A DNA stretch of 64,000 bases, taken from NCBI RefSeq assembly GCF_000271485.2, contig NZ_AKVN02000001.1, positions 4,656,501-4,720,500 on the forward strand. Direction: 5' to 3'. The notes below the pieces were generated by a model that saw nothing but the letters and a program-made list of their open reading frames with translations, was not told where the DNA came from and ran no database searches. Origin of the DNA: Pelosinus fermentans DSM 17108 (GTDB lineage: Bacteria > Bacillota > Negativicutes > DSM-13327). Positions 1 through 64,000 of the stretch are shown here, piece after piece. The stretch's first letter is position 1. Every line of letters begins with the position of its first letter. The position numbers were made by a program, and so were the translations under genes.

Positions 1-413
1 ATCTCAAAAGCTTTATAACTGCTTCGTATATTAAAATTACCTTTACGAAGCTCTCTATCGCTATGCACCATATCCTTTGCCGCAGCAAACATAAAGGCAA
101 AAGCATGTTCGGCTACCGAACGAGTATTAGCGCCAGGAGCAATGACTACAGGAATACCAAATTCCGTTGCAGCTTCTACATCCACATCGTCAACACCAAC
201 ACCAGGACGTCCGATAACTTTTAATTTTTTTGCAGCCAGCATTGTTTCCCTGTCAATGGAGCCAATACGTATGATAAGACCTTCCGCATCAAGCAATTCA
301 GGCAGCATGGCCTTTGGATCACCATTGTTTGTTATGGCAACCTTTACGTTTGCTTTTTCTAAAACAGCCATTCCATCATCGTGTAATCTATGGGATATAA
401 CAACTTTTTTCAT
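1..413 (-). CDS. 2-hydroxyacid dehydrogenase (SerA-like), 3' part outside window
   Basis: Translating the minus strand from ATG at 413 gives 137 residues that run off the window edge. The visible part is the N-terminal substrate-binding domain of the D-isomer-specific 2-hydroxyacid dehydrogenase family, with the typical stretch VIGRPGVGVDDVDVEAA and then NTRSVAEHAFAFMF. The NAD-binding Rossmann domain is not visible. An AAGGAG ribosome site precedes the ATG. It is the last visible gene of the acid-sugar operon, 128 bp after the DapA-like gene; that gap holds a 10-bp inverted repeat (447-456/491-500). It probably oxidises or reduces a hydroxy/keto acid intermediate; the substrate is unknown. 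Confidence 0.85.
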   Translation of the reverse strand, partial: MKKVVISHRLHDDGMAVLEKANVKVAITNNGDPKAMLPELLDAEGLIIRIGSIDRETMLAAKKLKVIGRPGVGVDDVDVEAATEFGIPVVIAPGANTRSVAEHAFAFMFAAAKDMVHSDRELRKGNFNIRSSYKAFE

Positions 414-541
414 TTTTAGCACTCCTTGTTAGAAATTCAAGAGGTAAACATAGAGTCAATATTGTATCCTATCATCTGGACAGCCCATTCACTCTATGTT
501 GTCACTCTTATATTTAAAAACTGCAGATCAGCTTTTGCCTA

Positions 542-1417
542 CTATTTGTACAATTCAAAAACTTTCAGTAATGCTGCGTCAATTTCAGGTTTATTGCAAT
601 TTGAAGGTTCCCGGCCTGGACCAACTGGGTAACCCAGTAAGTTGACTGCACGTTTAACAACAGAATTTGGATTGCCCATTTGCATCACATTACGAAATGG
701 TCTGATTTTCTTTTGTGCTTCATTTGCCTCTGCAATTTTACCTTGTGACCATAATTGATAGATGCTCACCATTAATTCAGGAAATACATTCGAACAACCG
801 GAAATCGCCCCTGTACCGCCCGCCAATAATGTCCATAGAATCAAAGAATCACTGCCAGCTAATACACTTAAGCGCGGGTCGGTATTTTCAATGTATTTTA
901 ACGTATTGTCAAAATTACCACTGCTGTCTTTGATACCAATAATGTTTTCGTATTTTGCCAATTTTTTTACAGTGGTGTAATCGATATTATTGCCTGTTCT
1001 TGCCGGAATGTTATAAAGCAGGATTGGCAGATCAACAGCTTCCGCTACACTGCTGAAATGACGATATAAGTCATCTTGGGAAATACCGGCAAAGTATGGA
1101 GAAATAATCGATAATACATCAGCCCCTAACTCTTTAGCAATTTTTGAGAGCTCAATTGTTTCCTGTGTTGTAATACAACCAGTACCCACATATACAGGTA
1201 CCCGGCCTTTTACTTCATCAACCGTAACCTTAATGATTTCGATTTTTTCTTCTTTTGAGAATGCATAAAATTCGCCATTTGTCCCTAGAGCAAAGATACC
1301 GCTAATTCCTGCGTCAATTAAGCGATTAATTTGGCTGCGCAGTTCCTTTTCATTGAACTTTTCCTCTGCTGTTAACGGAGTCAAAATAGGAGTAATAATA
1401 CCTTGTGGCTTAAACAT
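542..1417 (-). CDS. DapA-family (dihydrodipicolinate synthase/NAL-like) aldolase or dehydratase
   Basis: A 291-residue TIM-barrel protein of the DapA/N-acetylneuraminate lyase family. Visible signatures are GTNGEF near residue 45, the catalytic tyrosine in LLYNIPARTG and the Schiff-base lysine in GIKDSSG. An upstream ATG at 1426 touches the AAAGG ribosome site, so ATG 1417 is preferred. The gene lies between pdxA2-like and 2-hydroxyacid dehydrogenase genes in a carbohydrate-acid operon, so a role in splitting or dehydrating a keto acid is more likely than lysine biosynthesis. A paralogue lies at 46133-47011. Family certain; substrate inferred only. Confidence 0.87.
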   Translation of the reverse strand: MFKPQGIITPILTPLTAEEKFNEKELRSQINRLIDAGISGIFALGTNGEFYAFSKEEKIEIIKVTVDEVKGRVPVYVGTGCITTQETIELSKIAKELGADVLSIISPYFAGISQDDLYRHFSSVAEAVDLPILLYNIPARTGNNIDYTTVKKLAKYENIIGIKDSSGNFDNTLKYIENTDPRLSVLAGSDSLILWTLLAGGTGAISGCSNVFPELMVSIYQLWSQGKIAEANEAQKKIRPFRNVMQMGNPNSVVKRAVNLLGYPVGPGREPSNCNKPEIDAALLKVFELYK

Positions 1418-1462
1418 AATAATCATCCTTTCAGTTTGAATTTTTATAGTATTTGATCTATT

Positions 1463-2464
1463 TTAAAGATGGGCAAATTTTACTTTTGCCATCTTAGCAC
1501 CCAGTAATAATGACTCAGTCATACTTTTTCCATCTGCAATCCCTTTGCCTGCAATATCAAATGCAGTACCATGGTCAACAGAGGTTCTGATGAATGGCAA
1601 CCCGACCGTAACATTCACTCCTGTTTCAAAACCCAGCACTTTAATGGGAATATGCCCTTGATCGTGATACATAACTACAACAATATCAAATCGCTCCCTA
1701 ATTGCCGCCTGATAAAATACAGTGTCTGGCGGTACCGGTCCGGTAACATCCATTCCCATTTCTTTTGCCGCATCAACAGCTGGTGCAATTTCCAGTTCAT
1801 CTTCTGTACCAAACAAGCCATGTTCACCAGAATGAGGGTTTAGTCCGGCTACAGCAATCCGCGGCTTTTCAATGCCCATCATTTTCAATGTATCATCTGC
1901 TAACCGAATGACACGCAGCACACGATCCTTTTTGACAAGATCACAAGCTTTTCTAAGGGGTACATGAGTTGTCACATGTATGACTTTAAGCGCGCCGCCA
2001 ACCAGCATCATGGAATAATCTTTTTGTCCGGATAAAGCCCCCAGTATTTCTGTATGCCCGGGATAATGACAGCCGCCAAGATTTAAAGCCTCTTTATTTA
2101 AAGGAGCAGTAACGATTGCATGGATTTGGGCTTTCAGTGCATAGACAACCGCTTTTTCAATATATTCATAGGCTGCTTTACCAGCTCTTCCATCAACTTG
2201 TGCAAAAGGCAGATCCAAGGGTAAATTATCTAAATCAACAACGTCAATTATTCCGTAAGTTCTGCCAGCTAGTGCTACATCTTGGACAGACTGACATGTT
2301 ACATCAGCACCGACAATCCCGATGGCACGTTCCATTATTTTTTTATCGCCAAAAACTACGGGTCTTGCAATCTCATATATTTCTTTTGCAGCCAATGCTT
2401 TGACAATAATCTCCGGACCAATTCCCGCTGCATCACCCATGGTAATTCCTAATATCGGTTTCAT
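1463..2464 (-). CDS. pdxA2: PdxA2-like 4-phospho-D-threonate/erythronate 3-dehydrogenase
   Basis: A 333-residue PdxA-family protein. It starts with GDAAGIGPEI, has TAPLNKEAL, and shows the three metal-binding histidine contexts YPGHTE, THVPL and MYHDQGHIP, plus RTSVDHGTAFDIAGKG near the C-terminus. True PdxA makes pyridoxal phosphate. PdxA2 paralogues beside DUF1537 kinases are known to oxidise and decarboxylate 4-phospho-D-threonate or -erythronate to dihydroxyacetone phosphate. The gene begins 37 bp after the kinase stop codon, which favours the catabolic role. Classical pdxA cannot be excluded from sequence alone. Confidence 0.88.
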   Translation of the reverse strand: MKPILGITMGDAAGIGPEIIVKALAAKEIYEIARPVVFGDKKIMERAIGIVGADVTCQSVQDVALAGRTYGIIDVVDLDNLPLDLPFAQVDGRAGKAAYEYIEKAVVYALKAQIHAIVTAPLNKEALNLGGCHYPGHTEILGALSGQKDYSMMLVGGALKVIHVTTHVPLRKACDLVKKDRVLRVIRLADDTLKMMGIEKPRIAVAGLNPHSGEHGLFGTEDELEIAPAVDAAKEMGMDVTGPVPPDTVFYQAAIRERFDIVVVMYHDQGHIPIKVLGFETGVNVTVGLPFIRTSVDHGTAFDIAGKGIADGKSMTESLLLGAKMAKVKFAHL

Positions 2465-2501
2465 CTGTTATTCCTCCTATCTTGTATATTTACCTAAGAA
2501 C

Positions 2502-3803
2502 TCAGCTCGTTTTCAAATCCATCACTTTTCGCATTGCCTGTATGGATAGAACAAATGCATCGTCCAGGCCAAAGGCCCCCGCTTTTGTAACCACCTGTAA
2601 TCCATTGCAACAACCGCCGACCAATCGCCCCAGAGGAATACCAACAGCAACTTCCTCCAGTATTTCAATAGCCTCAGCCCCCAAGGAACGGCAAACATGG
2701 ATGGCTGTATCACCGCCAGTAAGAACCATCCCAGCCAATTGATAATCGGTTAACTGTATGGCAATATCACCTAAAGCAACCGCCGTTTGTTCACTCACTT
2801 CAGTGCTGCTAAGTCCACAATTTTTTCCCGCTGCTACCGCGGCAAAAACATCACCGTCATCAACTGCGCTGGCAATTACGATGTCTTTACCCTGACCCAA
2901 TTGTTTTTTCGCTTGTATTGTGCATTGCCTTATTTCTAGTTCTTTATTCTGGATAAGATTGGCTACATTCATTTTTACTAGTTCAATATTCGGTAAATTC
3001 AGTGCTGTACTAATCTGCGCTTGAGTGACCTTACTCACACTGCCGGCAATCACCAGCACAGGTCCTTTTGCTGCAATCCCTATATTTTTTTGTTCAGCGG
3101 ACCATTGATAAAAATCTGATAATTGTTCTGCCAAGCCTGCCGAACCTACCCATAAAACCTTATGATAATCTTCCGCTGCTTTGACAATACGCTCTAAATG
3201 TTCATCCAATACTGCATCAAAAACGATCCATTTCTCACCACATTCCAGACATTGCTTAATGGCTTGCTTTACTGCGTCTAATCCCTTCATGACCACATGG
3301 AGTGAAATTAAGCCAATCTTACTTTCCGTTTGTTTATGTAATAATTCCACAATCCGCGATTCATCTACCGGACTCTTCGGCGCATGAGCAATTTCAGTTA
3401 ATTCGATTGGAATCTGGTCTAACAAATGATATCCGCCTACAGTTATACGTTTATTACTGGGGAACGCGGGGGCAATCACAACGATCTCTGGTTGAAAGAC
3501 TGCTGCCGTCGCTTCTATTTCAGCACCCAGATTTCCCCTCAGGGTGGAATCAACTTTTTTGTAGATGTTTTTTACACCGCTATCCTGCAAAACTTCGCAA
3601 ACTGATCTCACCCGGTCATAAGCCGCCGCTGGTGCAATATCTCTGCTATCAGTATCTATAACAATCACATCAGCAGTTTCTTTCAGTATTTTTTCCTGAT
3701 CAAAATCAATTCTTACACAACTGCTTATATTACGTTTAGAAAATTGTACTGCTGTATCATTTGCACCTGTTATGTCATCTGCAATAACCGCTAGTTTTAT
3801 CAT
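2502..3803 (-). CDS. Four-carbon acid sugar kinase (DUF1537; DtnK/OtnK type)
   Basis: A 433-residue kinase of the DUF1537 family, which phosphorylates D-threonate, D-erythronate and related C4 acids. The N-terminal domain opens with IADDITGANDTAVQF and contains KKVDSTLRGNLG. The C-terminal nucleotide-binding domain has VLTGGDTA. An open frame extends 61 codons upstream, but ATG 3803 follows AGAAGGTG at good spacing and gives the family's normal N-terminus; the upstream part lies over the promoter and activator site. It is the first gene of the operon driven by the sigma-54 promoter at 3844-3860. Confidence 0.9.
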   Translation of the reverse strand: MIKLAVIADDITGANDTAVQFSKRNISSCVRIDFDQEKILKETADVIVIDTDSRDIAPAAAYDRVRSVCEVLQDSGVKNIYKKVDSTLRGNLGAEIEATAAVFQPEIVVIAPAFPSNKRITVGGYHLLDQIPIELTEIAHAPKSPVDESRIVELLHKQTESKIGLISLHVVMKGLDAVKQAIKQCLECGEKWIVFDAVLDEHLERIVKAAEDYHKVLWVGSAGLAEQLSDFYQWSAEQKNIGIAAKGPVLVIAGSVSKVTQAQISTALNLPNIELVKMNVANLIQNKELEIRQCTIQAKKQLGQGKDIVIASAVDDGDVFAAVAAGKNCGLSSTEVSEQTAVALGDIAIQLTDYQLAGMVLTGGDTAIHVCRSLGAEAIEILEEVAVGIPLGRLVGGCCNGLQVVTKAGAFGLDDAFVLSIQAMRKVMDLKTS

Positions 3804-3843
3804 CTCTATCACCTTCTCTCTACTGCACCTCACTGCTATGTAT

Positions 3844-3860
3844 TGCAAACTTCGTGCCAA
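3844..3860 (-). promoter_or_regulatory. Sigma-54 (-24/-12) promoter of the acid-sugar operon
   Basis: The minus strand reads TTGGCACGAAGTTTGCA, matching the sigma-54 consensus (TGGCAC, five bases, TTGCA) at every key position. It lies 41 bp before the kinase start and just downstream of the gene for a sigma-54 activator. Confidence 0.88.
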
Positions 3861-3906
3861 CATGATTTTCCTTGATAATACTGGATTTATTTCTGCAACA
3901 TAAAAA

Positions 3907-3930
3907 ATACGTTGCATTTTTGCAACGTAT
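3907..3930 (-). promoter_or_regulatory. Perfect palindrome: activator site and/or terminator
   Basis: Two perfect 10-base arms (ATACGTTGCA and its complement) flank four bases. The site is 47 bp upstream of the -24 element and 20 bp after the regulator stop codon. The position suits an upstream activating sequence for the neighbouring activator. On the minus strand the palindrome is followed by a run of T, so it could also end the regulator transcript. Both roles are possible. Confidence 0.6.
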
Positions 3931-3949
3931 TTAGTGCAATATGCACGCA

Positions 3950-5854
3950 TTATCTTTTTGCTGCTTTGGCATTTAATTTTCGCCATAAGGTAGTTCGATG
4001 AATCCCAAGCCTGGCTGCTGCCCGGTTATAATTATATTCCTCTTCCCTCAGCACACGCAGTAAGATCTCATGTTCCACTAAAGCCAAACTATCTTTCATC
4101 TCGCCTTTTTCGCGGCTTCCTTCTCCTACTGATTCACCTTCTTCATCATAGGCTTCAATCATATCCTGTTTGCTAATAATTGGTCCGCTGCTTAAGAGCA
4201 TAGCTCGCTCTATCGTATTTGCCAGTTGTCTAATATTTCCCGGCCAGCTGCGCTGTTTCAAATATTCCCTGGCTTCTAAATGAATCCCCGTAACCTTCCC
4301 ATTGATATGTTTCATTTTTTTGATCATTTCTTTTGCGAGCAGCGGGATATCTTCTATTCTTTCATGCAGCGTCGGCATATGAATACGCAGTATATTAAGC
4401 CGGTAATAAAGATCTTGCCGAAAATTCTTTTCTTCAATTAATTTTGCTAAATTTTGATTAGTTGCAGCAACAATACGCACATCTACCGGAATAACGGTAT
4501 CGCCCCCTAAATGCATGACTGCTTTTTCCTGTAATACACGCAGTAATCTTGATTGGAGGGTTAAAGGCATTTCACCAATTTCATCTAAGAAAAGGGTTCC
4601 GCCATGAGCCAGTTCAAATAATCCTTGCCGGCCACCTTTTTTCGCTCCGGTAAAGGCACCTTCCGCATAACCAAACAATTCGCTTTCCAGTAAATTTTCT
4701 GGCAATGCTGCACAATTTACAGCCACAAAAGGACCATCAGCCCGGGTACTCACATTGTGGATACTTTGCACCAGCATTTCCTTACCTGTACCAGACTCTC
4801 CGGTAATTAAAATGGTTGATTGCGTCAATGCATATTTCGTGGCCTTGCGTTTTAATGCATTACAAACTGGTGATGATCCAACAATATCAGCCATTTTTAT
4901 TCGGGCGACCAGGCCTTTGGCATGTAGTTTTTTACGGACATTCTGTTCTAATTGCTGCAATTGTGATACATTTTGGAAATTATAAATGCTGCCAATGATT
5001 TCACCTTTCACCTTGATTTGATTATATTTAATCGTCAATGTCTTATCACCAATGCGTTGTACATCAGCAATTTTCTCACTGGAATCATCGTTTCCAGCCA
5101 GCGAAAGTTGGGGAATGACGGTTTGCAGCTGATTACCGATGGCTTCCAAATGGGATACCTGGAAAATTTTTTCTGCCATAGGGTTAAAAATCGTAATTCG
5201 CTCATTGGTATCCGTTGCAATAATACCTTCTGCTGACGTATCAATCACAGTACCTAATAACTCTGCTTTTTCTTGTTCTTCACGCCGGATATGTGCGATT
5301 AATGCAGCTTCATTAATGGCTTTATAAATCGCTTCTTTGCCAGACTGAATCAATGCTCCCTGTACACCAATACGTGCCGCTAATTTCGTTGATATTGCAT
5401 CACCAACGATGAGCTCTACGCCGTTTTCTACTGCAGCAGCAATTTTTTCCTGAGCCTCATTTTCATTTTTCAAAGCAATTTCCACAAAAGTAATACCCAG
5501 CAGCGTTGCTAAATCCTCACAGCCATAAATCACATTTTCAAACCCTGCGATACCGATTTTTTCAGGATACTCAGTACTTTGCCTTAATGCACGCAGCACA
5601 TCCATTACAGTAACCTGGATATGCACAGTAGGTATATTTACATTTTTTTTAATCAAGCTAGCCGTACCGCCACGGCTGACAATCACTTCAACACCGTCTT
5701 CCACTGCCTGCTTAACGATTGCAATGCATTCTTGCAGATCTCCTTTGACAACTTTAATGAGATGGGACGAATCAGCAAACCGCTCGGCTACCACTTCCTC
5801 CGCCAACTTTGCTAAACCCGCAAATGGTGCTACAAATAAAATCCTTGCCTCCAC
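3950..5854 (-). CDS. Sigma-54-dependent activator with PrpR N-terminal sensor, PAS and AAA+ domains
   Basis: A 634-residue enhancer-binding protein. The first ~190 residues form a PrpR_N-type ligand-binding domain; a PAS domain covers about 200-310. The AAA+ module (about 325-560) has Walker A GESGTGKE, the sigma-54 contact loop GAFTGA and Walker [14 protein letters not shown] Fis-type helix-turn-helix closes the protein ([18 protein letters not shown]). The start is GTG 5854 behind GAGGT. It most likely senses an acid-sugar intermediate and activates the adjacent operon. Its first ~240 codons are duplicated at 23237-23953. Confidence 0.93.
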
Positions 5855-6594
5855 AATTGACTACCTCACTTTTAACTCCAGTAATTAACCATCAATCAAA
5901 ATTTTTTCAACAAACAGCGCGCAGAATTTTCTATTACCCTTATACTAACCTGAAACTTGCCATCAAGTCAAAATAAGTAATACTTGAAATAGGAAGAATA
6001 GCAATCTATAATTTTTATTTATGTTTTTACCGCAACAAACAGAATCAATCCCAACAGGTCACCCCCCCCATTTCGAAGGTATATCTACGCACCATTAAGA
6101 AGGAGCTGGTACTATGATTTATACTTGCACAATTGATACTGCATTAGGCGCGATGACAGCATCTGCTGAAAATGGAGCGCTAACCGGTTTATGGTTTATT
6201 GGACAAAAGTACTATCCATCCAAGACAGGTACATGGGCTGAGGAGTTCAACTATGCTGTTTTCGAGACACTGCGGCTTTGGCTAGAGGAGTATTTTTCAG
6301 GTAATCATCCTATGCTCAACCTTAAGATTGAACCTCAAGGAACTCCTTTTCAAAAAGTGGTTTGGGAGATCCTTTTAAAAATCCCCTTCGGCCAAGTTAC
6401 TACTTACGGTGAAATTGCAAAGAAGCTTGCCATTATGCAGGGACTATCTTCTATGTCTGCACAAGCTGTAGGGGACGCTGTTGGGCATAATCCTATTTCC
6501 ATACTCATTCCATGCCATAGAGTCATCGGATCAAACAAAAGCCTGACCGGATATGCGGGAGGCATTGATAAAAAGAAAGCTTTACTTCAGCTTG
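5140..6594. repeat. Left copy of a 1.45 kb direct repeat flanking the island
   Basis: This stretch covers the 5' part of the sigma-54 regulator gene, the intergenic region and most of the methyltransferase gene. It recurs in the same orientation at about 23237-24689 with scattered substitutions and a 4-base length difference in the intergenic part. The left copy keeps the regulator whole but loses the true 3' end of the methyltransferase gene at about 6594. Boundaries are read by eye and accurate to roughly 10 bases. Confidence 0.9.
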
Positions 6595-6614
6595 AAACCC
6601 AGACGCTATTTTAG
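6114..6614 (+). CDS. ogt: O6-alkylguanine-DNA alkyltransferase, left copy, altered 3' end
   Basis: A 166-residue methylated-DNA--protein-cysteine methyltransferase, a suicide DNA-repair enzyme. The acceptor cysteine lies in IPCHRVIGS. A good ribosome site (AAGGAG) precedes ATG 6114. Compared with the copy at 24209 it carries substitutions at conserved places (GDAVGHN for GGAVGHN, IPFGQ for IPSGQ, SNKSL for SNGSL), and its last residues are replaced by an unrelated TQTLF tail where the repeat ends. It is probably a decaying duplicate; whether it is still active is unknown. Confidence 0.85.
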   Translation: MIYTCTIDTALGAMTASAENGALTGLWFIGQKYYPSKTGTWAEEFNYAVFETLRLWLEEYFSGNHPMLNLKIEPQGTPFQKVVWEILLKIPFGQVTTYGEIAKKLAIMQGLSSMSAQAVGDAVGHNPISILIPCHRVIGSNKSLTGYAGGIDKKKALLQLETQTLF

Positions 6615-6791
6615 AACATCTTCATACTTTAGAATTTGACCTCATGTTACGATTAAAAAAATAGGATCGTATATAAGCATCTTAATACTGTCTAATACTG
6701 ATCAGAGAATTAAAGGCTGTGAGATTAGATTCATTCTACCAGCCTTCGATTTATATAAACGAATATCACATACACAGCAAATGGCACTCAT

Positions 6792-7037
6792 TTACACAAT
6801 AAAAAAAGGGCGTATCGCAAAACGTTTATTAAAAAACTGTTTTGCAACGCGCCTCTTTTTTAGCAATAAAGAAGAAGTCCTTTGTTGATCGGAAGAAAAA
6901 TAGAAGTTGTATCGCTGCAGTGCTTCAAGGAATTGGGCACGATCTTCTTCGTCTTCCAAAATGGTCTGCCAGTTTATTCTTAGCATAATTATATGATAAA
7001 TTCCACTTTTACTTTTCTTTCTTGCTGTTCTTGGCAT
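6792..7037 (-). pseudogene. Truncated REP-associated (Y1/RAYT) transposase
   Basis: The first ~45 residues (MPRTARKKSKSGIYHIIMLR, then DEEDRAQFLEALQRY) match the N-terminus of REP-associated tyrosine transposases. The catalytic tyrosine domain is missing: after about residue 47 the frame runs through unrelated sequence into the palindrome at 6801-6861. Only a fragment is left, so it is not a working transposase. Confidence 0.72.
6801..6861 (-). repeat. Long imperfect palindrome (terminator or REP-like element)
   Basis: Two GC-containing arms (GGGCGTATCGCAAAACG and a diverged complement ending GCGCCTC) are flanked by A- and T-runs on either side. It directly follows a RAYT transposase fragment. 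Such transposases are known to act on REP palindromes, so this may be its cognate repeat; a bidirectional terminator is equally compatible. Confidence 0.5.
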
Positions 7038-7131
7038 TATTTCACCACCAGCTTTATCTTATTGCGTAGTTACATTGTTGTCAATAACCCCGTCCCTTGT
7101 AACTCTTTTCTCCTGCTTTTGCTTTATCATA

Positions 7132-8755
7132 TCATTTTCTGCAAGAAGGAAGCAAAAAAGAACGTCCGAAACCACTGATATATCCATGTTTTTTTAGCTT
7201 ATCTGCATAAATAGCGGAGCCAATCTGTGATATGTATGCTATAAAATTGGCTATTTGCTTCCAAAATACATGGTCACAAAAGGATAGTAGTGCTGCTATC
7301 CTTTTAAGATTTACGGCTAAGGCCGTTAATTTGGCTTGCATTGACATGCTTTTTAGACCGTACCCTCGGGCACGATCTAATCCGTGGAAACGCTTCATTT
7401 CCCCGTTTTTCCACTCATGACTGGCTCGTTTTTTGTACTTAAGCTTGAACTGAGTAGTCTTAGTAAATTGACTATATTCATAATATTGAGCATTATGTTC
7501 ACCGACGCCTAGTATTTTTTTCTTAACGTTTTTGCCAGCACATTCGAGTAGTTTGGGGCACTGAATACACTGTGATTTATCAAAATGATATTTATAAATA
7601 TTACTTCTATCTTTGTATTTTTGATACACTTTTTTATAGGTGTTATTACCCATCTCACAAAACCATTGATCACTGTCTTTATTGTAAGTAAATCTGCTTT
7701 CGTCTATTTTGTAGACGCAAGAATTTACTGGAATGATAGCTTCAACTGAGTCTGTTTGTAGGGTATCTAAAATTGGTTTTCGAAAATAAGCTTTATCTCC
7801 ATACACCTCTTGTATGGTCAATCCGCATGCTTTACTTCGCTGATAGAGTTCATCAAATTTGCTACCATCTACATAGGCACCGTTATCAACTGTTACTGCG
7901 GTAATAATCCTCGCTTCTGGGATCATTGCAAATTCTACTTTATATCCGTAAAAACTGTCTGTTTGAGATTTGTATCCCACACGAGCATCTTTATCTACAA
8001 GTGACCGGATTCCTTTTTGTGCGATAAATTTAGGATCTTGTAATACTTCCTTTGCTTCGTTAACAGCTTTTTGGCTGCTGGGCAGAATGGAGAGATCTAC
8101 ATGGTTTTCAGCTTTACTGATTATGGTTTCTAAATATGTCTTCATAATCTGCTTCGCTTCGTTGTGGTCCTCTATGAGCTTGTAGTTAGGAACTTCGCCA
8201 ATTAGCTCAGATGGGATTTCTCCGTTTTCTTCCTCAATAGCTTTTATGATTCTTCTGGCTAGATGCTTCATGATTCTTTCTGGTACCTTTTTTATTGTAT
8301 TGGCATTGGTGTGAGTGGCGTCCATGCTCAGTCCTGTCCCCTTAATAATACCTTTTTCTATACACTGGCGGACTACTTCCTGAATAATATCATCCACACT
8401 TGTTTCTTTTAATCTATGTCTCCTAAACTTGGTAAGTAGACTGGCTTCTGGCAAATCATCTTCGGGATTTAGTCCCAAAAACCACATATAGGCTAAGTTT
8501 AGCTTCTTCAATGACTTTAACATCTGATAAGTTATATAGATATTGCAAAATAAGTAACTTTGCTAGCATTTCCGGCTCTTTAGCAGGCCGCCCCAGGTGC
8601 TTACAGTATGAATCTTTCAGTAAATCGTTAATGAAACTAAAATCAACATTGGCTGCAATAGTCTTCAGAATATGGTCATTGGGAATTTTGTCATATAGCA
8701 CGCTATATATACTTAATTGGTGAGGCACATGTCTAAGCAAAGCAAATCCCTCCAT
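7132..8755 (-). pseudogene. IS1182-family transposase, split in two frames
   Basis: The N-terminal 99-residue frame (8755-8456) and the 463-residue frame ending at 7132 together give a normal-length IS1182-type DDE transposase, with SMDATHTNAN, DKDARVGYKSQ, VYGDKAYFRKP and a cysteine-rich CIQCPKLLECAG region. The frames join around 8500, where VIEEAK continues as LNLAYMWFLG after a one-base shift. No strong slippery heptamer was seen at that point, so a disabling indel is more likely than programmed frameshifting, but this is not certain. Confidence 0.8.
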
Positions 8756-8859
8756 TCCGGCAAATATCTACAGTTATATTTTACCATAATAGAGGGATGT
8801 TGGTTTATTTATTGACTTTTTCAGTGGTTTCAGAACGTCCCTTTGCTTCCTTCTTGCAG
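7139..8859 (-). mobile_element. IS1182-like insertion sequence, copy A, with terminal inverted repeats
   Basis: About 1.72 kb bounded by imperfect inverted repeats of about 40 bp: 7139-7178 begins CTGCAAGAAGGAAGCAAA and the complement of 8821-8859 begins with the same 18 bases; both arms end GAAACCACTGA. The transposase reads leftwards and its stop lies just past the left repeat. A clear target duplication was not recognised. The right end cuts the 3' end of the acyl carrier protein gene of the neighbouring operon. Confidence 0.85.
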
Positions 8860-9136
8860 TTTGAAGTGATGTGACCGATTGGCCTACATCGGAAAGATGA
8901 GGATACTCATCTTTCCTCCATCCCGCATCCAGATGTTTCGGTGAAAAGATATCCTGAAATTGTATTTGTCGGAGCACAAGGTCTTCCGCTTCATGGCGAT
9001 TTCAACCTTTTTGAGAGAGTCAAGGGCGCAATTCATCGAGGCCAATATCAAACAATTTGTCATCAAATGATCGATGAAATTGATCTTCAAATATTTTGTT
9101 GAGAACATACCGAATCTGTCTCTCGTCATATGACAT
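8860..9136 (-). pseudogene. Acyl carrier protein remnant, frameshifted and cut by an IS
   Basis: An ATG at 9136, eleven bases inside the hisG end and eight after GGAGG, opens a frame with MSYDERQIRYVLNKIFED, then SFDDKLFDIGLDEL. After a one-base shift near 9020 the next frame gives DSLKKVEIAMK, which looks like the phosphopantetheine-serine motif and helix 2 of an ACP. A second shift leads to EYPHLSDVGQSVTSLQ at the C-terminal end, where the IS1182-like element begins. An ACP next to a ketosynthase gene makes sense. The assignment rests on motif reading across three frames. Confidence 0.55.
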
Positions 9137-9755
9137 TTAACAAGCCTCCAAAAAAAAATTGATTAATCTCTTCCTGAATTTTGCTATTTTTTATAGCTGC
9201 CTCGGATAAAATTAAGTGCGCAGTCGATTCAAAAAGGGTACGATATGCACAGAGCCCATTCGCCTTGAGTGTGGTACCCGTTTCAACAATGTCGATAAAG
9301 CAATCTGCGACTCCTAGAACAACGGCTGCCTCAACAGAACCGTGAAGCTCTAGGATTTGATACTTTTTTATATCCATACTATCAAAGTACTTTTTTGCAA
9401 CGATTGGGTGTTCTGTAGCAACAACGAAAGATTCTTTACTATGAGAGCTTTTGCCACCTATCTTACCTCCGAGAACCATCGAGCAATTTCCAAACCCCAA
9501 ATTATGCATTAGCGGTGGCGAATCCCATGAATCGCATATTAAATCCTTACCTAATATTCCTGCATCCACATACTTACGACTAATATAAGTCATAATGTCC
9601 TTGGGTTTTACTTGAACAAAAGTAAGGTTTTTTTGTTGATTATGCCAAATCATAGATCGTCCTTGAGAAAAAATTTCTTTTCCGCAGAGTCCGCGCTGAG
9701 CCAAATATTCGACGCTTTCTCGCATTAAACGTCCCTTAGGTAACGCAATTTTCAA
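9126..9755 (-). CDS. hisG: ATP phosphoribosyltransferase, short form (HisG-S-like)
   Basis: A 209-residue protein with the full HisG catalytic fold: an N-terminal LPKGRL, VDAGILGKDLI, and the PRPP-binding loop DIVETGTTLKANGL. It lacks the C-terminal regulatory domain, so it is the short form, which in histidine synthesis works with HisZ; no hisZ is visible here. The start is TTG 9755 at good distance from AGGAGG. It sits between ketosynthase and ACP genes in an operon without other his genes, so it may transfer phosphoribose in a specialised pathway. HisG itself attaches PRPP to N1 of ATP. Confidence 0.85.
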   Translation of the reverse strand: MKIALPKGRLMRESVEYLAQRGLCGKEIFSQGRSMIWHNQQKNLTFVQVKPKDIMTYISRKYVDAGILGKDLICDSWDSPPLMHNLGFGNCSMVLGGKIGGKSSHSKESFVVATEHPIVAKKYFDSMDIKKYQILELHGSVEAAVVLGVADCFIDIVETGTTLKANGLCAYRTLFESTAHLILSEAAIKNSKIQEEINQFFFGGLLNVI

Positions 9756-9767
9756 ATGAAAGACCTC

Positions 9768-10927
9768 CTATCTAGTAATCGCTACAGCAGATGAGTTACC
9801 CCCAACGCCGTGATTGATTATTAAGGCGCTTCTGACATTTAAATTAAGTTTTTGTTTGGGAACCCAATTCTCGGGGCTCTTACCGTATTCTTATCGTTGG
9901 TGATATTTCTTGAGATTGAAGCATTTCTAATTGACACGAGATTTTGAAGAATAGTGGACGACCCAAAAGAATGACCGGTACTGGACTTAATGGAAAAAAT
10001 GGGAACAGATAATCCATTCAAGTACGCGCGAATAGCTGAAGCTTCCATTGCATCAGCAGCGGGTATACCTAATGCAGGCGAACTTATTACATCCAGGTAA
10101 CTCGTCAAAACTGACTGCATTACTTGCTTGAGCCTAGTACCAGTTCTTTCAAGAGAGTATAAATCGTATGCATCATTCAAAGAATTAATTCCAACAATTC
10201 TTGCAGAGTCTTCCCGGTTGGTTTTTTCTACCAGTATGCCTGGGCATGCTTTGAACAAAATCATACCCGATGAAGCATTGTCGAAAGGAATTCCGCTTAG
10301 TTCACTAATTCCGCGAGATAAGAACGACATTTTAGCAGGTAATCCCAGGAGTGTTAAATAAACAGGGTCGTCAACTCCTATAATAATTGCTCTAATTAAT
10401 CCCTTATTGAGCAACGTAATGGCTATCGACAAAGCATCAATACCAGAAGTACATGAATTTGAGATGGTATGTGATGGTCCTGAAAAACCCAACTTAGAAT
10501 TTATAGCAACGGAAAAAGAATGATTAAGTTTCTTATTGCAGGACAACTGTTAGCTAAATCAAGATTTAGAAATTCCATTTCCCAACAAGAAAGTGATCCG
10601 AATGTAGTTCCAATAAATACACTGGTACGAGAATTTTGAACATCCGAAATGTTAATATGGGAATTTTCAATAATCTGTTCAGCAACTTATAGGCACCAGC
10701 TAGTCCTGAAGTGACTTGTTGCCATACTGATTTATTTTATCTCTAGTGACTAATTCAATAACTCCCGCAACTTTAAGCCCGAATAAATCTGTTTGCTCTT
10801 GCGAAGTAAGAGTACGGAAACAAGGGATTCCACTGAAAACGCCTTCAAATAATGGTTGCATTCCATAACCGTATGGGGTAACAACTTCCATTGCAGCGAT
10901 ATAATACTCAGAACTCAAAGTTTCCAT
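9768..10927 (-). pseudogene. Beta-ketoacyl synthase (KAS I/II-like), several frameshifts
   Basis: Pieces in different frames line up with a ketosynthase of about 385 residues: N-terminal YYIAAMEVVTPYGYG, a middle piece TSVFIGTTFGSL, the active-site cysteine in SNSCTSGIDALSIA, SSTGHSFGSS, and the C-terminal INHGVGGNSSAVAITR. Frame changes are needed near 10715, 10695, 10535 and 9850, the last in a short A-run. The usual HGTGT motif reads as PALGI before PAADAMEA, so the first catalytic histidine appears to be lost. The gene overlaps the DUF362 end and stops 12 bp before hisG. Not functional as read, unless the consensus is wrong. Confidence 0.75.
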
Positions 10928-12151
10928 AAACTCCACTGCTTAATACCTCAAGGTAATTATTTAAATTTTCAATTTCACTTTTTTCGGAGGTGATTAGCCA
11001 ATCGAAACCCCATTTTTTTTCACGATGAGCTAAGCGTACAAGGTGCAAACATTCACGATAGGTTGCCGCATACCATTGAGGGCCAAATCTGTTTACATAT
11101 AGCCATCCTAATCCATACTCTTTCACAAGTTCATTGCGATGTTTTAAACAATACTTCACGCCTGCAGTGACTTCTGATACCCACTCCTTAACCATTTCGG
11201 GGGTGTAAGGACGCATTCTGTTTAAAGTGTATTTATATGCAGGAGCAGGAAAGCTTCGTTTGACTATAGTATTTTTTTGCTCTTGGCCTTTAGAAAAAGC
11301 AGTTAAGTAATTTTCACAAGATTCAAACGGCGTCTCGGGAAACTTCGCGTAACAATCAAGCCCCATGTAATCCATAGAAACTTTATCGACTTCCAAAGGT
11401 TCATTGCCCACTAATAAAGTTTCAGGGCAAATAGGTTCCCCTATAAAATTATAGTTGCAAGAAACAATTCCATCAATAATTGACAAATGAGGGGTAGCTA
11501 TTTTGGCAACATCGATTATTGTACGTAATAAACGAATTGGATTAGAATGAAGCCCCCCCTGTCACCGTCCCCATAATAAGGACTAGGCAATAAGCCGAAC
11601 ATATTTTTAATACTTAGAGTAATACCGGCTGTTCCATGTATTTTAAGTTTTGCAGCAGAAATTAACATATCTGTTTCTAAAACAATTTTGGGAATCCAAT
11701 ACCTAGAATGCATATCCCCCGAGGAAACTTCCACCACAGGAAGAGTATTAGTATTAAGAAGCCCCACGTCATATTTCCTTGAGATTAAATCATAACCGGA
11801 ATTCTTCCAAATATCATCTTCCTTTTCCCCAGATTGAAGATCAAGATCAACACCCTCAATAATATTGATATCTACGGAAGGATTATAGAAACGCAATAGA
11901 CGGATTAGTCCAGCAACAACCATAGGATCAGTACTAGCAATAGGGCGGCCTTTATATAGCTTATTTCGTTCATCTCGAGCAGTATAAAGGAAGCTCATTA
12001 GGTTAACCTTGATGAGAATATTGTTAGCGTTTCTAATTTGTCGCAAAAATGGTTCATGTTCGTTCAAACAATCTTGAAGACGATAAAATATTTCATCTTC
12101 AGTAGAAGATACTGGGCAACGAATTACTTCAACAAATGAAGAAATCTCCAT
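10908..12151 (-). pseudogene. DUF362-family protein, single frameshift in a G7 run
   Basis: Frames 12151-11516 and 11486-10908 belong to one DUF362-family protein of about 413 residues. The first half has ILIKVNL and later LKIHGTAGITLSIKNMFG; after PYYGDGDRGG the true continuation is LHSNPIRLLRTIIDVAK, SIIDGIVSCNYN and GNEPLEVDKV. Correct reading requires a change of one base in the run of seven C (plus strand) at about 11555-11561. Everything else is open. This may be a sequencing error, a phase-variable tract or early decay. DUF362 proteins have no settled general function; no ferredoxin motif is visible. Confidence 0.78.
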
Positions 12152-13031
12152 CATCTCCTTTAATAAACCTTGTTGGAATTACAGTTGCCGCGGTGCAAAC
12201 GGCACCAGTTATATGTCCCAAGCATATTTCGCCCATTACACCCACGATCTGATATGCGGCAGAAAAAGATAATGAAGGGTTAGACAAACGAAGTAACTGG
12301 ATTGAATTTAGTACTGAAGACTGAATAGCTAAATTAACATCAGTACCATATCCTACAATTGCGAGTTGGTTCTCTTTTTTGATAATAGGAAAATCTATAC
12401 TTATATTGCTCGTAGAGAATGAGATGCTGATTGAAGCAGACGTTTCTAAGGCTATTCCGTTGATTTCTCCAGCGCCTTGATAAAGATGCGCATCTCCAAC
12501 ATATACTAGTCCTCCGTCGAACTCAACCGGTAGGAAAACCTCTGCTCCTTCAACTAAAAGATTGATATCAAGGTTACCACCCGTTTTCCCACATCTCCCT
12601 GATCTTGTACGTTCGCAAGTTGCTGCTCCAATTACACCCAGAGATGGTCTGGTTTTTAAGTTATATCCATCTAATTGGGGCTGTAGTGTTGAAAGAATAT
12701 CGAAGCGACGTTCATATTCGTGCCCCTTAAGGACGCCCGTTGAAAGAGAGTTTGCATTGTATGAATTCTTGTGAGGTTGAATTTTATGAATTGCAACTCG
12801 TACTGTACTTCCTGCTTTGCAGCCTTCAATAAAAATAGGTCCAAATAAAGGATGGTGCTTTTGTTGTGATTTTTTATACATATAAAAATCGGCAGGTGAT
12901 TGAAATTCACGCCCAAACGCATTAACAATGGGGATTTTCACAATTTGATTTGGAGAAACTGTCAATACTGGCGCTCGCTCAGCTTCCAGAAAATATGCAT
13001 GCTCGTTCATTTGTACGGCATTCTTAATCAT
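12129..13031 (-). CDS. Acetamidase/formamidase family protein
   Basis: A 300-residue protein resembling FmdA/AmdA amidases: GPIFIEGCKAGSTVRVAIHKI, then PSLGVIGAAT, GGNLDINLL, YVGDAHLYQGAGEINGIALE and a C-terminal QIVGVMGEICLGHITGAVC. Members hydrolyse small amides such as formamide and acetamide. The gene overlaps the purC-like end by 8 bp and the DUF362 start by about 23 bp, so it is translationally coupled within the island operon. No strong ribosome site precedes ATG 13031; ATG at residue 8 is an alternative. In this context it could trim an amide or formyl intermediate. Confidence 0.8.
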   Translation of the reverse strand: MIKNAVQMNEHAYFLEAERAPVLTVSPNQIVKIPIVNAFGREFQSPADFYMYKKSQQKHHPLFGPIFIEGCKAGSTVRVAIHKIQPHKNSYNANSLSTGVLKGHEYERRFDILSTLQPQLDGYNLKTRPSLGVIGAATCERTRSGRCGKTGGNLDINLLVEGAEVFLPVEFDGGLVYVGDAHLYQGAGEINGIALETSASISISFSTSNISIDFPIIKKENQLAIVGYGTDVNLAIQSSVLNSIQLLRLSNPSLSFSAAYQIVGVMGEICLGHITGAVCTAATVIPTRFIKGDDGDFFIC

Positions 13032-13755
13032 GTTTAACGTTAATTAAATCTTCTTTTTTTAATTCGACAGGCGCGAGCAATCTATTACAAAGTTCAATAT
13101 AAGAATCCAAAAGATTTCCCCAATCGTAACGAAAAACATCTTTATCAAGAGATTTATTAGATAAATTATCCCACACTCTCATCCCGTCACACGAAATTTC
13201 ATCGCCAATAACAATCTGGTCATTTGCTTTTTTCCCAACCTCGAATTTGTAATCGACAAGCGTAAGTCCCTTTTGTTCAAAGAACGTTTTGAGTACGTCA
13301 TTGACTCGATGTGCTAATTCATAAATTTCTGTGATTTCTTCTTTGGATGCTAAACCTAGAGCTAGCATGTAATCCGTATTCAACATCGGGTCATCTCCAT
13401 ATTTCATATCAATTTTGATGACGGCTGGATCAAATTTTTGTCCTCGCACAAACGGAAACCTAATGCATGCAGAACCTGCAGCGTAATTTCGAGGAATAAC
13501 CTCAAGTTTAAACATTTCAAGTTTATGAATTTTGAAAGCATCAGGCTCTACCCGACTGATTAAGTGAGTGGCAATTCCATTGTCTTCTAGAACATGGAAG
13601 ATTTTTTCCGAAATTGCAGCTCTTACAATTCCCGTTCCAAAAACTCTTGCCGTTTTATTTCCTCCTTGTGCAGTTACATTGTCTAAAAACCTCATAATAT
13701 AATCATCACCATTTTGATGTATGACCTTAGATTTTCCAGCAAATACTAGTTTCAA
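13024..13755 (-). CDS. SAICAR synthetase (PurC) homologue in a specialised operon
   Basis: A 243-residue member of the PurC family, which makes an ATP-dependent amide bond between a carboxy-aminoimidazole ribotide and aspartate. Starting at TTG 13755 behind AAGGGGTG gives MKLVFAGKSKVIHQ, the family's N-terminus. Key motifs are kept: RNYAAGS, LVDYKFEVGK, IGDEISCDGMRVWD. No other purine genes are near, so it is probably a paralogue recruited as an amide ligase on a nucleotide-like carboxylate. Housekeeping PurC cannot be ruled out without the rest of the genome. Confidence 0.85.
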   Translation of the reverse strand: MKLVFAGKSKVIHQNGDDYIMRFLDNVTAQGGNKTARVFGTGIVRAAISEKIFHVLEDNGIATHLISRVEPDAFKIHKLEMFKLEVIPRNYAAGSACIRFPFVRGQKFDPAVIKIDMKYGDDPMLNTDYMLALGLASKEEITEIYELAHRVNDVLKTFFEQKGLTLVDYKFEVGKKANDQIVIGDEISCDGMRVWDNLSNKSLDKDVFRYDWGNLLDSYIELCNRLLAPVELKKEDLINVKHD

Positions 13756-13790
13756 AATAATCACCCCTTAATTTATATAAAATAAAAAAA

Positions 13791-15050
13791 TCAGTTCCAA
13801 CTATTCAAATATTCAATTTGATCGGAAGTTAGCTTGTCAATTTTTACGCCAATACTATCAAGACGTAATTGAGCCACTTTTTCATCAATCTCTTTCGGTA
13901 GTTCTAAAAGCTTAGGGGGAAGATTTTTTCCATTATGAAGTAAATATTCTTGAGCTAGGCATTGTAGAGAAAATGAAAGATCAATAATTTCAACAGGATG
14001 TCCATCACTAGCGACGAGGTTGACAAGCCTTCCTTCTCCCAGAAGATAAAGTTTACGACCATTATTCAAAACATATTCTTGCGTATTGTCTCTCACAAGC
14101 CTTGGTGGTTCACAAGAAATTGATATTAAGTCATTTTTATTTATTTCAACGTCAAAATGCCCTGCATTAGCTAAAATCGCACCATCTTTCATTTGAAGGA
14201 AATGAGAGGTTCTAATTACGTTGTTACATCCAGTTACTGTAACAAAGAAGTCTCCCCTAGGAGCCGCCGCAGACAACGGCATGACTTCAAAACCATCCAT
14301 TATTGCTTCGTTCGCAGGGATGGGGTCTACTTCACATACAATAACTTTTGCTCCCATTCCTTTTGCTCTCATTGCCACTCCTTTTCCGCACCATCCATAA
14401 CCAATAACGACGAAGTTTTTGCCACATACAGTTTGATTAGTAGTATGCATTATAGCTTCCATTGCAGATTGCCCAGTGCCATACCTATTATCAAACATTT
14501 GCTTCATTTTTGCGTTATTAACCGCTATAACTGGATGTTTTAAAACTCCTTGGGCTTCCATAGCCCGGAATCTAACTATTCCACATGTAGTCTCTTCGGA
14601 AATCCCAATAAGTTTAGGGGCAAGCTCTGGACGAAGAGCATAAAGAGTCGCTGTGAGATCAGCTCCATCGTCTAAAATTTGATCAGGGTTCGAATCCAAT
14701 ACTCGTAGAAGCTGTTGTTTATACTCTTCTGGAGTAGCTCCACGCCAAGAATGTACTGAAATTCCTTTATGAACCAAAGCGGCTGCACAATCGTCTTGAG
14801 TAGTTAATAAATTACATCCAGTAATAGAAATATTTGCCCCTCCATTTTGTAAAACCAATGCCATATAAGCTGTTTTTGCCTCAAGATGAATACACATAGC
14901 GATTGTTTTCCCGGCAAAAGGTTTCTCGTAAGAATACCGCTCATTAATAGAACGTAAAATTGGCATGCGTTGGCTCATCCATTCAATCTTTTTAAAACCA
15001 GATTCCCAAAAGGAAGGATTCTTAATTGTAGATGATAGGAGAGAAGACAT
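13791..15050 (-). CDS. ahcY: S-adenosylhomocysteine (or S-inosylhomocysteine) hydrolase
   Basis: A 419-residue SAHH-family protein. It has CIHLEAKTA, DDGADLTATL, SEETTCGIVR, NNAKMKQMFDNRYGTGQS and the NAD loop VIGYGWCGKG. It lacks the insertion of the long mesophilic forms. ATG 15050 follows GGAGG inside the end of the deaminase gene, one base after its stop codon, so the two are coupled. Some archaea are known to deaminate SAH first and then cleave S-inosylhomocysteine with a SAHH relative; the deaminase-hydrolase pairing here suggests that route. It would recycle homocysteine after methylation. Confidence 0.92.
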   Translation of the reverse strand: MSSLLSSTIKNPSFWESGFKKIEWMSQRMPILRSINERYSYEKPFAGKTIAMCIHLEAKTAYMALVLQNGGANISITGCNLLTTQDDCAAALVHKGISVHSWRGATPEEYKQQLLRVLDSNPDQILDDGADLTATLYALRPELAPKLIGISEETTCGIVRFRAMEAQGVLKHPVIAVNNAKMKQMFDNRYGTGQSAMEAIMHTTNQTVCGKNFVVIGYGWCGKGVAMRAKGMGAKVIVCEVDPIPANEAIMDGFEVMPLSAAAPRGDFFVTVTGCNNVIRTSHFLQMKDGAILANAGHFDVEINKNDLISISCEPPRLVRDNTQEYVLNNGRKLYLLGEGRLVNLVASDGHPVEIIDLSFSLQCLAQEYLLHNGKNLPPKLLELPKEIDEKVAQLRLDSIGVKIDKLTSDQIEYLNSWN

Positions 15051-15051
15051 A

Positions 15052-16338
15052 TTAAACGATTCCTCCCAAAAGTTTATTTGATATCTCCTGTACTTTTTTA
15101 TATACTTCAAGTTCGTCATAGGTCAGAATTTTTCTATCTTTCATTAATACGTTTCCATTTACTATAGACGTGGTTACATCTGCGCCATTTACTGAATAAC
15201 ACAGAGAAGCAAGTATGTTATCTTTGCGTAAGGGGTGAAGCCGTGGAGTATGTTTTGTCACGATGATGATATCTGCTTTATTTCCGATTTTTATTTCTCC
15301 AACATCTGTAATTCCTAAAGCTTGTGCACCATTAGACGTAGCCATTTTCATTAGTGTGGGCGCTTCAAGTATTGTAGGATCTCCATGATGGTTTTTCTGC
15401 ATCCAAGCTACAGCCTTAATTTCCTCAAACATATCTAAAGTTGATGCACTGCCCAAACCATCTGTTCCTAAGGCTACGTTTATTCCTAGTTTGAGCATAA
15501 GCGGAATAGGTGCCACGCCACAGCCAAGTTTCATGTTGCTAACGGGATTATGCGAAATTGACACATCCTTCCCAATCATAAGATGGACGTCATCCCTAGA
15601 TAAATTTACAGAATGCGCAAGTAAACATTTGCGATCAAAAACCTTAAGATCATATAAATATCTAGTCGGAGACTTTTTGTATTGGGCATAAATTTGCTCA
15701 ACTTCTTCCGATGTTTCGGCTAAGTGAATATGGATCGGAATATTCAGAAGATCAGAAACCGAAAGAACTTCTTCAAGGAAGTCCGGAGGACAGGTAAATG
15801 GGGCATGGGGTCCGATCATGCATGTAATCCTTCCATCGGATGATTTATGATATTTTTGCGTAAAGTCTTCGACACTCCGCAATAAGTCTTTTCGCTTTCT
15901 TCCCTGCGGAATGAGACCTCGGCATAATGATGCTCTTATACCTGAAGTTGACACAGCACTAGCAACAGCTTCCATATGAAAATACATATCTGCAAAGGTC
16001 GTAGTACCGGTTTTAATCATTTCGGTTATTGCTAAAAGTGTACACCAATACACATCATCTTCACTCATCTGGTCTTCAATTGGCCAGATTCTTTTTTCTA
16101 ACCAATCCATCAATCTAAGATCGTCAGAATATCCACGAAACAATGACATTGCAGCGTGATTGTGACAGTTGACTAGTCCAGGTAAAACTAGCTGATCGCT
16201 GGCATCTACCACAGTTTCAGCCTCTTCTTCAATGATTTCATCAATTTTAGCAATCACACCATCTTTGATCAGTATATCGCTCTTAATAAAGCCATTCTCA
16301 TGAGTTAACACAGTTCCGTTTTTTACTATAATGTTCAT
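15052..16338 (-). CDS. mtaD: Amidohydrolase: S-adenosylhomocysteine/methylthioadenosine deaminase
   Basis: A 428-residue metal-dependent amidohydrolase of the MTA/SAH deaminase group. Metal and catalytic motifs visible are NCHNHAAMSLFRG, IHIHLAETSEEV, LLAHSVNLS and GTDGLGSASTLDMFEE. Family members convert SAH to S-inosylhomocysteine or MTA to methylthioinosine. The ATG overlaps the stop of the HAD gene (ATGA) and the gene ends one base before the SAHH start. In the operon it acts upstream of the hydrolase. Confidence 0.88.
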   Translation of the reverse strand: MNIIVKNGTVLTHENGFIKSDILIKDGVIAKIDEIIEEEAETVVDASDQLVLPGLVNCHNHAAMSLFRGYSDDLRLMDWLEKRIWPIEDQMSEDDVYWCTLLAITEMIKTGTTTFADMYFHMEAVASAVSTSGIRASLCRGLIPQGRKRKDLLRSVEDFTQKYHKSSDGRITCMIGPHAPFTCPPDFLEEVLSVSDLLNIPIHIHLAETSEEVEQIYAQYKKSPTRYLYDLKVFDRKCLLAHSVNLSRDDVHLMIGKDVSISHNPVSNMKLGCGVAPIPLMLKLGINVALGTDGLGSASTLDMFEEIKAVAWMQKNHHGDPTILEAPTLMKMATSNGAQALGITDVGEIKIGNKADIIIVTKHTPRLHPLRKDNILASLCYSVNGADVTTSIVNGNVLMKDRKILTYDELEVYKKVQEISNKLLGGIV

Positions 16339-17087
16339 TTTTTCCCTCCAAGTACTATTTCTAAAGCCTCAGCTACGCCATTTCCACCATTAGATGGTAC
16401 CACAAGACTCGAAAGTTTTCGCACTTTTCCAATTGCATTTGGCATTGCAACTGGCAGTTTCACTAAAGATAACAATTCAATATCATTTTCATCATCTCCA
16501 ATCGCCATACTTTCCTCCCAAGAAAATCTAAGCTCTTTCAGAACGATTTCCGCCCCATAGGCTTTATTTATACGGTCTGGAAGAATTTCAAGCCATTTAT
16601 TTAAACGATTTTTAAGAGCGTTTAACAAATTATTGTCGCTGGAACTACTAACAAGAATTTTATGTAATAAATTAAAATCAACCTCTGATATTTCTTTAAT
16701 TAATTTAGGAACTACATTGCCACAACGAGACCATTTCAAGGTATCATCGTCCCATCTTTTCATTAGAGGCCCATTAGCACTCTCAATCCATAGGTTTTCG
16801 TATGTTGGAAGGTTTTCAAGAATTTCTTTAACCCGTATAGGGTCCAAATATGTTGTGGAATAACATGTACAATAGTTATGCACCAAACCGCCGTTATAAT
16901 TAATAATTGGCGTATCTAAACCTAAAACATCGTAAAGAAACCTTGTGTCACGACTCGGTCGGGCTGTTGCTATGATAATTTTGACAATATTTTTGTACTT
17001 TCTTATGGCTTCGAAATTTTTCAAACTTAACTCGCCATGATTATTGAGAAGAGTATGATCCAAATCAACAAAGACAACTTTGATCAT
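16335..17087 (-). CDS. HAD-superfamily phosphatase (Cof type)
   Basis: A 250-residue HAD hydrolase with motif I DLDHTLLNN, motif II IIATARPSRD and motif IV AIGDDENDIELL, with the cap inserted between motifs II and III as in Cof/type IIB enzymes. These remove phosphate from sugars or nucleotides. ATG 17087 lies seven bases after GGAGGA and overlaps the aminotransferase stop by 4 bp. A nucleotide- or sugar-phosphate intermediate of the island pathway is a plausible substrate. Confidence 0.83.
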   Translation of the reverse strand: MIKVVFVDLDHTLLNNHGELSLKNFEAIRKYKNIVKIIIATARPSRDTRFLYDVLGLDTPIINYNGGLVHNYCTCYSTTYLDPIRVKEILENLPTYENLWIESANGPLMKRWDDDTLKWSRCGNVVPKLIKEISEVDFNLLHKILVSSSSDNNLLNALKNRLNKWLEILPDRINKAYGAEIVLKELRFSWEESMAIGDDENDIELLSLVKLPVAMPNAIGKVRKLSSLVVPSNGGNGVAEALEIVLGGKK

Positions 17088-18217
17088 AGTTGCTCCTCCA
17101 AACATTTCTTAAGCCTATTTATGCCATCACAAAGCATAATAGGAGAACAAGCAAAATTGAATCTGATAAAGTTAGATGTATTATGGCTAAATGTTCTTCC
17201 TTCGCTTATAAGTAATTTGCCTTTATCCTTAAAAAAATCAAACAAAGATATTTTAAAATTGGATTTTATTTCTATCCAGCAAAGGAAAGTACCTTCTGTA
17301 CGGGTCATTTCTATAGAAGGTAAAGTTGCAATTTCGCTTGTCAAATACAAAAGGTTTTGGCTTAAAATTTCTAACTCTTTATTTAAATAATCAATACCTT
17401 GTGCTGTATATAAAGTTACCAATGGCAACAAATTATAATTGGCAGGCTCATAACATAAACTTGCTTGCAGTTTTTTTCTTTGTATGGGATCTGGTACAAT
17501 AAGGTAACTACTCTGTAGATTAGCAACATTAAAAGGTTTATTTGGGCTATTAGCAACAACAAATGAGTCAGCACCCTCTATAGTTAAAGCGGAGAAATGT
17601 TTATTATCTCCAAAAACTATGTCGGAATGAATTTCATCAGAGAAAATCTTTACTCCGTAGCTGTTACACAAATTAAATAAATCAAGAATTTCCTGCTTAT
17701 CAAAAACTCGACCAGTAGGGTTGTGAGGATTACAAAAAACATACATTTTGGGCCTTTCTTTTTCAAAAAGAACTTTCATAACCTCAATATCCATAACGTA
17801 TTTACCATCAAGGTTCTTTTTAAGGTCGATCTCTAAACATCGCCTATTGGCTGCACTTATAACTTTAGGAATATTGGGATAGCATGGAACATGATATACA
17901 ACCGATTCCCCAATACTAGTAAAAGATTCCAAAGCCAATTTTAAAGCGCACATTACTGTGGGTACATATATAATCCAATTCTCCGGTATATTTAAAGAAT
18001 GACGCTGTTTGTACCACCAAGAGATATTTTCTTTATAATTATTTTTCATCGTTATTTGGTAGCCATAATGACCTTGTTTAAAGTATTTTACAAGGGCCTG
18101 ACTTAGGGTATTCAAAGTAGCAAATTCAGTATCTGCTATCCAAAAAGGAAGGGAATCGTCTCCATATTGTTGCCATTTTATAGCCCCACTGTTCCTTCGA
18201 TCTACAAACCTTATCAA
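17084..18217 (-). CDS. PLP-dependent aminotransferase / C-S lyase, PatB/MalY type
   Basis: A 377-residue fold-type I PLP enzyme. The start fits PatB/MalY proteins (RRNSGAIKWQQYG, LPFWIADTEF, HYGYQI). NPHNPTGRVF and FSDEIHSDIVF are typical, and the PLP lysine lies in SPNKPFNVANLQSS. Relatives are cystathionine beta-lyases or aminotransferases. The start is TTG 18217 behind GAGGTGG. It is the first gene of the island operon, so the promoter should lie in 18218-18478; no convincing -35/-10 pair was seen there. Confidence 0.85.
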   Translation of the reverse strand: MIRFVDRRNSGAIKWQQYGDDSLPFWIADTEFATLNTLSQALVKYFKQGHYGYQITMKNNYKENISWWYKQRHSLNIPENWIIYVPTVMCALKLALESFTSIGESVVYHVPCYPNIPKVISAANRRCLEIDLKKNLDGKYVMDIEVMKVLFEKERPKMYVFCNPHNPTGRVFDKQEILDLFNLCNSYGVKIFSDEIHSDIVFGDNKHFSALTIEGADSFVVANSPNKPFNVANLQSSYLIVPDPIQRKKLQASLCYEPANYNLLPLVTLYTAQGIDYLNKELEILSQNLLYLTSEIATLPSIEMTRTEGTFLCWIEIKSNFKISLFDFFKDKGKLLISEGRTFSHNTSNFIRFNFACSPIMLCDGINRLKKCLEEQL

Positions 18218-18474
18218 TATTATCCACCTCTTAAACAGAGTAATTTAACAAAATTAAACATTTTTGACGCCATCGCCACTAGCCATAATAAGTTAGCTTG
18301 TTCTACCTGACTATGTTGCATATTGCTAATTCCTTGATTGGGTTACGTTAATTTGAAGACCTACTTTAGACAAAACGACAAATTATGGTTATTACATATA
18401 AAGTAAAATTTATAAAATATTTGCAATCTAGGTTTTATTCTAGCAAATTATGGAAATAAAACCAAGCCCTAATT

Positions 18475-18527
18475 GAATGGGGCTGTCGCACTAAAATAAT
18501 TGTATTGATATGCGACAGCCCCCATTC
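18475..18527. repeat. Near-perfect inverted repeat
   Basis: Arms GGGGCTGTCGCA (18479-18490) and its exact complement (18511-18522) extend to GAATGGGG with one extra base on the right. No T-run follows on either strand, so it looks more like an insertion remnant or dispersed element than a terminator. It marks the upstream edge of the operon region. Confidence 0.6.
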
Positions 18528-18551
18528 ACAGGAGACGATTTTATTCAATGA

Positions 18552-18765
18552 TTGAAAAAAGCTAAACAAACTTTACGGATGAAATCGGATGCCATTATAG
18601 CTTTAATCACACGTATTGACGATCATTTGGACGAGCTATAAATATAATTTTAGATGCATTCACTCATGTAATTGTTATCGGTATGGGAAAACCCGGCCAT
18701 ATCGTGCGCAAAATCGCAGCCACTCTCCAAAGTACTGGGATACCCGCTTTTTTTTACCCTCTGAA
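18552..18765 (+). pseudogene. kdsD/kpsF (arabinose-5-phosphate isomerase) N-terminal fossil
   Basis: Two frames read as the beginning of a KpsF/KdsD-type SIS protein: LRMKSDAIIALITRIDDHLDEL, a stop-containing gap, then VIVIGMGKPGHIVRKIAATL followed by QSTGIPAFF. The remaining ~250 residues are missing. KdsD makes arabinose-5-phosphate for the lipopolysaccharide sugar Kdo, in keeping with a diderm host. It is a fragment left by rearrangement. Confidence 0.68.
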
Positions 18766-18838
18766 GGAATACAAAGGGTTATTTATAATGTTCCATAAGG
18801 TGAGGCGCAAAAATATAATATTAAGTTATAATGGGAGC

Positions 18839-18961
18839 ATGAACAAGAGAAATAATTATTCATCAGAATTTAAAACCAAAGTCGTATTGAAAGTTCTCCA
18901 CGAGGAGTCCACAATGAATGAGATTGCTGCAAAACATGATTTAAACCCTGTTATCGAGTGA
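18839..18961 (+). pseudogene. IS3-family OrfA N-terminal fragment
   Basis: Forty residues (YSSEFKTKVVLKVLHEES, then NEIAAKHDLNP) match the helix-turn-helix of IS3-family OrfA proteins, then a stop. No OrfB follows. A truncated transposase remnant. Confidence 0.65.
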
Positions 18962-19368
18962 CTTACAGTATCTAGATTCTCATTTTTAGATTCTGGTTTT
19001 AGGTCTAATGATGGACTTTTATCTTTTCTTTTCTCACATTTTGCTTACAGCGCAAGATGCTTAATTGATATATATACTTAAATATTGCCCGAAGGCACCT
19101 ATAAATTAGAAATCATTGTCAATCCGGATTGAAAGTGATTTCTAAGTAGTAAACATCATAATTTTCCTTAAAAATTGGATGTCCGAAACAAAAAAATAAA
19201 AGAATTGAAAAATAGATTGTCAGGTATCTTTGCTATCGTATCGGAAGAATGGATGAAAGTATCCAGTTTGTCATTCAAATAAAGACTTTTTACCGGGAGT
19301 TCATTTCCAATACTGGCTTTATCGTTGGCTTCCTGGTATAATATTCAATAAAATAATTTTTTTATAAC

Positions 19369-20166
19369 TATGTCCGATCAGATGGCTACTTTTGAAAATC
19401 GTATAGCAGAGCTAGACAAAGGACAAGGGCAACCGTCTTCATGATACGAGAACTTTTCGGTAAAGTTCGGAAAAAGTAGCGTCTCTTTTATTAGGCAGGT
19501 ATCTCTTTTGGAAGAGAGGCATTTGTCTTTAATGAAGCGTAAGCAAAGTGACCAGACCTAAAACAAAAAACTAATAATTACCGGACAAACCCAGGGAAAG
19601 GAACAGCGAAAAGAACGATTACAAAATCTTTCGCATAAAAAAATATACAGGCGAGATTATAGCATTGTCAAACCTGCGGCGATGAACAGATATTAGGTAA
19701 TAAATTAGCACGTCGAAGTAGAGTCTATTCCGGTAGAATCGCACATGTAGTTATATAACACCGTTTAATATGGAAGTATCCGATTCGAGTTCTGAGTATC
19801 AGTCCAACTAAAAAGCCTTCTTTAGAGGCATTTCACTCATAGGTTGTATCTGCTCGACAGAAAGTGCCGCCAAAGTCAGTAATCAGCAAAATAGGTATGA
19901 AAAAACAAAAGATGACTAATGAATTATCTTAAGACGGAAACTGTTCGATTTCCAACACCTAGCATAAACCCATATAGGGATTGCAAAAACGGCTTTTTAG
20001 TGATAGCTCCTAGGGTGTCGCCTGCAAATGGTACCGGATATAGAGCTACTTAATTGAAACAGCGGCTAATGATTTTAATCCTTATGCATTTATTATTCAT
20101 CTTGAAGGATTTGCCAGGATACCCTTTATGCAAACCCCTGAAATTCCAGAAAATTACCTTCCGTAG
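19369..20166 (+). pseudogene. Degenerate IS66 TnpC transposase remnant
   Basis: No long frame survives, but pieces in order recall IS66 TnpC: an N-terminal MSDQMATFENRIAEL, then ELFGKVRKK (compare LFGKSSEK), CQTCGDEQILGNKL with an EVESIPVE piece in another frame, and finally NDFNPYAFIIHLEGF with PEIPENYLP at the C-terminus. The element is heavily decayed with many stops and indels. The preceding 18962-19368 holds nothing I recognise. Confidence 0.5.
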
Positions 20167-20168
20167 AC

Positions 20169-20211
20169 AGAGCAAACCTTGACGTATAACACTACGTCAA
20201 GGTTTGGCTCT
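20169..20211 (+). terminator. Stem-loop terminator
   Basis: Arms AGAGCAAACCTTGACGTA and its complement (one mismatch or bulge) surround six bases; a T-rich stretch follows on the plus strand. It separates the IS66 remnant from the methyltransferase gene. The next 270 bp before 20484 hold no gene that I see. Confidence 0.6.
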
Positions 20212-20483
20212 ATTGTTATCTACTTTTATTGTTGACGCTTAGAAAAAGTTACTTTTCTTTGACCAGCAGTTCTCACTTGAACATTGCTTTAAAACTTAAC
20301 TTCATTGCTGATGAAAATATCCCTGGCTTCGAGAGATTATTTTCTTATTCCATATAATTACATTATCCCATAACATGTCACGAAAACAATAATAGGCACT
20401 AGTAAATAATTTGACTATGTGGAAGACATTTTTAACTATCCTTGTATTCCAAATAATGAGATCAAAAGATAGGACGTGAAGCT

Positions 20484-21215
20484 ATGAACCAGGTACAAGT
20501 GCACTACGAAAACCTCTTGGCTGAACACTACACATGGATGCTAGGAGATTATAGGTCTAAGGTGCAAGATAACATAACTTTCTTCAAAAAACATAAAATA
20601 CTACCACAAGGGAACGCCCGAGCTATTGATCTAGGATGTGGTAGCGGATTTCAATCTATCGCTCTAGCTGATATGGGGTTCTGGGTACTTAGCATCGATT
20701 TTAGCGACTTATTGCTAAAGGAATTAGAAACTCATCGCAAGAACCGTACTATAAAAACTGTCCAAGCAGATTTACTGAACTTTAATCAGTATTACTTTTA
20801 TGATGCTCCCGAAGTGATTATCTGCATGGGGGACACTTTAACACATTTGGACTCTTTAGATTCTGTAGTCACCCTTTTAGAACGCGTTAAGATCATTCTT
20901 AACCACGGCGGTCGATTTGTAATTACCTACCGGGACATGACACATGAATTGACAGGGCTCGATCGATTTAATTCTCTACGTAGCGACGAAAACAAAATTA
21001 TGACCAACTTTTTGGAATACCGGCCGGAATATGTAATAGTCCATGATTTAATCTACATCAAGTCTCTCGGCAATTGGGTTTTACACAAAAGCAGCTACAA
21101 AAAGCTTCGTATTAATATAACTTGGCTTAAGGAACATCTCACCAACTTAAACATGAGCGTCGAATATGAAGGAACCGAAAAAGGTTTTACCATTCTTATT
21201 GCTTCTAAGATGTAA
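20484..21215 (+). CDS. Class I SAM-dependent methyltransferase
   Basis: A 243-residue Rossmann methyltransferase. SAM motif I is AIDLGCGSGFQSIALA at about residues 50-65; VLSIDFS is the acidic end of beta-2, TVQADLLNF and VIICMGDTLTHL follow, and GGRFVITYRDM is beta-4/5. Substrate unknown. The ribosome site is weak (AGGACGTGAAG). It lies in the island but on the opposite strand from the nucleoside-like operon; a SAM-using enzyme would fit with the SAH-recycling genes there, though this link is only by proximity. Confidence 0.82.
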   Translation: MNQVQVHYENLLAEHYTWMLGDYRSKVQDNITFFKKHKILPQGNARAIDLGCGSGFQSIALADMGFWVLSIDFSDLLLKELETHRKNRTIKTVQADLLNFNQYYFYDAPEVIICMGDTLTHLDSLDSVVTLLERVKIILNHGGRFVITYRDMTHELTGLDRFNSLRSDENKIMTNFLEYRPEYVIVHDLIYIKSLGNWVLHKSSYKKLRINITWLKEHLTNLNMSVEYEGTEKGFTILIASKM

Positions 21216-21295
21216 AATAACATCCTTGACCTTACCGCGATTTTATTGACACCAAGAACGTGTAGTATAATGTAAACACGGGAGGTGTCCAAAGA

Positions 21296-21578
21296 ATGAA
21301 AACATTTGACAAAGAATATAAGTTAATGGCGGTTAAGCGAGTTAAAGAAAGCGGTAAGCCCTTAGCAGAGGTAGCACGAGAGTTAGACCTAAGCCCCAAC
21401 ACCCTGCACGGATGGATGAGCAAGTTTGGCAAGCATGGTGAGAATGCCTTCTCGGTAGTGGCCATCTGCATGATGCCGATGAAAAATTACGCAAATTACG
21501 CAAAGAAGTCCTCGATTTGAAAGAGGAAAACGCTATCCTAAAAAAGGCGGCCACCTACTTTGAGACACTAAGGAACGC
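21296..21578 (+). pseudogene. IS3-family OrfA, frameshifted and cut by an IS
   Basis: The frame begins MKTFDKEYKLMAVKRVKESG with LAEVARELDLSPNTLHGWM, a typical OrfA helix-turn-helix, preceded by a GGGAGG ribosome site. After a shift near 21460 it continues as DEKLRKLRKEVLDLKEENAI with LKKAATYF, the coiled coil of OrfA. The second IS1182-like element begins directly after it and OrfB is absent. Confidence 0.72.
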
Positions 21579-23219
21579 CAGAGTGTGCGAAAACAATCGC
21601 TCTAAAACGCTCTAAAAATAACACCTAAAGGCATGAATATCAAAGGTTAAATGATATAATAGAGATATGTAAAATTCATGCATTCGAGGTGTATCATGTC
21701 ACGATATATTACCAATAACACGAACAGAAATCAAATAAGTCTATTACCGATGTCGCTTGACGAAATGATAAGTGAAGACAATCCAGTGCGTGTAATAGAT
21801 ATCTTTGCCGATAATATAAACTTTAACGAGATGGGTTTCAAATATGCAAATACAAAAATGACAGGACGCAAACCGTATAGCCCTGCAGATATGCTTAAAT
21901 TGTATCTTTATGGATATTTCAATGGGATAAGAACCTCACGCAAACTGGAAACGGAATGTAAGAGAAATATAGAACTTATGTGGTTGTTAAATGAATTAAA
22001 ACCAGATTATCGTACTATTGCTGATTTTCGCAAGGATAATATCACTCTGGTCAAAGATATCTTCAAACACTTTTCTCTTTTGTGCAATGAACTAGGTCTA
22101 CATAGCAAAGAGATTGTAGCGATAGATGGCAGTAAATTCAGGGCAAATAACGCTCGAAAGAAGAACCTGACCAAGGGCAAAATTGCCAAAATGTTAGCAT
22201 ATTTTGAACAAGCTGCCGAGCGTTATTTGGAGCTATTAGAACATAGTGATGATAAGGATAGCAATAATACTGTTACATATAGCAAAGAAGAACTACAACT
22301 AAAATTAGCCAATGCAACTCAGCGTATTCATGATCTGACTAAGCTCAAACAGCATGTGAACGAGAACGGCGAAGTTTCTTTCACGGATAAAGATGCAAGA
22401 CTTATGGGTGTTAATAATATGGGCTTTGAAGTATCATACAACATGCAAACTGCTGTTGAGGCGAAGAATCATCTGATTGTTGCTGCTGATATTACCAATA
22501 GTCCAGCTGACCAAGGACAACTTTACGAAATGGCAACCCAAGCTAAACAACAACTTGGTGTAAATGATATAACAGTGCTTGCGGATAAAGGTTACTATAA
22601 TGGAGAATGTCTTGAAAAGTGCGAACAAGACAACATAATTGCAATTGTCTCTAAGCAAAACCCGCCTTCGAGCACAGGTAATGCAGATTACACTTTAGAT
22701 AAGTTCAAGTATGCCCCCGAAAAGGATTGTTATATTTGCCCTCAAGGTGAAGCACTTTGTAACGTAAGTAGTGATGACACAAAAGAAAAACTCTATCGTA
22801 GTAAAGCATGTAAAACTTGTCTACATAAAGATCAGTGCACAAAAAATAAGCGGGGTCGACAAAATAGTACATGGAGAATATCACGAAGTGATGGCTCGTA
22901 CGGATGAGCGACTAGTTAATAATATAAAACTATATAAACAACGGCAGATGATAGTTGAGCATCCATTTGGTACAATAAAGCGTACTTTTGGATATACATA
23001 CTTCTTGTTACGTGGAATTGAAAAAGTGAAAGGCGAGGCGGTTATGCATTGTTTAATGTATAACCTAAAACGCGTGCTCAATATATTAGGAACTGACAGA
23101 TTGATTGCGGCAATTAGGAAGTTTTCAGAGCTTCCTTTGGAATACACCGCTATTTTTCTTGAAAATCTGCAATATTGGCTAAGATTGATACTCAAATTTG
23201 ATCGTTTTTGCACACTCTG
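21579..23219 (+). mobile_element. IS1182-like insertion sequence, copy B
   Basis: About 1.64 kb bounded by inverted repeats CAGAGTGTGCGAAAACAATC (left) and CAGAGTGTGCAAAAACGATC (complement of the right end). It differs in sequence from copy A at 7139. The left side abuts an IS3 remnant and the right side abuts the truncated regulator repeat, so it sits at the right junction of the island. No clear target duplication seen. Confidence 0.85.
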
Positions 23220-23220
23220 A
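21696..23220 (+). pseudogene. IS1182-family transposase with one frameshift
   Basis: Starting at ATG 21696 behind GAGGTG, the first frame gives about 390 residues (SRYITNNTNRNQISLLP, GRKPYSPADMLKLYLYGY, AIDGSKFRANNARKKN, TVLADKGYYNGE, CLHKDQCTKNKRGR). Around 22860, in a short A-run, the frame changes to KIVHGEYHEVMARTDERL, and the rest (VEHPFGTIKRTFG, GEAVMHCLMYNLKRVLN) reads to 23220. A one-base indel has probably inactivated it. The DDE residues are otherwise in place. Confidence 0.82.
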
Positions 23221-23953
23221 CGTCCCCATCGTCCATGATAGCCTCCAAATGAGATACTTGGAAAATTTTTTCCGCCATAGGATTAAAAATCGTAATTCGA
23301 TCATTGGTATCCGTTGCAATAATACCTTCTGCTGACGTATCAATCACAGTGCCTAATAACTCTGCTTTCTCTTGTTCTTCCCGCCGGATATGTGCAATTA
23401 ATGCTGCTTCATTGATGGCTTTATAAATCGCTTCTTTGCCAGACTGAATCAATGCCCCCTGTACACCAATACGTGCCGCTAATTTCGTTGATATTGCATC
23501 ACCAACGATGAGCTCTACGCCGTTTTCTACTGCAGCAGCAATTTTTTCCGGAGCCTCATTTTCATTTTTCAAAGCAATTTCCACAAAAGTTATGCCCAGC
23601 AGCGTTGCTAAATCCTCACAGCCATAAATCACATTTTCAAACCCTGCGATACCGATTTTTTCAGGATACTCAGTGCTTTGCCTTAATGCACGCAGCACAT
23701 CCATTACAGTAACCTGGATATGCACAGTCGGTATATTTACATTTTTTTTAATCAAGCTAGCCGTACCGCCACGGCTGACAATCACTTCAACACCGTCTTC
23801 CACCGCCTGCTTAACGATTGCAATGCATTCTTGCAGATCTCCCTTGACTACTTTAATGAGATGAGACGAATCAGCAAACCGCTCGGCTACCACTTCCTCC
23901 GCCAACTTTGCTAAACCCGCAAATGGTGCTACAAATAAAATCCTTGCCTCCAC
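23192..23953 (-). pseudogene. Truncated sigma-54 regulator: PrpR_N domain and start of PAS only
   Basis: The frame from GTG 23953 is almost identical to the first ~240 residues of the activator at 3950-5854 (differences include [11 protein letters not shown] for QEKI and TNDRITIF for TNER). After SHLEAI it runs for 14 foreign residues into the end of IS1182 copy B and stops. The AAA+ and DNA-binding domains are missing, so it cannot activate transcription. Promoter region and ribosome site are retained, so a stable orphan sensor fragment may still be made. Confidence 0.85.
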
Positions 23954-24689
23954 AATTGACTACCTCACTTTTAACTCCAGTAATTAACCATCAATCAAAA
24001 TTTTTTCAACAAACAGCGCGCAGAATTTTCTATTACCCTTATACTAACCTGAAACTTGCCATCAAGTCAAAATAAGTAATACTTGAAATAGAAAGAACAG
24101 CAATCTATAATTTATTTATGTTTTTATTAGAACAAACAGCATCAATCCTAACAGATCAACCCCTATTTCGAAGATATATCTACGCACCATTAAGAAGGAG
24201 CTGGTACTATGATTTATACTTGCACAATTGATACTGCATTAGGCGCGATGACAGCATCTGCTGAAAATGGAGCGCTAACCGGTTTATGGTTTATTGGACA
24301 AAAGTACTATCCATCCAAGACAGGTACATGGGCTGAGGAGTTCAACTATGCTGTTTTCGAGACACTGCGGCTTTGGCTAGAGGAGTATTTTTCAGGTAAT
24401 CATCCTATGCTCAACCTTAAGATTGAACCTCAAGGAACTCCTTTTCAAAAAGCGGTTTGGGACATCCTTTTAAAAATCCCATCCGGCCAAGTTACTACTT
24501 ACGGTGAAATTGCAAAGAAGCTTGCCATTATGCAGGGACTATCTTCTATGTCTGCACAAGCTGTAGGGGGCGCTGTTGGGCATAATCCTATTTCCATACT
24601 CATTCCATGCCACAGAGTTATAGGATCCAATGGAAGCTTAACCGGCTATGCAGGAGGTATTGATAAAAAGAAAGCTTTACTTCAGCTTG
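23237..24689. repeat. Right copy of the 1.45 kb direct repeat
   Basis: Same orientation as the stretch 5140-6594. Here the regulator gene is cut at its 3' side at about 23237, while the methyltransferase gene is complete. Differences between the copies are clustered at the 23237 end (roughly a dozen in the first 190 bases) and become sparse afterwards. Confidence 0.9.
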
Positions 24690-24730
24690 AACATGGAAAG
24701 CCGCTGTTTATTGATGAAAACGGAAACTAA
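24209..24730 (+). CDS. ogt: O6-alkylguanine-DNA alkyltransferase, intact copy
   Basis: A 173-residue DNA repair methyltransferase. The helix-turn-helix region carries IPSGQVTTYGEIAKKL, followed by AVGGAVGHNPISILIPCHRV with the acceptor cysteine, and SNGSLTGYAGG. These are canonical residues, and the C-terminus is complete, unlike the copy at 6114. AAGGAG precedes the ATG at good spacing. This is the copy expected to be active. Confidence 0.93.
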   Translation: MIYTCTIDTALGAMTASAENGALTGLWFIGQKYYPSKTGTWAEEFNYAVFETLRLWLEEYFSGNHPMLNLKIEPQGTPFQKAVWDILLKIPSGQVTTYGEIAKKLAIMQGLSSMSAQAVGGAVGHNPISILIPCHRVIGSNGSLTGYAGGIDKKKALLQLEHGKPLFIDENGN

Positions 24731-24811
24731 AGTAATTCATCTTTAACGTAATAAATAACTCTGGAGCATTCCTTTTTTTGGCTCAACACCAAAATGTCCA
24801 CTTGACACTAT

Positions 24812-24901
24812 TGTCATTGCGAGGAGGCGACAGACGACGTGGCAATCTCTACTGCCACCCAGCTTGCTATTTGAGATTGCCGCGCTCCGCTCGCAATGAC
24901 A
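24812..24901. repeat. 90-bp dispersed palindromic element
   Basis: Outer arms TGTCATTGCGAG/CTCGCAATGACA and inner arms with GGCAATCTC/GAGATTGCC form a long imperfect hairpin. Such elements are widespread intergenic repeats in bacteria and produce spurious short frames. A shortened relative lies at 35024-35050. It lies between the ogt stop and the terminator at 24980. Confidence 0.75.
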
Positions 24902-24979
24902 GAACATCAAGTATACTTTCTGGTGAAGACCCCTTTTTTTATCAAGCTGCTTTTTTAATCTCATCATATAACAGATATA

Positions 24980-25027
24980 ATAATGAGAAGGGAATCACTT
25001 ATTGGCGAGTGATTCCCTTCTCATTAT
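24980..25027. terminator. Bidirectional 20-bp stem terminator
   Basis: Two perfect 20-base arms (ATAATGAGAAGGGAATCACT and complement) around an eight-base loop. It lies between the convergent ogt and M20 amidohydrolase genes and could serve both; the right side leads into CCTTTTATA. Confidence 0.82.
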
Positions 25028-25064
25028 CCTTTTATACCATCCATTGCAATCGTGCATAGCTCTT

Positions 25065-26381
25065 TTAATCCGTTTGATTAAAGGAATTTAAAAATTCCAC
25101 ATATTTTTCTTTGGTCAGCAATGGTTTATAATCATGCAATATGTTCTCTGCTGCTTCGCCATCGCCATACAATAGGTCAATAATCGTCATCGCCAGCGCC
25201 TGAGCGGACTTAATATAAGCCGCATGAACATCAGCCACAACATATTCCTTACTATGCAGAGCACCTGATACACAGCCAAGCCAAGGATGTATCGTCGGCA
25301 TAATATGAGAAAGATCACCGGTATCGGTGCTGCCTGCTTCATGGGTTCCTTCAATTACCTGTGTTTGTCCGTATACCACTTCCGCATTGCCTCTAAACAC
25401 TTGATTCAGATCCTGGTTATTGTACATTGGCAAATAACCGGGTAAACTTTGAATAGACACTTCAGCGCCTACTGCATCCCCGCCAGCACGCAGGGCACGG
25501 TCAATTTTTCCATTGCTTTCTTGCAGTGCCTCCATAGTGGCAGCACGAACATAACTTTCCATGCGTACATCTTCAGGTATTACGTTGACTAAATCACCAC
25601 CTTGGGTAATGATCGGATGAAACCGCACGTAATCTTGTTCACGGAAAGTCTCCCGCTGGGCATTGACTCCCATTATGCCTAACATAGCTGCATTCAGAGC
25701 ATTAATTCCTTCTGAAGGCGCCATTGCGGCATGAGCAGCTTTACCTCGATACTTAACCAATTTGCCGATAAATCCATTACTGGTACTGCCAAGACGGATA
25801 AAACTATCAGCCTGGGTATTGGTGAGTAAATGAATTTGCAGGGCCATATCAATATCATCAAAAGCCCCCAGGTGAATCAATTCCTGCTTACCGCCAAGAT
25901 ATGTGATTTTACCTTCTTCACGAAGCTTGTTGCGATAGGAAATCTCAACATATTCTTCTGCCGGAACAGCGAAAAGCACTACATCTCCTGCTAAGTACTC
26001 CATGGCACCTGTTTCTAGTAACGCTCTGCCTACAGCCATCAATATTGCAATCTGAACGTTATGACCACAGCAATGAGCAGCACCGCTTAAAGGATCTGCG
26101 CCAGGATGAGCAGCACAAGTAACAGCATCAAGCTCACCGAGTATGGCAACGGTACGGTTCGATTTTCTACCTTTGAGACGTCCCTTGACACCAGTAAGTG
26201 CTAACCCTTTTTCATAAGATACGCCTAATTCACGAAATATTTCTTCTACCTTGGAAGCAGTCTTCGCTTCTTTAAAACCCAGCTCTGGTTCTTTATAGAT
26301 AGACTCTCCCAACGCAAGGATTTGTTCTTTACTTGCTTCTATTTCCTGACAAATCTTTTGTTTTAATTCTTCCTTTTTCAT
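25065..26381 (-). CDS. M20-family amidohydrolase (AbgB/IAA-hydrolase-like)
   Basis: A 438-residue zinc amidohydrolase of the M20D type. Metal-site features are GELDAVTC, AAHCCGHNVQIA, VPAEEYVE and a late GSTDTGDLSHIMPTIHPW; the dimerisation lid has YRGKAAHAAMAPSEGINAL. Such enzymes hydrolyse N-acyl amino acids or aminobenzoyl-glutamate-like amides. GGAGG precedes the ATG. It lies 29 bp after two membrane-protein genes, which probably import its substrate. Substrate unknown. Confidence 0.87.
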   Translation of the reverse strand: MKKEELKQKICQEIEASKEQILALGESIYKEPELGFKEAKTASKVEEIFRELGVSYEKGLALTGVKGRLKGRKSNRTVAILGELDAVTCAAHPGADPLSGAAHCCGHNVQIAILMAVGRALLETGAMEYLAGDVVLFAVPAEEYVEISYRNKLREEGKITYLGGKQELIHLGAFDDIDMALQIHLLTNTQADSFIRLGSTSNGFIGKLVKYRGKAAHAAMAPSEGINALNAAMLGIMGVNAQRETFREQDYVRFHPIITQGGDLVNVIPEDVRMESYVRAATMEALQESNGKIDRALRAGGDAVGAEVSIQSLPGYLPMYNNQDLNQVFRGNAEVVYGQTQVIEGTHEAGSTDTGDLSHIMPTIHPWLGCVSGALHSKEYVVADVHAAYIKSAQALAMTIIDLLYGDGEAAENILHDYKPLLTKEKYVEFLNSFNQTD

Positions 26382-26410
26382 AGTCTACCTCCAGCACCAT
26401 TTTTTTATAA

Positions 26411-26863
26411 TTAAATCGCGCCTTCCCATTTTAGGACAAATTGGGCAATAATCGCAGCAAATAAAAAAGTTCCCGTCATCACAGCCAATGTTACCGGTAC
26501 GATTTTCCAGGATAACTTTTTAAATAACTCGATATCTTTCCCTAATGATAAACCGGCATAGGCCAAGATAGGAGTGGTTACGGCTAAAAATTGCACCTTT
26601 TTTGTTATTTGGATCACCCATGCACTGCCGGGAAAGTTTGGGAGAGAAATAATAATGGCAACAATGGAAATCCAAAAAACCATAGGCAATTTATTCAGTC
26701 CAGGCACTTGGCTGACAGCCATTCCAATAAGACCAATCACAATAATGACAAGGACACCTAACAGGGAACTATACCAATCTACTTGATAGCCAATGACATT
26801 ACCAACTGCCATAAGCAATCCTGATAGTATCATGGCAACGGTCATATTCTGCAATTTATTCAT
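26411..26863 (-). CDS. Small integral membrane protein, partner of DUF3100 protein
   Basis: A 150-residue protein with about five hydrophobic segments (for example VAMILSGLLMAVGNVIG and VLVIIVIGLIGMAVS) and a C-terminal LGKDIELFKKLSWKIVPVTL. Its start codon shares one base with the upstream stop (TAATG), so it is translationally coupled to the DUF3100 gene and likely forms one transporter with it. I do not recognise the family with certainty. Confidence 0.75.
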   Translation of the reverse strand: MNKLQNMTVAMILSGLLMAVGNVIGYQVDWYSSLLGVLVIIVIGLIGMAVSQVPGLNKLPMVFWISIVAIIISLPNFPGSAWVIQITKKVQFLAVTTPILAYAGLSLGKDIELFKKLSWKIVPVTLAVMTGTFLFAAIIAQFVLKWEGAI

Positions 26864-27657
26864 TATGCCTTCTCCTTTGCAGTCTCTTTATCGCTCTGAA
26901 ACTTGCTTAAAAAATTGTACAGTTTGGTGGCCAATGGTAACGAAAAAAAGAGACTTACATAAATGCCCAAGATAGTAGACATTAAGTTCGCTGCCCCTGC
27001 ATAGGCCCGGATTTGCTGTTCCATATCCGGATAGGCTGCAATAATGGAACCAACTGAAGCAGCCATCATACTGCCGCTACCTACACCTGACCCCATAGCC
27101 AATGCATAGGGATGAAGAATTCCCAATTTAGCAACTACTCCGGTTAAAATCGACAGCCATACTGCGCCAACTAGCGTTCCGCAGATATATGTGGCCATTA
27201 CGCCCCGTCCTTCTGGCGAATCCAGTCCGAACTTCTCTGCAATGATGGCAATATTCGGTTCTCTGGCAACGGAATACGTAGCACCAATAGATTCTCTTCC
27301 CATCCTTAAAAATACAGCAATCGGCAAGCCTAATATGACCGTGCCGAAGAAATGGCCGATTTCTTGAAGGAGCAGCGCTCCTTTCGAATGAAACAGCAAG
27401 GATAAATTCGGTCCAATATCCAAGCCGATTTTAACAATTAAAAGCATCATAGCAATGGGCAAAATCCCAGCGGCCACTTCCATTTGCTTTGTTGATAGAA
27501 TTTTAAATTTAGGAAAACTGATGATGCCGCCAAGTACCAATGCATGCAGCAGCGGCAGCAAAATAATGAGACCATACTTTATAACTCCAAGGTTCTCTGA
27601 CATAACAACAATTATAAGTACCAAAAGATGAATTTTCCAATTACGCAAAATATCCAC
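26863..27657 (-). CDS. DUF3100-family membrane protein
   Basis: A 264-residue membrane protein with about eight hydrophobic segments. Conserved-looking loops are AREPNIAIIAEKFGLDSPEG and ALAMGSGVGSGSMMAASVG, the glycine/serine stretch recalling secondary carriers. It starts at GTG 27657 behind GGGAGTG. Together with the 150-residue partner and the M20 hydrolase it probably imports an amide or amino-acid conjugate. Function inferred only from context. Confidence 0.78.
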   Translation of the reverse strand: MDILRNWKIHLLVLIIVVMSENLGVIKYGLIILLPLLHALVLGGIISFPKFKILSTKQMEVAAGILPIAMMLLIVKIGLDIGPNLSLLFHSKGALLLQEIGHFFGTVILGLPIAVFLRMGRESIGATYSVAREPNIAIIAEKFGLDSPEGRGVMATYICGTLVGAVWLSILTGVVAKLGILHPYALAMGSGVGSGSMMAASVGSIIAAYPDMEQQIRAYAGAANLMSTILGIYVSLFFSLPLATKLYNFLSKFQSDKETAKEKA

Positions 27658-27829
27658 TACATCACTCCCAATTATTATAGAAATCTGTTTTCATGACATT
27701 TTTCTTTTGCAAATCACCTCTTTTATTTAAGGAATATATACGGTATTTTTCCTAAAATGATTATATAACAGCATGATTAGAAACAGCAAGTACCTTTGTA
27801 TCTCTTCAATTATTCTAAATGGAAAATAA

Positions 27830-27861
27830 GAGAATACCATGCAAAAAGCATAGGTATTCTC
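27830..27861 (-). terminator. Terminator of the regulator gene
   Basis: GAGAATACC arms with ATGC/GCAT inside and an A/T loop, six bases after the regulator stop codon; on the minus strand a T-rich tract follows. Confidence 0.75.
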
Positions 27862-27867
27862 GATAAA

Positions 27868-29193
27868 TCAATGTTTTTCATTTTTATACGCGGCTATTTG
27901 GTATAATTTATTAGGCCGACCTCTTGCTGCTGCATACTCTTCGCCTACCTGCTCAACTAATCCAGCCTCGCAGAGACTCGTTATAATCCTTCGAACATTC
28001 CGCTCGGTAACCGACATCTGAGCGGCCAGTTGAGAAATTGAAAAGGAGCTCGCCCCCATGCGTTGTACAATGTTTTCGATTTTACAGTATGTCTTGATTC
28101 CCACACTCACTCGATTTAGCTTCTTTAGCAGCTCTGTATCATTGGAATAAAACTCATAGCTTAATGCTTTGTTGTTTTTAACTACCTCAACCATCTTGCC
28201 ATCATCCTGCACAATAACAACATGCGCTCCTTTTTGCTCTTTCGTATTGCGAAGTGCACGATGAGCGTTGATCTCACCAGCAAAAACAGTTTCCCCAAAA
28301 CCGATACCGGCTGTAACAGGAACATCCATATTGATTGCCAATAGTAATTGCTCAATTGTATCTTGCAGCATAGTTATTTCCCTTTGCACCGCACCGCGAG
28401 AGCTAAAAATCTCATATACTCCCGTTCCTTTATCCAAAAGATAGCCATCCAAACTCTTGCAAAGAGGCAATAAAATTGCCTTTAGCCTTAACTCTAAGAT
28501 CTGAAGATCATAGGGAGTCTTAGCTCTTTCTATAATCTTTCCATAATTGCCAACTTCAATAATCACCAGTCCCACTTGAGTATTCTTGAAATAAGATGAC
28601 TGTACTTTCTCAATAATAATTTTGAGAGATTGATAAATTTCTTGCTCACTTAACGTAAAGTGATAGACTGGAACATTTTCTTTTTGCAATGCATTCATAA
28701 CACTGCGCAAAGCCGTTATCACTCCATCAATTTTACCCTCCCGCCACAATTGAAGATGAAACTGAATAATTTCCTCAGGGTCATATTGGCGGCTGTAATA
28801 CTTAATGAAAACATCACGCCATGGTATTCCCGTAGCACGGAGTAACTGCTCTATATCTACTTCCGATTCAATAAAATCAACAGAAATACGTTCTAAAACC
28901 ACTTTGTGGGCGAAGGCCATTTGCAGGCAGCACAGATAGAATCCTCCGCCCATTGTCTGGCAATAGGCAACCGTATCATCCGCTTTTATATACTCCTGAG
29001 CAATGATATAGGGAACGGGACCAGAAAAAAGCCAGCCTTTCACTTGGCTTCGATGCTCCTGTAAAATCCTTTGGATTTCTATCTCGTCGTCATAAGGAAA
29101 GGGTATGCATTCAACTTCATGAATGAAATCTGCAGCCACCTTAAGAATTCGCTCCACAGTACGATCAGGACCGATTACGCCAATTCTATGCAT
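27868..29193 (-). CDS. Transcriptional regulator with C-terminal winged helix, next to DUF3100/M20 genes
   Basis: A 441-residue protein. The first ~200 residues (RIGVIGPDRTVERILKVAAD, GWLFSGPVPYIIAQ) look like a periplasmic-binding or ligand-sensing fold. The middle contains a nucleotide-cyclase-like region without a GGDEF motif (GVYEIFSSRG, AGIGFGETVFAGEINAHRAL). The end is a winged helix (SISQLAAQMSVTERNVRRII, GLVEQVGEEYAAARGRPNKL). AGGAG precedes the ATG. It is read on the same strand just upstream of the transporter genes and probably controls them. Exact family not named. Confidence 0.75.
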   Translation of the reverse strand: MHRIGVIGPDRTVERILKVAADFIHEVECIPFPYDDEIEIQRILQEHRSQVKGWLFSGPVPYIIAQEYIKADDTVAYCQTMGGGFYLCCLQMAFAHKVVLERISVDFIESEVDIEQLLRATGIPWRDVFIKYYSRQYDPEEIIQFHLQLWREGKIDGVITALRSVMNALQKENVPVYHFTLSEQEIYQSLKIIIEKVQSSYFKNTQVGLVIIEVGNYGKIIERAKTPYDLQILELRLKAILLPLCKSLDGYLLDKGTGVYEIFSSRGAVQREITMLQDTIEQLLLAINMDVPVTAGIGFGETVFAGEINAHRALRNTKEQKGAHVVIVQDDGKMVEVVKNNKALSYEFYSNDTELLKKLNRVSVGIKTYCKIENIVQRMGASSFSISQLAAQMSVTERNVRRIITSLCEAGLVEQVGEEYAAARGRPNKLYQIAAYKNEKH

Positions 29194-29370
29194 ATATGAT
29201 TACTCCTATCTTTCTTTTACATCTGTAAAATTCGTAATAATTGAATGTTCAGAGTTCTTTCGATTCAAATTGTTATGATTTCCTTATTTTTTAAATCTTT
29301 GTGCTTTATTACAATAATCATACCACAGAAAGAGCAGAATTTCTCCTACGCCTTGCTGAATCGAAAAGAA

Positions 29371-29413
29371 GTACCCTGTAAAGCAGACTTTTTCTTGTCT
29401 ACTTTACAGGGTA
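29371..29413 (-). terminator. Terminator downstream of copZ
   Basis: GTACCCTGTAAAG and its exact complement enclose a loop that itself can pair (AGAC/GTCT). It lies 27 bp after the copZ stop, with TTCTTTT following on the minus strand. Confidence 0.78.
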
Positions 29414-29439
29414 CCCTTTCCTACAGGCTATGAATAGCA

Positions 29440-29649
29440 TTATGCAACTACATCAAAACCCACTTCTTCTATTGCTTGATGAAGGGCGGCAAGTTCTGCA
29501 GAGCCAGTCACTACCGCTTCTTTTTTCTCTAAATTAACAGCAGCGCTCGTAACTCCTGCAACCTCTTTAAGAGCCTTCTCGACGGCTGCCTTACAATGTC
29601 CGCAAGACATACCTTCAATTTTTATTACGATTTCACCAGTTTGACTCAT
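29440..29649 (-). CDS. copZ: Copper chaperone CopZ-like (HMA domain)
   Basis: A 69-residue single HMA domain with the metal site GMSCGHCKAAVEKAL and the closing EVGFDVVA. Such proteins carry Cu(I) to a copper ATPase or repressor. No copA ATPase gene is adjacent: the gene appears monocistronic between two terminators. GAGGAGGTG precedes the ATG, and a CsoR-like operator lies in its promoter region. Confidence 0.92.
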   Translation of the reverse strand: MSQTGEIVIKIEGMSCGHCKAAVEKALKEVAGVTSAAVNLEKKEAVVTGSAELAALHQAIEEVGFDVVA

Positions 29650-29674
29650 TTCTATTCACCTCCTCTGCCTCATT

Positions 29675-29697
29675 ATGCCATACCCCCGTACAGTATA
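29675..29697 (-). promoter_or_regulatory. Possible CsoR operator of copZ
   Basis: The minus strand reads ATACTGTACGGGGGTATGGC, close to the B. subtilis copZA CsoR site as I recall it (TACGGGGGTATGGTA core). It lies 26 bp before the copZ start codon, and a TATACT-like -10 box overlaps it. Confidence 0.6.
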
Positions 29698-29792
29698 ATA
29701 AAAAGTATATAACAATCATTTTATCTAGTCAAGGCCATGAACATCGTACTTAACTTTTTGAACGGTCTTTTCTATATTTTCCCTTATAAAAG

Positions 29793-29834
29793 TTAAAAAG
29801 ATGATTCTGTGCTTAGCCATAATCATCTTTTTAA
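29793..29834. terminator. Bidirectional terminator
   Basis: Perfect 14-base arms TTAAAAAGATGATT and complement around a 14-base loop, with A- and T-runs at the outer ends. It lies 39 bp after the stop of the HAD-IIA gene that ends the PTS operon. Confidence 0.72.
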
Positions 29835-29873
29835 CCTTTATAGCTTTTTTAGTTTTCTGCAATCACTGTTTTA

Positions 29874-30683
29874 CTAAAAATAGGTTCCTAATTCTTTTAG
29901 AGAATCAAATTGCAGCGTTGGCTGAATCTTTGAACTTTGTAAATCATTTATTTTCGTTTCTCCCGATAAAACCAGAATCGTCACCAAGTCATTCCCTTTG
30001 CCAAGTGCAATGTCCGTATATAATCGGTCGCCAACCACAGCAATTTCCTCTTCTTTGAAACCTGTATTCTTCAAAATATACTGCAAGGTATGAGTTGTCG
30101 GCTTACCAAAGTATTCTGGTGAAACTCCGGTAGAAGCTGTGATCATGGCACATATGGACCCGCAATCGGGAATAAAGCCATCCTCCGTTGGACAATTAAA
30201 ATCAGGATGAACCCCTAAGAAAACCGCCCCTTCGCGAATAAACTTGCAAGCCTTGGATACCTTCTCATAAGCTAAGGTTGTATCAAAACCTACAACTACT
30301 ACATCCGGCTCTTCTTCTACTAAATGGATATTAGAAGTTTGAAAGTCACTTGTTAAATATTCATTTCCCAATAGAAATACTTTTTTCCCTGGCATTTCTT
30401 CCTGCAGATGGCGGATGATGACATGGTTTGAAATCAACATCGCATTCTCTTTTACATCATAGCCCATATGATGAATTTTATTGATATAAAACTTTGCATT
30501 TTTAGAAGAATTATTGGTAAAAAATTTAAAAGCAATCTTATTTTTTTCTAGTGTCTCTAAAAATTCAATGGCACCATCTAATAATTTACCACCTAAATAT
30601 ACCGTTCCGTCTAAATCCAGAATAAAGCATTTTACCTTATGTAAAATATCTTGTGCTTTGCTTTTCACTGCCATTCCATTCAT
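29874..30683 (-). CDS. HAD-IIA sugar phosphatase (AraL/NagD-like)
   Basis: A 269-residue HAD-IIA phosphatase: motif I DLDGTVYLGG, motif II FFTNNSSKN, the cap with VVVGFDTTLAYEKV, motif III GKPTTHTLQYIL and motif IV VVGDRLYTDIALG. It starts immediately after the AraM stop (TAAATG) and shares its ribosome site region. In the B. subtilis arabinose operon AraL and AraM are adjacent in the same way. It probably removes phosphate from a polyol or triose phosphate made in this pathway. Confidence 0.88.
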   Translation of the reverse strand: MNGMAVKSKAQDILHKVKCFILDLDGTVYLGGKLLDGAIEFLETLEKNKIAFKFFTNNSSKNAKFYINKIHHMGYDVKENAMLISNHVIIRHLQEEMPGKKVFLLGNEYLTSDFQTSNIHLVEEEPDVVVVGFDTTLAYEKVSKACKFIREGAVFLGVHPDFNCPTEDGFIPDCGSICAMITASTGVSPEYFGKPTTHTLQYILKNTGFKEEEIAVVGDRLYTDIALGKGNDLVTILVLSGETKINDLQSSKIQPTLQFDSLKELGTYF

Positions 30684-32063
30684 TTATGCTTCTTCCTTCT
30701 TTAAATAATCATGAACCTCACGAGCAAATTCTTCTAAAAGTCCAAGGTCAGATAATAAATTAAGGATGGTATATCTTGTCCGAACTTCTTTCGCCATCAA
30801 AATGCCATTGATGACATGTTGTTCATCAATGCCGACTTCCCTGGGGCGGCTCGCTCCTCCAGCATGTTTAAGAATGGCTGTAATCTCTCCTGCCGAAGGT
30901 ATACTCTTAACGATATCGATAATTTTATCCATATTTTCTTGGATGGTATGAATCCTTGCAATTCTTTTAGCTACAGAGTTTCGTTGTTCTTTTTCATTGA
31001 TATGAATAATTTCCTGAGCAGCTTTTTGATAGAGACTTTCAACACTTTTTTTCCATTGCTCCTGATCAAATGAATTGGCTTTATTAACAGCCTCGTCAAA
31101 ATCAATCGATGCTTGGGCTAATAGTTCACTTAACTTTGCCGTAATTACGGCAGCAATCCCTACCTTTGTGCCATGGAGTACAGCCTTCTTCTGTTCAAAT
31201 AAAAACATCATCTCCCAATAATGGGCCAAATGATGCTCTGAACCGGAAGCGGGTCTGGAATTGCCGGCAAAGCTCATGGCAATCCCCGTCACTACCAGGG
31301 CTTCCATTAAGTTTTTAATGGCACTTTCGTCTCTGTTTTTTATTCCTTCTACATTATTGATACATTTTGTCATGGATTCGGTAACCATTTTTACAACTAC
31401 ATCACAATAATATTCACCATTAATCGCTTTACCCAATTTCCAATCGGTTAAAGCTGAATATTTTCCAACAATATCCCCAAAACCAGCGATAATCATATTC
31501 ATAGGTGCTTGCTTTAGTATAGTAATATCTCCAATGATGGCTTTGGGGCAGACACATTCAAAAGAGGTTTTAAGATTATCAACAATTAAGGCGGCTCCAG
31601 TGGAAGCAAAGCCATCCATGGAGGGGGCTGTTGCTATAATAATAGTTGGAATGCTGATTTTGTGGCTGACAAATTTAGCTAAATCATTGAGTGTACCTGT
31701 ACCTATGGTAACAATTACATCTGTATCCTTTTCCACTTGAATCAGCAATGTGCCTACGGCTGCTTCGTCAGGAACCAGCTCTCCCTCTCCTTGAAATACA
31801 AATTTTTTGTATGCAAAGTTTGCTTGCCTTAAGGCTGCTTCTACCTGCTTGCCAGCGACTTCATCCGTGTGAACATCGGCAATGACTAATGCTTTTTTAT
31901 ATTGAAATTCTCTTAAACATTCAGGCAGTTTATCAATCCCATCCTTTTCGATTAGGATACGATCAATCGCAACGCGATGAGCTTCTTTGCATTCGCAATG
32001 TATTTCATTTCCTAAGAAATCTTCTATTTCTAAGTGCTCAATCCTATCTAGTGTTATATTCAT
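30684..32063 (-). CDS. araM: sn-Glycerol-1-phosphate dehydrogenase (AraM/EgsA-like)
   Basis: A 459-residue iron/zinc-type dehydrogenase. The cofactor loop TIGTGTLNDLAKFVSHK and APSMDGFAS are typical of G1P dehydrogenases, as is the metal region SGSEHHLAHYWEM with a later histidine in LHGTKVGI. ATG 32063 behind AAAGGAG is chosen over an open frame reaching 32138. The enzyme interconverts dihydroxyacetone phosphate and glycerol-1-phosphate; archaea use it for lipids, but in B. subtilis it makes heptaprenylglyceryl phosphate precursors. Here, at the end of a PTS operon, a catabolic role is likely. Confidence 0.9.
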   Translation of the reverse strand: MNITLDRIEHLEIEDFLGNEIHCECKEAHRVAIDRILIEKDGIDKLPECLREFQYKKALVIADVHTDEVAGKQVEAALRQANFAYKKFVFQGEGELVPDEAAVGTLLIQVEKDTDVIVTIGTGTLNDLAKFVSHKISIPTIIIATAPSMDGFASTGAALIVDNLKTSFECVCPKAIIGDITILKQAPMNMIIAGFGDIVGKYSALTDWKLGKAINGEYYCDVVVKMVTESMTKCINNVEGIKNRDESAIKNLMEALVVTGIAMSFAGNSRPASGSEHHLAHYWEMMFLFEQKKAVLHGTKVGIAAVITAKLSELLAQASIDFDEAVNKANSFDQEQWKKSVESLYQKAAQEIIHINEKEQRNSVAKRIARIHTIQENMDKIIDIVKSIPSAGEITAILKHAGGASRPREVGIDEQHVINGILMAKEVRTRYTILNLLSDLGLLEEFAREVHDYLKKEEA

Positions 32064-32132
32064 CTTTGCCGCTCCTTTATCACCAAATTTCCTTTTAAAA
32101 CATATAAACGAATCGAACCACAAAAACGCAAA

Positions 32133-32178
32133 GTACACAAAGGGTTCTATTTATATTTTTGTGCTCACCTTTGTGTAC
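32133..32178. repeat. Inverted repeat inside a dispersed-type repeat between PTS and araM genes
   Basis: Arms GTACACAAAGG (32133-32143) and complement (32168-32178). The surrounding minus-strand sequence, with CTTTGTGTACTTTGCG and TTGTGGTTCG, resembles a dispersed repeat family seen in many bacterial genomes. It fills most of the 162-bp gap and could dampen expression of araM-araL relative to the PTS genes. Confidence 0.55.
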
Positions 32179-32225
32179 CATTGTGCCTTTGTGATTTATA
32201 AATTCTACAAGAAAAGCTAAAGCTC

Positions 32226-33041
32226 TTAAAATATACCTAAAATTCCTGTAACAGCGCCTAAGGCTATTAAGATACCCATTAGCTTAATAGGAGAAACACC
32301 CTTCTTGACCATCGAAAGAACAATTAAGGTTAATGCCAGCGGAATCAATCCTGGCATGAGTTTGTCAAGCAAATCGGTCTGTAAGTTAAATTTCACTTGA
32401 CCTACATCGAAACTAATTAAGGTTTGCAGGGGAATAAACCGTCCTACCAGCCCTCCCATGACAAGAGTTCCTAAAATCGATGCACCTTCAATTACCTTAT
32501 TAATCATGCCGCCTTCTAAAATTTGCTCCACTGCCTTCTTGCCATAGGTATAGCCATTCATCCACATGGTAAGTTGAATGGTAGTCATAATAGCGAATTG
32601 AGCAATTAAGAAGATAATGGGACCTGCAAGATTTTGATTATTGGTAATGCCAATGCAGATCGCAAGCATAATGGGAGTAATAATCCCTTGGGTTAATGTA
32701 TCCCCAATGCCTGCTAAAGGTCCCATTAAACCGGTCTTAATCCCATTGAAAGCGCCATCAGTAATCGGCTTGCCATTGGCTTTTTCCTCTTCCATGGCAA
32801 TGGTAATTCCATGAATCACAGCACCGCATATAGGCTCTGTATTAAAAAAGGATAAATGCCGCTGTACTGCTGCCTTGGCATCTTCTTTATCAGGATATAA
32901 TTTTTCGATAACAGGCAGCATGGAATGGGCAAATGCAGTAGCTTGCATTCTTTCATAGTTATAATTGGATTGGGCGAACATGTACCATCGAAACCAAGAT
33001 TTAAGCACATCATTCTTCGTTAATGTCTTTGCAGTTTGCAT
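32226..33041 (-). CDS. PTS mannose/fructose/sorbose-family IID component
   Basis: A 271-residue EIID protein: soluble N-terminus with LKSWFRWYMFAQSNYNYERMQ, then NTEPICGAVIHGI, the conserved GIKTGLMGPLAGIGDTLTQG, and C-terminal membrane segments. With IIC it forms the membrane channel. AGGAGG precedes the ATG. Last PTS gene of the first mannose-family operon. Confidence 0.94.
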   Translation of the reverse strand: MQTAKTLTKNDVLKSWFRWYMFAQSNYNYERMQATAFAHSMLPVIEKLYPDKEDAKAAVQRHLSFFNTEPICGAVIHGITIAMEEEKANGKPITDGAFNGIKTGLMGPLAGIGDTLTQGIITPIMLAICIGITNNQNLAGPIIFLIAQFAIMTTIQLTMWMNGYTYGKKAVEQILEGGMINKVIEGASILGTLVMGGLVGRFIPLQTLISFDVGQVKFNLQTDLLDKLMPGLIPLALTLIVLSMVKKGVSPIKLMGILIALGAVTGILGIF

Positions 33042-33062
33042 GCTAACTTACCTCCTTCATAT

Positions 33063-33824
33063 TTATACGTTGACATCTTTTTTACCGGAATAGCGTATGG
33101 AAGTTACTGTCAGGGCTAACACAACACCCATAATGGCAATAATCAATATATCCTGTTTGAAATACACGGATAAAATAACACCTAAGACAAAAAACGGCAT
33201 GGTAAAGGAATTGCCAATTAATTTCAAATTCATTGCGATACCCAAAGCAGGCAGCATGGCACCGATTACCGTAAACACATGCAGTACGCTAGGACTCATC
33301 ACTCGCAGCATTCCTGATACAGCATCCGGTCCATAGAAGACTACCAAGGTGGCAGGAATAAAACTAACTAAGAATAGCAAAATCTGAGGGGGAAATACAT
33401 TAATAAAGGCTAACCGCCTTAAATTGCCTTTTTCAATCTCTTTATCCGCCCAATGAACAAAAAAGGAATTCACCGTCATTTTAGCAATCCAAAGCACCGT
33501 TGCAATGGTTCCTAAGGGTACTGATATCGCCATGGCAGTAGCTACATCCAGGTTAGAAACTAAAGCAAGAGCCGTTCCAACGTATCCTGCAAAGGAAGGG
33601 TCACCCATTTGGGCACCACCGGCTGAAATAAAGCCTAAATAAATAACATTGATGCCCGCACCAATTAATGCCCCCTCTAAGGGCTGACCTAAAATGATGC
33701 CGGTAATAAATCCAGCTACCAACGGTCGATTAAAGGTAAAGAAACCAACATAGGTAAACCAGGGACTCCATGAAAGATAATAAAAAATACCGATTAACGC
33801 AGCCTGTAAAAAAGAGATGTGCAT
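33063..33824 (-). CDS. PTS mannose/fructose/sorbose-family IIC component
   Basis: A 253-residue EIIC with about seven membrane segments. GIILGQPLEGALIGAGINV and LGFISAGGAQMGDPSFAGYV are characteristic. ATG 33824 follows AAAGGAGG; an open frame extends eight codons further upstream. It transports the sugar together with IID. Confidence 0.93.
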   Translation of the reverse strand: MHISFLQAALIGIFYYLSWSPWFTYVGFFTFNRPLVAGFITGIILGQPLEGALIGAGINVIYLGFISAGGAQMGDPSFAGYVGTALALVSNLDVATAMAISVPLGTIATVLWIAKMTVNSFFVHWADKEIEKGNLRRLAFINVFPPQILLFLVSFIPATLVVFYGPDAVSGMLRVMSPSVLHVFTVIGAMLPALGIAMNLKLIGNSFTMPFFVLGVILSVYFKQDILIIAIMGVVLALTVTSIRYSGKKDVNV

Positions 33825-33867
33825 ACTTTTTCCTCCTTTATTTTGCAAGCATCACATGCTTTGAAGA

Positions 33868-34341
33868 TTAAATCATCGTTGCCATTGGCATTTTATTTGC
33901 ATCAGGAACAATTTGTACAAAAACATCCACGCCAAGAGTCAATAATTCTTTAAATATCGCTTTTTCTTCTGCCGATATCGAAATGTTTCTGTAGAGCTGC
34001 TTTCTGCCCTGTGTTGCTCCCATACCGCCTAGATTTAAGTCGGCAATGTTAACTCCAGCCTTTATAAGATCAAGTACGGTTTTAGGCGTCTTAACTAAAA
34101 TGATAACTCTTTCGCCAGTATCTTCTCCTGCTAGTGTTACAGCGGCATCCTCAGTATTAAAAATATCTACTTTAATAGAAGATGGGGCCGCCATCTTTAA
34201 CACTTTTACCATAAATGAATCTTCGGCTACCTCATCATCCACGACAATAATTCGATCTGCTTTGGTGATTTTTGTCCAGGCTGTAATCACCTGCCCATGT
34301 ATTAATCGGTCATCAATTCGAGTCAGAACAATATGTAACAT
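33868..34341 (-). CDS. PTS mannose/fructose/sorbose-family IIB component
   Basis: A 157-residue EIIB. The phosphorylated histidine lies in RIDDRLIHGQVITAW. ATG 34341 is chosen: the earlier ATG at 34350 directly touches the GAGGTGG ribosome site. It passes phosphate from IIA to the incoming sugar. Confidence 0.93.
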   Translation of the reverse strand: MLHIVLTRIDDRLIHGQVITAWTKITKADRIIVVDDEVAEDSFMVKVLKMAAPSSIKVDIFNTEDAAVTLAGEDTGERVIILVKTPKTVLDLIKAGVNIADLNLGGMGATQGRKQLYRNISISAEEKAIFKELLTLGVDVFVQIVPDANKMPMATMI

Positions 34342-34356
34342 AACATCCACCTCTTC

Positions 34357-34779
34357 TTACTTATTCGTTTCATCAAATATTTCAATCTCTTTAAAAAGTT
34401 CCCTGATTCCCGTGATACCTGTCTGGATACATACATTCGTTAACTCATCTAACTCATAGGACTCTCTCATACTAAAAGCCTCAATGATCATTGGTAAACT
34501 AAAACCGGCGATACACCTAAAATTACTGGTAATAGTGCTGCTCGCTTTGGCGGTATTATTATAGGGACTCGCGCCAAATAAATCAGCAAATACCAGCACC
34601 CCCATTCCTGTATCTAATGCTTGGATGGCTGCATTGACCTTCTCGCAAAACGCTTCAATGCTATCTCCGCGATAACATCCCAGCGCTAATGCTTTTTCCT
34701 GCTTCCCCAAAATTAATTGAGCAGTTTGTAAAGCTGCTTCGCCAAAATTTTCATGGGTTACTACTAAAATTCCAATCAT
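34357..34779 (-). CDS. PTS mannose-family IIA component
   Basis: A 140-residue EIIA with the phosphorylated histidine in ILVVTHENFGEAAL and the FADLFGASPYN loop. It is the first gene of the operon, 33 bp downstream of a sigma-54 promoter, behind AAGGAGG. Confidence 0.93.
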   Translation of the reverse strand: MIGILVVTHENFGEAALQTAQLILGKQEKALALGCYRGDSIEAFCEKVNAAIQALDTGMGVLVFADLFGASPYNNTAKASSTITSNFRCIAGFSLPMIIEAFSMRESYELDELTNVCIQTGITGIRELFKEIEIFDETNK

Positions 34780-34811
34780 TAAAATCCTCCTTTCTTTGTA
34801 CTACGTATTAA

Positions 34812-34829
34812 TGCAACTCCTATGCCAAC
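34812..34829 (-). promoter_or_regulatory. Sigma-54 promoter of the first mannose-family PTS operon
   Basis: The minus strand reads GTTGGCATAGGAGTTGCA: the -24 TGGCA and -12 TTGCA elements are at the right distance, with T instead of C after TGGCA. It lies between the LevR-like gene and the IIA gene. Confidence 0.85.
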
Positions 34830-34973
34830 TATGTGTCTCATTACCTGCCAGTCAGATAACAAACAGCCTATAGTCTATGAAAATAGGGGTTCGTTTGCTG
34901 CAATAAATTAATTTCAAATTTCGGATATCTTCCCTTCTTAGAATGTGTCTTAAAATGTGTCTTAATCGTAATT

Positions 34974-35010
34974 CATGGAATGTGTCTCAAAAAGCAAGAC
35001 ACATTCCATG
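34974..35010. promoter_or_regulatory. Inverted repeat upstream of the PTS promoter (possible LevR-type activator site)
   Basis: Perfect 13-base arms CATGGAATGTGTC and complement with an 11-base spacer, about 145 bp upstream of the -24 element. A partial copy (GAATGTGTCT) precedes it at about 34941. The distance suits an enhancer site. It lacks a T-run and is therefore less like a terminator. Confidence 0.5.
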
Positions 35011-35023
35011 ATCATCGCGCTTC

Positions 35024-35050
35024 TGTCAATTGCGAATGCTCGCAATGACA
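35024..35050. repeat. Short relative of the dispersed palindrome
   Basis: TGTCAATTGCGA and TCGCAATGACA arms with one bulged base; same outer sequence as the 90-bp element at 24812-24901. Confidence 0.65.
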
Positions 35051-35075
35051 GTAAATGATGCTCCCTAACAATTAA

Positions 35076-35114
35076 AAAGGAGCCTAAGAGTTCACCTTCC
35101 TCTTGGGCTCCTTT
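35076..35114 (-). terminator. Terminator of the first LevR-like gene
   Basis: AAAGGAGCC/GGCTCCTTT arms with AAGAG/CTCTT inside, followed on the minus strand by a T-run; it begins seven bases after the stop codon. Confidence 0.85.
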
Positions 35115-35120
35115 AAGCTT

Positions 35121-37784
35121 CTAATTCGATAGGATATTGAAATGTGCATCCATCATTTCAACGACATAGGCTAATTCAGTATTGGGAATTTCAATGCCAA
35201 ATGCCTCTTCCACGATAATGAATGCATTTTTAATGGTTTTGAAAAGAGATTCCTTGGACTCCTTAATATGCAAAAAATTTGTATAGGGTAAAGGTTCATT
35301 CCTTATGATTCTTTCAATCATACAAGAACAATGAAATAAGAATTTGATCCTGATGCTTTCATCAATAGCTCCCTTACAGGTATCCGCAATCTTTTCTAAT
35401 ACTTCATTGAGTAATCTTGATGCTTTCCCTACATTTAAGAACGTGAGAATTTCTTCTAGCATAGCAATAGCACGCTCTTGATAGATAATGGGTGAGTAAT
35501 CAAATTCAACCGGTGAGTTATCTACTTTTATTCTACCGCCAATTAACGGGCTCATTCCATTTACACTTTCCACCAGCATATCAAGGCTGATATTAGGTAA
35601 CATCGCTTTTCTCGCTGCTTCGATCACCATAGGGGTACTCACCATTTTAACGACTCTTGTGGGTATGCCTGTTCGTTCTGAAATGATTTCGGAAAAAGTA
35701 GTAAGAGAGCCCATATCGACTAAAAGCAGCACGCCTCGTCCCTTATTGATTTTTTTCACCTTTTCAATTGCCTTGTCCAAAATTACTTCTACCTTCTCTT
35801 CCAAGGGCATGTCTATGGCATGAATACATTCATAACCTAGAAGGGTTTGGGCTACTTGAACCATATTGGTAGCTGTGGCATACCCATGAGTGATAACCAA
35901 TACCTCAATATTTTCCTCACTCTTTTTTACATGCAGGGAGTATAGCAGCATAGCGGTAAAAGCGACTTCATCGTCAGGGATATGGATTCCCAATTTCTCT
36001 TCCAGCTTATTTTTAATCTTTTCGGCAACAGCAAATTCCTGCTGATGCTCTTCATATATTTTTTTGATATTGGGATGGATGGAGATCTGCCCTAAGCGCA
36101 GCCTTTCCACAAGAGTTTCCATATGCAGAGCTAGACTATATATTACTTTACTATCAAATAACAACCCCATAGCCTCTTTTGATTCTGCCAAGGATTCTTC
36201 AATGATTTTGACAATCTCCGGAGTAACGATTTTTGCCAGAACTTCTTTTTCTAATAACAGATTATGATCTTGGCTTACAGAAAAAGAATCGTGAAAGCGA
36301 TTTTGAATCTGCTGATTCATGCGTTCTCTAATCTCATTAAGAGAAAGACCCTTTTCCAGAAATTTCTGCGCACTTCTAAGGATTACATCATAAAAATCCT
36401 CTTCGGTTTTATAATCGTCATACAAGAGCACGTTTTTTAGACTTGCATGTAAGTCTTCCTTTGCACCGTTAAATGTGATGGATTCGAAATCGTTTAAATT
36501 AAAGACCTTTGCTATTTCCTGTCTCTTATTATCAATGGTGAAAAATCCTTCTTTTAAGCGCTGTGAGAGCTGGGATAGTTTTATATGGACATCACTTTGC
36601 TGCTCAGTCACATATTCTACAAATGCATTGGCACACATAAGCTGGATATCATTTTTTAATTGTCCTATATTGCCTGGACATTTGTAGATCAACAATACTT
36701 TTAAAACCTCTTTTGATACGGTTACAGGTATTTTAATCTTGACAGACTCTTCTCTAAAAAACTGACAGATAAGAGTCATTCGTCCTTTCAATGACCGCTC
36801 TGCTAAACTAGGAAGCATAATAATTACCGGAATTCTTCTTAACAGGGTACCGAGGATCACTTCTTTAGGATCTTCAGTCGTAGCGGCAATGATCAGTATG
36901 TCAGCCTTACGGGTATTTTCCGATTCCCCTAAGCGACGATAACTGCCCCTATCCATCAGGGAAAACAGCATTTCCTGTCCTTCTGGCGGCAGACGATGAA
37001 CTTCATCTAAAAACAAAATTCCTCCATTTGCTTGATCCACTAATCCTTTTTTCTCAATATCTGCGCCCGTAAAAGCGCCTTTTACATTGCCAAAAAGATG
37101 TGAAACTAACAGCTGGAGATTTTCCGCATAATCAGCACAATTAAATATGACATAAGGGGCATTGGCAGAAAATCGTCCTATCTCAATTGCATAACGATAC
37201 ATAATTTCCGCAAAAGTTGTTTTTCCGATTCCAGTAGGACCGATTAATAACGTATGTAATCCTTTCGGCGGATATAGAATTGCTGCCCGCGCCTGCTTTA
37301 CCTGATTCTTTAAATCATCTTTAGAACCCACTATATTGGCAAAGATATCATCTTTCGGTTTGGCATGATTCTCTATTAAATAATGTAATTCATTTTTATT
37401 ACAAGAAAATACTTCTTCTTTTTCATTACAAAGCAGCGATGTTTTAATTACTAGCTTTCTAAAATCAGTATCCTTTTTAATAATCGGATCTTTTATCATG
37501 ATCTGTGCATTTGCTTCCAGCCAGATACGATCCAGATAACGCACAGGTTTACCTAAGATTTTAATAACCTTTCCCTCAGCCACAAGGTTATTTAATTCCG
37601 TGCTGACATTATTCCTGGTAATGTTAAGCTTCTCTGATAAAAGAGTTGTTTCAAAACCGACTTTTTCTAGTACTTTATACCTGCTAATATCAATCTCCTG
37701 AGTGAGCATTTTTAATTGTAGATAGACTTTCTCTTTTCTATGTATTTTATGTTCTAGACCATAAAATGTATCATCCTTTGACAA
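35121..37784 (-). CDS. LevR-like sigma-54 activator with PTS regulation domains
   Basis: An 887-residue regulator: N-terminal winged helix (TTLLSEKLNITRNNVSTELN), AAA+ domain with Walker A GPTGIGKT, GAFTGAD and Walker B GGILFLDEVHRL, then PRD, an EIIA-mannose-like domain with the histidine in VLVITHGYATATN, and a C-terminal PRD with FHCSCMIERII. The start is TTG 37784 behind GGGGGGG. LevR proteins activate sigma-54 promoters when their PRD and EIIA modules report sugar import. It lies directly upstream of the PTS operon it should control. Confidence 0.92.
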   Translation of the reverse strand: MSKDDTFYGLEHKIHRKEKVYLQLKMLTQEIDISRYKVLEKVGFETTLLSEKLNITRNNVSTELNNLVAEGKVIKILGKPVRYLDRIWLEANAQIMIKDPIIKKDTDFRKLVIKTSLLCNEKEEVFSCNKNELHYLIENHAKPKDDIFANIVGSKDDLKNQVKQARAAILYPPKGLHTLLIGPTGIGKTTFAEIMYRYAIEIGRFSANAPYVIFNCADYAENLQLLVSHLFGNVKGAFTGADIEKKGLVDQANGGILFLDEVHRLPPEGQEMLFSLMDRGSYRRLGESENTRKADILIIAATTEDPKEVILGTLLRRIPVIIMLPSLAERSLKGRMTLICQFFREESVKIKIPVTVSKEVLKVLLIYKCPGNIGQLKNDIQLMCANAFVEYVTEQQSDVHIKLSQLSQRLKEGFFTIDNKRQEIAKVFNLNDFESITFNGAKEDLHASLKNVLLYDDYKTEEDFYDVILRSAQKFLEKGLSLNEIRERMNQQIQNRFHDSFSVSQDHNLLLEKEVLAKIVTPEIVKIIEESLAESKEAMGLLFDSKVIYSLALHMETLVERLRLGQISIHPNIKKIYEEHQQEFAVAEKIKNKLEEKLGIHIPDDEVAFTAMLLYSLHVKKSEENIEVLVITHGYATATNMVQVAQTLLGYECIHAIDMPLEEKVEVILDKAIEKVKKINKGRGVLLLVDMGSLTTFSEIISERTGIPTRVVKMVSTPMVIEAARKAMLPNISLDMLVESVNGMSPLIGGRIKVDNSPVEFDYSPIIYQERAIAMLEEILTFLNVGKASRLLNEVLEKIADTCKGAIDESIRIKFLFHCSCMIERIIRNEPLPYTNFLHIKESKESLFKTIKNAFIIVEEAFGIEIPNTELAYVVEMMDAHFNILSN

Positions 37785-37878
37785 TAGATCCCCCCCTTGC
37801 CCCTATCGTCTACAGTACTGTAAACGCATTAGAAATTATCTAAAAAAACAGATAATTCACATTCCCTGTATTCCACAC

Positions 37879-37934
37879 ATTTTCTCAAATCCCCTCTGTC
37901 CGGATTAAATCAATTATTTCACATTTGAGAAAAT
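37879..37934. promoter_or_regulatory. Spaced inverted repeat in the 305-bp gap before tetR
   Basis: Perfect 12-base arms ATTTTCTCAAAT (37879-37890) and complement (37923-37934). The gap 37785-38089 separates the divergent levR-like and tetR-like genes and must hold both promoters; nothing else is recognised in it except the TetR-operator candidate at 38059. Confidence 0.4.
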
Positions 37935-38058
37935 AATAGCTTTCACAAAAGGGACTGTCTTTCATTCTTTTGCATTTTGAGGCAGCCTCTGTAAATCCAA
38001 CCTCTCTATTTTAATATAAAAATAAACCTTGACATCAAATTCCAGCAAAGTTTATAAT

Positions 38059-38077
38059 TTGACTGAAATCAATTAAT
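38059..38077 (+). promoter_or_regulatory. Probable TetR operator, copy 1
   Basis: TTGACTGAAATCAATTAAT lies 12 bp before the tetR start codon. The same 19 bases, with one change, recur at 38779-38797 upstream of the next gene. The pattern suggests autoregulation and joint control of the downstream genes. Confidence 0.68.
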
Positions 38078-38089
38078 GAGGTGATGACC

Positions 38090-38722
38090 ATGGCACGCCC
38101 TTCACAAGATCCCCAAATACGAATAGCCGAGATTCTGGATGCTGCCGAACCGTTATTTTATGCCAATGGCTATCATGAAACAGCAATCAGTGACATCGTA
38201 AAAAAAATGGGAGTTGCTCAAGGAACACTCTATTATTACTTTAAATCCAAAGAGGAAATATTAGAAGCACTGATCAATCGCCACATGTCCACGTTCACAT
38301 CGGCATTTGAGCCGATCATTTATTCCGAAAACATTGCCCCGCCCCAAAAAATCGAATCCCTCTTACAGGCTGTATTCCATTCAACTCAATACAAAGAAGG
38401 ATTATTATTTGGTTTTTTATATGATGACCGGACTTTACATCTCGTAGACAAATTGTCCCGTCAGGGTAAACAATTAATGGCACCTTTGCTGCTAAAAATT
38501 ATCGAAGAAGGGAAGCAGCAAAACTATTTTCATGTTTCTCATCCCAAAGCAGCATTGAATTTGATTATGGCTATCATTGATTGCCTGATTGATGCAATTT
38601 ATGAGAAATCACCTGACGGCCTGCTGACCTGCCAGTTTAAGCTTGCAGAAGAGCTCATGGCAAAAGCATTAGGGATGCAAGAAGGCACGATACATATCGT
38701 TATCAACGATTCAGAGCAATGA
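38090..38722 (+). CDS. TetR-family transcriptional regulator
   Basis: A 210-residue repressor with the usual helix-turn-helix in residues 12-55 (ILDAAEPLFYANGYHETAIS, GVAQGTLYYYFKSKEEIL) and a helical ligand domain. ATG 38090 is preferred over GTG 38081 because GAGGTG serves as its ribosome site. It probably controls the following envelope-related genes through the paired operators. Ligand unknown. Confidence 0.9.
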   Translation: MARPSQDPQIRIAEILDAAEPLFYANGYHETAISDIVKKMGVAQGTLYYYFKSKEEILEALINRHMSTFTSAFEPIIYSENIAPPQKIESLLQAVFHSTQYKEGLLFGFLYDDRTLHLVDKLSRQGKQLMAPLLLKIIEEGKQQNYFHVSHPKAALNLIMAIIDCLIDAIYEKSPDGLLTCQFKLAEELMAKALGMQEGTIHIVINDSEQ

Positions 38723-38734
38723 ATATAAAAAACG

Positions 38735-38768
38735 CCATTCAGTCAATAACTGGATGGATGGTTTTTTT
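38735..38768 (+). terminator. Terminator of tetR
   Basis: CCATTCAGT and ACTGGATGG arms (one G-T pair) around a five-base loop, then a T-run, 12 bp after the tetR stop. Confidence 0.78.
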
Positions 38769-38778
38769 AGCTAATTAA

Positions 38779-38797
38779 TTGACTGAAATCGATTAAT
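38779..38797 (+). promoter_or_regulatory. Probable TetR operator, copy 2
   Basis: TTGACTGAAATCGATTAAT, differing from copy 1 by one base, lies between the tetR terminator and the start of the small gene at 38907, where the promoter of the following genes should be. Confidence 0.68.
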
Positions 38798-38906
38798 TGG
38801 TTTTAATTAGACTAATTTCAACACCACGGACACATTCGTTAAGCAGCTTTTGCTGTGTGCTTTCATTGACGAGTATCATGAACCTATAATTAAGGAGGTA
38901 TCGCAG

Positions 38907-39128
38907 ATGTGTAATACGATCATTCATGGCATACCCGTTGAATCAGATCCTTCCTTATCAAGGGAAGAAATCAACAAGCTGGTTTACGAAGTCATTCAAT
39001 CCTGGACCTGGGAAGGCAGAAAACTGGGAAAAGTCGAGATTATACGTGATGGACAATGGATGCAGGTCCACTCTTATGAACAACCTTTTATCCAGGTTGT
39101 CCCCATGAGAGCAACATTACAGGAGTGA
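38907..39128 (+). CDS. Small conserved-looking protein of unknown function
   Basis: A 73-residue soluble protein (MCNTIIHGIPVESDPSLSRE, SWTWEGRKLGKVEIIRDGQW) with no membrane segment or recognised motif. AAGGAGG stands 8 bases before ATG 38907, so the start is clear. It is the first gene after the second TetR operator and lies 61 bp before the LptA-like gene. Function unknown. Confidence 0.7.
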   Translation: MCNTIIHGIPVESDPSLSREEINKLVYEVIQSWTWEGRKLGKVEIIRDGQWMQVHSYEQPFIQVVPMRATLQE

Positions 39129-39189
39129 ATCAAGAGCCAAGAAAATAACCTGCTAACAGAACCTTAGCAGCTCGGGAGGTCAATCAAAT

Positions 39190-39672
39190 ATGAACCATAA
39201 AATTTTATTATCCCTCATCTTGCTTTTGTGTCTTTTGGTCAGCACAACAACAGCTTTCGCTGCCAAGCCTATCATCAACGCTGATAACACCTACTACGAT
39301 GTAAATACCGGACTCTATATGCTACAAGGCAATGTGTACATTGAAGTTGCGAACCGCATTATAACGGCGGGTCAGGCAAAAGTCAGCCTCAGTTCACTGG
39401 AAGTCTGGGGATCAGACGGCATAACCCTTTCACAGGATCATATTTATCTTACAGCCGGCAGCGTTTACGTATATGGCCGTCAGAATAAAGCTATGCTTGA
39501 CGGCGGCGTGACATTTAAACAGCCCAACTTAACGATAACTTCTGATACAGCCAACTTTAACTGGCGTACTAAACTGGGGATATTCAACGGGCAAGTACAG
39601 ATTACTCAAGGTGATAACACCTGGTCAGCGGACTCCGTAACCTATAATATCGAAGCCAATACGCTGCAATAA
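39190..39672 (+). CDS. LptA/OstA-like periplasmic protein
   Basis: A 160-residue protein with a signal peptide (LLSLILLLCLLVSTTTAFA, cleavage near residue 24) followed by a beta-jellyroll OstA pattern: INADNTYYDVNTGLYMLQGN, DGGVTFKQPNLTITSD, ANFNWRTKLGIFNGQVQI. LptA bridges lipopolysaccharide across the periplasm. It is outside any lpt operon here, so the exact cargo is uncertain, but it supports a diderm envelope. GGGAGG precedes the ATG. Confidence 0.8.
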   Translation: MNHKILLSLILLLCLLVSTTTAFAAKPIINADNTYYDVNTGLYMLQGNVYIEVANRIITAGQAKVSLSSLEVWGSDGITLSQDHIYLTAGSVYVYGRQNKAMLDGGVTFKQPNLTITSDTANFNWRTKLGIFNGQVQITQGDNTWSADSVTYNIEANTLQ

Positions 39673-39777
39673 TCTCATCAGTCTGCTTTAACCTGCAGCG
39701 AAATAGTAGAATGCCGCATTCACACGAATTATCTGGTGGCGGTAATCTGGAATGATTTGCCCCCATGGAGGTTTATG

Positions 39778-41091
39778 ATGAAAAAGTTAGTACTGCTGGT
39801 GCTCTGCTTTACACTATTATGGCATCCTTTTTTTGCCTACGCCACCCCAAAAGAAGATTATGAAGAAGCTTATAAACTATATGTTGCCGCCGGAGCCAGC
39901 GGAGCGGCTTATAGTGATCGGATCGGCGAGCTGGCCAACCGCTATTTAGCACAAAGCGGCTGGCAGATTGATCATTACGTCCAAACACAGGGTCATACCG
40001 GTGCCCGCTTCCTTATCGCAAAAAAAGATCATCCAGGTGGTGCTCCAGAGTATCTTCTTGCCATTGTTGGAACAGAAAACAACAAGGATCTAAAAACCAA
40101 CCTAAAGGTTGAGAAAATTTATTTTGCAGGCAGCAACACCAACGAATTCACAGTCAATGCCAATAAAAAAGATGTGCCCAACACAGAACCTAAGGTACAT
40201 AAAGGATTTAATGAATTTATACAAACCGTTCCGTCTGCCGTCTTGCGTAATCCCCGGCACTCCCGCCTCTCACTCCCTGATGTGCTCATGGCTGATAAAA
40301 ACGCTAAACTGTATCTCACCGGTCATAGCTTAGGTGGTGCGGCGGCAACATTGATCGGAGCAAGGCTCCTCAGTATGGGAATAAATCCGGACCAAATTGA
40401 AGTGATTACGTTCGGCGCACCGGCCGTCGGCAATGCCGCGTTTGCCGCCAAATTCGAACCGATTCTTCACCTGACACGAATCGTCAATGCAGGCGATCCA
40501 GTAACTGGCGTCCTGCAAACCTTAATTGGCGGCTATCAGCAGTTTGGTCGAGAAATTAAATGGACCTCACCTGACACTCTAGATGATCCCCATAAGCTGG
40601 TCAGCTATGTCGATTCGGCAATAAAAAACTATTATGATAAGCGCAGCCAGGCTGTGGAGGCCGGAATGGAACTGCCCGTCGCGCCTGCTGCAAAACAGGC
40701 AGACTTCGGACGCGTCTACATTGCCTCACTCAAAAATAACCTTCCGCCTGTTTTGACAGCAGACTTTTGGTATATGCATGAAGCATTAAAGGATGAGTAC
40801 CGGAAAATACTGCCAGACTATGTTATAGCTGATGCACAGGCAGCCCCAGATACATGGCGGGAAGGCGCCGTCGCCTCCGGTTGTCGATGGGCCATTATCT
40901 CAGAGGTAAGCGCTTTTCGTGTAAAACAAGAAAGAAGCACGTATTACATAACAGTAACCCAGGCTGTATATGATGTCACCACCGACACTGTCGTTGACAC
41001 TGCCATTTTTTCAACTGGGACATACAACCTAACTCCCCTAGAAGCATTCATCCATGCTTTCAAAGGAATAAATATCCGGCAAAATAACTAG
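39778..41091 (+). CDS. Secreted class 3 lipase-like alpha/beta hydrolase
   Basis: A 437-residue protein with a signal peptide (KKLVLLVLCFTLLWHPFFAYA). The nucleophile elbow is LYLTGHSLGGAAATLIGARL; the aspartate probably lies in IVNAGDPVTG and a histidine in DDPHKLVSYV. This is the fungal-type lipase 3 pattern. The last ~150 residues are a further domain I do not recognise. ATG 39775 is an alternative start behind GGAGG. It follows the LptA-like gene by 105 bp and may share its TetR control. Confidence 0.85.
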   Translation: MKKLVLLVLCFTLLWHPFFAYATPKEDYEEAYKLYVAAGASGAAYSDRIGELANRYLAQSGWQIDHYVQTQGHTGARFLIAKKDHPGGAPEYLLAIVGTENNKDLKTNLKVEKIYFAGSNTNEFTVNANKKDVPNTEPKVHKGFNEFIQTVPSAVLRNPRHSRLSLPDVLMADKNAKLYLTGHSLGGAAATLIGARLLSMGINPDQIEVITFGAPAVGNAAFAAKFEPILHLTRIVNAGDPVTGVLQTLIGGYQQFGREIKWTSPDTLDDPHKLVSYVDSAIKNYYDKRSQAVEAGMELPVAPAAKQADFGRVYIASLKNNLPPVLTADFWYMHEALKDEYRKILPDYVIADAQAAPDTWREGAVASGCRWAIISEVSAFRVKQERSTYYITVTQAVYDVTTDTVVDTAIFSTGTYNLTPLEAFIHAFKGINIRQNN

Positions 41092-41200
41092 CTTTTAGCC
41101 ACCATTAAGGCTGTTCCCCTGCGATATCCTCATCATCAGCTTTTGCAGCCATACTGTAATTACCTTGTGGTTATGTAGTGCCGAAGTACGAATTAATTCC

Positions 41201-42625
41201 TTATGTTTTTCTACGTCTATTAAAACTAGAAATAAGCAGTAATTTAGTAATTTCAATGCTAGGAATTGCCAAATTCAAGTTCTGTCCTTTGGTGTATCCA
41301 CCAGTAGTTATACCTACTAATGACCCATATCTATCGAGTAATGCACCACCTGAACTACCAGGAGAAATAGGAGCAGTGATTTGAATAAAATTTTGATCAT
41401 CAAAACTTCGGAAACCTGCAATTATACCATCGGAAATCGTATTCATGAGCCCAAGCGGACTACCAATCGCTACAATTTGTTGACCTCGTTTTAAACTATC
41501 GCTACTTTTGATAGGTATTGGTCGTGTTTTGCAATCGATTTGCAATAAGGCAAGGTCTTTTTGTCCATTGTTAGATATCACTGTATGTGTGATATACTCC
41601 GATTTATTATTTTCAAACAGGATTCCAAAGAAACTTCCATCCTCAATTACATGATAATTTGTCACAATGGTTCCATCTTCGTCAATGACTACGCCAGAGC
41701 CACTGCCACAATGTACGTGGTCATCATCGTAAACATTAATCATTACGATTGAATCAGACAACTTCGCCAATTCTTCATAGCTTTTTTCTATATGCTTCGT
41801 ATGTATTATAGGTGCAGGATTCGGCGAAATAGTCTGTGATATATGTTTCGCAGGGAATCCTATTGTAACCCTACTTTCTTTTGGTTTTGGGAAGTCATAA
41901 ATTTCAATTTTCATGTTATGTTCTATTAATTTCACATATGTATTGCGCAGGTCTATCCTATTAAATTCTTTATCATCTGTAGCGCTTATATATAAGGCAT
42001 CACAACCTAGCATTGATAAGAATATAAAAAAATAAGCCTCATTCCGTCTTATTGCTCCCCAAAAAATGAACTTAGGTATAGAATTACTCTTCATCTCTCC
42101 AGAAAATAAACTACTCAAATAAGAATTTACCCACAAAATTAATGACAAGCCATAATTTCTTCTTATTGACTGGTTCTTGCTTTTTTCAATATCATCAAAT
42201 AACTCTAATATTTTGGATAACGATCGTTTAATTGTCCAATTGACAGTGGTATTACTGATCTTAGTATCCCAAACAATACGATATAATTCTATATAGCTCC
42301 GTTTGCTATCATTTTCCCATTTTTCAAATTGATCCCAAATCGCTACTGCCTTTTCAATTTCTTCATTGGAATGAGAGCTAGTCAAACCTTGCTTTATGAT
42401 AAGATATGGCTCAGAAGTTTTTTTCAAATTACATTCTAAGTCCCTTAATTCTTCCAAGTAATTTGTTGCATTGTCACAAATTCCAATATATCGATAACAA
42501 TAGGTTGGGACAATGTGCCCTTTATTAAACTTTTTAATTCGCTCATTTCGTGATTTTAATATATCTTGCAAAGGATTCTGACTGTCTAATAAGAAAATTC
42601 CCTTTGCTTTTTCAGTAATAATCAA
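41201..42625 (-). CDS. Trypsin-like (HtrA-type) serine protease with a YceG-like N-terminal part
   Basis: A 474-residue protein without signal peptide or obvious membrane anchor. The last ~200 residues are an HtrA-like protease domain with all three catalytic residues: NYHVIED (His), NGQKDLALLQI (Asp) and PISPGSSGGALLD (Ser); no PDZ domain follows. The first ~260 residues include FIFWGAIRRNEAYFFIFLSM with LGCDALYIS, which recalls the YceG family of tellurite-type stress operons; this link is from memory and tentative. The start is TTG 42625 behind GGGGGTAG. It stands alone, convergent with the lipase gene. Confidence 0.8.
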   Translation of the reverse strand: MIITEKAKGIFLLDSQNPLQDILKSRNERIKKFNKGHIVPTYCYRYIGICDNATNYLEELRDLECNLKKTSEPYLIIKQGLTSSHSNEEIEKAVAIWDQFEKWENDSKRSYIELYRIVWDTKISNTTVNWTIKRSLSKILELFDDIEKSKNQSIRRNYGLSLILWVNSYLSSLFSGEMKSNSIPKFIFWGAIRRNEAYFFIFLSMLGCDALYISATDDKEFNRIDLRNTYVKLIEHNMKIEIYDFPKPKESRVTIGFPAKHISQTISPNPAPIIHTKHIEKSYEELAKLSDSIVMINVYDDDHVHCGSGSGVVIDEDGTIVTNYHVIEDGSFFGILFENNKSEYITHTVISNNGQKDLALLQIDCKTRPIPIKSSDSLKRGQQIVAIGSPLGLMNTISDGIIAGFRSFDDQNFIQITAPISPGSSGGALLDRYGSLVGITTGGYTKGQNLNLAIPSIEITKLLLISSFNRRRKT

Positions 42626-42725
42626 AATTCTACCCCCAGTTCCAGAAGTCCCACGGACGGCTCGTCCAATTTACCAGAATTTGCAACTCACGAGGGACGA
42701 TTCCACCGAGTTTATCCCAGTTTCA

Positions 42726-43523
42726 TCACTTGAGAAGCTCTCCCTTCAGCACTGTTACAGCTTTACCCCTAATCCGAACTCGGTCTCCTGCCGCAAGTAA
42801 CTGTAGGAAACCGCCCCGTTTCGATGCTTGATAAGCAATAAACTCGTTTTTCTTCAACTTTGCCTGCCAATAAGGAGTTAGACGGCAATGAGCCGAACCT
42901 GTAACAGGGTCTTCATTGACACCAACAGCAGGAGCAAAAAAACGAGAAATAAAATCATAATTCTTTGATGCAGATAAAGCTGTCACAATTACTCCCCGGC
43001 AGGAAACCTGAATTAATCGACCAAAATCTGGTGCAGCCTCTTTTACTTCATCTTCTGACGATACTTCGATCAGATAATCGTCATCGCTGCGCCCAATAAA
43101 AATGGGCTTTACTCCCAAAGATTCCACTAATCCGCAAGGTGCTTCACAAGGAATTACAGTAGTGGCCGGAAAATCTAATTCAATTAAACCAGTATCCTCC
43201 TGATAGCTAGCTGTTAGCAAACCGCTTAAGGTGAAAAATCGAGCCTGTCTGTTTAATGGTAACAGTTTTTCCGTATACAGAATATGAGCACTCGCCAAAG
43301 TTGCGTGACCACAAAGTTTAACTTCATTCTTAGGTGTAAACCAACGAAGTTTATAACCGTCATTTTCCGGTATCAAAAACGCAGTTTCCGATAAGTTGTT
43401 TTCGTTAGCCACAGCCTGCAACCATTCATCATCTCTGATTTCTTCCAGTAAGCAGACAGCAGCTGGATTGCCTTTGTAAGGCTTATCGGTAAACGCATCA
43501 ACCTGATAGATTGTTACTCCCAT
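42726..43523 (-). CDS. PhzF-family isomerase-like protein
   Basis: A 265-residue PhzF/DapF-fold protein: YQVDAFTDKPYKGNPAAVCL, NLSETAFLIP with the family's catalytic glutamate context, FTPKNEVKLCGHATLASAHI, and EDPVTGSAHCRLTPYW near the end. ATG 43523 follows GAGGAG; the open frame reaches 43544. Members isomerise or epimerise small metabolites; the individual role is unknown. Confidence 0.9.
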   Translation of the reverse strand: MGVTIYQVDAFTDKPYKGNPAAVCLLEEIRDDEWLQAVANENNLSETAFLIPENDGYKLRWFTPKNEVKLCGHATLASAHILYTEKLLPLNRQARFFTLSGLLTASYQEDTGLIELDFPATTVIPCEAPCGLVESLGVKPIFIGRSDDDYLIEVSSEDEVKEAAPDFGRLIQVSCRGVIVTALSASKNYDFISRFFAPAVGVNEDPVTGSAHCRLTPYWQAKLKKNEFIAYQASKRGGFLQLLAAGDRVRIRGKAVTVLKGELLK

Positions 43524-43596
43524 TTTGATTCTCCTCGTATTCAAAAATCACGGGGCCGATGGTTGCGCCCTTTTATATTTTATTTACCAGCAAAAT

Positions 43597-43636
43597 AAAA
43601 ACTCCTGCAAAGCTAATTTACTTTGCAGGAGTTTTT
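43597..43636. terminator. Bidirectional terminator
   Basis: Perfect 16-base arms AAAAACTCCTGCAAAG and complement with an eight-base loop and T-run. It lies upstream of phzF on the minus strand, so it belongs to plus-strand transcription or an unseen unit. The rest of 43637-43898 holds nothing recognisable. Confidence 0.7.
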
Positions 43637-43898
43637 TCACCCTCAGTGAAACCTCAGCTGAGAGTCACTACCGTCCGAAATCCAGCTTCTCATATACTTT
43701 GAGGAAATGCGAACCGTAATATTTTTGTCACATTTATCAAGTATAATTAAAATCAATTTAGAAGAATTGGAGGGTCGACGTATTCCATCGTCCCAGATTT
43801 AAAACATTTTTCATTGATTACTTGTGGACTTCAAAGAAATATTAAATAGGAGTTTGATATTATAAAATGACAAATAACTTGATTATGGAGGTTTCATT

Positions 43899-44075
43899 GT
43901 GAAAAAGCCAATTCAAAATTTCCAAGTAAATGAACTGCAAATTCCGCAAAGCAATATTACAAAATTAAAAATTCGACAAGAATATTGTCAAAGAAATATT
44001 GTATTGCAAAAAATACATTCTTTTTTTACGAAGATAGACGCTTTAAACATTGAATATATTTCCCGCAGATGGTAA
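43899..44075 (+). CDS. Possible small protein, 58 residues
   Basis: A GTG at 43899 stands seven bases after GGAGG and opens 58 codons (KKPIQNFQVNELQIPQSNIT, KIDALNIEYISRRW). The product is basic and rich in Gln, Asn and Ile, without a membrane segment or known motif. The ribosome site is the main support; coding is unproven. Confidence 0.35.
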   Translation: MKKPIQNFQVNELQIPQSNITKLKIRQEYCQRNIVLQKIHSFFTKIDALNIEYISRRW

Positions 44076-44215
44076 TGATTGCATTGTCGCTCTAAACACC
44101 ACCTCCAGATCTCCTTAAGTACAGGAATAAAGGCATATGAAGTCGAAGAAGAAAAAGCACATATTTTTGCAGCTAAATCTTAGCAGGTAAAATCGAAAAT
44201 GATGAAGGTGTAGTT

Positions 44216-45076
44216 ATGAATGGAGCAATCATACTTTTATGTCTAATCTGGGGAATGAATTGGGTGATAATGAAAGAAGCACTTCAAGTGTTTCCACCAG
44301 TGTTGTTTACCGCCTATCGTTTTGTTTTAGGGTCTATCGTGTTGCTTAGTATCGCCTATTTCAAAAAAATACCGATTCCACAACGCAAGGATTGGAAGTG
44401 GATTATTCTGGGAGGCATTTTGCAAACAGCCCTTTTTAATAGTGCCATTCAAATCGGCATGCAGTTCTTAAGTGCTGGACTTTCTTCGGTTTTATCTTAT
44501 AGTATGCCTTTCTGGCTGGCAATCATGGCCCATTTTTTACTAGGTGAGAAATTGACCCTGAGAAAAATGGCTGGTATTACCATGGGCATCCTTGGACTGG
44601 TTGCTTTATTAAACGTAAGTGACGGCGGCGCCTGGTGGGCTATTTCTTTAACACTTGCAGGTGCCGTTGCTTGGGCATTCTCAAGTGTTCTTGTTAAATT
44701 AAAGTTGCAGCACTGTGATACCTTACAATATACAACATGGCAGATGGTAGTAGGAGCTATCCTATTGTCAATTTACTCGGCTTTGTTTGAGCATGGCATC
44801 GTACAGTGGGGTTTTAATGCAGTAGGGTATCTACTGTATAATGGCGTAATCGCCTCAGCATTGGCTTTTTTCCTCTGGACCTATATTTTATCAAATACTG
44901 AGGCTGGGAAGGCATCCATCTCAGTACTGGCTGTTCCAATTATCGGGGTGTTAGCCGGAGTAATTTTTCTTAATGAACCACTCTATTGGAATACCATTAT
45001 GGGGATAGCATTAATTCTAGGTGGTATTTGGCTTGTCAATTGGCACAGGAAACCTCTTGAATCAAAAGGAACCTGA
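44216..45076 (+). CDS. EamA/DMT-family transporter
   Basis: A 286-residue protein with ten hydrophobic segments in two EamA repeats: IILLCLIWGMNWVIMKEAL with RFVLGSIVLLSIAYF, and in the second half ISLTLAGAVAWAFSSVLVKL. Such exporters handle amino acids, nucleosides or other metabolites. AAGGTG precedes the ATG. Substrate unknown. Confidence 0.9.
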   Translation: MNGAIILLCLIWGMNWVIMKEALQVFPPVLFTAYRFVLGSIVLLSIAYFKKIPIPQRKDWKWIILGGILQTALFNSAIQIGMQFLSAGLSSVLSYSMPFWLAIMAHFLLGEKLTLRKMAGITMGILGLVALLNVSDGGAWWAISLTLAGAVAWAFSSVLVKLKLQHCDTLQYTTWQMVVGAILLSIYSALFEHGIVQWGFNAVGYLLYNGVIASALAFFLWTYILSNTEAGKASISVLAVPIIGVLAGVIFLNEPLYWNTIMGIALILGGIWLVNWHRKPLESKGT

Positions 45077-45252
45077 TCCATTAAGGCTAGGATTGTTGGT
45101 GGAATGTTCCTGCCGCTTTGCCCACAATAAAGAGAAGATGCCATAAATGCTGGAACCAGAGAAGTTAAGGTGTGAACTGAAGTAGTAAACGCCTCTGGAA
45201 AAGCCTTTCAGGGAATTGCTGGCTTTTGTGATTGAGAACTTCAAACATTTTG

Positions 45253-45293
45253 CAACGATCCACCTCATTTATTCTTAATGAGGTGGATCGTTG
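45253..45293. terminator. Strong bidirectional terminator
   Basis: Perfect 17-base arms CAACGATCCACCTCATT and complement, seven-base loop. It lies between the convergent EamA and MtnX-like genes. Confidence 0.8.
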
Positions 45294-45325
45294 TACGCTT
45301 TACCTGGCATATCAAGGGACTGTTA

Positions 45326-45979
45326 CTAGATTAACTCCCTATTCTTTAAAAACTCTTCTACCTGGAAAAAACATTTAAAAGGCACATGTTCTGCTGCCTT
45401 TGCCTGTAACAGCGTAATTAATTTGCCTTTTGCAAAAGCAATATCGGCTAGTAGTGCTGCATTTACATCCGGTCTGCTATTGCCAGCGTAATATACTTTT
45501 TTATACTTTTGTTTTAAGCTCTGTACTACCTTTGCTTTATCCACACCATGTCTTCGTGAATAAAAAGGATGGTATGTATCTGGAGGCAGTAATGTAACGC
45601 CTTTGTTTTCGTATTTTCCTTCATTCGAGATAATTTCTATCTCCTGTATCCCCTTAAAAGCGAGTAAACGTTCTATATAATATCTGGTTCCTGCACTCAA
45701 AATAAGGAAATCACCACCAGCCGATTTTATGTATTCAATAAATGCTGGAATATACTCATCTATTTTTATACTCAGAATATCTTCACAGATTTCTTCTTTC
45801 GTTCTATTTATTGATTTAAATACAGTTGAAAGAAATTCCACATCTTCCATTTCGTTGCGTTTCCAGCTTGCGTGAAGCTCTTTCCCCCATTGCCCAAGAT
45901 ACTTCTCCATAATGATATGATAAAAATCTCTTTCACTCATGGTTCCATCAAAATCCGAGACAAAGATAAATTCTTTCAA
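45326..45979 (-). CDS. MtnX-like HAD-IB phosphatase
   Basis: A 217-residue HAD-IB phosphatase: motif I VSDFDGTMSERD, motif II LILSAGTRYYIERLL, the lysine in GVDKAKVV and motif IV YYAGNSRPDVNAA. MtnX removes phosphate in methionine salvage. No other methionine-salvage gene is adjacent, so this is a family name rather than a proven role. A terminator separates it from the PTS operon upstream. Confidence 0.83.
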   Translation of the reverse strand: MKEFIFVSDFDGTMSERDFYHIIMEKYLGQWGKELHASWKRNEMEDVEFLSTVFKSINRTKEEICEDILSIKIDEYIPAFIEYIKSAGGDFLILSAGTRYYIERLLAFKGIQEIEIISNEGKYENKGVTLLPPDTYHPFYSRRHGVDKAKVVQSLKQKYKKVYYAGNSRPDVNAALLADIAFAKGKLITLLQAKAAEHVPFKCFFQVEEFLKNRELI

Positions 45980-46060
45980 AATGCATCCCTCCGCCCATAT
46001 TATTTCTTCACGAGAAAAACCGCTGATTCAGGCTGCCTGCCAAAGTATTCTAAAACAAAA

Positions 46061-46096
46061 AAGCGCCAATATCGGTAGTGACCGCGTTAAGCGCTT
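46061..46096 (-). terminator. Terminator of the second mannose-PTS operon
   Basis: On the minus strand AAGCGC pairs with GCGCTT, with CGGT/ACCG inside, followed by TTTT. It lies 37 bp after the stop of the DapA-like gene. Confidence 0.65.
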
Positions 46097-46132
46097 AATG
46101 AGAGTAAAAATTCAACTATAGATTCAATGTTT

Positions 46133-47011
46133 CTATACTTTATAGTAATCCAGCATTTCCCCGATTTTCTTAACCGTTTCTTCCTTTACTTCAGTAACTG
46201 GTAATCTAGCGGGTCCAACTGGAATCCCTATCATTTCCATTGCTTTTTTCAAAATAGACGGAACAGTTCCCAGCTTTAGAACGGCACGCAATACTTCAAT
46301 GTCCTGCTGTGCTTTTTCAGCCTTTTCCATATCTCCTTTTAAAAAGTTTTCATAAATAGAAACATCTATCGCTGTGATTAAGTTAGAAGTAGCGGCAATC
46401 GCTCCTGCAGCTCCAATTTTTAAAGCGCTCAAAATCAATGAGTCTGATCCGGATAATACAGAGAAGTCTTCATCTTTTGTGATTTGGATATACTTTTCAA
46501 TATTTTCAAGCTTACCGCTGCTGTCTTTAATGGCTATGATATTTTTTATTTTTGCCAATTGACGTACGGTCTCAGGCTCTAGGTTTATACCAGTATTCTT
46601 TGGAATATTATATAGAACAATTGGTATTCTTACAGCTTCTGCAATTGCTTTATAGTGCTGAATGATTTCATTTTGTGAAGGAACTAAGAAATAGGGAGTA
46701 ATCACTGATAAGGCATCAGCACCAAGTGCTTCCATCTTCTTTGACAGTTCCATTACTTCACTAGTACTGTTTCCGCCAGTACCAACATATACGGGTACTC
46801 GTTTGTTTACTTCATCAATAACGATCTTTGCAAAGGCAATTTTTTCATCATTGGTTAGTAAATGAAATTCTCCATTTGTACCAAGAATAAAAAGACCACT
46901 TACACCTGAATGGATTAATGTATTAACCAATTGTCTCGTTGCGTCGGCATTTATCCCCTGATTTTCATCAAAAGGAGTAACCATTGCTGTGATAATTCCT
47001 TTTACTTCCAT
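46133..47011 (-). CDS. DapA-family aldolase/dehydratase, second paralogue
   Basis: A 292-residue DapA-family protein with GTNGEF, catalytic tyrosine in VLYNIPKNTG and Schiff-base lysine in AIKDSSG. It is related to the protein at 542-1417, and again sits next to a 2-hydroxyacid dehydrogenase gene. As last gene of a mannose-family PTS operon it probably cleaves or dehydrates a keto-acid intermediate derived from the imported sugar acid or amino sugar. Confidence 0.88.
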   Translation of the reverse strand: MEVKGIITAMVTPFDENQGINADATRQLVNTLIHSGVSGLFILGTNGEFHLLTNDEKIAFAKIVIDEVNKRVPVYVGTGGNSTSEVMELSKKMEALGADALSVITPYFLVPSQNEIIQHYKAIAEAVRIPIVLYNIPKNTGINLEPETVRQLAKIKNIIAIKDSSGKLENIEKYIQITKDEDFSVLSGSDSLILSALKIGAAGAIAATSNLITAIDVSIYENFLKGDMEKAEKAQQDIEVLRAVLKLGTVPSILKKAMEMIGIPVGPARLPVTEVKEETVKKIGEMLDYYKV

Positions 47012-47032
47012 AATAACTCTCCAATTCTCATG

Positions 47033-47965
47033 TTATTTTTCTAAAATTTTTAATAGATTATGGGTCGCTAAGTCAATGGTATTCATTTCTGCATTTACAG
47101 TTAATGAAGCAATGTGAGAACATAATATGAAGTTATCAAGTCTCAGTAACTTTTCATCCATTGATGGCGGCTCTTTAGAAAATACATCTGCAGCAGCTCC
47201 TGCGATCACGTTGTTAGTCAATGCATCATATAAATCCTCTTCATTGATTAAGCCACCTCGTGCAGTATTAATTAAATAGGCTGTGGACTTCATTAAGCCG
47301 AGTGCAGCTTTATTCATCAAATCATTATTTTCTTCCGTCAAAGGCATGTGCAGTGTGACAAAGTCACTTTCCTTTAAAACGTCTTCCAAACATTTCATCT
47401 CTATATTGTATTTTTCTTTCATGTCTTCTTTGCTGACAAAAGGATCATAACCAATAACCCTCATACCAATTCCTTGGGAGATCTTTGAAACTTCTTTACC
47501 GATGGCTCCTAACCCAAGAACTCCCACCGTCTTATTTTTTAATTCCAGACCAGAAGTTTTATTCCATTGACCAGCCTTTACTTCATTTACATTTTTGACA
47601 ACATTACGGGCTAACAGAAAGAAGAAAGCAACTGCCAGTTCTGCCACAGAAGTAAAATTTGATCCAACGGCTCGAGCGATTTTGATCCCTAATCGATTAG
47701 CAGCTTCCACATCAATGTTATCGATCCCCACTCCAAATCGTGAGATTCCTTTTAATTTTTTTGCCCCTGTTAGCACATGTTCATCAACCGTATCTACCCC
47801 TAAAATGATTCCATCTACATCAGAAGATAGTTTGTAGAATTCTTCATAGGTATAGGGTTTGCCAGTAGTATTCACAATAACATCATAACCTTTTGATTTC
47901 ATTCCCTCGATTGCCTTAGCTCCATATCTGGAAAATGAACGGGGCGTAATTAGAATCTTGCCCAT
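47033..47965 (-). CDS. 2-hydroxyacid dehydrogenase (SerA-like) of the PTS operon
   Basis: A 310-residue D-isomer-specific dehydrogenase, complete: GISRFGVGIDNIDVEAANRL, the NAD loop VGVLGLGAIGKEVSK, catalytic arginine in LINTARGGLINEED and SKEPP, and the histidine in LCSHIASLT. ATG overlaps the SIS-gene stop (TAATG). It lacks the ACT domain of biosynthetic SerA, so a catabolic role is likely. Confidence 0.9.
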   Translation of the reverse strand: MGKILITPRSFSRYGAKAIEGMKSKGYDVIVNTTGKPYTYEEFYKLSSDVDGIILGVDTVDEHVLTGAKKLKGISRFGVGIDNIDVEAANRLGIKIARAVGSNFTSVAELAVAFFFLLARNVVKNVNEVKAGQWNKTSGLELKNKTVGVLGLGAIGKEVSKISQGIGMRVIGYDPFVSKEDMKEKYNIEMKCLEDVLKESDFVTLHMPLTEENNDLMNKAALGLMKSTAYLINTARGGLINEEDLYDALTNNVIAGAAADVFSKEPPSMDEKLLRLDNFILCSHIASLTVNAEMNTIDLATHNLLKILEK

Positions 47966-48576
47966 TAGGATTCACCCTTTCTTTTTCCCAGAGATCCACC
48001 TGGATGCCATTTGATATATTGCTGATGGGATAACTTCTTAACACTTTGAAGTACTAGGCTTAATCCTTGCAGAACTAAAATTTCGGCGATGATTGATGCT
48101 CTCGGTGCCATATTTAATGAATCCCCTTCTTGTCCCACTCCTGCATATAAGAACACATCCCCATTTTTCGCAAGCCAGGAATCCGGATTACCGGATACCG
48201 CTATAATCTTTGCCCCATTATTCTTTAACGTTTGTATTGTCGCTTTTAATTCTTCTGTTTCTCCACTATTGGATATTGCAATAACAACATCACCAGAAAC
48301 AACCTGACCAGCAGAACCATGCACAGCTTCCGTTCCGTGCAGTACATAGGTTGGCGTACCCGTAGAAGACAGTAGTGAAGCAATGTATCCAGCTACATGC
48401 CCTGGCTTTCCAATGCCTGTAATATGAACATGGCATTTCTTTTTTTCAGCATCAACAATTAAGTTTACTGCATCCTCATAAAAGCTGCGGTCTATTTTTT
48501 TTCGAATGTTTTCAAATTCAGTAAGGGATGTATTTAAAAAGTATTCTAATTCTTTATCGTAATTTTCACTTAGCAT
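47965..48576 (-). CDS. SIS-domain sugar isomerase (KpsF/GutQ-like, without CBS domains)
   Basis: A 203-residue SIS protein: HITGIGKPGHVAGYIASLL, TYVLHGTEAVHGSAGQV, IAISNSGETEELKATI and the terminal WHPGGSLGKR. The pattern is that of arabinose-5-phosphate isomerases but the CBS pair is missing, as in versions found in sugar operons. It likely interconverts an aldose and ketose phosphate just after uptake. Confidence 0.88.
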   Translation of the reverse strand: MLSENYDKELEYFLNTSLTEFENIRKKIDRSFYEDAVNLIVDAEKKKCHVHITGIGKPGHVAGYIASLLSSTGTPTYVLHGTEAVHGSAGQVVSGDVVIAISNSGETEELKATIQTLKNNGAKIIAVSGNPDSWLAKNGDVFLYAGVGQEGDSLNMAPRASIIAEILVLQGLSLVLQSVKKLSHQQYIKWHPGGSLGKRKGES

Positions 48577-48593
48577 TTTTTATCTCCTCCCTT

Positions 48594-49442
48594 TTAAAAA
48601 ATACCGATTGCTGAACCAGCTAAGCTGATTAAAATAAGAAATCCAACAATCTTAACATAGTTAGGACCTACTTTTATCAAGTAGAGATATACTCCTAATA
48701 CAGCAACCAGAGGTAACAATTTAGGCGCAATCGTATCAATTACACTTTGAATTTCGAGAACTTTTACAGATGTAGTAATTGTCATTGGAGTTGTAAGTTT
48801 TACATAAGAAGCGGATAATGCTCCCATCATAAACATACCTACTACACCGGCACCAGTGATAACCTGTTGAATTTGACCAGACTGCAAAATATCAATAATT
48901 GATTTTTTACCAACGGTATATCCTTTATGATATAAGGTGTAGCCCATAACTCCTGTAAATACGGTCTGAATGATCAATGGAAGCAACGCGGCAATTGCTG
49001 AACCTGCCAGGGCAAAGGGAATGAAGATACCCATTAAAATTGGACGTAACGTTCCATAGTCAATGGTGTCCCCAATACCAGCAATGGGTCCCATCAAACC
49101 AGTTTTAATTCCTGTAATGACTTCTTCATTCACTTCTTCATCGTCTTCTTCAGTGTGAGATGCAGCTTTTTCTTCTAATGCAATGGCGATACCATTAATA
49201 ACCGATCCCCAATTACATTGTGTGTTGTACATCGTTAAATGTCGTTGTAATGCCAAAGCTAAGTCTTCTTTATTTTTGTATAGTTTTTCTAATATTCCTG
49301 ACATCGCTCCGCAGAAGGCCAATGCCTGCAAACGTTCATAGCTGTTAGACACCTCTGAATAAGCAAACCATCTGATCCATGATTTTGTAATATCGCCCTT
49401 CGTAAGTTTTTCGGGTTCTAAATTCACAACTTTCTGATTCAT
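48594..49442 (-). CDS. PTS mannose/fructose/sorbose-family IID component, second operon
   Basis: A 282-residue EIID with KSWIRWFAYSEVSNSYERLQ, NTQCNWGSVINGI and GIKTGLMGPIAGIGDTIDYG. ATG 49442 follows CAGGG inside the end of the IIC gene. An acidic insert (HTEEDDEEVNEEV) distinguishes it from the IID at 32226. Confidence 0.93.
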   Translation of the reverse strand: MNQKVVNLEPEKLTKGDITKSWIRWFAYSEVSNSYERLQALAFCGAMSGILEKLYKNKEDLALALQRHLTMYNTQCNWGSVINGIAIALEEKAASHTEEDDEEVNEEVITGIKTGLMGPIAGIGDTIDYGTLRPILMGIFIPFALAGSAIAALLPLIIQTVFTGVMGYTLYHKGYTVGKKSIIDILQSGQIQQVITGAGVVGMFMMGALSASYVKLTTPMTITTSVKVLEIQSVIDTIAPKLLPLVAVLGVYLYLIKVGPNYVKIVGFLILISLAGSAIGIF

Positions 49443-49444
49443 TA

Positions 49445-50191
49445 TTAACCCTGCCTTTGCTGTGTATTTGGTTGAAAATGAGTGTAGATAGCTGCCATGC
49501 AAAATGCAAATATTGCGATTCCCACGATACTGATTCCTGTGTATGCTACAACGAAGAATCCAAGAATGAAAAAGGGAATAAAGTTCCTCTTACCGATAAT
49601 AACCATTGTTAAAGCAAATCCTAGTGCTGGTAATATATTTCCCGCTACACCAAGTCCTTGTAATACCCAGTTGGGAACTGCTCCCATAAAACTTTGTACC
49701 GCATCAACACCATAGTAATTTGCTAAAAATGCCGGAATAAAACGGATAGGGAATACAAAGAGAAGCGGGTAGACAAATGCCAGCCTCCTTATGCCTTTTG
49801 CATCCCCTTCTTCTGCACGTTTATCTGCCACATGTACAAGTCCCGTAAATAATGTTCTTCTAAGCTCATCCAATAGAACTCCTAATAAACCAATTGGAAC
49901 GGCAATGGCAACAGCTATTTCCGGACCAACATGTGCCTGAATTGCAATAGGAATCGCCACACAAGCTGCTAATGCTTCATCCGTTGGAATATTTCCTCCT
50001 GGAGCAATTGCACCAAGGTACATCATCTGTAAGGTAGCCCCCATAATTAATGCGGTTTGCATATCTCCAAAAATGAGTCCAATAAATACTGCCAATGATA
50101 ATGGCTGCCGTATTAGCATTGAGAATCCATACCAAATTCGGTTTGTCGCTACATAATACAATAGACCAACCAATACTGCCTGGATAATCAT
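49445..50191 (-). CDS. PTS mannose/fructose/sorbose-family IIC component, second operon
   Basis: A 248-residue EIIC with FIGLIFGDMQTALIMGATLQ, MYLGAIAPGGNIPTDEALAA and several membrane helices. It ends one base before the IID ATG, so the two are coupled. AAAGGAAG precedes the start. Confidence 0.92.
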   Translation of the reverse strand: MIIQAVLVGLLYYVATNRIWYGFSMLIRQPLSLAVFIGLIFGDMQTALIMGATLQMMYLGAIAPGGNIPTDEALAACVAIPIAIQAHVGPEIAVAIAVPIGLLGVLLDELRRTLFTGLVHVADKRAEEGDAKGIRRLAFVYPLLFVFPIRFIPAFLANYYGVDAVQSFMGAVPNWVLQGLGVAGNILPALGFALTMVIIGKRNFIPFFILGFFVVAYTGISIVGIAIFAFCMAAIYTHFQPNTQQRQG

Positions 50192-50213
50192 TCGTTCATC
50201 TTCCTTTCCTGCA

Positions 50214-50699
50214 TCATATTTTTTTAAGAATGTCCTCTAAACTTGCTGCCGTTTCCTCAGGGACGGTCTGGAAAAATATTTCTGTCCCAGCGTGACTTAA
50301 TGTTTGAAGTTTTTCTGCATCTTCCTTGTTTAACGTGATCTGGCTATAAACAACTTTTCTTCCCGGACCAGCTCCCAGCCCTCCAATTTGTAATCGTTTC
50401 AGCGGAACCCCTTTTTCTGCTGTTTCCAAAGCAGTTGAAACTGTTTTAAAAAGAATTAATACACTTCCGTTGCCTAATTGGTTTTTCCCCCATAAAGCTG
50501 CTGCCTCATCTACCGACATCATTTCAACATTTACCCCTGGAGGAGCAGCCATCACATATACTTGGCTCATAAATGGATCTTTTGATAACTTGTTATCGAT
50601 TACAACAATTCGATTTGCATTGGTCTGTTTTAACCAACGCGTAATTACTTGACCATGAATCAATCTAAAATCGACTCGCACCAGCTTAATTTCAGCCAT
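50214..50699 (-). CDS. PTS mannose/fructose/sorbose-family IIB component, second operon
   Basis: A 161-residue EIIB with the active histidine in RVDFRLIHGQVITRWL. ATG 50699 behind GGAGGG is chosen; the open frame continues upstream into the IIA gene but without a ribosome site. Confidence 0.93.
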   Translation of the reverse strand: MAEIKLVRVDFRLIHGQVITRWLKQTNANRIVVIDNKLSKDPFMSQVYVMAAPPGVNVEMMSVDEAAALWGKNQLGNGSVLILFKTVSTALETAEKGVPLKRLQIGGLGAGPGRKVVYSQITLNKEDAEKLQTLSHAGTEIFFQTVPEETAASLEDILKKI

Positions 50700-50722
50700 A
50701 AAAGTTCCCTCCATCTCTCTTT

Positions 50723-51133
50723 TTACTTTATATTTTTTGCTTGCGGCAGGTCTGCCACACAGCATGCTTTCATTCCAACCTGCTGAACGGCTTCGGCTAA
50801 TTCTCTGCCTGCTAACTCATTGCGCAGCAAATCTCCCTCAATGATCATTGAAATATTCACACCGCTGACTACATTGATGTCATAAACTCCTGATAATGCA
50901 ATTGCTGCATTAAAAGGCGTGCCGCCAAATAAATCCGTTAATACCAGCACTCCCTTGGGCAGAGTATCTAACTTTACTTTAATCATCTCAATAAACTCTT
51001 CCGGAGACATCCCAGGTAACAGAGAGAAAGCTTGTACATTTGCCAAAGTCCCCATAATCATTTCAGCACTCTCGATGAATGCTTCTCCCAGATTGCCATG
51101 GGTTACTATTAAAATCCATGATTTTTCGTCCAT
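50723..51133 (-). CDS. PTS mannose-family IIA component, second operon
   Basis: A 136-residue EIIA: histidine in ILIVTHGNLGEAFIESAEM and the LTDLFGGTPFNAA loop. AAAGGAGG precedes the ATG. First gene of the operon, 86 bp after a sigma-54 promoter. Confidence 0.93.
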   Translation of the reverse strand: MDEKSWILIVTHGNLGEAFIESAEMIMGTLANVQAFSLLPGMSPEEFIEMIKVKLDTLPKGVLVLTDLFGGTPFNAAIALSGVYDINVVSGVNISMIIEGDLLRNELAGRELAEAVQQVGMKACCVADLPQAKNIK

Positions 51134-51219
51134 ACTTCTTTACCTCCTTTCTTTTGTCAAGTAATCTTACAACTATCGATTTCTTTTGATTTGTTAAAAC
51201 TTTTCTTGCTTTATAGTAA

Positions 51220-51236
51220 TGCAAAAGTTGTGCCAA
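51220..51236 (-). promoter_or_regulatory. Sigma-54 promoter of the second mannose-family PTS operon
   Basis: The minus strand reads TTGGCACAACTTTTGCA, a full match to the -24/-12 consensus, located between the LevR-like and IIA genes. Confidence 0.9.
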
Positions 51237-51274
51237 TTTACTATCTTCTTCGCTGATATTTGACAAAAAATAAT

Positions 51275-51326
51275 AAAACAATTGATAAATGCAGGCTTTT
51301 AAGGCACTTTTTTTATCAATTGTTTT
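51275..51326. promoter_or_regulatory. Inverted repeat between levR-like gene and its target promoter
   Basis: Perfect 15-base arms AAAACAATTGATAAA and complement, 22 bases apart, about 40 bp upstream of the -24 box and 23 bp after the regulator stop. It may be the activator site, the regulator's terminator (T-rich sequence follows on the minus strand), or both. Confidence 0.55.
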
Positions 51327-51349
51327 ATTAATTTATTGCTTTATTATTT

Positions 51350-54187
51350 TTATTTTCTTGTGCGTCGATCTGTATCAATCAGATCAATGATATATCCAAG
51401 CTCTGTATCAGGAATTATCATACTAAAGGTATCCTCTGCAATCTGCAGTGATCTTTTCAGTGCATGATAGATATCTATATTCCCCTGAATACACATTGCA
51501 ATATCTTCATAGGGCAGCGCTTCCTTCTTGATGACTCTTTCTATCATACATGTGCAGTGCATAAGGAAACATGCTTTTAAACGATCGGTTTTTTCGATGC
51601 GCAATATACTTACAATGTCATTTAAAGCCCTTTCCAGCACATCATAGGCTTTTTGAGGATTTAAGAAGCTTAAGGAATCCTCAATAATTTCCATTGTTAT
51701 ATTCGGAATCAATCTTTTCTTATAGATTCCAATTCGTCTGCCCTCAATCATGGTACTGATTCGTTCCAGCCCATTATGGATCACAATTTCATCTGTTGAA
51801 ATATAAGGTATACCCATGATTTCGGGATTCAAGCTGCCCACAAATAAAAATATAGTATCTAATTTATCACGAGTTAAACTTTTGATCTTTTGCATTTTCA
51901 TCGGTTGAACAATAATATTATGCTCAACGATGCCTGGAATCGAGTCTTTAATCAAGCTGGCAAGTTTTACAGCAGTTCCTTCTGATGTCATGCAGGTTGT
52001 AACAATCATTTTCGAGCTTATACCTGGCTTTGCAATTGTTAACTCTCTGGTAAGATTTATCCCTATATTAGGAGTTACATCTTGCAATTCTTCCCTAAGC
52101 TGAGCTAACGTCATACCAGACATCAAGCTCTTTCGAACTGCGTCTAACGCAATTGAAGTCGATACCATTTGAATTGTTACGATAGGAATACCCGTTCGTT
52201 CTTCAATAATCTTCCCAAAGGCTGCTAAAGATCCCATATCTACCAATAGTAAAACGCCTTTCCCCTGATCAACCCTTTTTACTAATTCCACTGCCTGATC
52301 CAAAACATCTTGAATTTTGTCGTCTAAAGCCATGTCAATTGCCCTACAGTGATTTGTGCTCAATAGAACATTGCAGACTTCAGCAATACTGGAGGCAGTA
52401 CTGGTTCCATGGGCCATGAGGATAATACCGACTTTTTGGTTCATTTCTTCAGAATCAACGGCATAAAGGAACATGGCTATGAATCCTTCTTCCTCTTCGG
52501 GAATTTCCATATCCAAGGATTTTTCAATCTCTCTTCGAATGACCTTGGCGGCTTTATATTCTTCTGGATTGTTAATTGCAATCTTGTTTAAGCTTTCTTT
52601 TGTGTAGCTGAAATTTTCTGTTTTTCGTTTTGGCAGCGCATTGATATGCATCGCCAATGCAATAACTACTTTTTTACTTATTTTTTTCTTTAACATATCA
52701 GAAGCGATAGAAAGGGCATTTTCAATGACGGAATATACTCTGGGACTGACTACCTTAAAAAGCTTTTCATTTTCAGCTATCCTTTCATGAATATCTACCT
52801 TTTTTAAAAGCTGCTTTAAATATTTCTCAATAACCTGATTCATCTTCTTATTTATATTCTCTTGTGAGTACCCTCTTTTGGTATATAAATTATACTTTGC
52901 TGTTAATTCAGAATATACTTTATCTGAATCGTTATCGTTATCACTAAAAAAGTTTTTATTAGATTTGTTTTGAGGAAATTCGTAATACATTCTCTTGTCA
53001 TCTTCCAGAAGCTCAAAAATTTCATCACGTTTTTCCTGACTGTATAAAAGCCCGTTGTACACATGCTCTGGAACTAATGGTATATCGATTTCGATAAATA
53101 CTTTCCTGCGGGTTTTATATTCTAAGAATCCACGGGCACAGATTAGCTGTATATCACTTTTTAACTGCCCTATATTTCCCTTGCAATCATATAATAATAA
53201 TGCCTTCAATACATCTTTATATACACGGATAGGCGCGTTGATCATTTCTGATTGAATCGAAAAGAAACTGCTGATTAATTCATAGCGTTCAGTCAAATAC
53301 CTTTCAGATAACGAAGGTAATTTAATCACCATCGGAATTCTTCGTAAAAATGTTTTTAATAATACGGACTCTACATCTTCTGTAGTAGCTGCGATCAAAA
53401 GCACTTCCGCATTTCGCGTATTGCTTGTTTCTCCCACTCTGCGATATTTGTTTTTATCAATTAACAAAAACAGCATTTCCTGACCTTCTGGAGATAATCG
53501 ATGTACCTCATCCAGTAATAATATACCGCCATTTGCTTTTTCAATTAATCCAGGATTATCTTTATCCGCTCCCGTAAAGGCACCTTTCATATGTCCAAAC
53601 AACTGGGATAAGATCAATTGAGGATTATCTGCATATTCTGCACAGTTAAATATAATGAATTTCGCATCTTCTTTTAACGTACCAGATTCCAGTGCACACT
53701 GATACATAATTTCTGCAAAGGTAGTCTTGCCACTGCCAGTTGGACCAAGCAGCAGCGTATGCAATCCTCTTGGCGGGTAAAAGATAGCAGCCTTAGCCTG
53801 TTTAATCGGAACATCTAAGCTCATCTTAGAGCCAATAATTTGATCAAAAACATCTTGACTCTCGTTTTCCCTCTCCGTGGAATTAGGAGTGCTATGTATC
53901 AGTTCCCCTATGGAATCCACCTCTGTTTCTCTTATCGCCATATTGCCCCCGATTAAGCACTCAAGCCTTGCTTTGTCAAAAAAATAAACCGGATGCCCTT
54001 TTATTTTTATAACTTTTTTTTCCCTTACAAGCTTATTTAATTCTTTGCTGACGTTATTTCGGATAATACCAACAGTTTTACTGATCTGGTTTGTATCAAA
54101 TCCAGAAAAGCCCTGCTCCAAGTTCTCAAAGCTAACTTTACTGCATAGCACTTTTAATGTTTCATATATGTTTTGCTTTCTTGTCAT
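51350..54187 (-). CDS. LevR-like sigma-54 activator, second copy
   Basis: A 945-residue regulator with the same order as the one at 35121: N-terminal winged helix (QISKTVGIIRNNVSKELNKL), AAA+ with GPTGSGKT, GAFTGAD and GGILLLDEVHRL, PRD, EIIA-like domain with histidine in IILMAHGTSTASS, and C-terminal PRD (MHCTCMIERVI). An extra stretch before the last PRD (IVTTCMTSEGTAVKLASLIK) resembles a PTS IIB-like cysteine loop. ATG 54187 is chosen over a TTG at 54223, although AAAGGA is somewhat distant. It should activate the adjacent PTS operon. Confidence 0.9.
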   Translation of the reverse strand: MTRKQNIYETLKVLCSKVSFENLEQGFSGFDTNQISKTVGIIRNNVSKELNKLVREKKVIKIKGHPVYFFDKARLECLIGGNMAIRETEVDSIGELIHSTPNSTERENESQDVFDQIIGSKMSLDVPIKQAKAAIFYPPRGLHTLLLGPTGSGKTTFAEIMYQCALESGTLKEDAKFIIFNCAEYADNPQLILSQLFGHMKGAFTGADKDNPGLIEKANGGILLLDEVHRLSPEGQEMLFLLIDKNKYRRVGETSNTRNAEVLLIAATTEDVESVLLKTFLRRIPMVIKLPSLSERYLTERYELISSFFSIQSEMINAPIRVYKDVLKALLLYDCKGNIGQLKSDIQLICARGFLEYKTRRKVFIEIDIPLVPEHVYNGLLYSQEKRDEIFELLEDDKRMYYEFPQNKSNKNFFSDNDNDSDKVYSELTAKYNLYTKRGYSQENINKKMNQVIEKYLKQLLKKVDIHERIAENEKLFKVVSPRVYSVIENALSIASDMLKKKISKKVVIALAMHINALPKRKTENFSYTKESLNKIAINNPEEYKAAKVIRREIEKSLDMEIPEEEEGFIAMFLYAVDSEEMNQKVGIILMAHGTSTASSIAEVCNVLLSTNHCRAIDMALDDKIQDVLDQAVELVKRVDQGKGVLLLVDMGSLAAFGKIIEERTGIPIVTIQMVSTSIALDAVRKSLMSGMTLAQLREELQDVTPNIGINLTRELTIAKPGISSKMIVTTCMTSEGTAVKLASLIKDSIPGIVEHNIIVQPMKMQKIKSLTRDKLDTIFLFVGSLNPEIMGIPYISTDEIVIHNGLERISTMIEGRRIGIYKKRLIPNITMEIIEDSLSFLNPQKAYDVLERALNDIVSILRIEKTDRLKACFLMHCTCMIERVIKKEALPYEDIAMCIQGNIDIYHALKRSLQIAEDTFSMIIPDTELGYIIDLIDTDRRTRK

Positions 54188-54467
54188 AGTTATAACTATT
54201 CCTTTCGCAAGCTCAAAGCACAATAAAACAAGTTAACCTTGAGCTTATTTTTTTTACAGCTATCTATTTTAAAGTACGGGCAGCTACAAATAATGATTCC
54301 GGTGAAAAAATAGTTACAGAATGATACAGCCAAGTAGAAAGGGATAATTGAAAGCAGAAAATTAAGTTTTTTATTACCATTTTCATATTTGAGATGTCTA
54401 TTTTATAATATCATAGTCATTTACATGTTGCTTGATATCTGGAACATTTTTAAAGAATATGTCAAAG

Positions 54468-54506
54468 AGAGACATATTTCACCAGATCAAGGTGAATTAT
54501 GTCTCT
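54468..54506. terminator. Stem-loop terminator after the aldolase operon
   Basis: Arms AGAGACATATTTCACC and near-exact complement with a seven-base loop. It lies 98 bp after the stop of the aldolase gene at 54604 and ahead of the divergent-side levR-like promoter region. The remaining part of 54224-54603 shows nothing I recognise. Confidence 0.65.
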
Positions 54507-54603
54507 AAATTCTTCGAAAAAGATTGATTTTCCTGTATATTGATCCAAAAATTAACTGGATGTGAATCATTGCAGATCCAATAGGCTATGAGTCTAAAAC
54601 ATT

Positions 54604-55470
54604 TTATTTGTATAATTTCACTGTATCTGCTGCGTTAAATAAATTCATCTTGAATTCAATAACTTCACGTGCAGCAGCTATACATGGCGGATAAATAGCG
54701 TTGGGTTCATACCAGCCATCATTATCTTTTAACACTTCACGCACCTTTTTATAGTAAGCCGCTTTTACGTCGCTGGAAATATTTATTTTAGAGATTCCTA
54801 TTTTTACGGATTCTGCAATTTCTTCGTCAGCATTTGATGAGCCTCCGTGTAAAACTAATGGAACTGCAACAACATTTCTGATCTCTTTTAATAAATCCAG
54901 CCTAAGTTTTGGCTTCATTCCTTTTGGATAAATACCATGCGCTGTTCCAATAGCAACTGCTAATGTATCAATGCCCGTTTTTTCTACAAAATCTTTTGCT
55001 AACTTAGGATCCGTGTATATAATCTTGCTTGCTCCCCCCTCAGCAGAGGTTCCAGTAGTCCCTATTGTTCCTAATTCTGCTTCTACTGAAACATGAATTG
55101 GATGTGCTGCTCCTACAACTTTTTTGGTTATTGCAATATTGTCTTCATATGACAAATGGGAGCCATCAATCATTACAGAAGTAAAACCGCATTGAATTGC
55201 GCGCATCACTTGCTCAAAACTTCCACCATGATCTAAATGGATAACCATTGGTACTTTGGCTGCGTTAGCTTCTGCTTTGCAGGATTCAACAAAGCTATCT
55301 CCCAGAAAGGATAATTCATCTGGATGAATTGCTAAAATGACTGGACATTGTATTTTTTCTGCACTTTGAACCACTGCTGTTAAAATTTGTCCACTGCCGA
55401 TATTGAATGCAGGTACTGCAAACTGATTTTTCTGCGCTACTTCCAGCAATTCCTTCATATTCATTAACAT
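54604..55470 (-). CDS. Class II (zinc) ketose-bisphosphate aldolase, FbaA/GatY-like
   Basis: A 288-residue class II aldolase with zinc and catalytic residues in VIHLDHGGSFE, AIGTAHGIYPKG and PLVLHGGSSNADEE. It splits a ketose-1,6-bisphosphate into dihydroxyacetone phosphate and an aldehyde. GGAGAG precedes the ATG. It lies 19 bp after a paralogue; both follow a fructose-family PTS. Confidence 0.9.
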   Translation of the reverse strand: MLMNMKELLEVAQKNQFAVPAFNIGSGQILTAVVQSAEKIQCPVILAIHPDELSFLGDSFVESCKAEANAAKVPMVIHLDHGGSFEQVMRAIQCGFTSVMIDGSHLSYEDNIAITKKVVGAAHPIHVSVEAELGTIGTTGTSAEGGASKIIYTDPKLAKDFVEKTGIDTLAVAIGTAHGIYPKGMKPKLRLDLLKEIRNVVAVPLVLHGGSSNADEEIAESVKIGISKINISSDVKAAYYKKVREVLKDNDGWYEPNAIYPPCIAAAREVIEFKMNLFNAADTVKLYK

Positions 55471-55489
55471 GTGTGTCTCTCCTCATATT

Positions 55490-56344
55490 TTATATTGATT
55501 TATCATTTGATCCTGCTAATCGAATATAATATCTAACTTTCTCAATGCTATCCTCTTCTACTTGGTGAATTAATTCAAAATAATTTTTATCGGGAATTTC
55601 TTTTAATTGAGCCTTCGTGCTTTCTGTACAAGCATTGAAAAAATCACAGCCCACGTTGATCTTGTTAATGCCAAACTGTACTGCCTGCAAAATATTCTCT
55701 TCACCGGATCCTGATCCCCCATGCAACACAAGAGGTACCTTCGTATTATCCTTAATTGCTTTTAATCGCCGGAAATCAAATTTTGGCACCATCCCATCGG
55801 GATAGTTTCCATGAGATGATCCAAAAGATATGGCTAAAGCGTCAACCCCTGTTTCCTCTGCGAAGAGTTTTGCTTCATCGGGATCTGAATACATGGCAGT
55901 TTGTGTAAAAGAACCATCTTCATTGGTTCCCATGCAGCCAATTTCGCCTTCGACACTTACATTGTATTCTTTGGCAAATTCCACAATCTTTTTGCTGAAT
56001 TCAATATTTCCCCTTAAATCATAGCGAGAAGCATCTACCATTACAGAAGAAAATCCATTTATAATTGCCTGGGTTAGATATTCATATTCAGTACCATGAT
56101 CCAAATTCAGAGCAACTTCCACATCAGCTCGTTCTGCCAATATTTTCACAACAGGAGCAATTAAGCCGCTATCACAATGGCTTACTAAATGATCTTGCAC
56201 TATATTTATGATGATTGGTGCTTTTTCAAGTTCGGCTGCAGTAATGACAGCTCTAATCGTTTCTAGATTAAAACAATTAATTGCCATCACTGCATAATAT
56301 CCTTCATTTGCTTTTTTGAGCATTTCTTTCATTGAAACGTACAT
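55490..56344 (-). CDS. Class II ketose-bisphosphate aldolase, paralogue
   Basis: A 284-residue protein with the same motifs in a diverged form: LNLDHGTEYE, SFGSSHGNYPDG, PLVLHGGSGSGEE. All metal-binding histidines are present, so it should be active. It overlaps no other gene and follows PTS IIC by 11 bp. Two aldolases in one operon may act as subunits (as in GatY/GatZ, though GatZ is different) or on different stereoisomers. Confidence 0.9.
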   Translation of the reverse strand: MYVSMKEMLKKANEGYYAVMAINCFNLETIRAVITAAELEKAPIIINIVQDHLVSHCDSGLIAPVVKILAERADVEVALNLDHGTEYEYLTQAIINGFSSVMVDASRYDLRGNIEFSKKIVEFAKEYNVSVEGEIGCMGTNEDGSFTQTAMYSDPDEAKLFAEETGVDALAISFGSSHGNYPDGMVPKFDFRRLKAIKDNTKVPLVLHGGSGSGEENILQAVQFGINKINVGCDFFNACTESTKAQLKEIPDKNYFELIHQVEEDSIEKVRYYIRLAGSNDKSI

Positions 56345-56355
56345 GTTTCACCCTC

Positions 56356-57438
56356 TCATCTAATTTGATCTGTGATATTAAGTTCTGATAAATCTACGCT
56401 TTCATCTTCTTCATCAAAGAATGAATCGTCTGCGGCTGTTTTTTTTGTTAATACTAATATTGCAGCCGTTATCACTGTGCCAATGGATAAAGCTGCCAAG
56501 AATCCTATTGGATTCTCCATGGCAGGCACGATAAACATACCACCTGAAGGTACGGGGCTTCCTACATTCCAAAGCATGGAGAATCCGCCACCTATGGCTG
56601 CACCTATGGAACAAGCAGCGATAACGCGAATTGGATCTCTGGCTGCAATGGGAATAACGCCTTCCGTTATCATCGCAACGCCCATGGGGAATGCAATTTT
56701 AATATTTTCTGCCTCTTCTTTTGAATATTTTTTCTTTGCTATGATCCATGATAATGCAACGCCGAATGGCGGAACCATGGATGCAAGAATTTTAACAGCT
56801 TCTGGTCCATAGATTCCTTCTACTAATAAACCATCTGCAAATAATGAAGCAACTTTATTTACAGGTCCCCCAAAGTCAAATGCCGCCATTGCGCCCATTC
56901 CTAAACCGAATATAAATCTTGAGCCACCTTGCAAGCCTTTTAATACTTCTGTCAGTGTTGCTGTTAACCAAACAATGGGAGTACCAATTACATAGAACAT
57001 AAGTAAGCCTACAACCATAGTTGAAATTAAGGGTAAAATCATCATTGGCATTAAACCTTGCGCCCATACTGGTACTTTCAAATTATTCCTTAAATATTGT
57101 ACGAAATAGCCAACGATATATCCTCCTAGCATGCCGCCCAGGAAACCAGCACCAATTGCATTTGCGATTAAGCCCATCATTAAACCCGGAGCAATACCTG
57201 GACGATCAGCAATGGAATAGCTAATAGCACCTGCTATTACCGGAACAATTAAACCCATGCCAAATACACCAAGAGAAACCAGCGCATCAGCAATTGAATA
57301 CGCTTCTTTGTAATTTTTTATGACTGATCCGCCTGAGAGATTTCCAATGGCAATAAGGAGACCCGCTGTTACAACTAGAGGCAGCATATAAGAGATACCC
57401 GTCATTGCATGTTTTTTAAGTTGTAATTTTCTTAACAT
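56356..57438 (-). CDS. PTS fructose-family IIC component
   Basis: A 360-residue EIIC of the fructose family: AMTGISYMLPLVVTAGLLIA, IADRPGIAPGL, GFLGGMLGGYIVGY, FDFGGPVNKVA and the late ITEGVIPIAARDP motif. About nine membrane segments and an acidic C-terminal tail. It forms the membrane channel with separate IIA and IIB proteins encoded upstream. Confidence 0.93.
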   Translation of the reverse strand: MLRKLQLKKHAMTGISYMLPLVVTAGLLIAIGNLSGGSVIKNYKEAYSIADALVSLGVFGMGLIVPVIAGAISYSIADRPGIAPGLMMGLIANAIGAGFLGGMLGGYIVGYFVQYLRNNLKVPVWAQGLMPMMILPLISTMVVGLLMFYVIGTPIVWLTATLTEVLKGLQGGSRFIFGLGMGAMAAFDFGGPVNKVASLFADGLLVEGIYGPEAVKILASMVPPFGVALSWIIAKKKYSKEEAENIKIAFPMGVAMITEGVIPIAARDPIRVIAACSIGAAIGGGFSMLWNVGSPVPSGGMFIVPAMENPIGFLAALSIGTVITAAILVLTKKTAADDSFFDEEDESVDLSELNITDQIR

Positions 57439-57468
57439 ACTATCTCTCCTCTAAATTTCCATATTTAA

Positions 57469-57780
57469 TTATAGTCCTAAGTCAGCCTGGATCTTTTTTA
57501 TGATTGATTTTGGCGATTTAATAGCAATGTTAGTTGGAATATTGAGAATTTTTTTGCCTGCGAATCGTTCTTTACCACCAACGTTGATATCGGCTGCTAC
57601 GATTACGATATCTGCATTTTTAATATCAATCTCCGTTAATTCATCCTCCGTCCCGATTGTTCCCTGGGTCTCAATGTGAATTTCATGCCCTAACTCTTTA
57701 GCCGCTTTCATTAGTTTTTCTTTTGCAATATACGTATGAGCAATACCTGAAGTACAAGCTGCAATTCCTACAATCTTCAT
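57469..57780 (-). CDS. PTS fructose-family IIB component
   Basis: A 103-residue EIIB with the phosphocysteine in GIAACTSGIAHTYIAKEKL. GAGGAGGG precedes the ATG. Middle gene of the IIA-IIB-IIC run. Confidence 0.94.
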   Translation of the reverse strand: MKIVGIAACTSGIAHTYIAKEKLMKAAKELGHEIHIETQGTIGTEDELTEIDIKNADIVIVAADINVGGKERFAGKKILNIPTNIAIKSPKSIIKKIQADLGL

Positions 57781-57804
57781 AACATCCCTCCTCTCTTTTT
57801 TAAA

Positions 57805-58257
57805 TTATCTGCCTGAAAATATAGCTAAGATTTCTTCAGGTGATTTAGCCTTTAGTAACTTGGCACAAACATCATCATCTCCTAAATTACTAGCTACTTT
57901 TGCTAATATCTTTATATGAGTGCTATTTTTGTCTTCATCTGTAACCGCAAATAAAATAATAAAACGAACCGGCTTATCATCCAGACTTTTCCAATGAATA
58001 TCAGTTTTCGTTCTCCCAATAGCCAGTGATGTTTTGTTAACAAATTTTGATTTTCCATGGGGGATAGCGATACCATTACCAATTCCGGTTGTTCCTAGTG
58101 ATTCTCGATAAAATACATCTTTTAGAAAGTTCTCCCGATTTGATATCGCATTTACATGAAGCAATAAGTCCGTTAACTCTTCCACAACTTCCTCTCTTGT
58201 AGTAGCCTCCATATCCAATTTAATTGTTTCACTTCTTATTACTTTTGATAAATCCAT
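57805..58257 (-). CDS. PTS fructose-family IIA component
   Basis: A 150-residue EIIA (PTS_EIIA_2 type) with the phosphohistidine in GTTGIGNGIAIPHGKS. It begins 18 bp after the regulator stop, so the regulator and PTS genes probably form one operon. Confidence 0.93.
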   Translation of the reverse strand: MDLSKVIRSETIKLDMEATTREEVVEELTDLLLHVNAISNRENFLKDVFYRESLGTTGIGNGIAIPHGKSKFVNKTSLAIGRTKTDIHWKSLDDKPVRFIILFAVTDEDKNSTHIKILAKVASNLGDDDVCAKLLKAKSPEEILAIFSGR

Positions 58258-58275
58258 AGTTCTACCCCATTTCCT

Positions 58276-60192
58276 TTAATTTTTCATAAAAAAGCGTTGC
58301 ACATCGATAGCACGAGTGCATTCCAGCAGATAATTCATCGCATTTTTCGCCTCGTATAAATGATAGATCTCCATGACTATATTTTTTGCGTGCTCATAAT
58401 CCGAATTGAGAATAAAAAATTTTATGCAACTGCTGCCTTCCGTATTGTTCACGATTTGGATTGCAAGCCGCTTAATATTGGAATTTCCAGCCAGGTATAT
58501 CTGTATTTTTTTGCCGAAATCAACTTTATAAAACACTAATTTATGTGCATTGTTCTTTTCTAAATCATTAATAATCACTGCATCTTCTGTGTTAATGTAA
58601 ATATCAGCAGCAGAATTTAATTTTTCAAGATTTTCTAGTTGTAAATCTTGCTTCGTATTTTCAAATGAATCTTCAATCAAGATGTTCTTAATATTCTTAA
58701 TGTCTTTTTCATTTAATAATGCTGAAACAAGCATGTATGGTTTTTCTTTAATGGCTAAATGAACCGTGGAAATAATAAAGTCGATATCATCGAGATTGAT
58801 CGTATTTAATTTATGTTCTGATATCACATCCCCAATCTGCCATTGAGGAAATGCTCGTCTCAACCGGGTTGTCAATAATTGTGAAGTACCATAGCCGCTA
58901 TGGCAAACTACAATTACTTTCTTATAACTGATTTCTCTTTCAATTGCTGCTTGAAAATAAGTTACTAAGTATCCAATTTCGTCAATGCTGATCGTATTTA
59001 AATTGTATTTTAAGGTAATCAAATGCACCACGATCTGGCATATGCTTAACATTTCAGTAAACCGTTCCTCAATTTCTTTTAATAATGGATTTTTTATTTG
59101 AATGTTATATTTAAGACGATTCAGCATTGGTCTAATATGAAGTATTAATCCATCATGCAGCAAGGTATCTTTGGTCAAATCAAAGGTTAAAATATCAGAG
59201 ACCATTTTGACTAGAGAAGCAGTTATATCAATGTAATTCACTTCCAGATCTTTTTTAATGACTAATGAATTTCCCAGCAGCCGTTGTCCAACGCCGCATG
59301 AAACCAGGTATTGATAAATATAATAAATTTCTGAGTCATTAATCTTAATTTTACATTTTTCATAAATTTTTAGTGCTAACTTCGCAGCACTTTCAGATAT
59401 TGCATCGTCAGCAGACAGGAACGTGAAGCTGCTATTATTCTGCCCTTGGATTTGGTTGCCGTCACTTACTCTTTTTATACAGATAAGAATATGGGTTAAT
59501 AAATTAATAAAATATGGATCACCAATTGTGTATTCCAATGTTTTTTCTAAATCAATCAATATTTTTTCAATATATAAGACTAAATCAAGATCAAAAATCT
59601 TCGATAATCCCTTTATTGTCTGTGAATCAAGCCTGGAGAGACACTCTACGTCAAGACTATCACTAGTATCGTTTAGCAATTCACTGGTAATGGACGCAAT
59701 TGCTTTTCTTATATTTACTTCTGATCCATTAATCTTTGTGCCCTCCACACTTCTATCGAGTGTAATATCATAACTTTGCAGCCAATCCTCTATAAACTTT
59801 AAATCATTTGCAATGGAGGCTTTGCTAACATAATATGCATCTGCTAATTTTTGAATGGATGTATTTTGATTGGATTGCGTGAGCAGCAATTTCAAAGTTT
59901 CTATTCTGCGATTTTTGATTGACAATGGATCGACAGCCTCTAAATTCGCATTGATATCGTTTAGTAAATCCATTTTTTGATGAGTAACAATCTTTATTCG
60001 TATACCACTGCCTGGCTTGCGATTAATCTTAATATTTTTATTTTTCAAATAATTTTCAATAAAATTTATATCTTTGGATAGTGTTTTATCAGATACTTTA
60101 AGAATTCCGGAATAATATTTAATTGGTTTAAAATCATTTTCTGCAATAAGTAGTCTGATTAATTCTTTTTGTCGTAAATTGAATATAGCCAC
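58276..60192 (-). CDS. BglG/MtlR-type PRD transcriptional regulator
   Basis: A 638-residue regulator: N-terminal HTH_11 (RLLIAENDFKPIKYYSGILK), Mga-like helix-turn-helix (LADAYYVSKASIANDLKFIE), two PRD domains (about 180-400) and an EIIB-like domain with the cysteine in VVCHSGYGTSQLLTTRLRR. The C-terminal region corresponding to EIIA is short and its histidine is not evident. The start is GTG 60192 behind AAGGAGG. It probably activates its own PTS/aldolase operon in response to phosphorylation. Confidence 0.88.
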   Translation of the reverse strand: MAIFNLRQKELIRLLIAENDFKPIKYYSGILKVSDKTLSKDINFIENYLKNKNIKINRKPGSGIRIKIVTHQKMDLLNDINANLEAVDPLSIKNRRIETLKLLLTQSNQNTSIQKLADAYYVSKASIANDLKFIEDWLQSYDITLDRSVEGTKINGSEVNIRKAIASITSELLNDTSDSLDVECLSRLDSQTIKGLSKIFDLDLVLYIEKILIDLEKTLEYTIGDPYFINLLTHILICIKRVSDGNQIQGQNNSSFTFLSADDAISESAAKLALKIYEKCKIKINDSEIYYIYQYLVSCGVGQRLLGNSLVIKKDLEVNYIDITASLVKMVSDILTFDLTKDTLLHDGLILHIRPMLNRLKYNIQIKNPLLKEIEERFTEMLSICQIVVHLITLKYNLNTISIDEIGYLVTYFQAAIEREISYKKVIVVCHSGYGTSQLLTTRLRRAFPQWQIGDVISEHKLNTINLDDIDFIISTVHLAIKEKPYMLVSALLNEKDIKNIKNILIEDSFENTKQDLQLENLEKLNSAADIYINTEDAVIINDLEKNNAHKLVFYKVDFGKKIQIYLAGNSNIKRLAIQIVNNTEGSSCIKFFILNSDYEHAKNIVMEIYHLYEAKNAMNYLLECTRAIDVQRFFMKN

Positions 60193-60358
60193 TTATTCTT
60201 CCTCCTTATTACGATCTGCATTAACCTATCTCGTGTTAATAGTAACATACGTATTATTTCTTTAAAATACTAAATGCCTTCTGCTATGATACAGAAGGTT
60301 TAGTACCTAACTACGTAATTTTAGCGGCAGGAATATCAAGCCGCCGTTACTCATAAAC

Positions 60359-60395
60359 TCTAGCGCCCCCGCACTAAAAGTGCAGGGGCGCTAGA
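60359..60395. terminator. GC-rich terminator
   Basis: TCTAGCGCCCC/GGGGCGCTAGA with GCACT/AGTGC inside, three-base loop. It lies 70 bp after the stop of the TonB receptor gene on the minus strand; T-rich sequence follows on both sides. Confidence 0.8.
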
Positions 60396-60464
60396 ATTTA
60401 CTTCAAATGAGGCAGTTGCCCCTTCTACATCCAAGTCCAAAATGAAATTCGTTTTTAAAAGTTA

Positions 60465-62423
60465 TTAATAATTATAGCTTGCTTTTACCCATATTGTACG
60501 ACCAGGTTCGTTTACTCTAAATGAAGAAGCAATACCCAGCGCAGGGATTGCTGCCCCTGATCGGCTAATAAATTCAGAGTAATTTTTATCAAAGATATTA
60601 TCAATTCCAGCCGCGATAGTAACCTGTTTGGTCGCCTTATAGGCCAGGTTGGCTGAAAGGATACCAAAGCCACTGCTTGCACCCAGATCATAGCCAATTT
60701 CACTGCCGCTGTTTAAATCGTAACGGGTTTGTGCCTGAACGCCGCGCCACAGCAAGCCCGCTTCTACCTTCTCATGGCTGTATTTGAGTCCCAGTGTTCC
60801 TTCCAAGGGTGGAATTTGGGCTAATGGTTTATCATCCGCATCATTATTGCCCCGTACATAGGCAAGTGAAGCTGTTGCCGTCCAATGCTTATTCAGCGAA
60901 TAGATCAGATCGATTTCGCCCCCATAGAGTGATGCATCAATATTTTCTGCTGTCTTTGTCGCTGAGTTATTTGCATTTTTAAATAAGATAAAGTCATCTA
61001 TATTTGCATAAAACAAAGATATACTCGTATTAAGTTTTCCTGAACGATAAATAAGTCCGGTATCAAGTTGAGTGCTCTTTTCTGGTTTCAGATAAAAATT
61101 GGTTCTCCGTTCCCAATAATCTGCTGGTCTTTGGGCATGTCCAATACCGACATATGAGGTAACCGGGGCATTTTTATGATCATGTTCATAACGCAGGAAG
61201 GCACCGTATGTCCGGTCATGATCTTCCGCCTCTGTTTTTGCATTCTTTACATCAAGGCTGTCAGTCCTGAGTCCAGCCAGCAAACGGCTATTCGTATCCA
61301 ACTGGTGTTTAGCTTCGCCAAACAGACCATAATTCGTGAATATCAAATCCCGGCTCCAGCTTGAATACCCCATCCCCATATTACTTCGTCCATTATGTTT
61401 ATTTTTTTGATAATCCATTCCAACGGTTCCCGTAGTCGATTTTCCTAAAATTAAATCTGCTGCTAAACGTCCGCCATTTGCAGTCCGGTCAACTTCCATA
61501 GCCATATTCATCATGGATGAGTTAGGCCGTAATGAGTAGTTGTCCATCACATGATCCACATAATTATGAAATGCTTTGAATTCTATATTACTAATCACCG
61601 ATGATACATTTTTCTTGCTAAACTTAAAAGTATAATCATTACGGTCAAATTTCGGACCATCCATTGACCTTCCGCCGTAAGCCGCTTCAGCATCACTGGT
61701 TTCTGCAGTAAATTCATACAATGTATCCGCATCAGGTGTCCAGCCAAAAATACCAGTCAGACTTTGCCTCGTATAAAAAGAATGAACTTTATTGCCATTA
61801 CCGTCTTTATAGTCATTCGAATTTGACCTGGTTTTTATAATCCGTACATAACCTTTTGTATCACCCGCAGTAACGTCCAATAATTCATCATCACGGCCGG
61901 CACTGCCGACAAGTACACTGCTGTTAACCCTGACTCCCGGCTGGTCAAATCGTTTTGTCTCCCGTTCAAATAAGACCGTTCCAGCTACGTTACCGCCACC
62001 GTATTTAACCGTCTCAGGTCCTTTCAAAACTGAAATTTTGCTATACGCTTCAGGAAAAACATAAGAAGTGGTCGGATCCATCCGGCCAGGGCATGCTCCA
62101 AACTGATACGTACCATCTAATAAAACATTAAGACGCGTTCCTCCCAATCCCCGGAAAACCGGATCGCTGCCTGTCCCGCCCTGTCGGGCCACCGAAAAGC
62201 CTGGAATATTTTTCAGATATCCACCGCCGTCAGCGGCTGGAACCGGCTGCCTTGGTGATTTAGGATCAGTCTCCACAATTAATGGCTCACTAACCGCCGG
62301 TGCGGTAACAACGATCTCATCCAATGTAAATGTTACTTTTTCCTCCTCTGCCGCTAACGCTGACTGCGTATTCGCCGAGAGCAGCAACAGTGAAGAAATC
62401 ACAAAGGTCCGTACTTTTTTCAT
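60465..62423 (-). CDS. oprC: TonB-dependent copper receptor (OprC-like)
   Basis: A 652-residue outer-membrane receptor with signal peptide (cleavage after QSALAA), TonB box region (TLDEIVVTAP), plug domain (GGGYLKNIPGFSVARQGG, DPVFRGLGGTRLNVLLDG) and a beta-barrel ending in ...RTIWVKASYNY. The stretch GACPGRMDPTTSYVFPE with Cys and Met matches the OprC/NosA copper-receptor family, as does the later methionine-rich NSSMMNMAMEVDR. ATG 62423 after AAGGATG is preferred. It should import copper, or a copper complex, across an outer membrane. Confidence 0.9.
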   Translation of the reverse strand: MKKVRTFVISSLLLLSANTQSALAAEEEKVTFTLDEIVVTAPAVSEPLIVETDPKSPRQPVPAADGGGYLKNIPGFSVARQGGTGSDPVFRGLGGTRLNVLLDGTYQFGACPGRMDPTTSYVFPEAYSKISVLKGPETVKYGGGNVAGTVLFERETKRFDQPGVRVNSSVLVGSAGRDDELLDVTAGDTKGYVRIIKTRSNSNDYKDGNGNKVHSFYTRQSLTGIFGWTPDADTLYEFTAETSDAEAAYGGRSMDGPKFDRNDYTFKFSKKNVSSVISNIEFKAFHNYVDHVMDNYSLRPNSSMMNMAMEVDRTANGGRLAADLILGKSTTGTVGMDYQKNKHNGRSNMGMGYSSWSRDLIFTNYGLFGEAKHQLDTNSRLLAGLRTDSLDVKNAKTEAEDHDRTYGAFLRYEHDHKNAPVTSYVGIGHAQRPADYWERRTNFYLKPEKSTQLDTGLIYRSGKLNTSISLFYANIDDFILFKNANNSATKTAENIDASLYGGEIDLIYSLNKHWTATASLAYVRGNNDADDKPLAQIPPLEGTLGLKYSHEKVEAGLLWRGVQAQTRYDLNSGSEIGYDLGASSGFGILSANLAYKATKQVTIAAGIDNIFDKNYSEFISRSGAAIPALGIASSFRVNEPGRTIWVKASYNY

Positions 62424-62426
62424 CAA

Positions 62427-62936
62427 ATCATCATCCTTTATTCTGTTATAAGAACGCTAAGCCATAACTAATCATTTTTGCTGAAAATGAATACCTCCCC
62501 ATTTTTTCTTTCTAAAATAAGAATATTGCGACCTGAAAAAACAATAAAGACCAGAAATGTCCATAGGAACAATCCTGGCCTTCAGTTCTTTACCAATCAG
62601 CCAATATTAACTTCCCTTTTAATAATACTCCTTTCCCTTGGGATACAATACTATCTTAAAGTGCTATCATCTTATCCAAAAATACCATAAACAATCATTT
62701 ATTATCTGCCCTTAATCAGCTTACGGTTTATCGATCAGCCCTTTTATACCACCACTAGTTGAAAAATATAAGCAGAACTTTTAAAAAATCTCAATAGTAC
62801 TTTTGGATAGTAGTAGACATTACAAAAATATAGTTGATGAAGATAACTGCAGGTGTTTTTTGTTGGATAGTAGTCTGATATTGCCAGCTATATTTTAAAA
62901 GCAATTGCAAACTCCCATGTTTTTTCAAAATTCCAC
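62427..62936. other. Intergenic region upstream of oprC-like gene
   Basis: About 510 bp with no gene that I can support. A 12-base direct repeat TTGGATAGTAGT occurs at 62803-62814 and 62863-62874, sixty bases apart; its meaning is unknown. No CsoR-like or Fur-like box was recognised. Confidence 0.4.
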
Positions 62937-62964
62937 TTGACAGCTACAAAAGGAAGAGTATAAT
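62937..62964 (+). promoter_or_regulatory. Sigma-A promoter of the T-box transcript
   Basis: TTGACA at 62937-62942 and TATAAT at 62959-62964, both exact consensus, 16 bases apart. Transcription should start near 62972. Confidence 0.88.
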
Positions 62965-62971
62965 GATAGAT

Positions 62972-63305
62972 AATTAACAAAAAGCAGTGCAATCTCGATT
63001 ATTTTTAATATTATTGTAAATGTGATGAGGGAGAATGTTGCAATCCTATGATCGTTTCAGAGAGCCGGTGGTTGGTGTGAACCGGTAGCGAGGGGAATGT
63101 AAAAATCACTCCTGAACAGCAAAGCTGAAATGTAAAAGTAAGCTGCGCCGGTTTCAGCTCCTTAATGGAGTGCAACCGTTATCTTGCTAGGGTTGTTAGA
63201 CCTGATGAGAGGTAGACCAATTGGTCTATGAAAAAGGGTGGTATCGCGAGAAATTTCTCTTGCCCCTTTGAGTCAATTAAGACTCGAAGGGCAAGAGTTT
63301 TTTTT
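62972..63305 (+). promoter_or_regulatory. T-box riboswitch leader, possibly isoleucine-specific
   Basis: The stem I distal signature AGAGAGCCGGTGGTTGGTG lies around 63059-63077, and the T-box sequence AAGGGTGGTATCGCGAG at 63234-63250. The most likely specifier is ATC at 63105-63107, right before ACTCCTGAA, which would read tRNA-Ile; this is judged by position only. The leader ends in a terminator. Uncharged tRNA would allow expression of the transporter gene downstream. Confidence 0.9.
63257..63305 (+). terminator. T-box regulated terminator
   Basis: CTCTTGCCC pairs with GGGCAAGAG, extended by CTTTGAGTC/GACTCGAAG, followed by eight T. Its left arm follows the T-box sequence, as expected for the antiterminator switch. 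Confidence 0.9.
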
Positions 63306-63358
63306 ATTGCATGATTTAGCTTATGATTTCAAACAAAATGAATTAGGAGGTTTATTAC

Positions 63359-64000
63359 ATGGTTACGTTTTTAGAAAAGTTAGCAGCACTGGTTTGCAAG
63401 TATATGACGGTCTGGGTGCTAGTTGCCTCAACCATTGCTTTTGTTAACCCTGCTCCCTTTAAATTTGTCGGTCCGTATATTTCCTATCTATTAGGTGTGA
63501 TTATGCTGGGAATGGGGCTCACCATGTCCTTGAAAGATTTTCGTCTGGTTTTGACTAGGCCCAAGGATGTTTTTTATGGCGTAAGTTTTCGTTATTTGAT
63601 TATGCCGTTAGCAGGTTTTGGGGTAGCAAAATTATTGGGATTACCGCCGGCCTTAGCTGCAGGAATGGTACTATTAGGGGCTGCTCCCAGCGGCACGGGT
63701 TCAAATGTCATGACTTACATTGCCAAAGGTGACACAGCTCTTTCTATCACTGTTTCCAGTGTGAATACGATTTTAGCCCCCGTTTTGACACCATATATTT
63801 TTCTACTATTGGCTGGTTCAATGATTCCTATCGATGTTACCGTACTCCTTGTTGACATTGTCAAGATTGTATTGATTCCTGTCGCTGCTGGTGTTGCCCT
63901 TCATATGGCGGCTCCTAATCTGGTGGAAAAGATTATTAAGATTGTTCCTGCTGTATCAGTGGTATTTATTATTACGATTTTGTCTTCCGTTGTCGCACTG
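63359..64000 (+). CDS. BASS-family (bile acid:Na+ symporter type) transporter, 3' end outside window
   Basis: The first 214 residues of a BASS/SBF transporter: YISYLLGVIMLGMGLTMSLK, DFRLVLTRPKDVFYG, ALAAGMVLLGAAPSGTGSNV, TYIAKGDTALSITVSSVNTI and continuing membrane segments. AGGAGG precedes ATG 63359. Bacterial relatives carry bile acids, pantothenate or keto acids. T-box control suggests a substrate linked to a branched-chain amino acid, for instance a 2-oxo acid precursor; this is inference. Confidence 0.9.
   Translation, partial: MVTFLEKLAALVCKYMTVWVLVASTIAFVNPAPFKFVGPYISYLLGVIMLGMGLTMSLKDFRLVLTRPKDVFYGVSFRYLIMPLAGFGVAKLLGLPPALAAGMVLLGAAPSGTGSNVMTYIAKGDTALSITVSSVNTILAPVLTPYIFLLLAGSMIPIDVTVLLVDIVKIVLIPVAAGVALHMAAPNLVEKIIKIVPAVSVVFIITILSSVVAL

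Follow-up and report, generated by a model that had tools for sequence, protein, structure and literature searches.

Architecture and predicted location of the YceG-protease fusion

What is the role of a trypsin-like protease that carries no recognizable export signal and is preceded instead by a YceG domain of the kind found in Ter stress operons? The question is raised by a gene on the reverse strand of the window, that is, the whole stretch of 64,000 nucleotides of Pelosinus fermentans DSM 17108 DNA analysed here. The gene (positions 41201..42625, reverse strand; 474 aa) is delimited by the list of open reading frames, by Pfam matches and by its ortholog in Pelosinus fermentans JBW45. It begins with a TTG codon, and a Shine-Dalgarno-like GGGGG run, read directly from the sequence, lies 7 nt before the start (42633..42637, reverse strand). 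The GC content of the gene is 33.5% vs 38.5% for the window, and a GC content this low is seen in about 5% of windows of equal size. A scan for promoters and terminators stayed at chance level.

The initial annotation proposed that the approximately 260 N-terminal residues include a segment resembling YceG, and the profile search agrees: residues 17-254 (41864..42577, reverse strand) match YceG_bac (PF14266; 104.5 bits, E = 9.4e-30, cut-off 25), forming a single YceG repeat. Residues 309-439 (41309..41701, reverse strand) match the trypsin-like Trypsin_2 domain (PF13365; 99.9 bits, E = 2.9e-28, cut-off 27.6). The catalytic triad is complete, as originally described, with His325 (codon 41651..41653), Asp357 (41555..41557) and the Ser425 of a GSSGG motif (41351..41353), all on the reverse strand, invariant in the seven fusions that we aligned; the same catalytic motifs were read in the translations of five further fusions, which were found later and stand outside this alignment.

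No PDZ domain was detected in the fusion by Pfam at E values up to 1, and the protein ends 35 residues past the Trypsin_2 match. Hydropathy and sequence likewise revealed neither a signal peptide nor a membrane anchor in any of the 12 fusions, which upholds the initial annotation on this point, its prediction of a cytoplasmic protein included. The Kyte-Doolittle maximum over the first 30 windows of 19 residues is 0.42 in the P. fermentans protein and ranges from -0.09 to 0.57 across the 12 fusions, vs 1.04-2.34 in five exported relatives (for the fusion L131, values were counted from an internal Met at position 46, as the start of its long open reading frame looks overextended). No membrane segment was found in the window's protein, whose overall hydropathy maximum of 1.61 falls within the YceG core. 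AlphaFold modelling of the window's protein and its JBW45 ortholog gave an unusable result (pLDDT 29.8).

Distribution and selection

Profile and protein searches recovered 12 intact fusions in several classes of Bacillota, as expected for the conserved fusion that the initial annotation had envisaged. They are carried by DSM 17108 and JBW45, two of 300 genomes sampled from the window's class, and, in other samples, by three of 113 (G447, G745 and G706), two of 46 (G615 and G688), two of 398 (G1014 and G954) and three of 82 genomes (G1204, G1207 and G1210); these samples partly overlap, and the counts are not additive. In a sample drawn from the phylum, a YceG_bac match is present in 16 of 398 genomes, three of which carry the fusion. 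Even within Pelosinus, only two of eight genomes are carriers. The JBW45 ortholog shares 95% amino acid identity with the window's protein and also starts with TTG, and five more fusions that we scanned (L063, L065, L117, L130 and L143) have YceG_bac matches above the cut-off. A thirteenth copy, in G521 (L121, 8030-8285), is decayed: through an internal deletion, 25 N-terminal residues abut 60 C-terminal ones.

Whole-gene dN/dS values, calculated with a Nei-Gojobori script for the three unsaturated pairs, are 0.31 for DSM 17108-JBW45 and 0.21 for both G447-G745 and G447-G706; the saturated pair G615-G688 gave no ratio. In the same order, the N-terminal half yields 0.40, 0.27 and 0.33, and the C-terminal half 0.14, 0.13 and 0.10. 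Both halves are therefore under purifying selection, and the protease half changes more slowly. Given these values (0.21-0.31 for the whole gene and at most 0.40 for either half) and 11 other copies that are likewise intact and spread over several classes, the fusion is not a product of chance.

Among mobile elements, the N-terminal half has no match in 50,697 phage records and none in viral contigs, where no relative of the fusion was confirmed; in plasmids, it has one match, a YceG family protein of Aneurinibacillus. None of the whole-protein matches in phages and plasmids covers 80% of the fusion. Apart from the Aneurinibacillus record, those listed correspond to the protease half and are mostly named Do/DegQ-type or trypsin-like proteases.

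Origin of the two halves

In a tree of 42 YceG domains, the 12 fusions form one clade (support 98/95), which falls among the inner repeats of ter-operon YceG proteins and away from their last repeats. By this placement, the YceG half descends from an inner repeat of ter-operon YceG. Fusions and inner repeats have kept R45, G48, N157, W165, K185, G190, E196, G207 and D209 in common. With these residues retained, the YceG site looks preserved, and the YceG half should still be able to bind the partner of ter YceG. Among the 60 listed of 113 PDB relatives, none represents the YceG half: their best matching stretches start at residue 284 at the earliest, and most are protease domains of the DegP/DegQ/DegS/HTRA1 type. 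A one-domain YceG protein without a protease also exists as a stand-alone gene in G525 (L064, 1029-1904; 291 aa); it is of the last-repeat type and sits on a different contig from the ter-type YceG of that genome.

The protease half was placed in a tree of 48 domains, comprising the 12 fusions, 16 domains labelled as surface or secreted proteases and 20 labelled as htrA by motif. The fusions again form one clade (97/96), and its sister is a G838 protein that combines a signal peptide, a Cu-amine-oxidase-N domain, the protease and MORN (98/91). Fusion and G838 proteases nest within the larger set of surface proteases, several of which are long-branched and were flagged by the tree program, whereas 18 of the 20 domains labelled htrA make up a clade of their own (100/98); the other two, L023 and L025, group with the surface set. 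In agreement, a profile of the fusion protease scores surface proteases at up to 204 bits vs 83-113 bits for the htrA rows. The NCBIfam HtrA/Do models match only residues 300-461 or so of the fusion, below their curated cut-offs (for the Do family, 125.1 bits vs a cut-off of 416.2 over residues 301-461), and no PDZ model matched. By these sequence comparisons, PDZ-type HtrA proteins are not the closest relatives of the fusion protease, and the original label of HtrA-like is right only in a broad sense: the protease sits with secreted wall-associated proteases. Since these nearest relatives, which carry Cu-amine-oxidase-N, SLH or CWB2 modules, are secreted, a surface protease appears to have swapped its export module for a Ter domain. 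We also considered whether proteins scoring 130-225 bits might be fusions with new sensors and rejected them; those that could be read (all but L137, L138 and L159) are exported surface proteases.

The order within the fusion clade matches between the two trees at the main forks, with the Pelosinus pair separating from the rest and then G615/G688 from the other eight. The trees thus trace each half to a single origin, and the single clade in both, together with the matching internal order, points to one fusion event, with the two halves inherited together ever since. A single joining would have put an inner YceG repeat in front of the catalytic domain from a wall-associated, secreted protease, whose signal peptide and wall module would have been lost. 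The protease now occupies the place of the last YceG repeat, which the inner repeats precede in ter YceG.

Genomic setting

In the window, the fusion gene lies between a lipase-like and a PhzF-like gene, both named from a reading of their translations. The stretch that contains the fusion and the PhzF-like gene (41101..43711) is absent at the same site in the collinear blocks of two other Pelosinus genomes, JBW45 (G024) and G036, as collinearity with the lipase flank stops at 41096/41101 and resumes at 43712. In G036, where the site is empty, the adjacent lipase-like gene is split into three frames (L125; C38, 10614-11940). JBW45 carries its fusion at 0.42 Mb and the lipase locus at 4.82 Mb; the block that it shares with the window (41126..42644) is 96.2% identical at the DNA level (blastn) and occupies a different chromosomal place. 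Adjacent to the JBW45 fusion is an 86-bp remnant that matches the end of the PhzF gene, which makes it probable that the fusion and the PhzF-like gene were mobile as a pair in the past. As a partner gene, PhzF was rejected; it is not common to the other loci and is represented in JBW45 by the remnant only. In the spacer that separates the fusion from the PhzF-like gene, some 71 bp (42645-42716) are missing in JBW45 and have no second copy in the window.

Across all 12 loci, where the neighbours were read, the fusion is the sole open reading frame in common. It is a stand-alone gene, as first described, and an accessory one with a patchy distribution.

Possible association with the Ter and defence systems

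The initial annotation suggested looking for homologues near ter genes or in defence islands; one of the 12 loci lies beside ter genes, and two have defence genes nearby. The window's neighbours include no ter genes, and on the same contig (C1) the fusion, at 4.70 Mb, is distant from the ter cluster at 0.71 Mb. This cluster encodes three TerD proteins, AIM24, TerC, C-C_Bond_Lyase, a PRTase_2-TRSP-StiP-PELOTA_1 protein and a HAD protein. A ter YceG is absent from the genome, in which the fusion is the only PF14266 match. Separately, we note that PRTase_2, TRSP, StiP and PELOTA_1 are united here in one 839-aa protein (L171, 13694-16213), and that they apparently form two genes in G1014 and G954. 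The ter cluster of G1014 contains a two-repeat YceG, as, by eye, does that of G954. Away from the ter operon in 11 of the 12 loci, the fusion lies beside a ter cluster in G615, where approximately 260 bp separate its end from a HAD gene; three terD genes follow at 3.8 kb, and after them TelA and a three-repeat YceG.

At the genome level, TerD is present in 11 of the 12 carriers vs 15 of 27 comparators, which were hand-picked before the result was seen, are related to each other and leave out G066, G740 and many f85/g100 genomes. A stratified exact test that does not correct for kinship within strata gives p = 0.023 (8.2 of 12 expected). TerD occurs in two of five Pelosinus comparators, one of three in f85, one of six in g201, one of three in g367 and all ten in g100, a genus in which every genome tried has it (13/13). 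The one carrier without a TerD match is G688, whose genome is 82% complete. The co-occurrence of fusion and TerD is modest, and Ter does not need the fusion, as many relatives with Ter are without it.

Defence genes lie within about 10 kb of the fusion at two of the 12 loci, three of which were analysed with PADLOC and nine read by eye. The JBW45 fusion is near matches to MkoC (E = 7e-295) and DruB1 (E = 2.6e-253). Downstream of it, L066 (11968-18603) holds a three-gene set of mixed Mokosh/Druantia-like character: a helicase resembling MkoC, a gene that matches DruB1 over its whole length, and one for a 527-aa protein that has no match in Pfam. In G706, the genes near the fusion include Mrr and a DNA methyltransferase, as well as a GHKL ATPase gene (HATPase_c_3) that adjoins a Methyltransf_35 gene beside Mrr (L119, 12688-14981); this last pair has no PADLOC match and is possibly a defence pair. 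In the window, none of the ten neighbours of the fusion has a defence match, except for a generic sigma-54 activator. The PADLOC model RT-Protease_XI matches the fusion protease at 70 bits; we rejected it as a specific assignment because ordinary HtrAs score alike, with two housekeeping HtrAs reaching 41 and 67 bits.

Possible functions of the fusion

We consider it about evenly balanced whether the fusion is a Ter-linked, YceG-gated cytoplasmic stress protease, and place this reading ahead of the others. The YceG half would sense or dock onto a Ter component, or onto a product of the Ter module, during stress. In HtrA proteases, a C-terminal PDZ domain controls activity; as the YceG half is the only candidate controller in the fusion, the protease may be gated or targeted by the state of Ter. 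The YceG half would then take the regulatory place of the PDZ domains and let the protease cleave a target in the cytoplasm. A stress effector whose other half is a sensor, as first proposed, is plausible, with TerD co-occurrence and the faster change of the N-terminal half pointing that way. The defence effector proposed alongside it is weakly supported: defence genes are near two loci of 12, and none of the window's ten neighbours is specific for defence. A wider and more tentative proposal, which we think possible, is that proteolysis forms an output arm of the Ter system in Bacillota, in which an inner YceG repeat would read the state or product of Ter and release a cytoplasmic protease recruited from the surface, a caspase-like switch that the TerD-trypsin of Pseudomonas would have reached separately.

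Several other explanations compete with a Ter-gated protease. The fusion could act independently of Ter as a stand-alone anti-phage or abortive-infection protease, in which the YceG half detects an infection cue and the protease then kills the cell, arrests it or switches on another effector. The gene is patchy, mobile and single, two copies have the neighbours described above (MkoC and DruB1 in JBW45; Mrr, the methyltransferase and the ATPase pair in G706), and sensor-fused trypsin-like proteases are described as serving Avs, Lamassu, Hachiman and DRT systems (PMC12799240). We nevertheless regard this as somewhat unlikely, as such neighbours occur at only two of 12 loci and amount to a generic sigma-54 activator in the window, no partner gene is conserved across the loci, the N-terminal half is without a match in the phage records and viral contigs, and the PADLOC protease match is unspecific. 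Rather unlikely, too, is a constitutive quality-control protease of the cytoplasm in which YceG serves as an adaptor for substrates or complexes and not as a stress sensor: the Do/HtrA-like matches would fit, as would a catalytic half held under strong purifying selection, but housekeeping proteases are not rare and patchy (two of eight Pelosinus genomes) or decayed as in G521, and the TerD excess among carriers speaks against it.

Two further possibilities bear on where the protein works and whether it cuts. All nearest relatives of the protease read as exported, and the fusion might follow them to the surface by a non-classical route; with a signal peptide or anchor in none of the 12 fusions, nor in the ter-operon YceG proteins whose translations were read, we find this hardly credible. 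That the protein is a non-catalytic scaffold, its protease fold serving for binding only, is very improbable in view of the triad and GSSGG motif, invariant in the seven aligned fusions, and of the catalytic half having the lowest dN/dS.

To our knowledge, the output of the Ter system is unknown. A conserved Ter-domain/protease fusion of single origin with an intact triad offers a handle on it, and an enzyme assay could try the YceG half, TerD or the products of the module as switches. The fusion also illustrates cleanly how an exported protease seems to have been relocated to the cytoplasm through replacement of its N-terminal module.

Comparison with known systems

We found no description of a YceG-protease fusion in the literature searched, a scope outside which the main Ter review lies. 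The closest known relative of the N-terminal half is the ter-operon YceG (PF14266; yceCDEFGH in Bacillus subtilis), which has the same domain, of the inner-repeat type, with G48, D209 and other residues conserved. However, ter YceG has two to three repeats and ends in a distinct last repeat, whereas the fusion has one repeat followed by a protease and lies outside the operon. In the account given in PMC3498285, B. subtilis yceG belongs to a stress operon under sigma-W/B/M, and among the roles that PMC8123226 names for the widespread ter genes are tellurite, oxidative stress, phage inhibition and colicin resistance.

The protease domain, in turn, falls in the same clade as the trypsin-like surface proteases of Bacillota with Cu-amine-oxidase-N, SLH or CWB2 modules. 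These have signal peptides and surface modules and no YceG, the reverse of the fusion. HtrA, DegP and DegS share the trypsin-like domain and the H-D-S triad with the fusion, which differs from them in lacking a signal or anchor and a PDZ domain, in its low Do score (125.1 vs 416.2) and in its clade.

Sensing proteins fused to a trypsin-like output also occur in the Avs, Lamassu, Hachiman and DRT systems, where, in the cases described in PMC12799240, defence-system proteases activate nucleases. There, the protease pairs with the gene of an MBL pro-nuclease; in contrast, the YceG fusion has no partner gene common to the 12 loci. Trypsin domains in conflict systems are described in PMC7159879, a paper in which YceG does not occur.

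A parallel in design is the TerD-Tryp protein YP_273108.1 of Pseudomonas syringae, which is listed as uncharacterised in PMC2605481 and for which its finders suggest a role in unfavourable growth conditions. Compared by that description, it resembles the fusion in combining an N-terminal Ter-system domain with a C-terminal trypsin and differs in having TerD instead of YceG and in belonging to another phylum. As described there, YP_273108.1 is another instance of a trypsin linked to a Ter domain, next to the YceG fusion.
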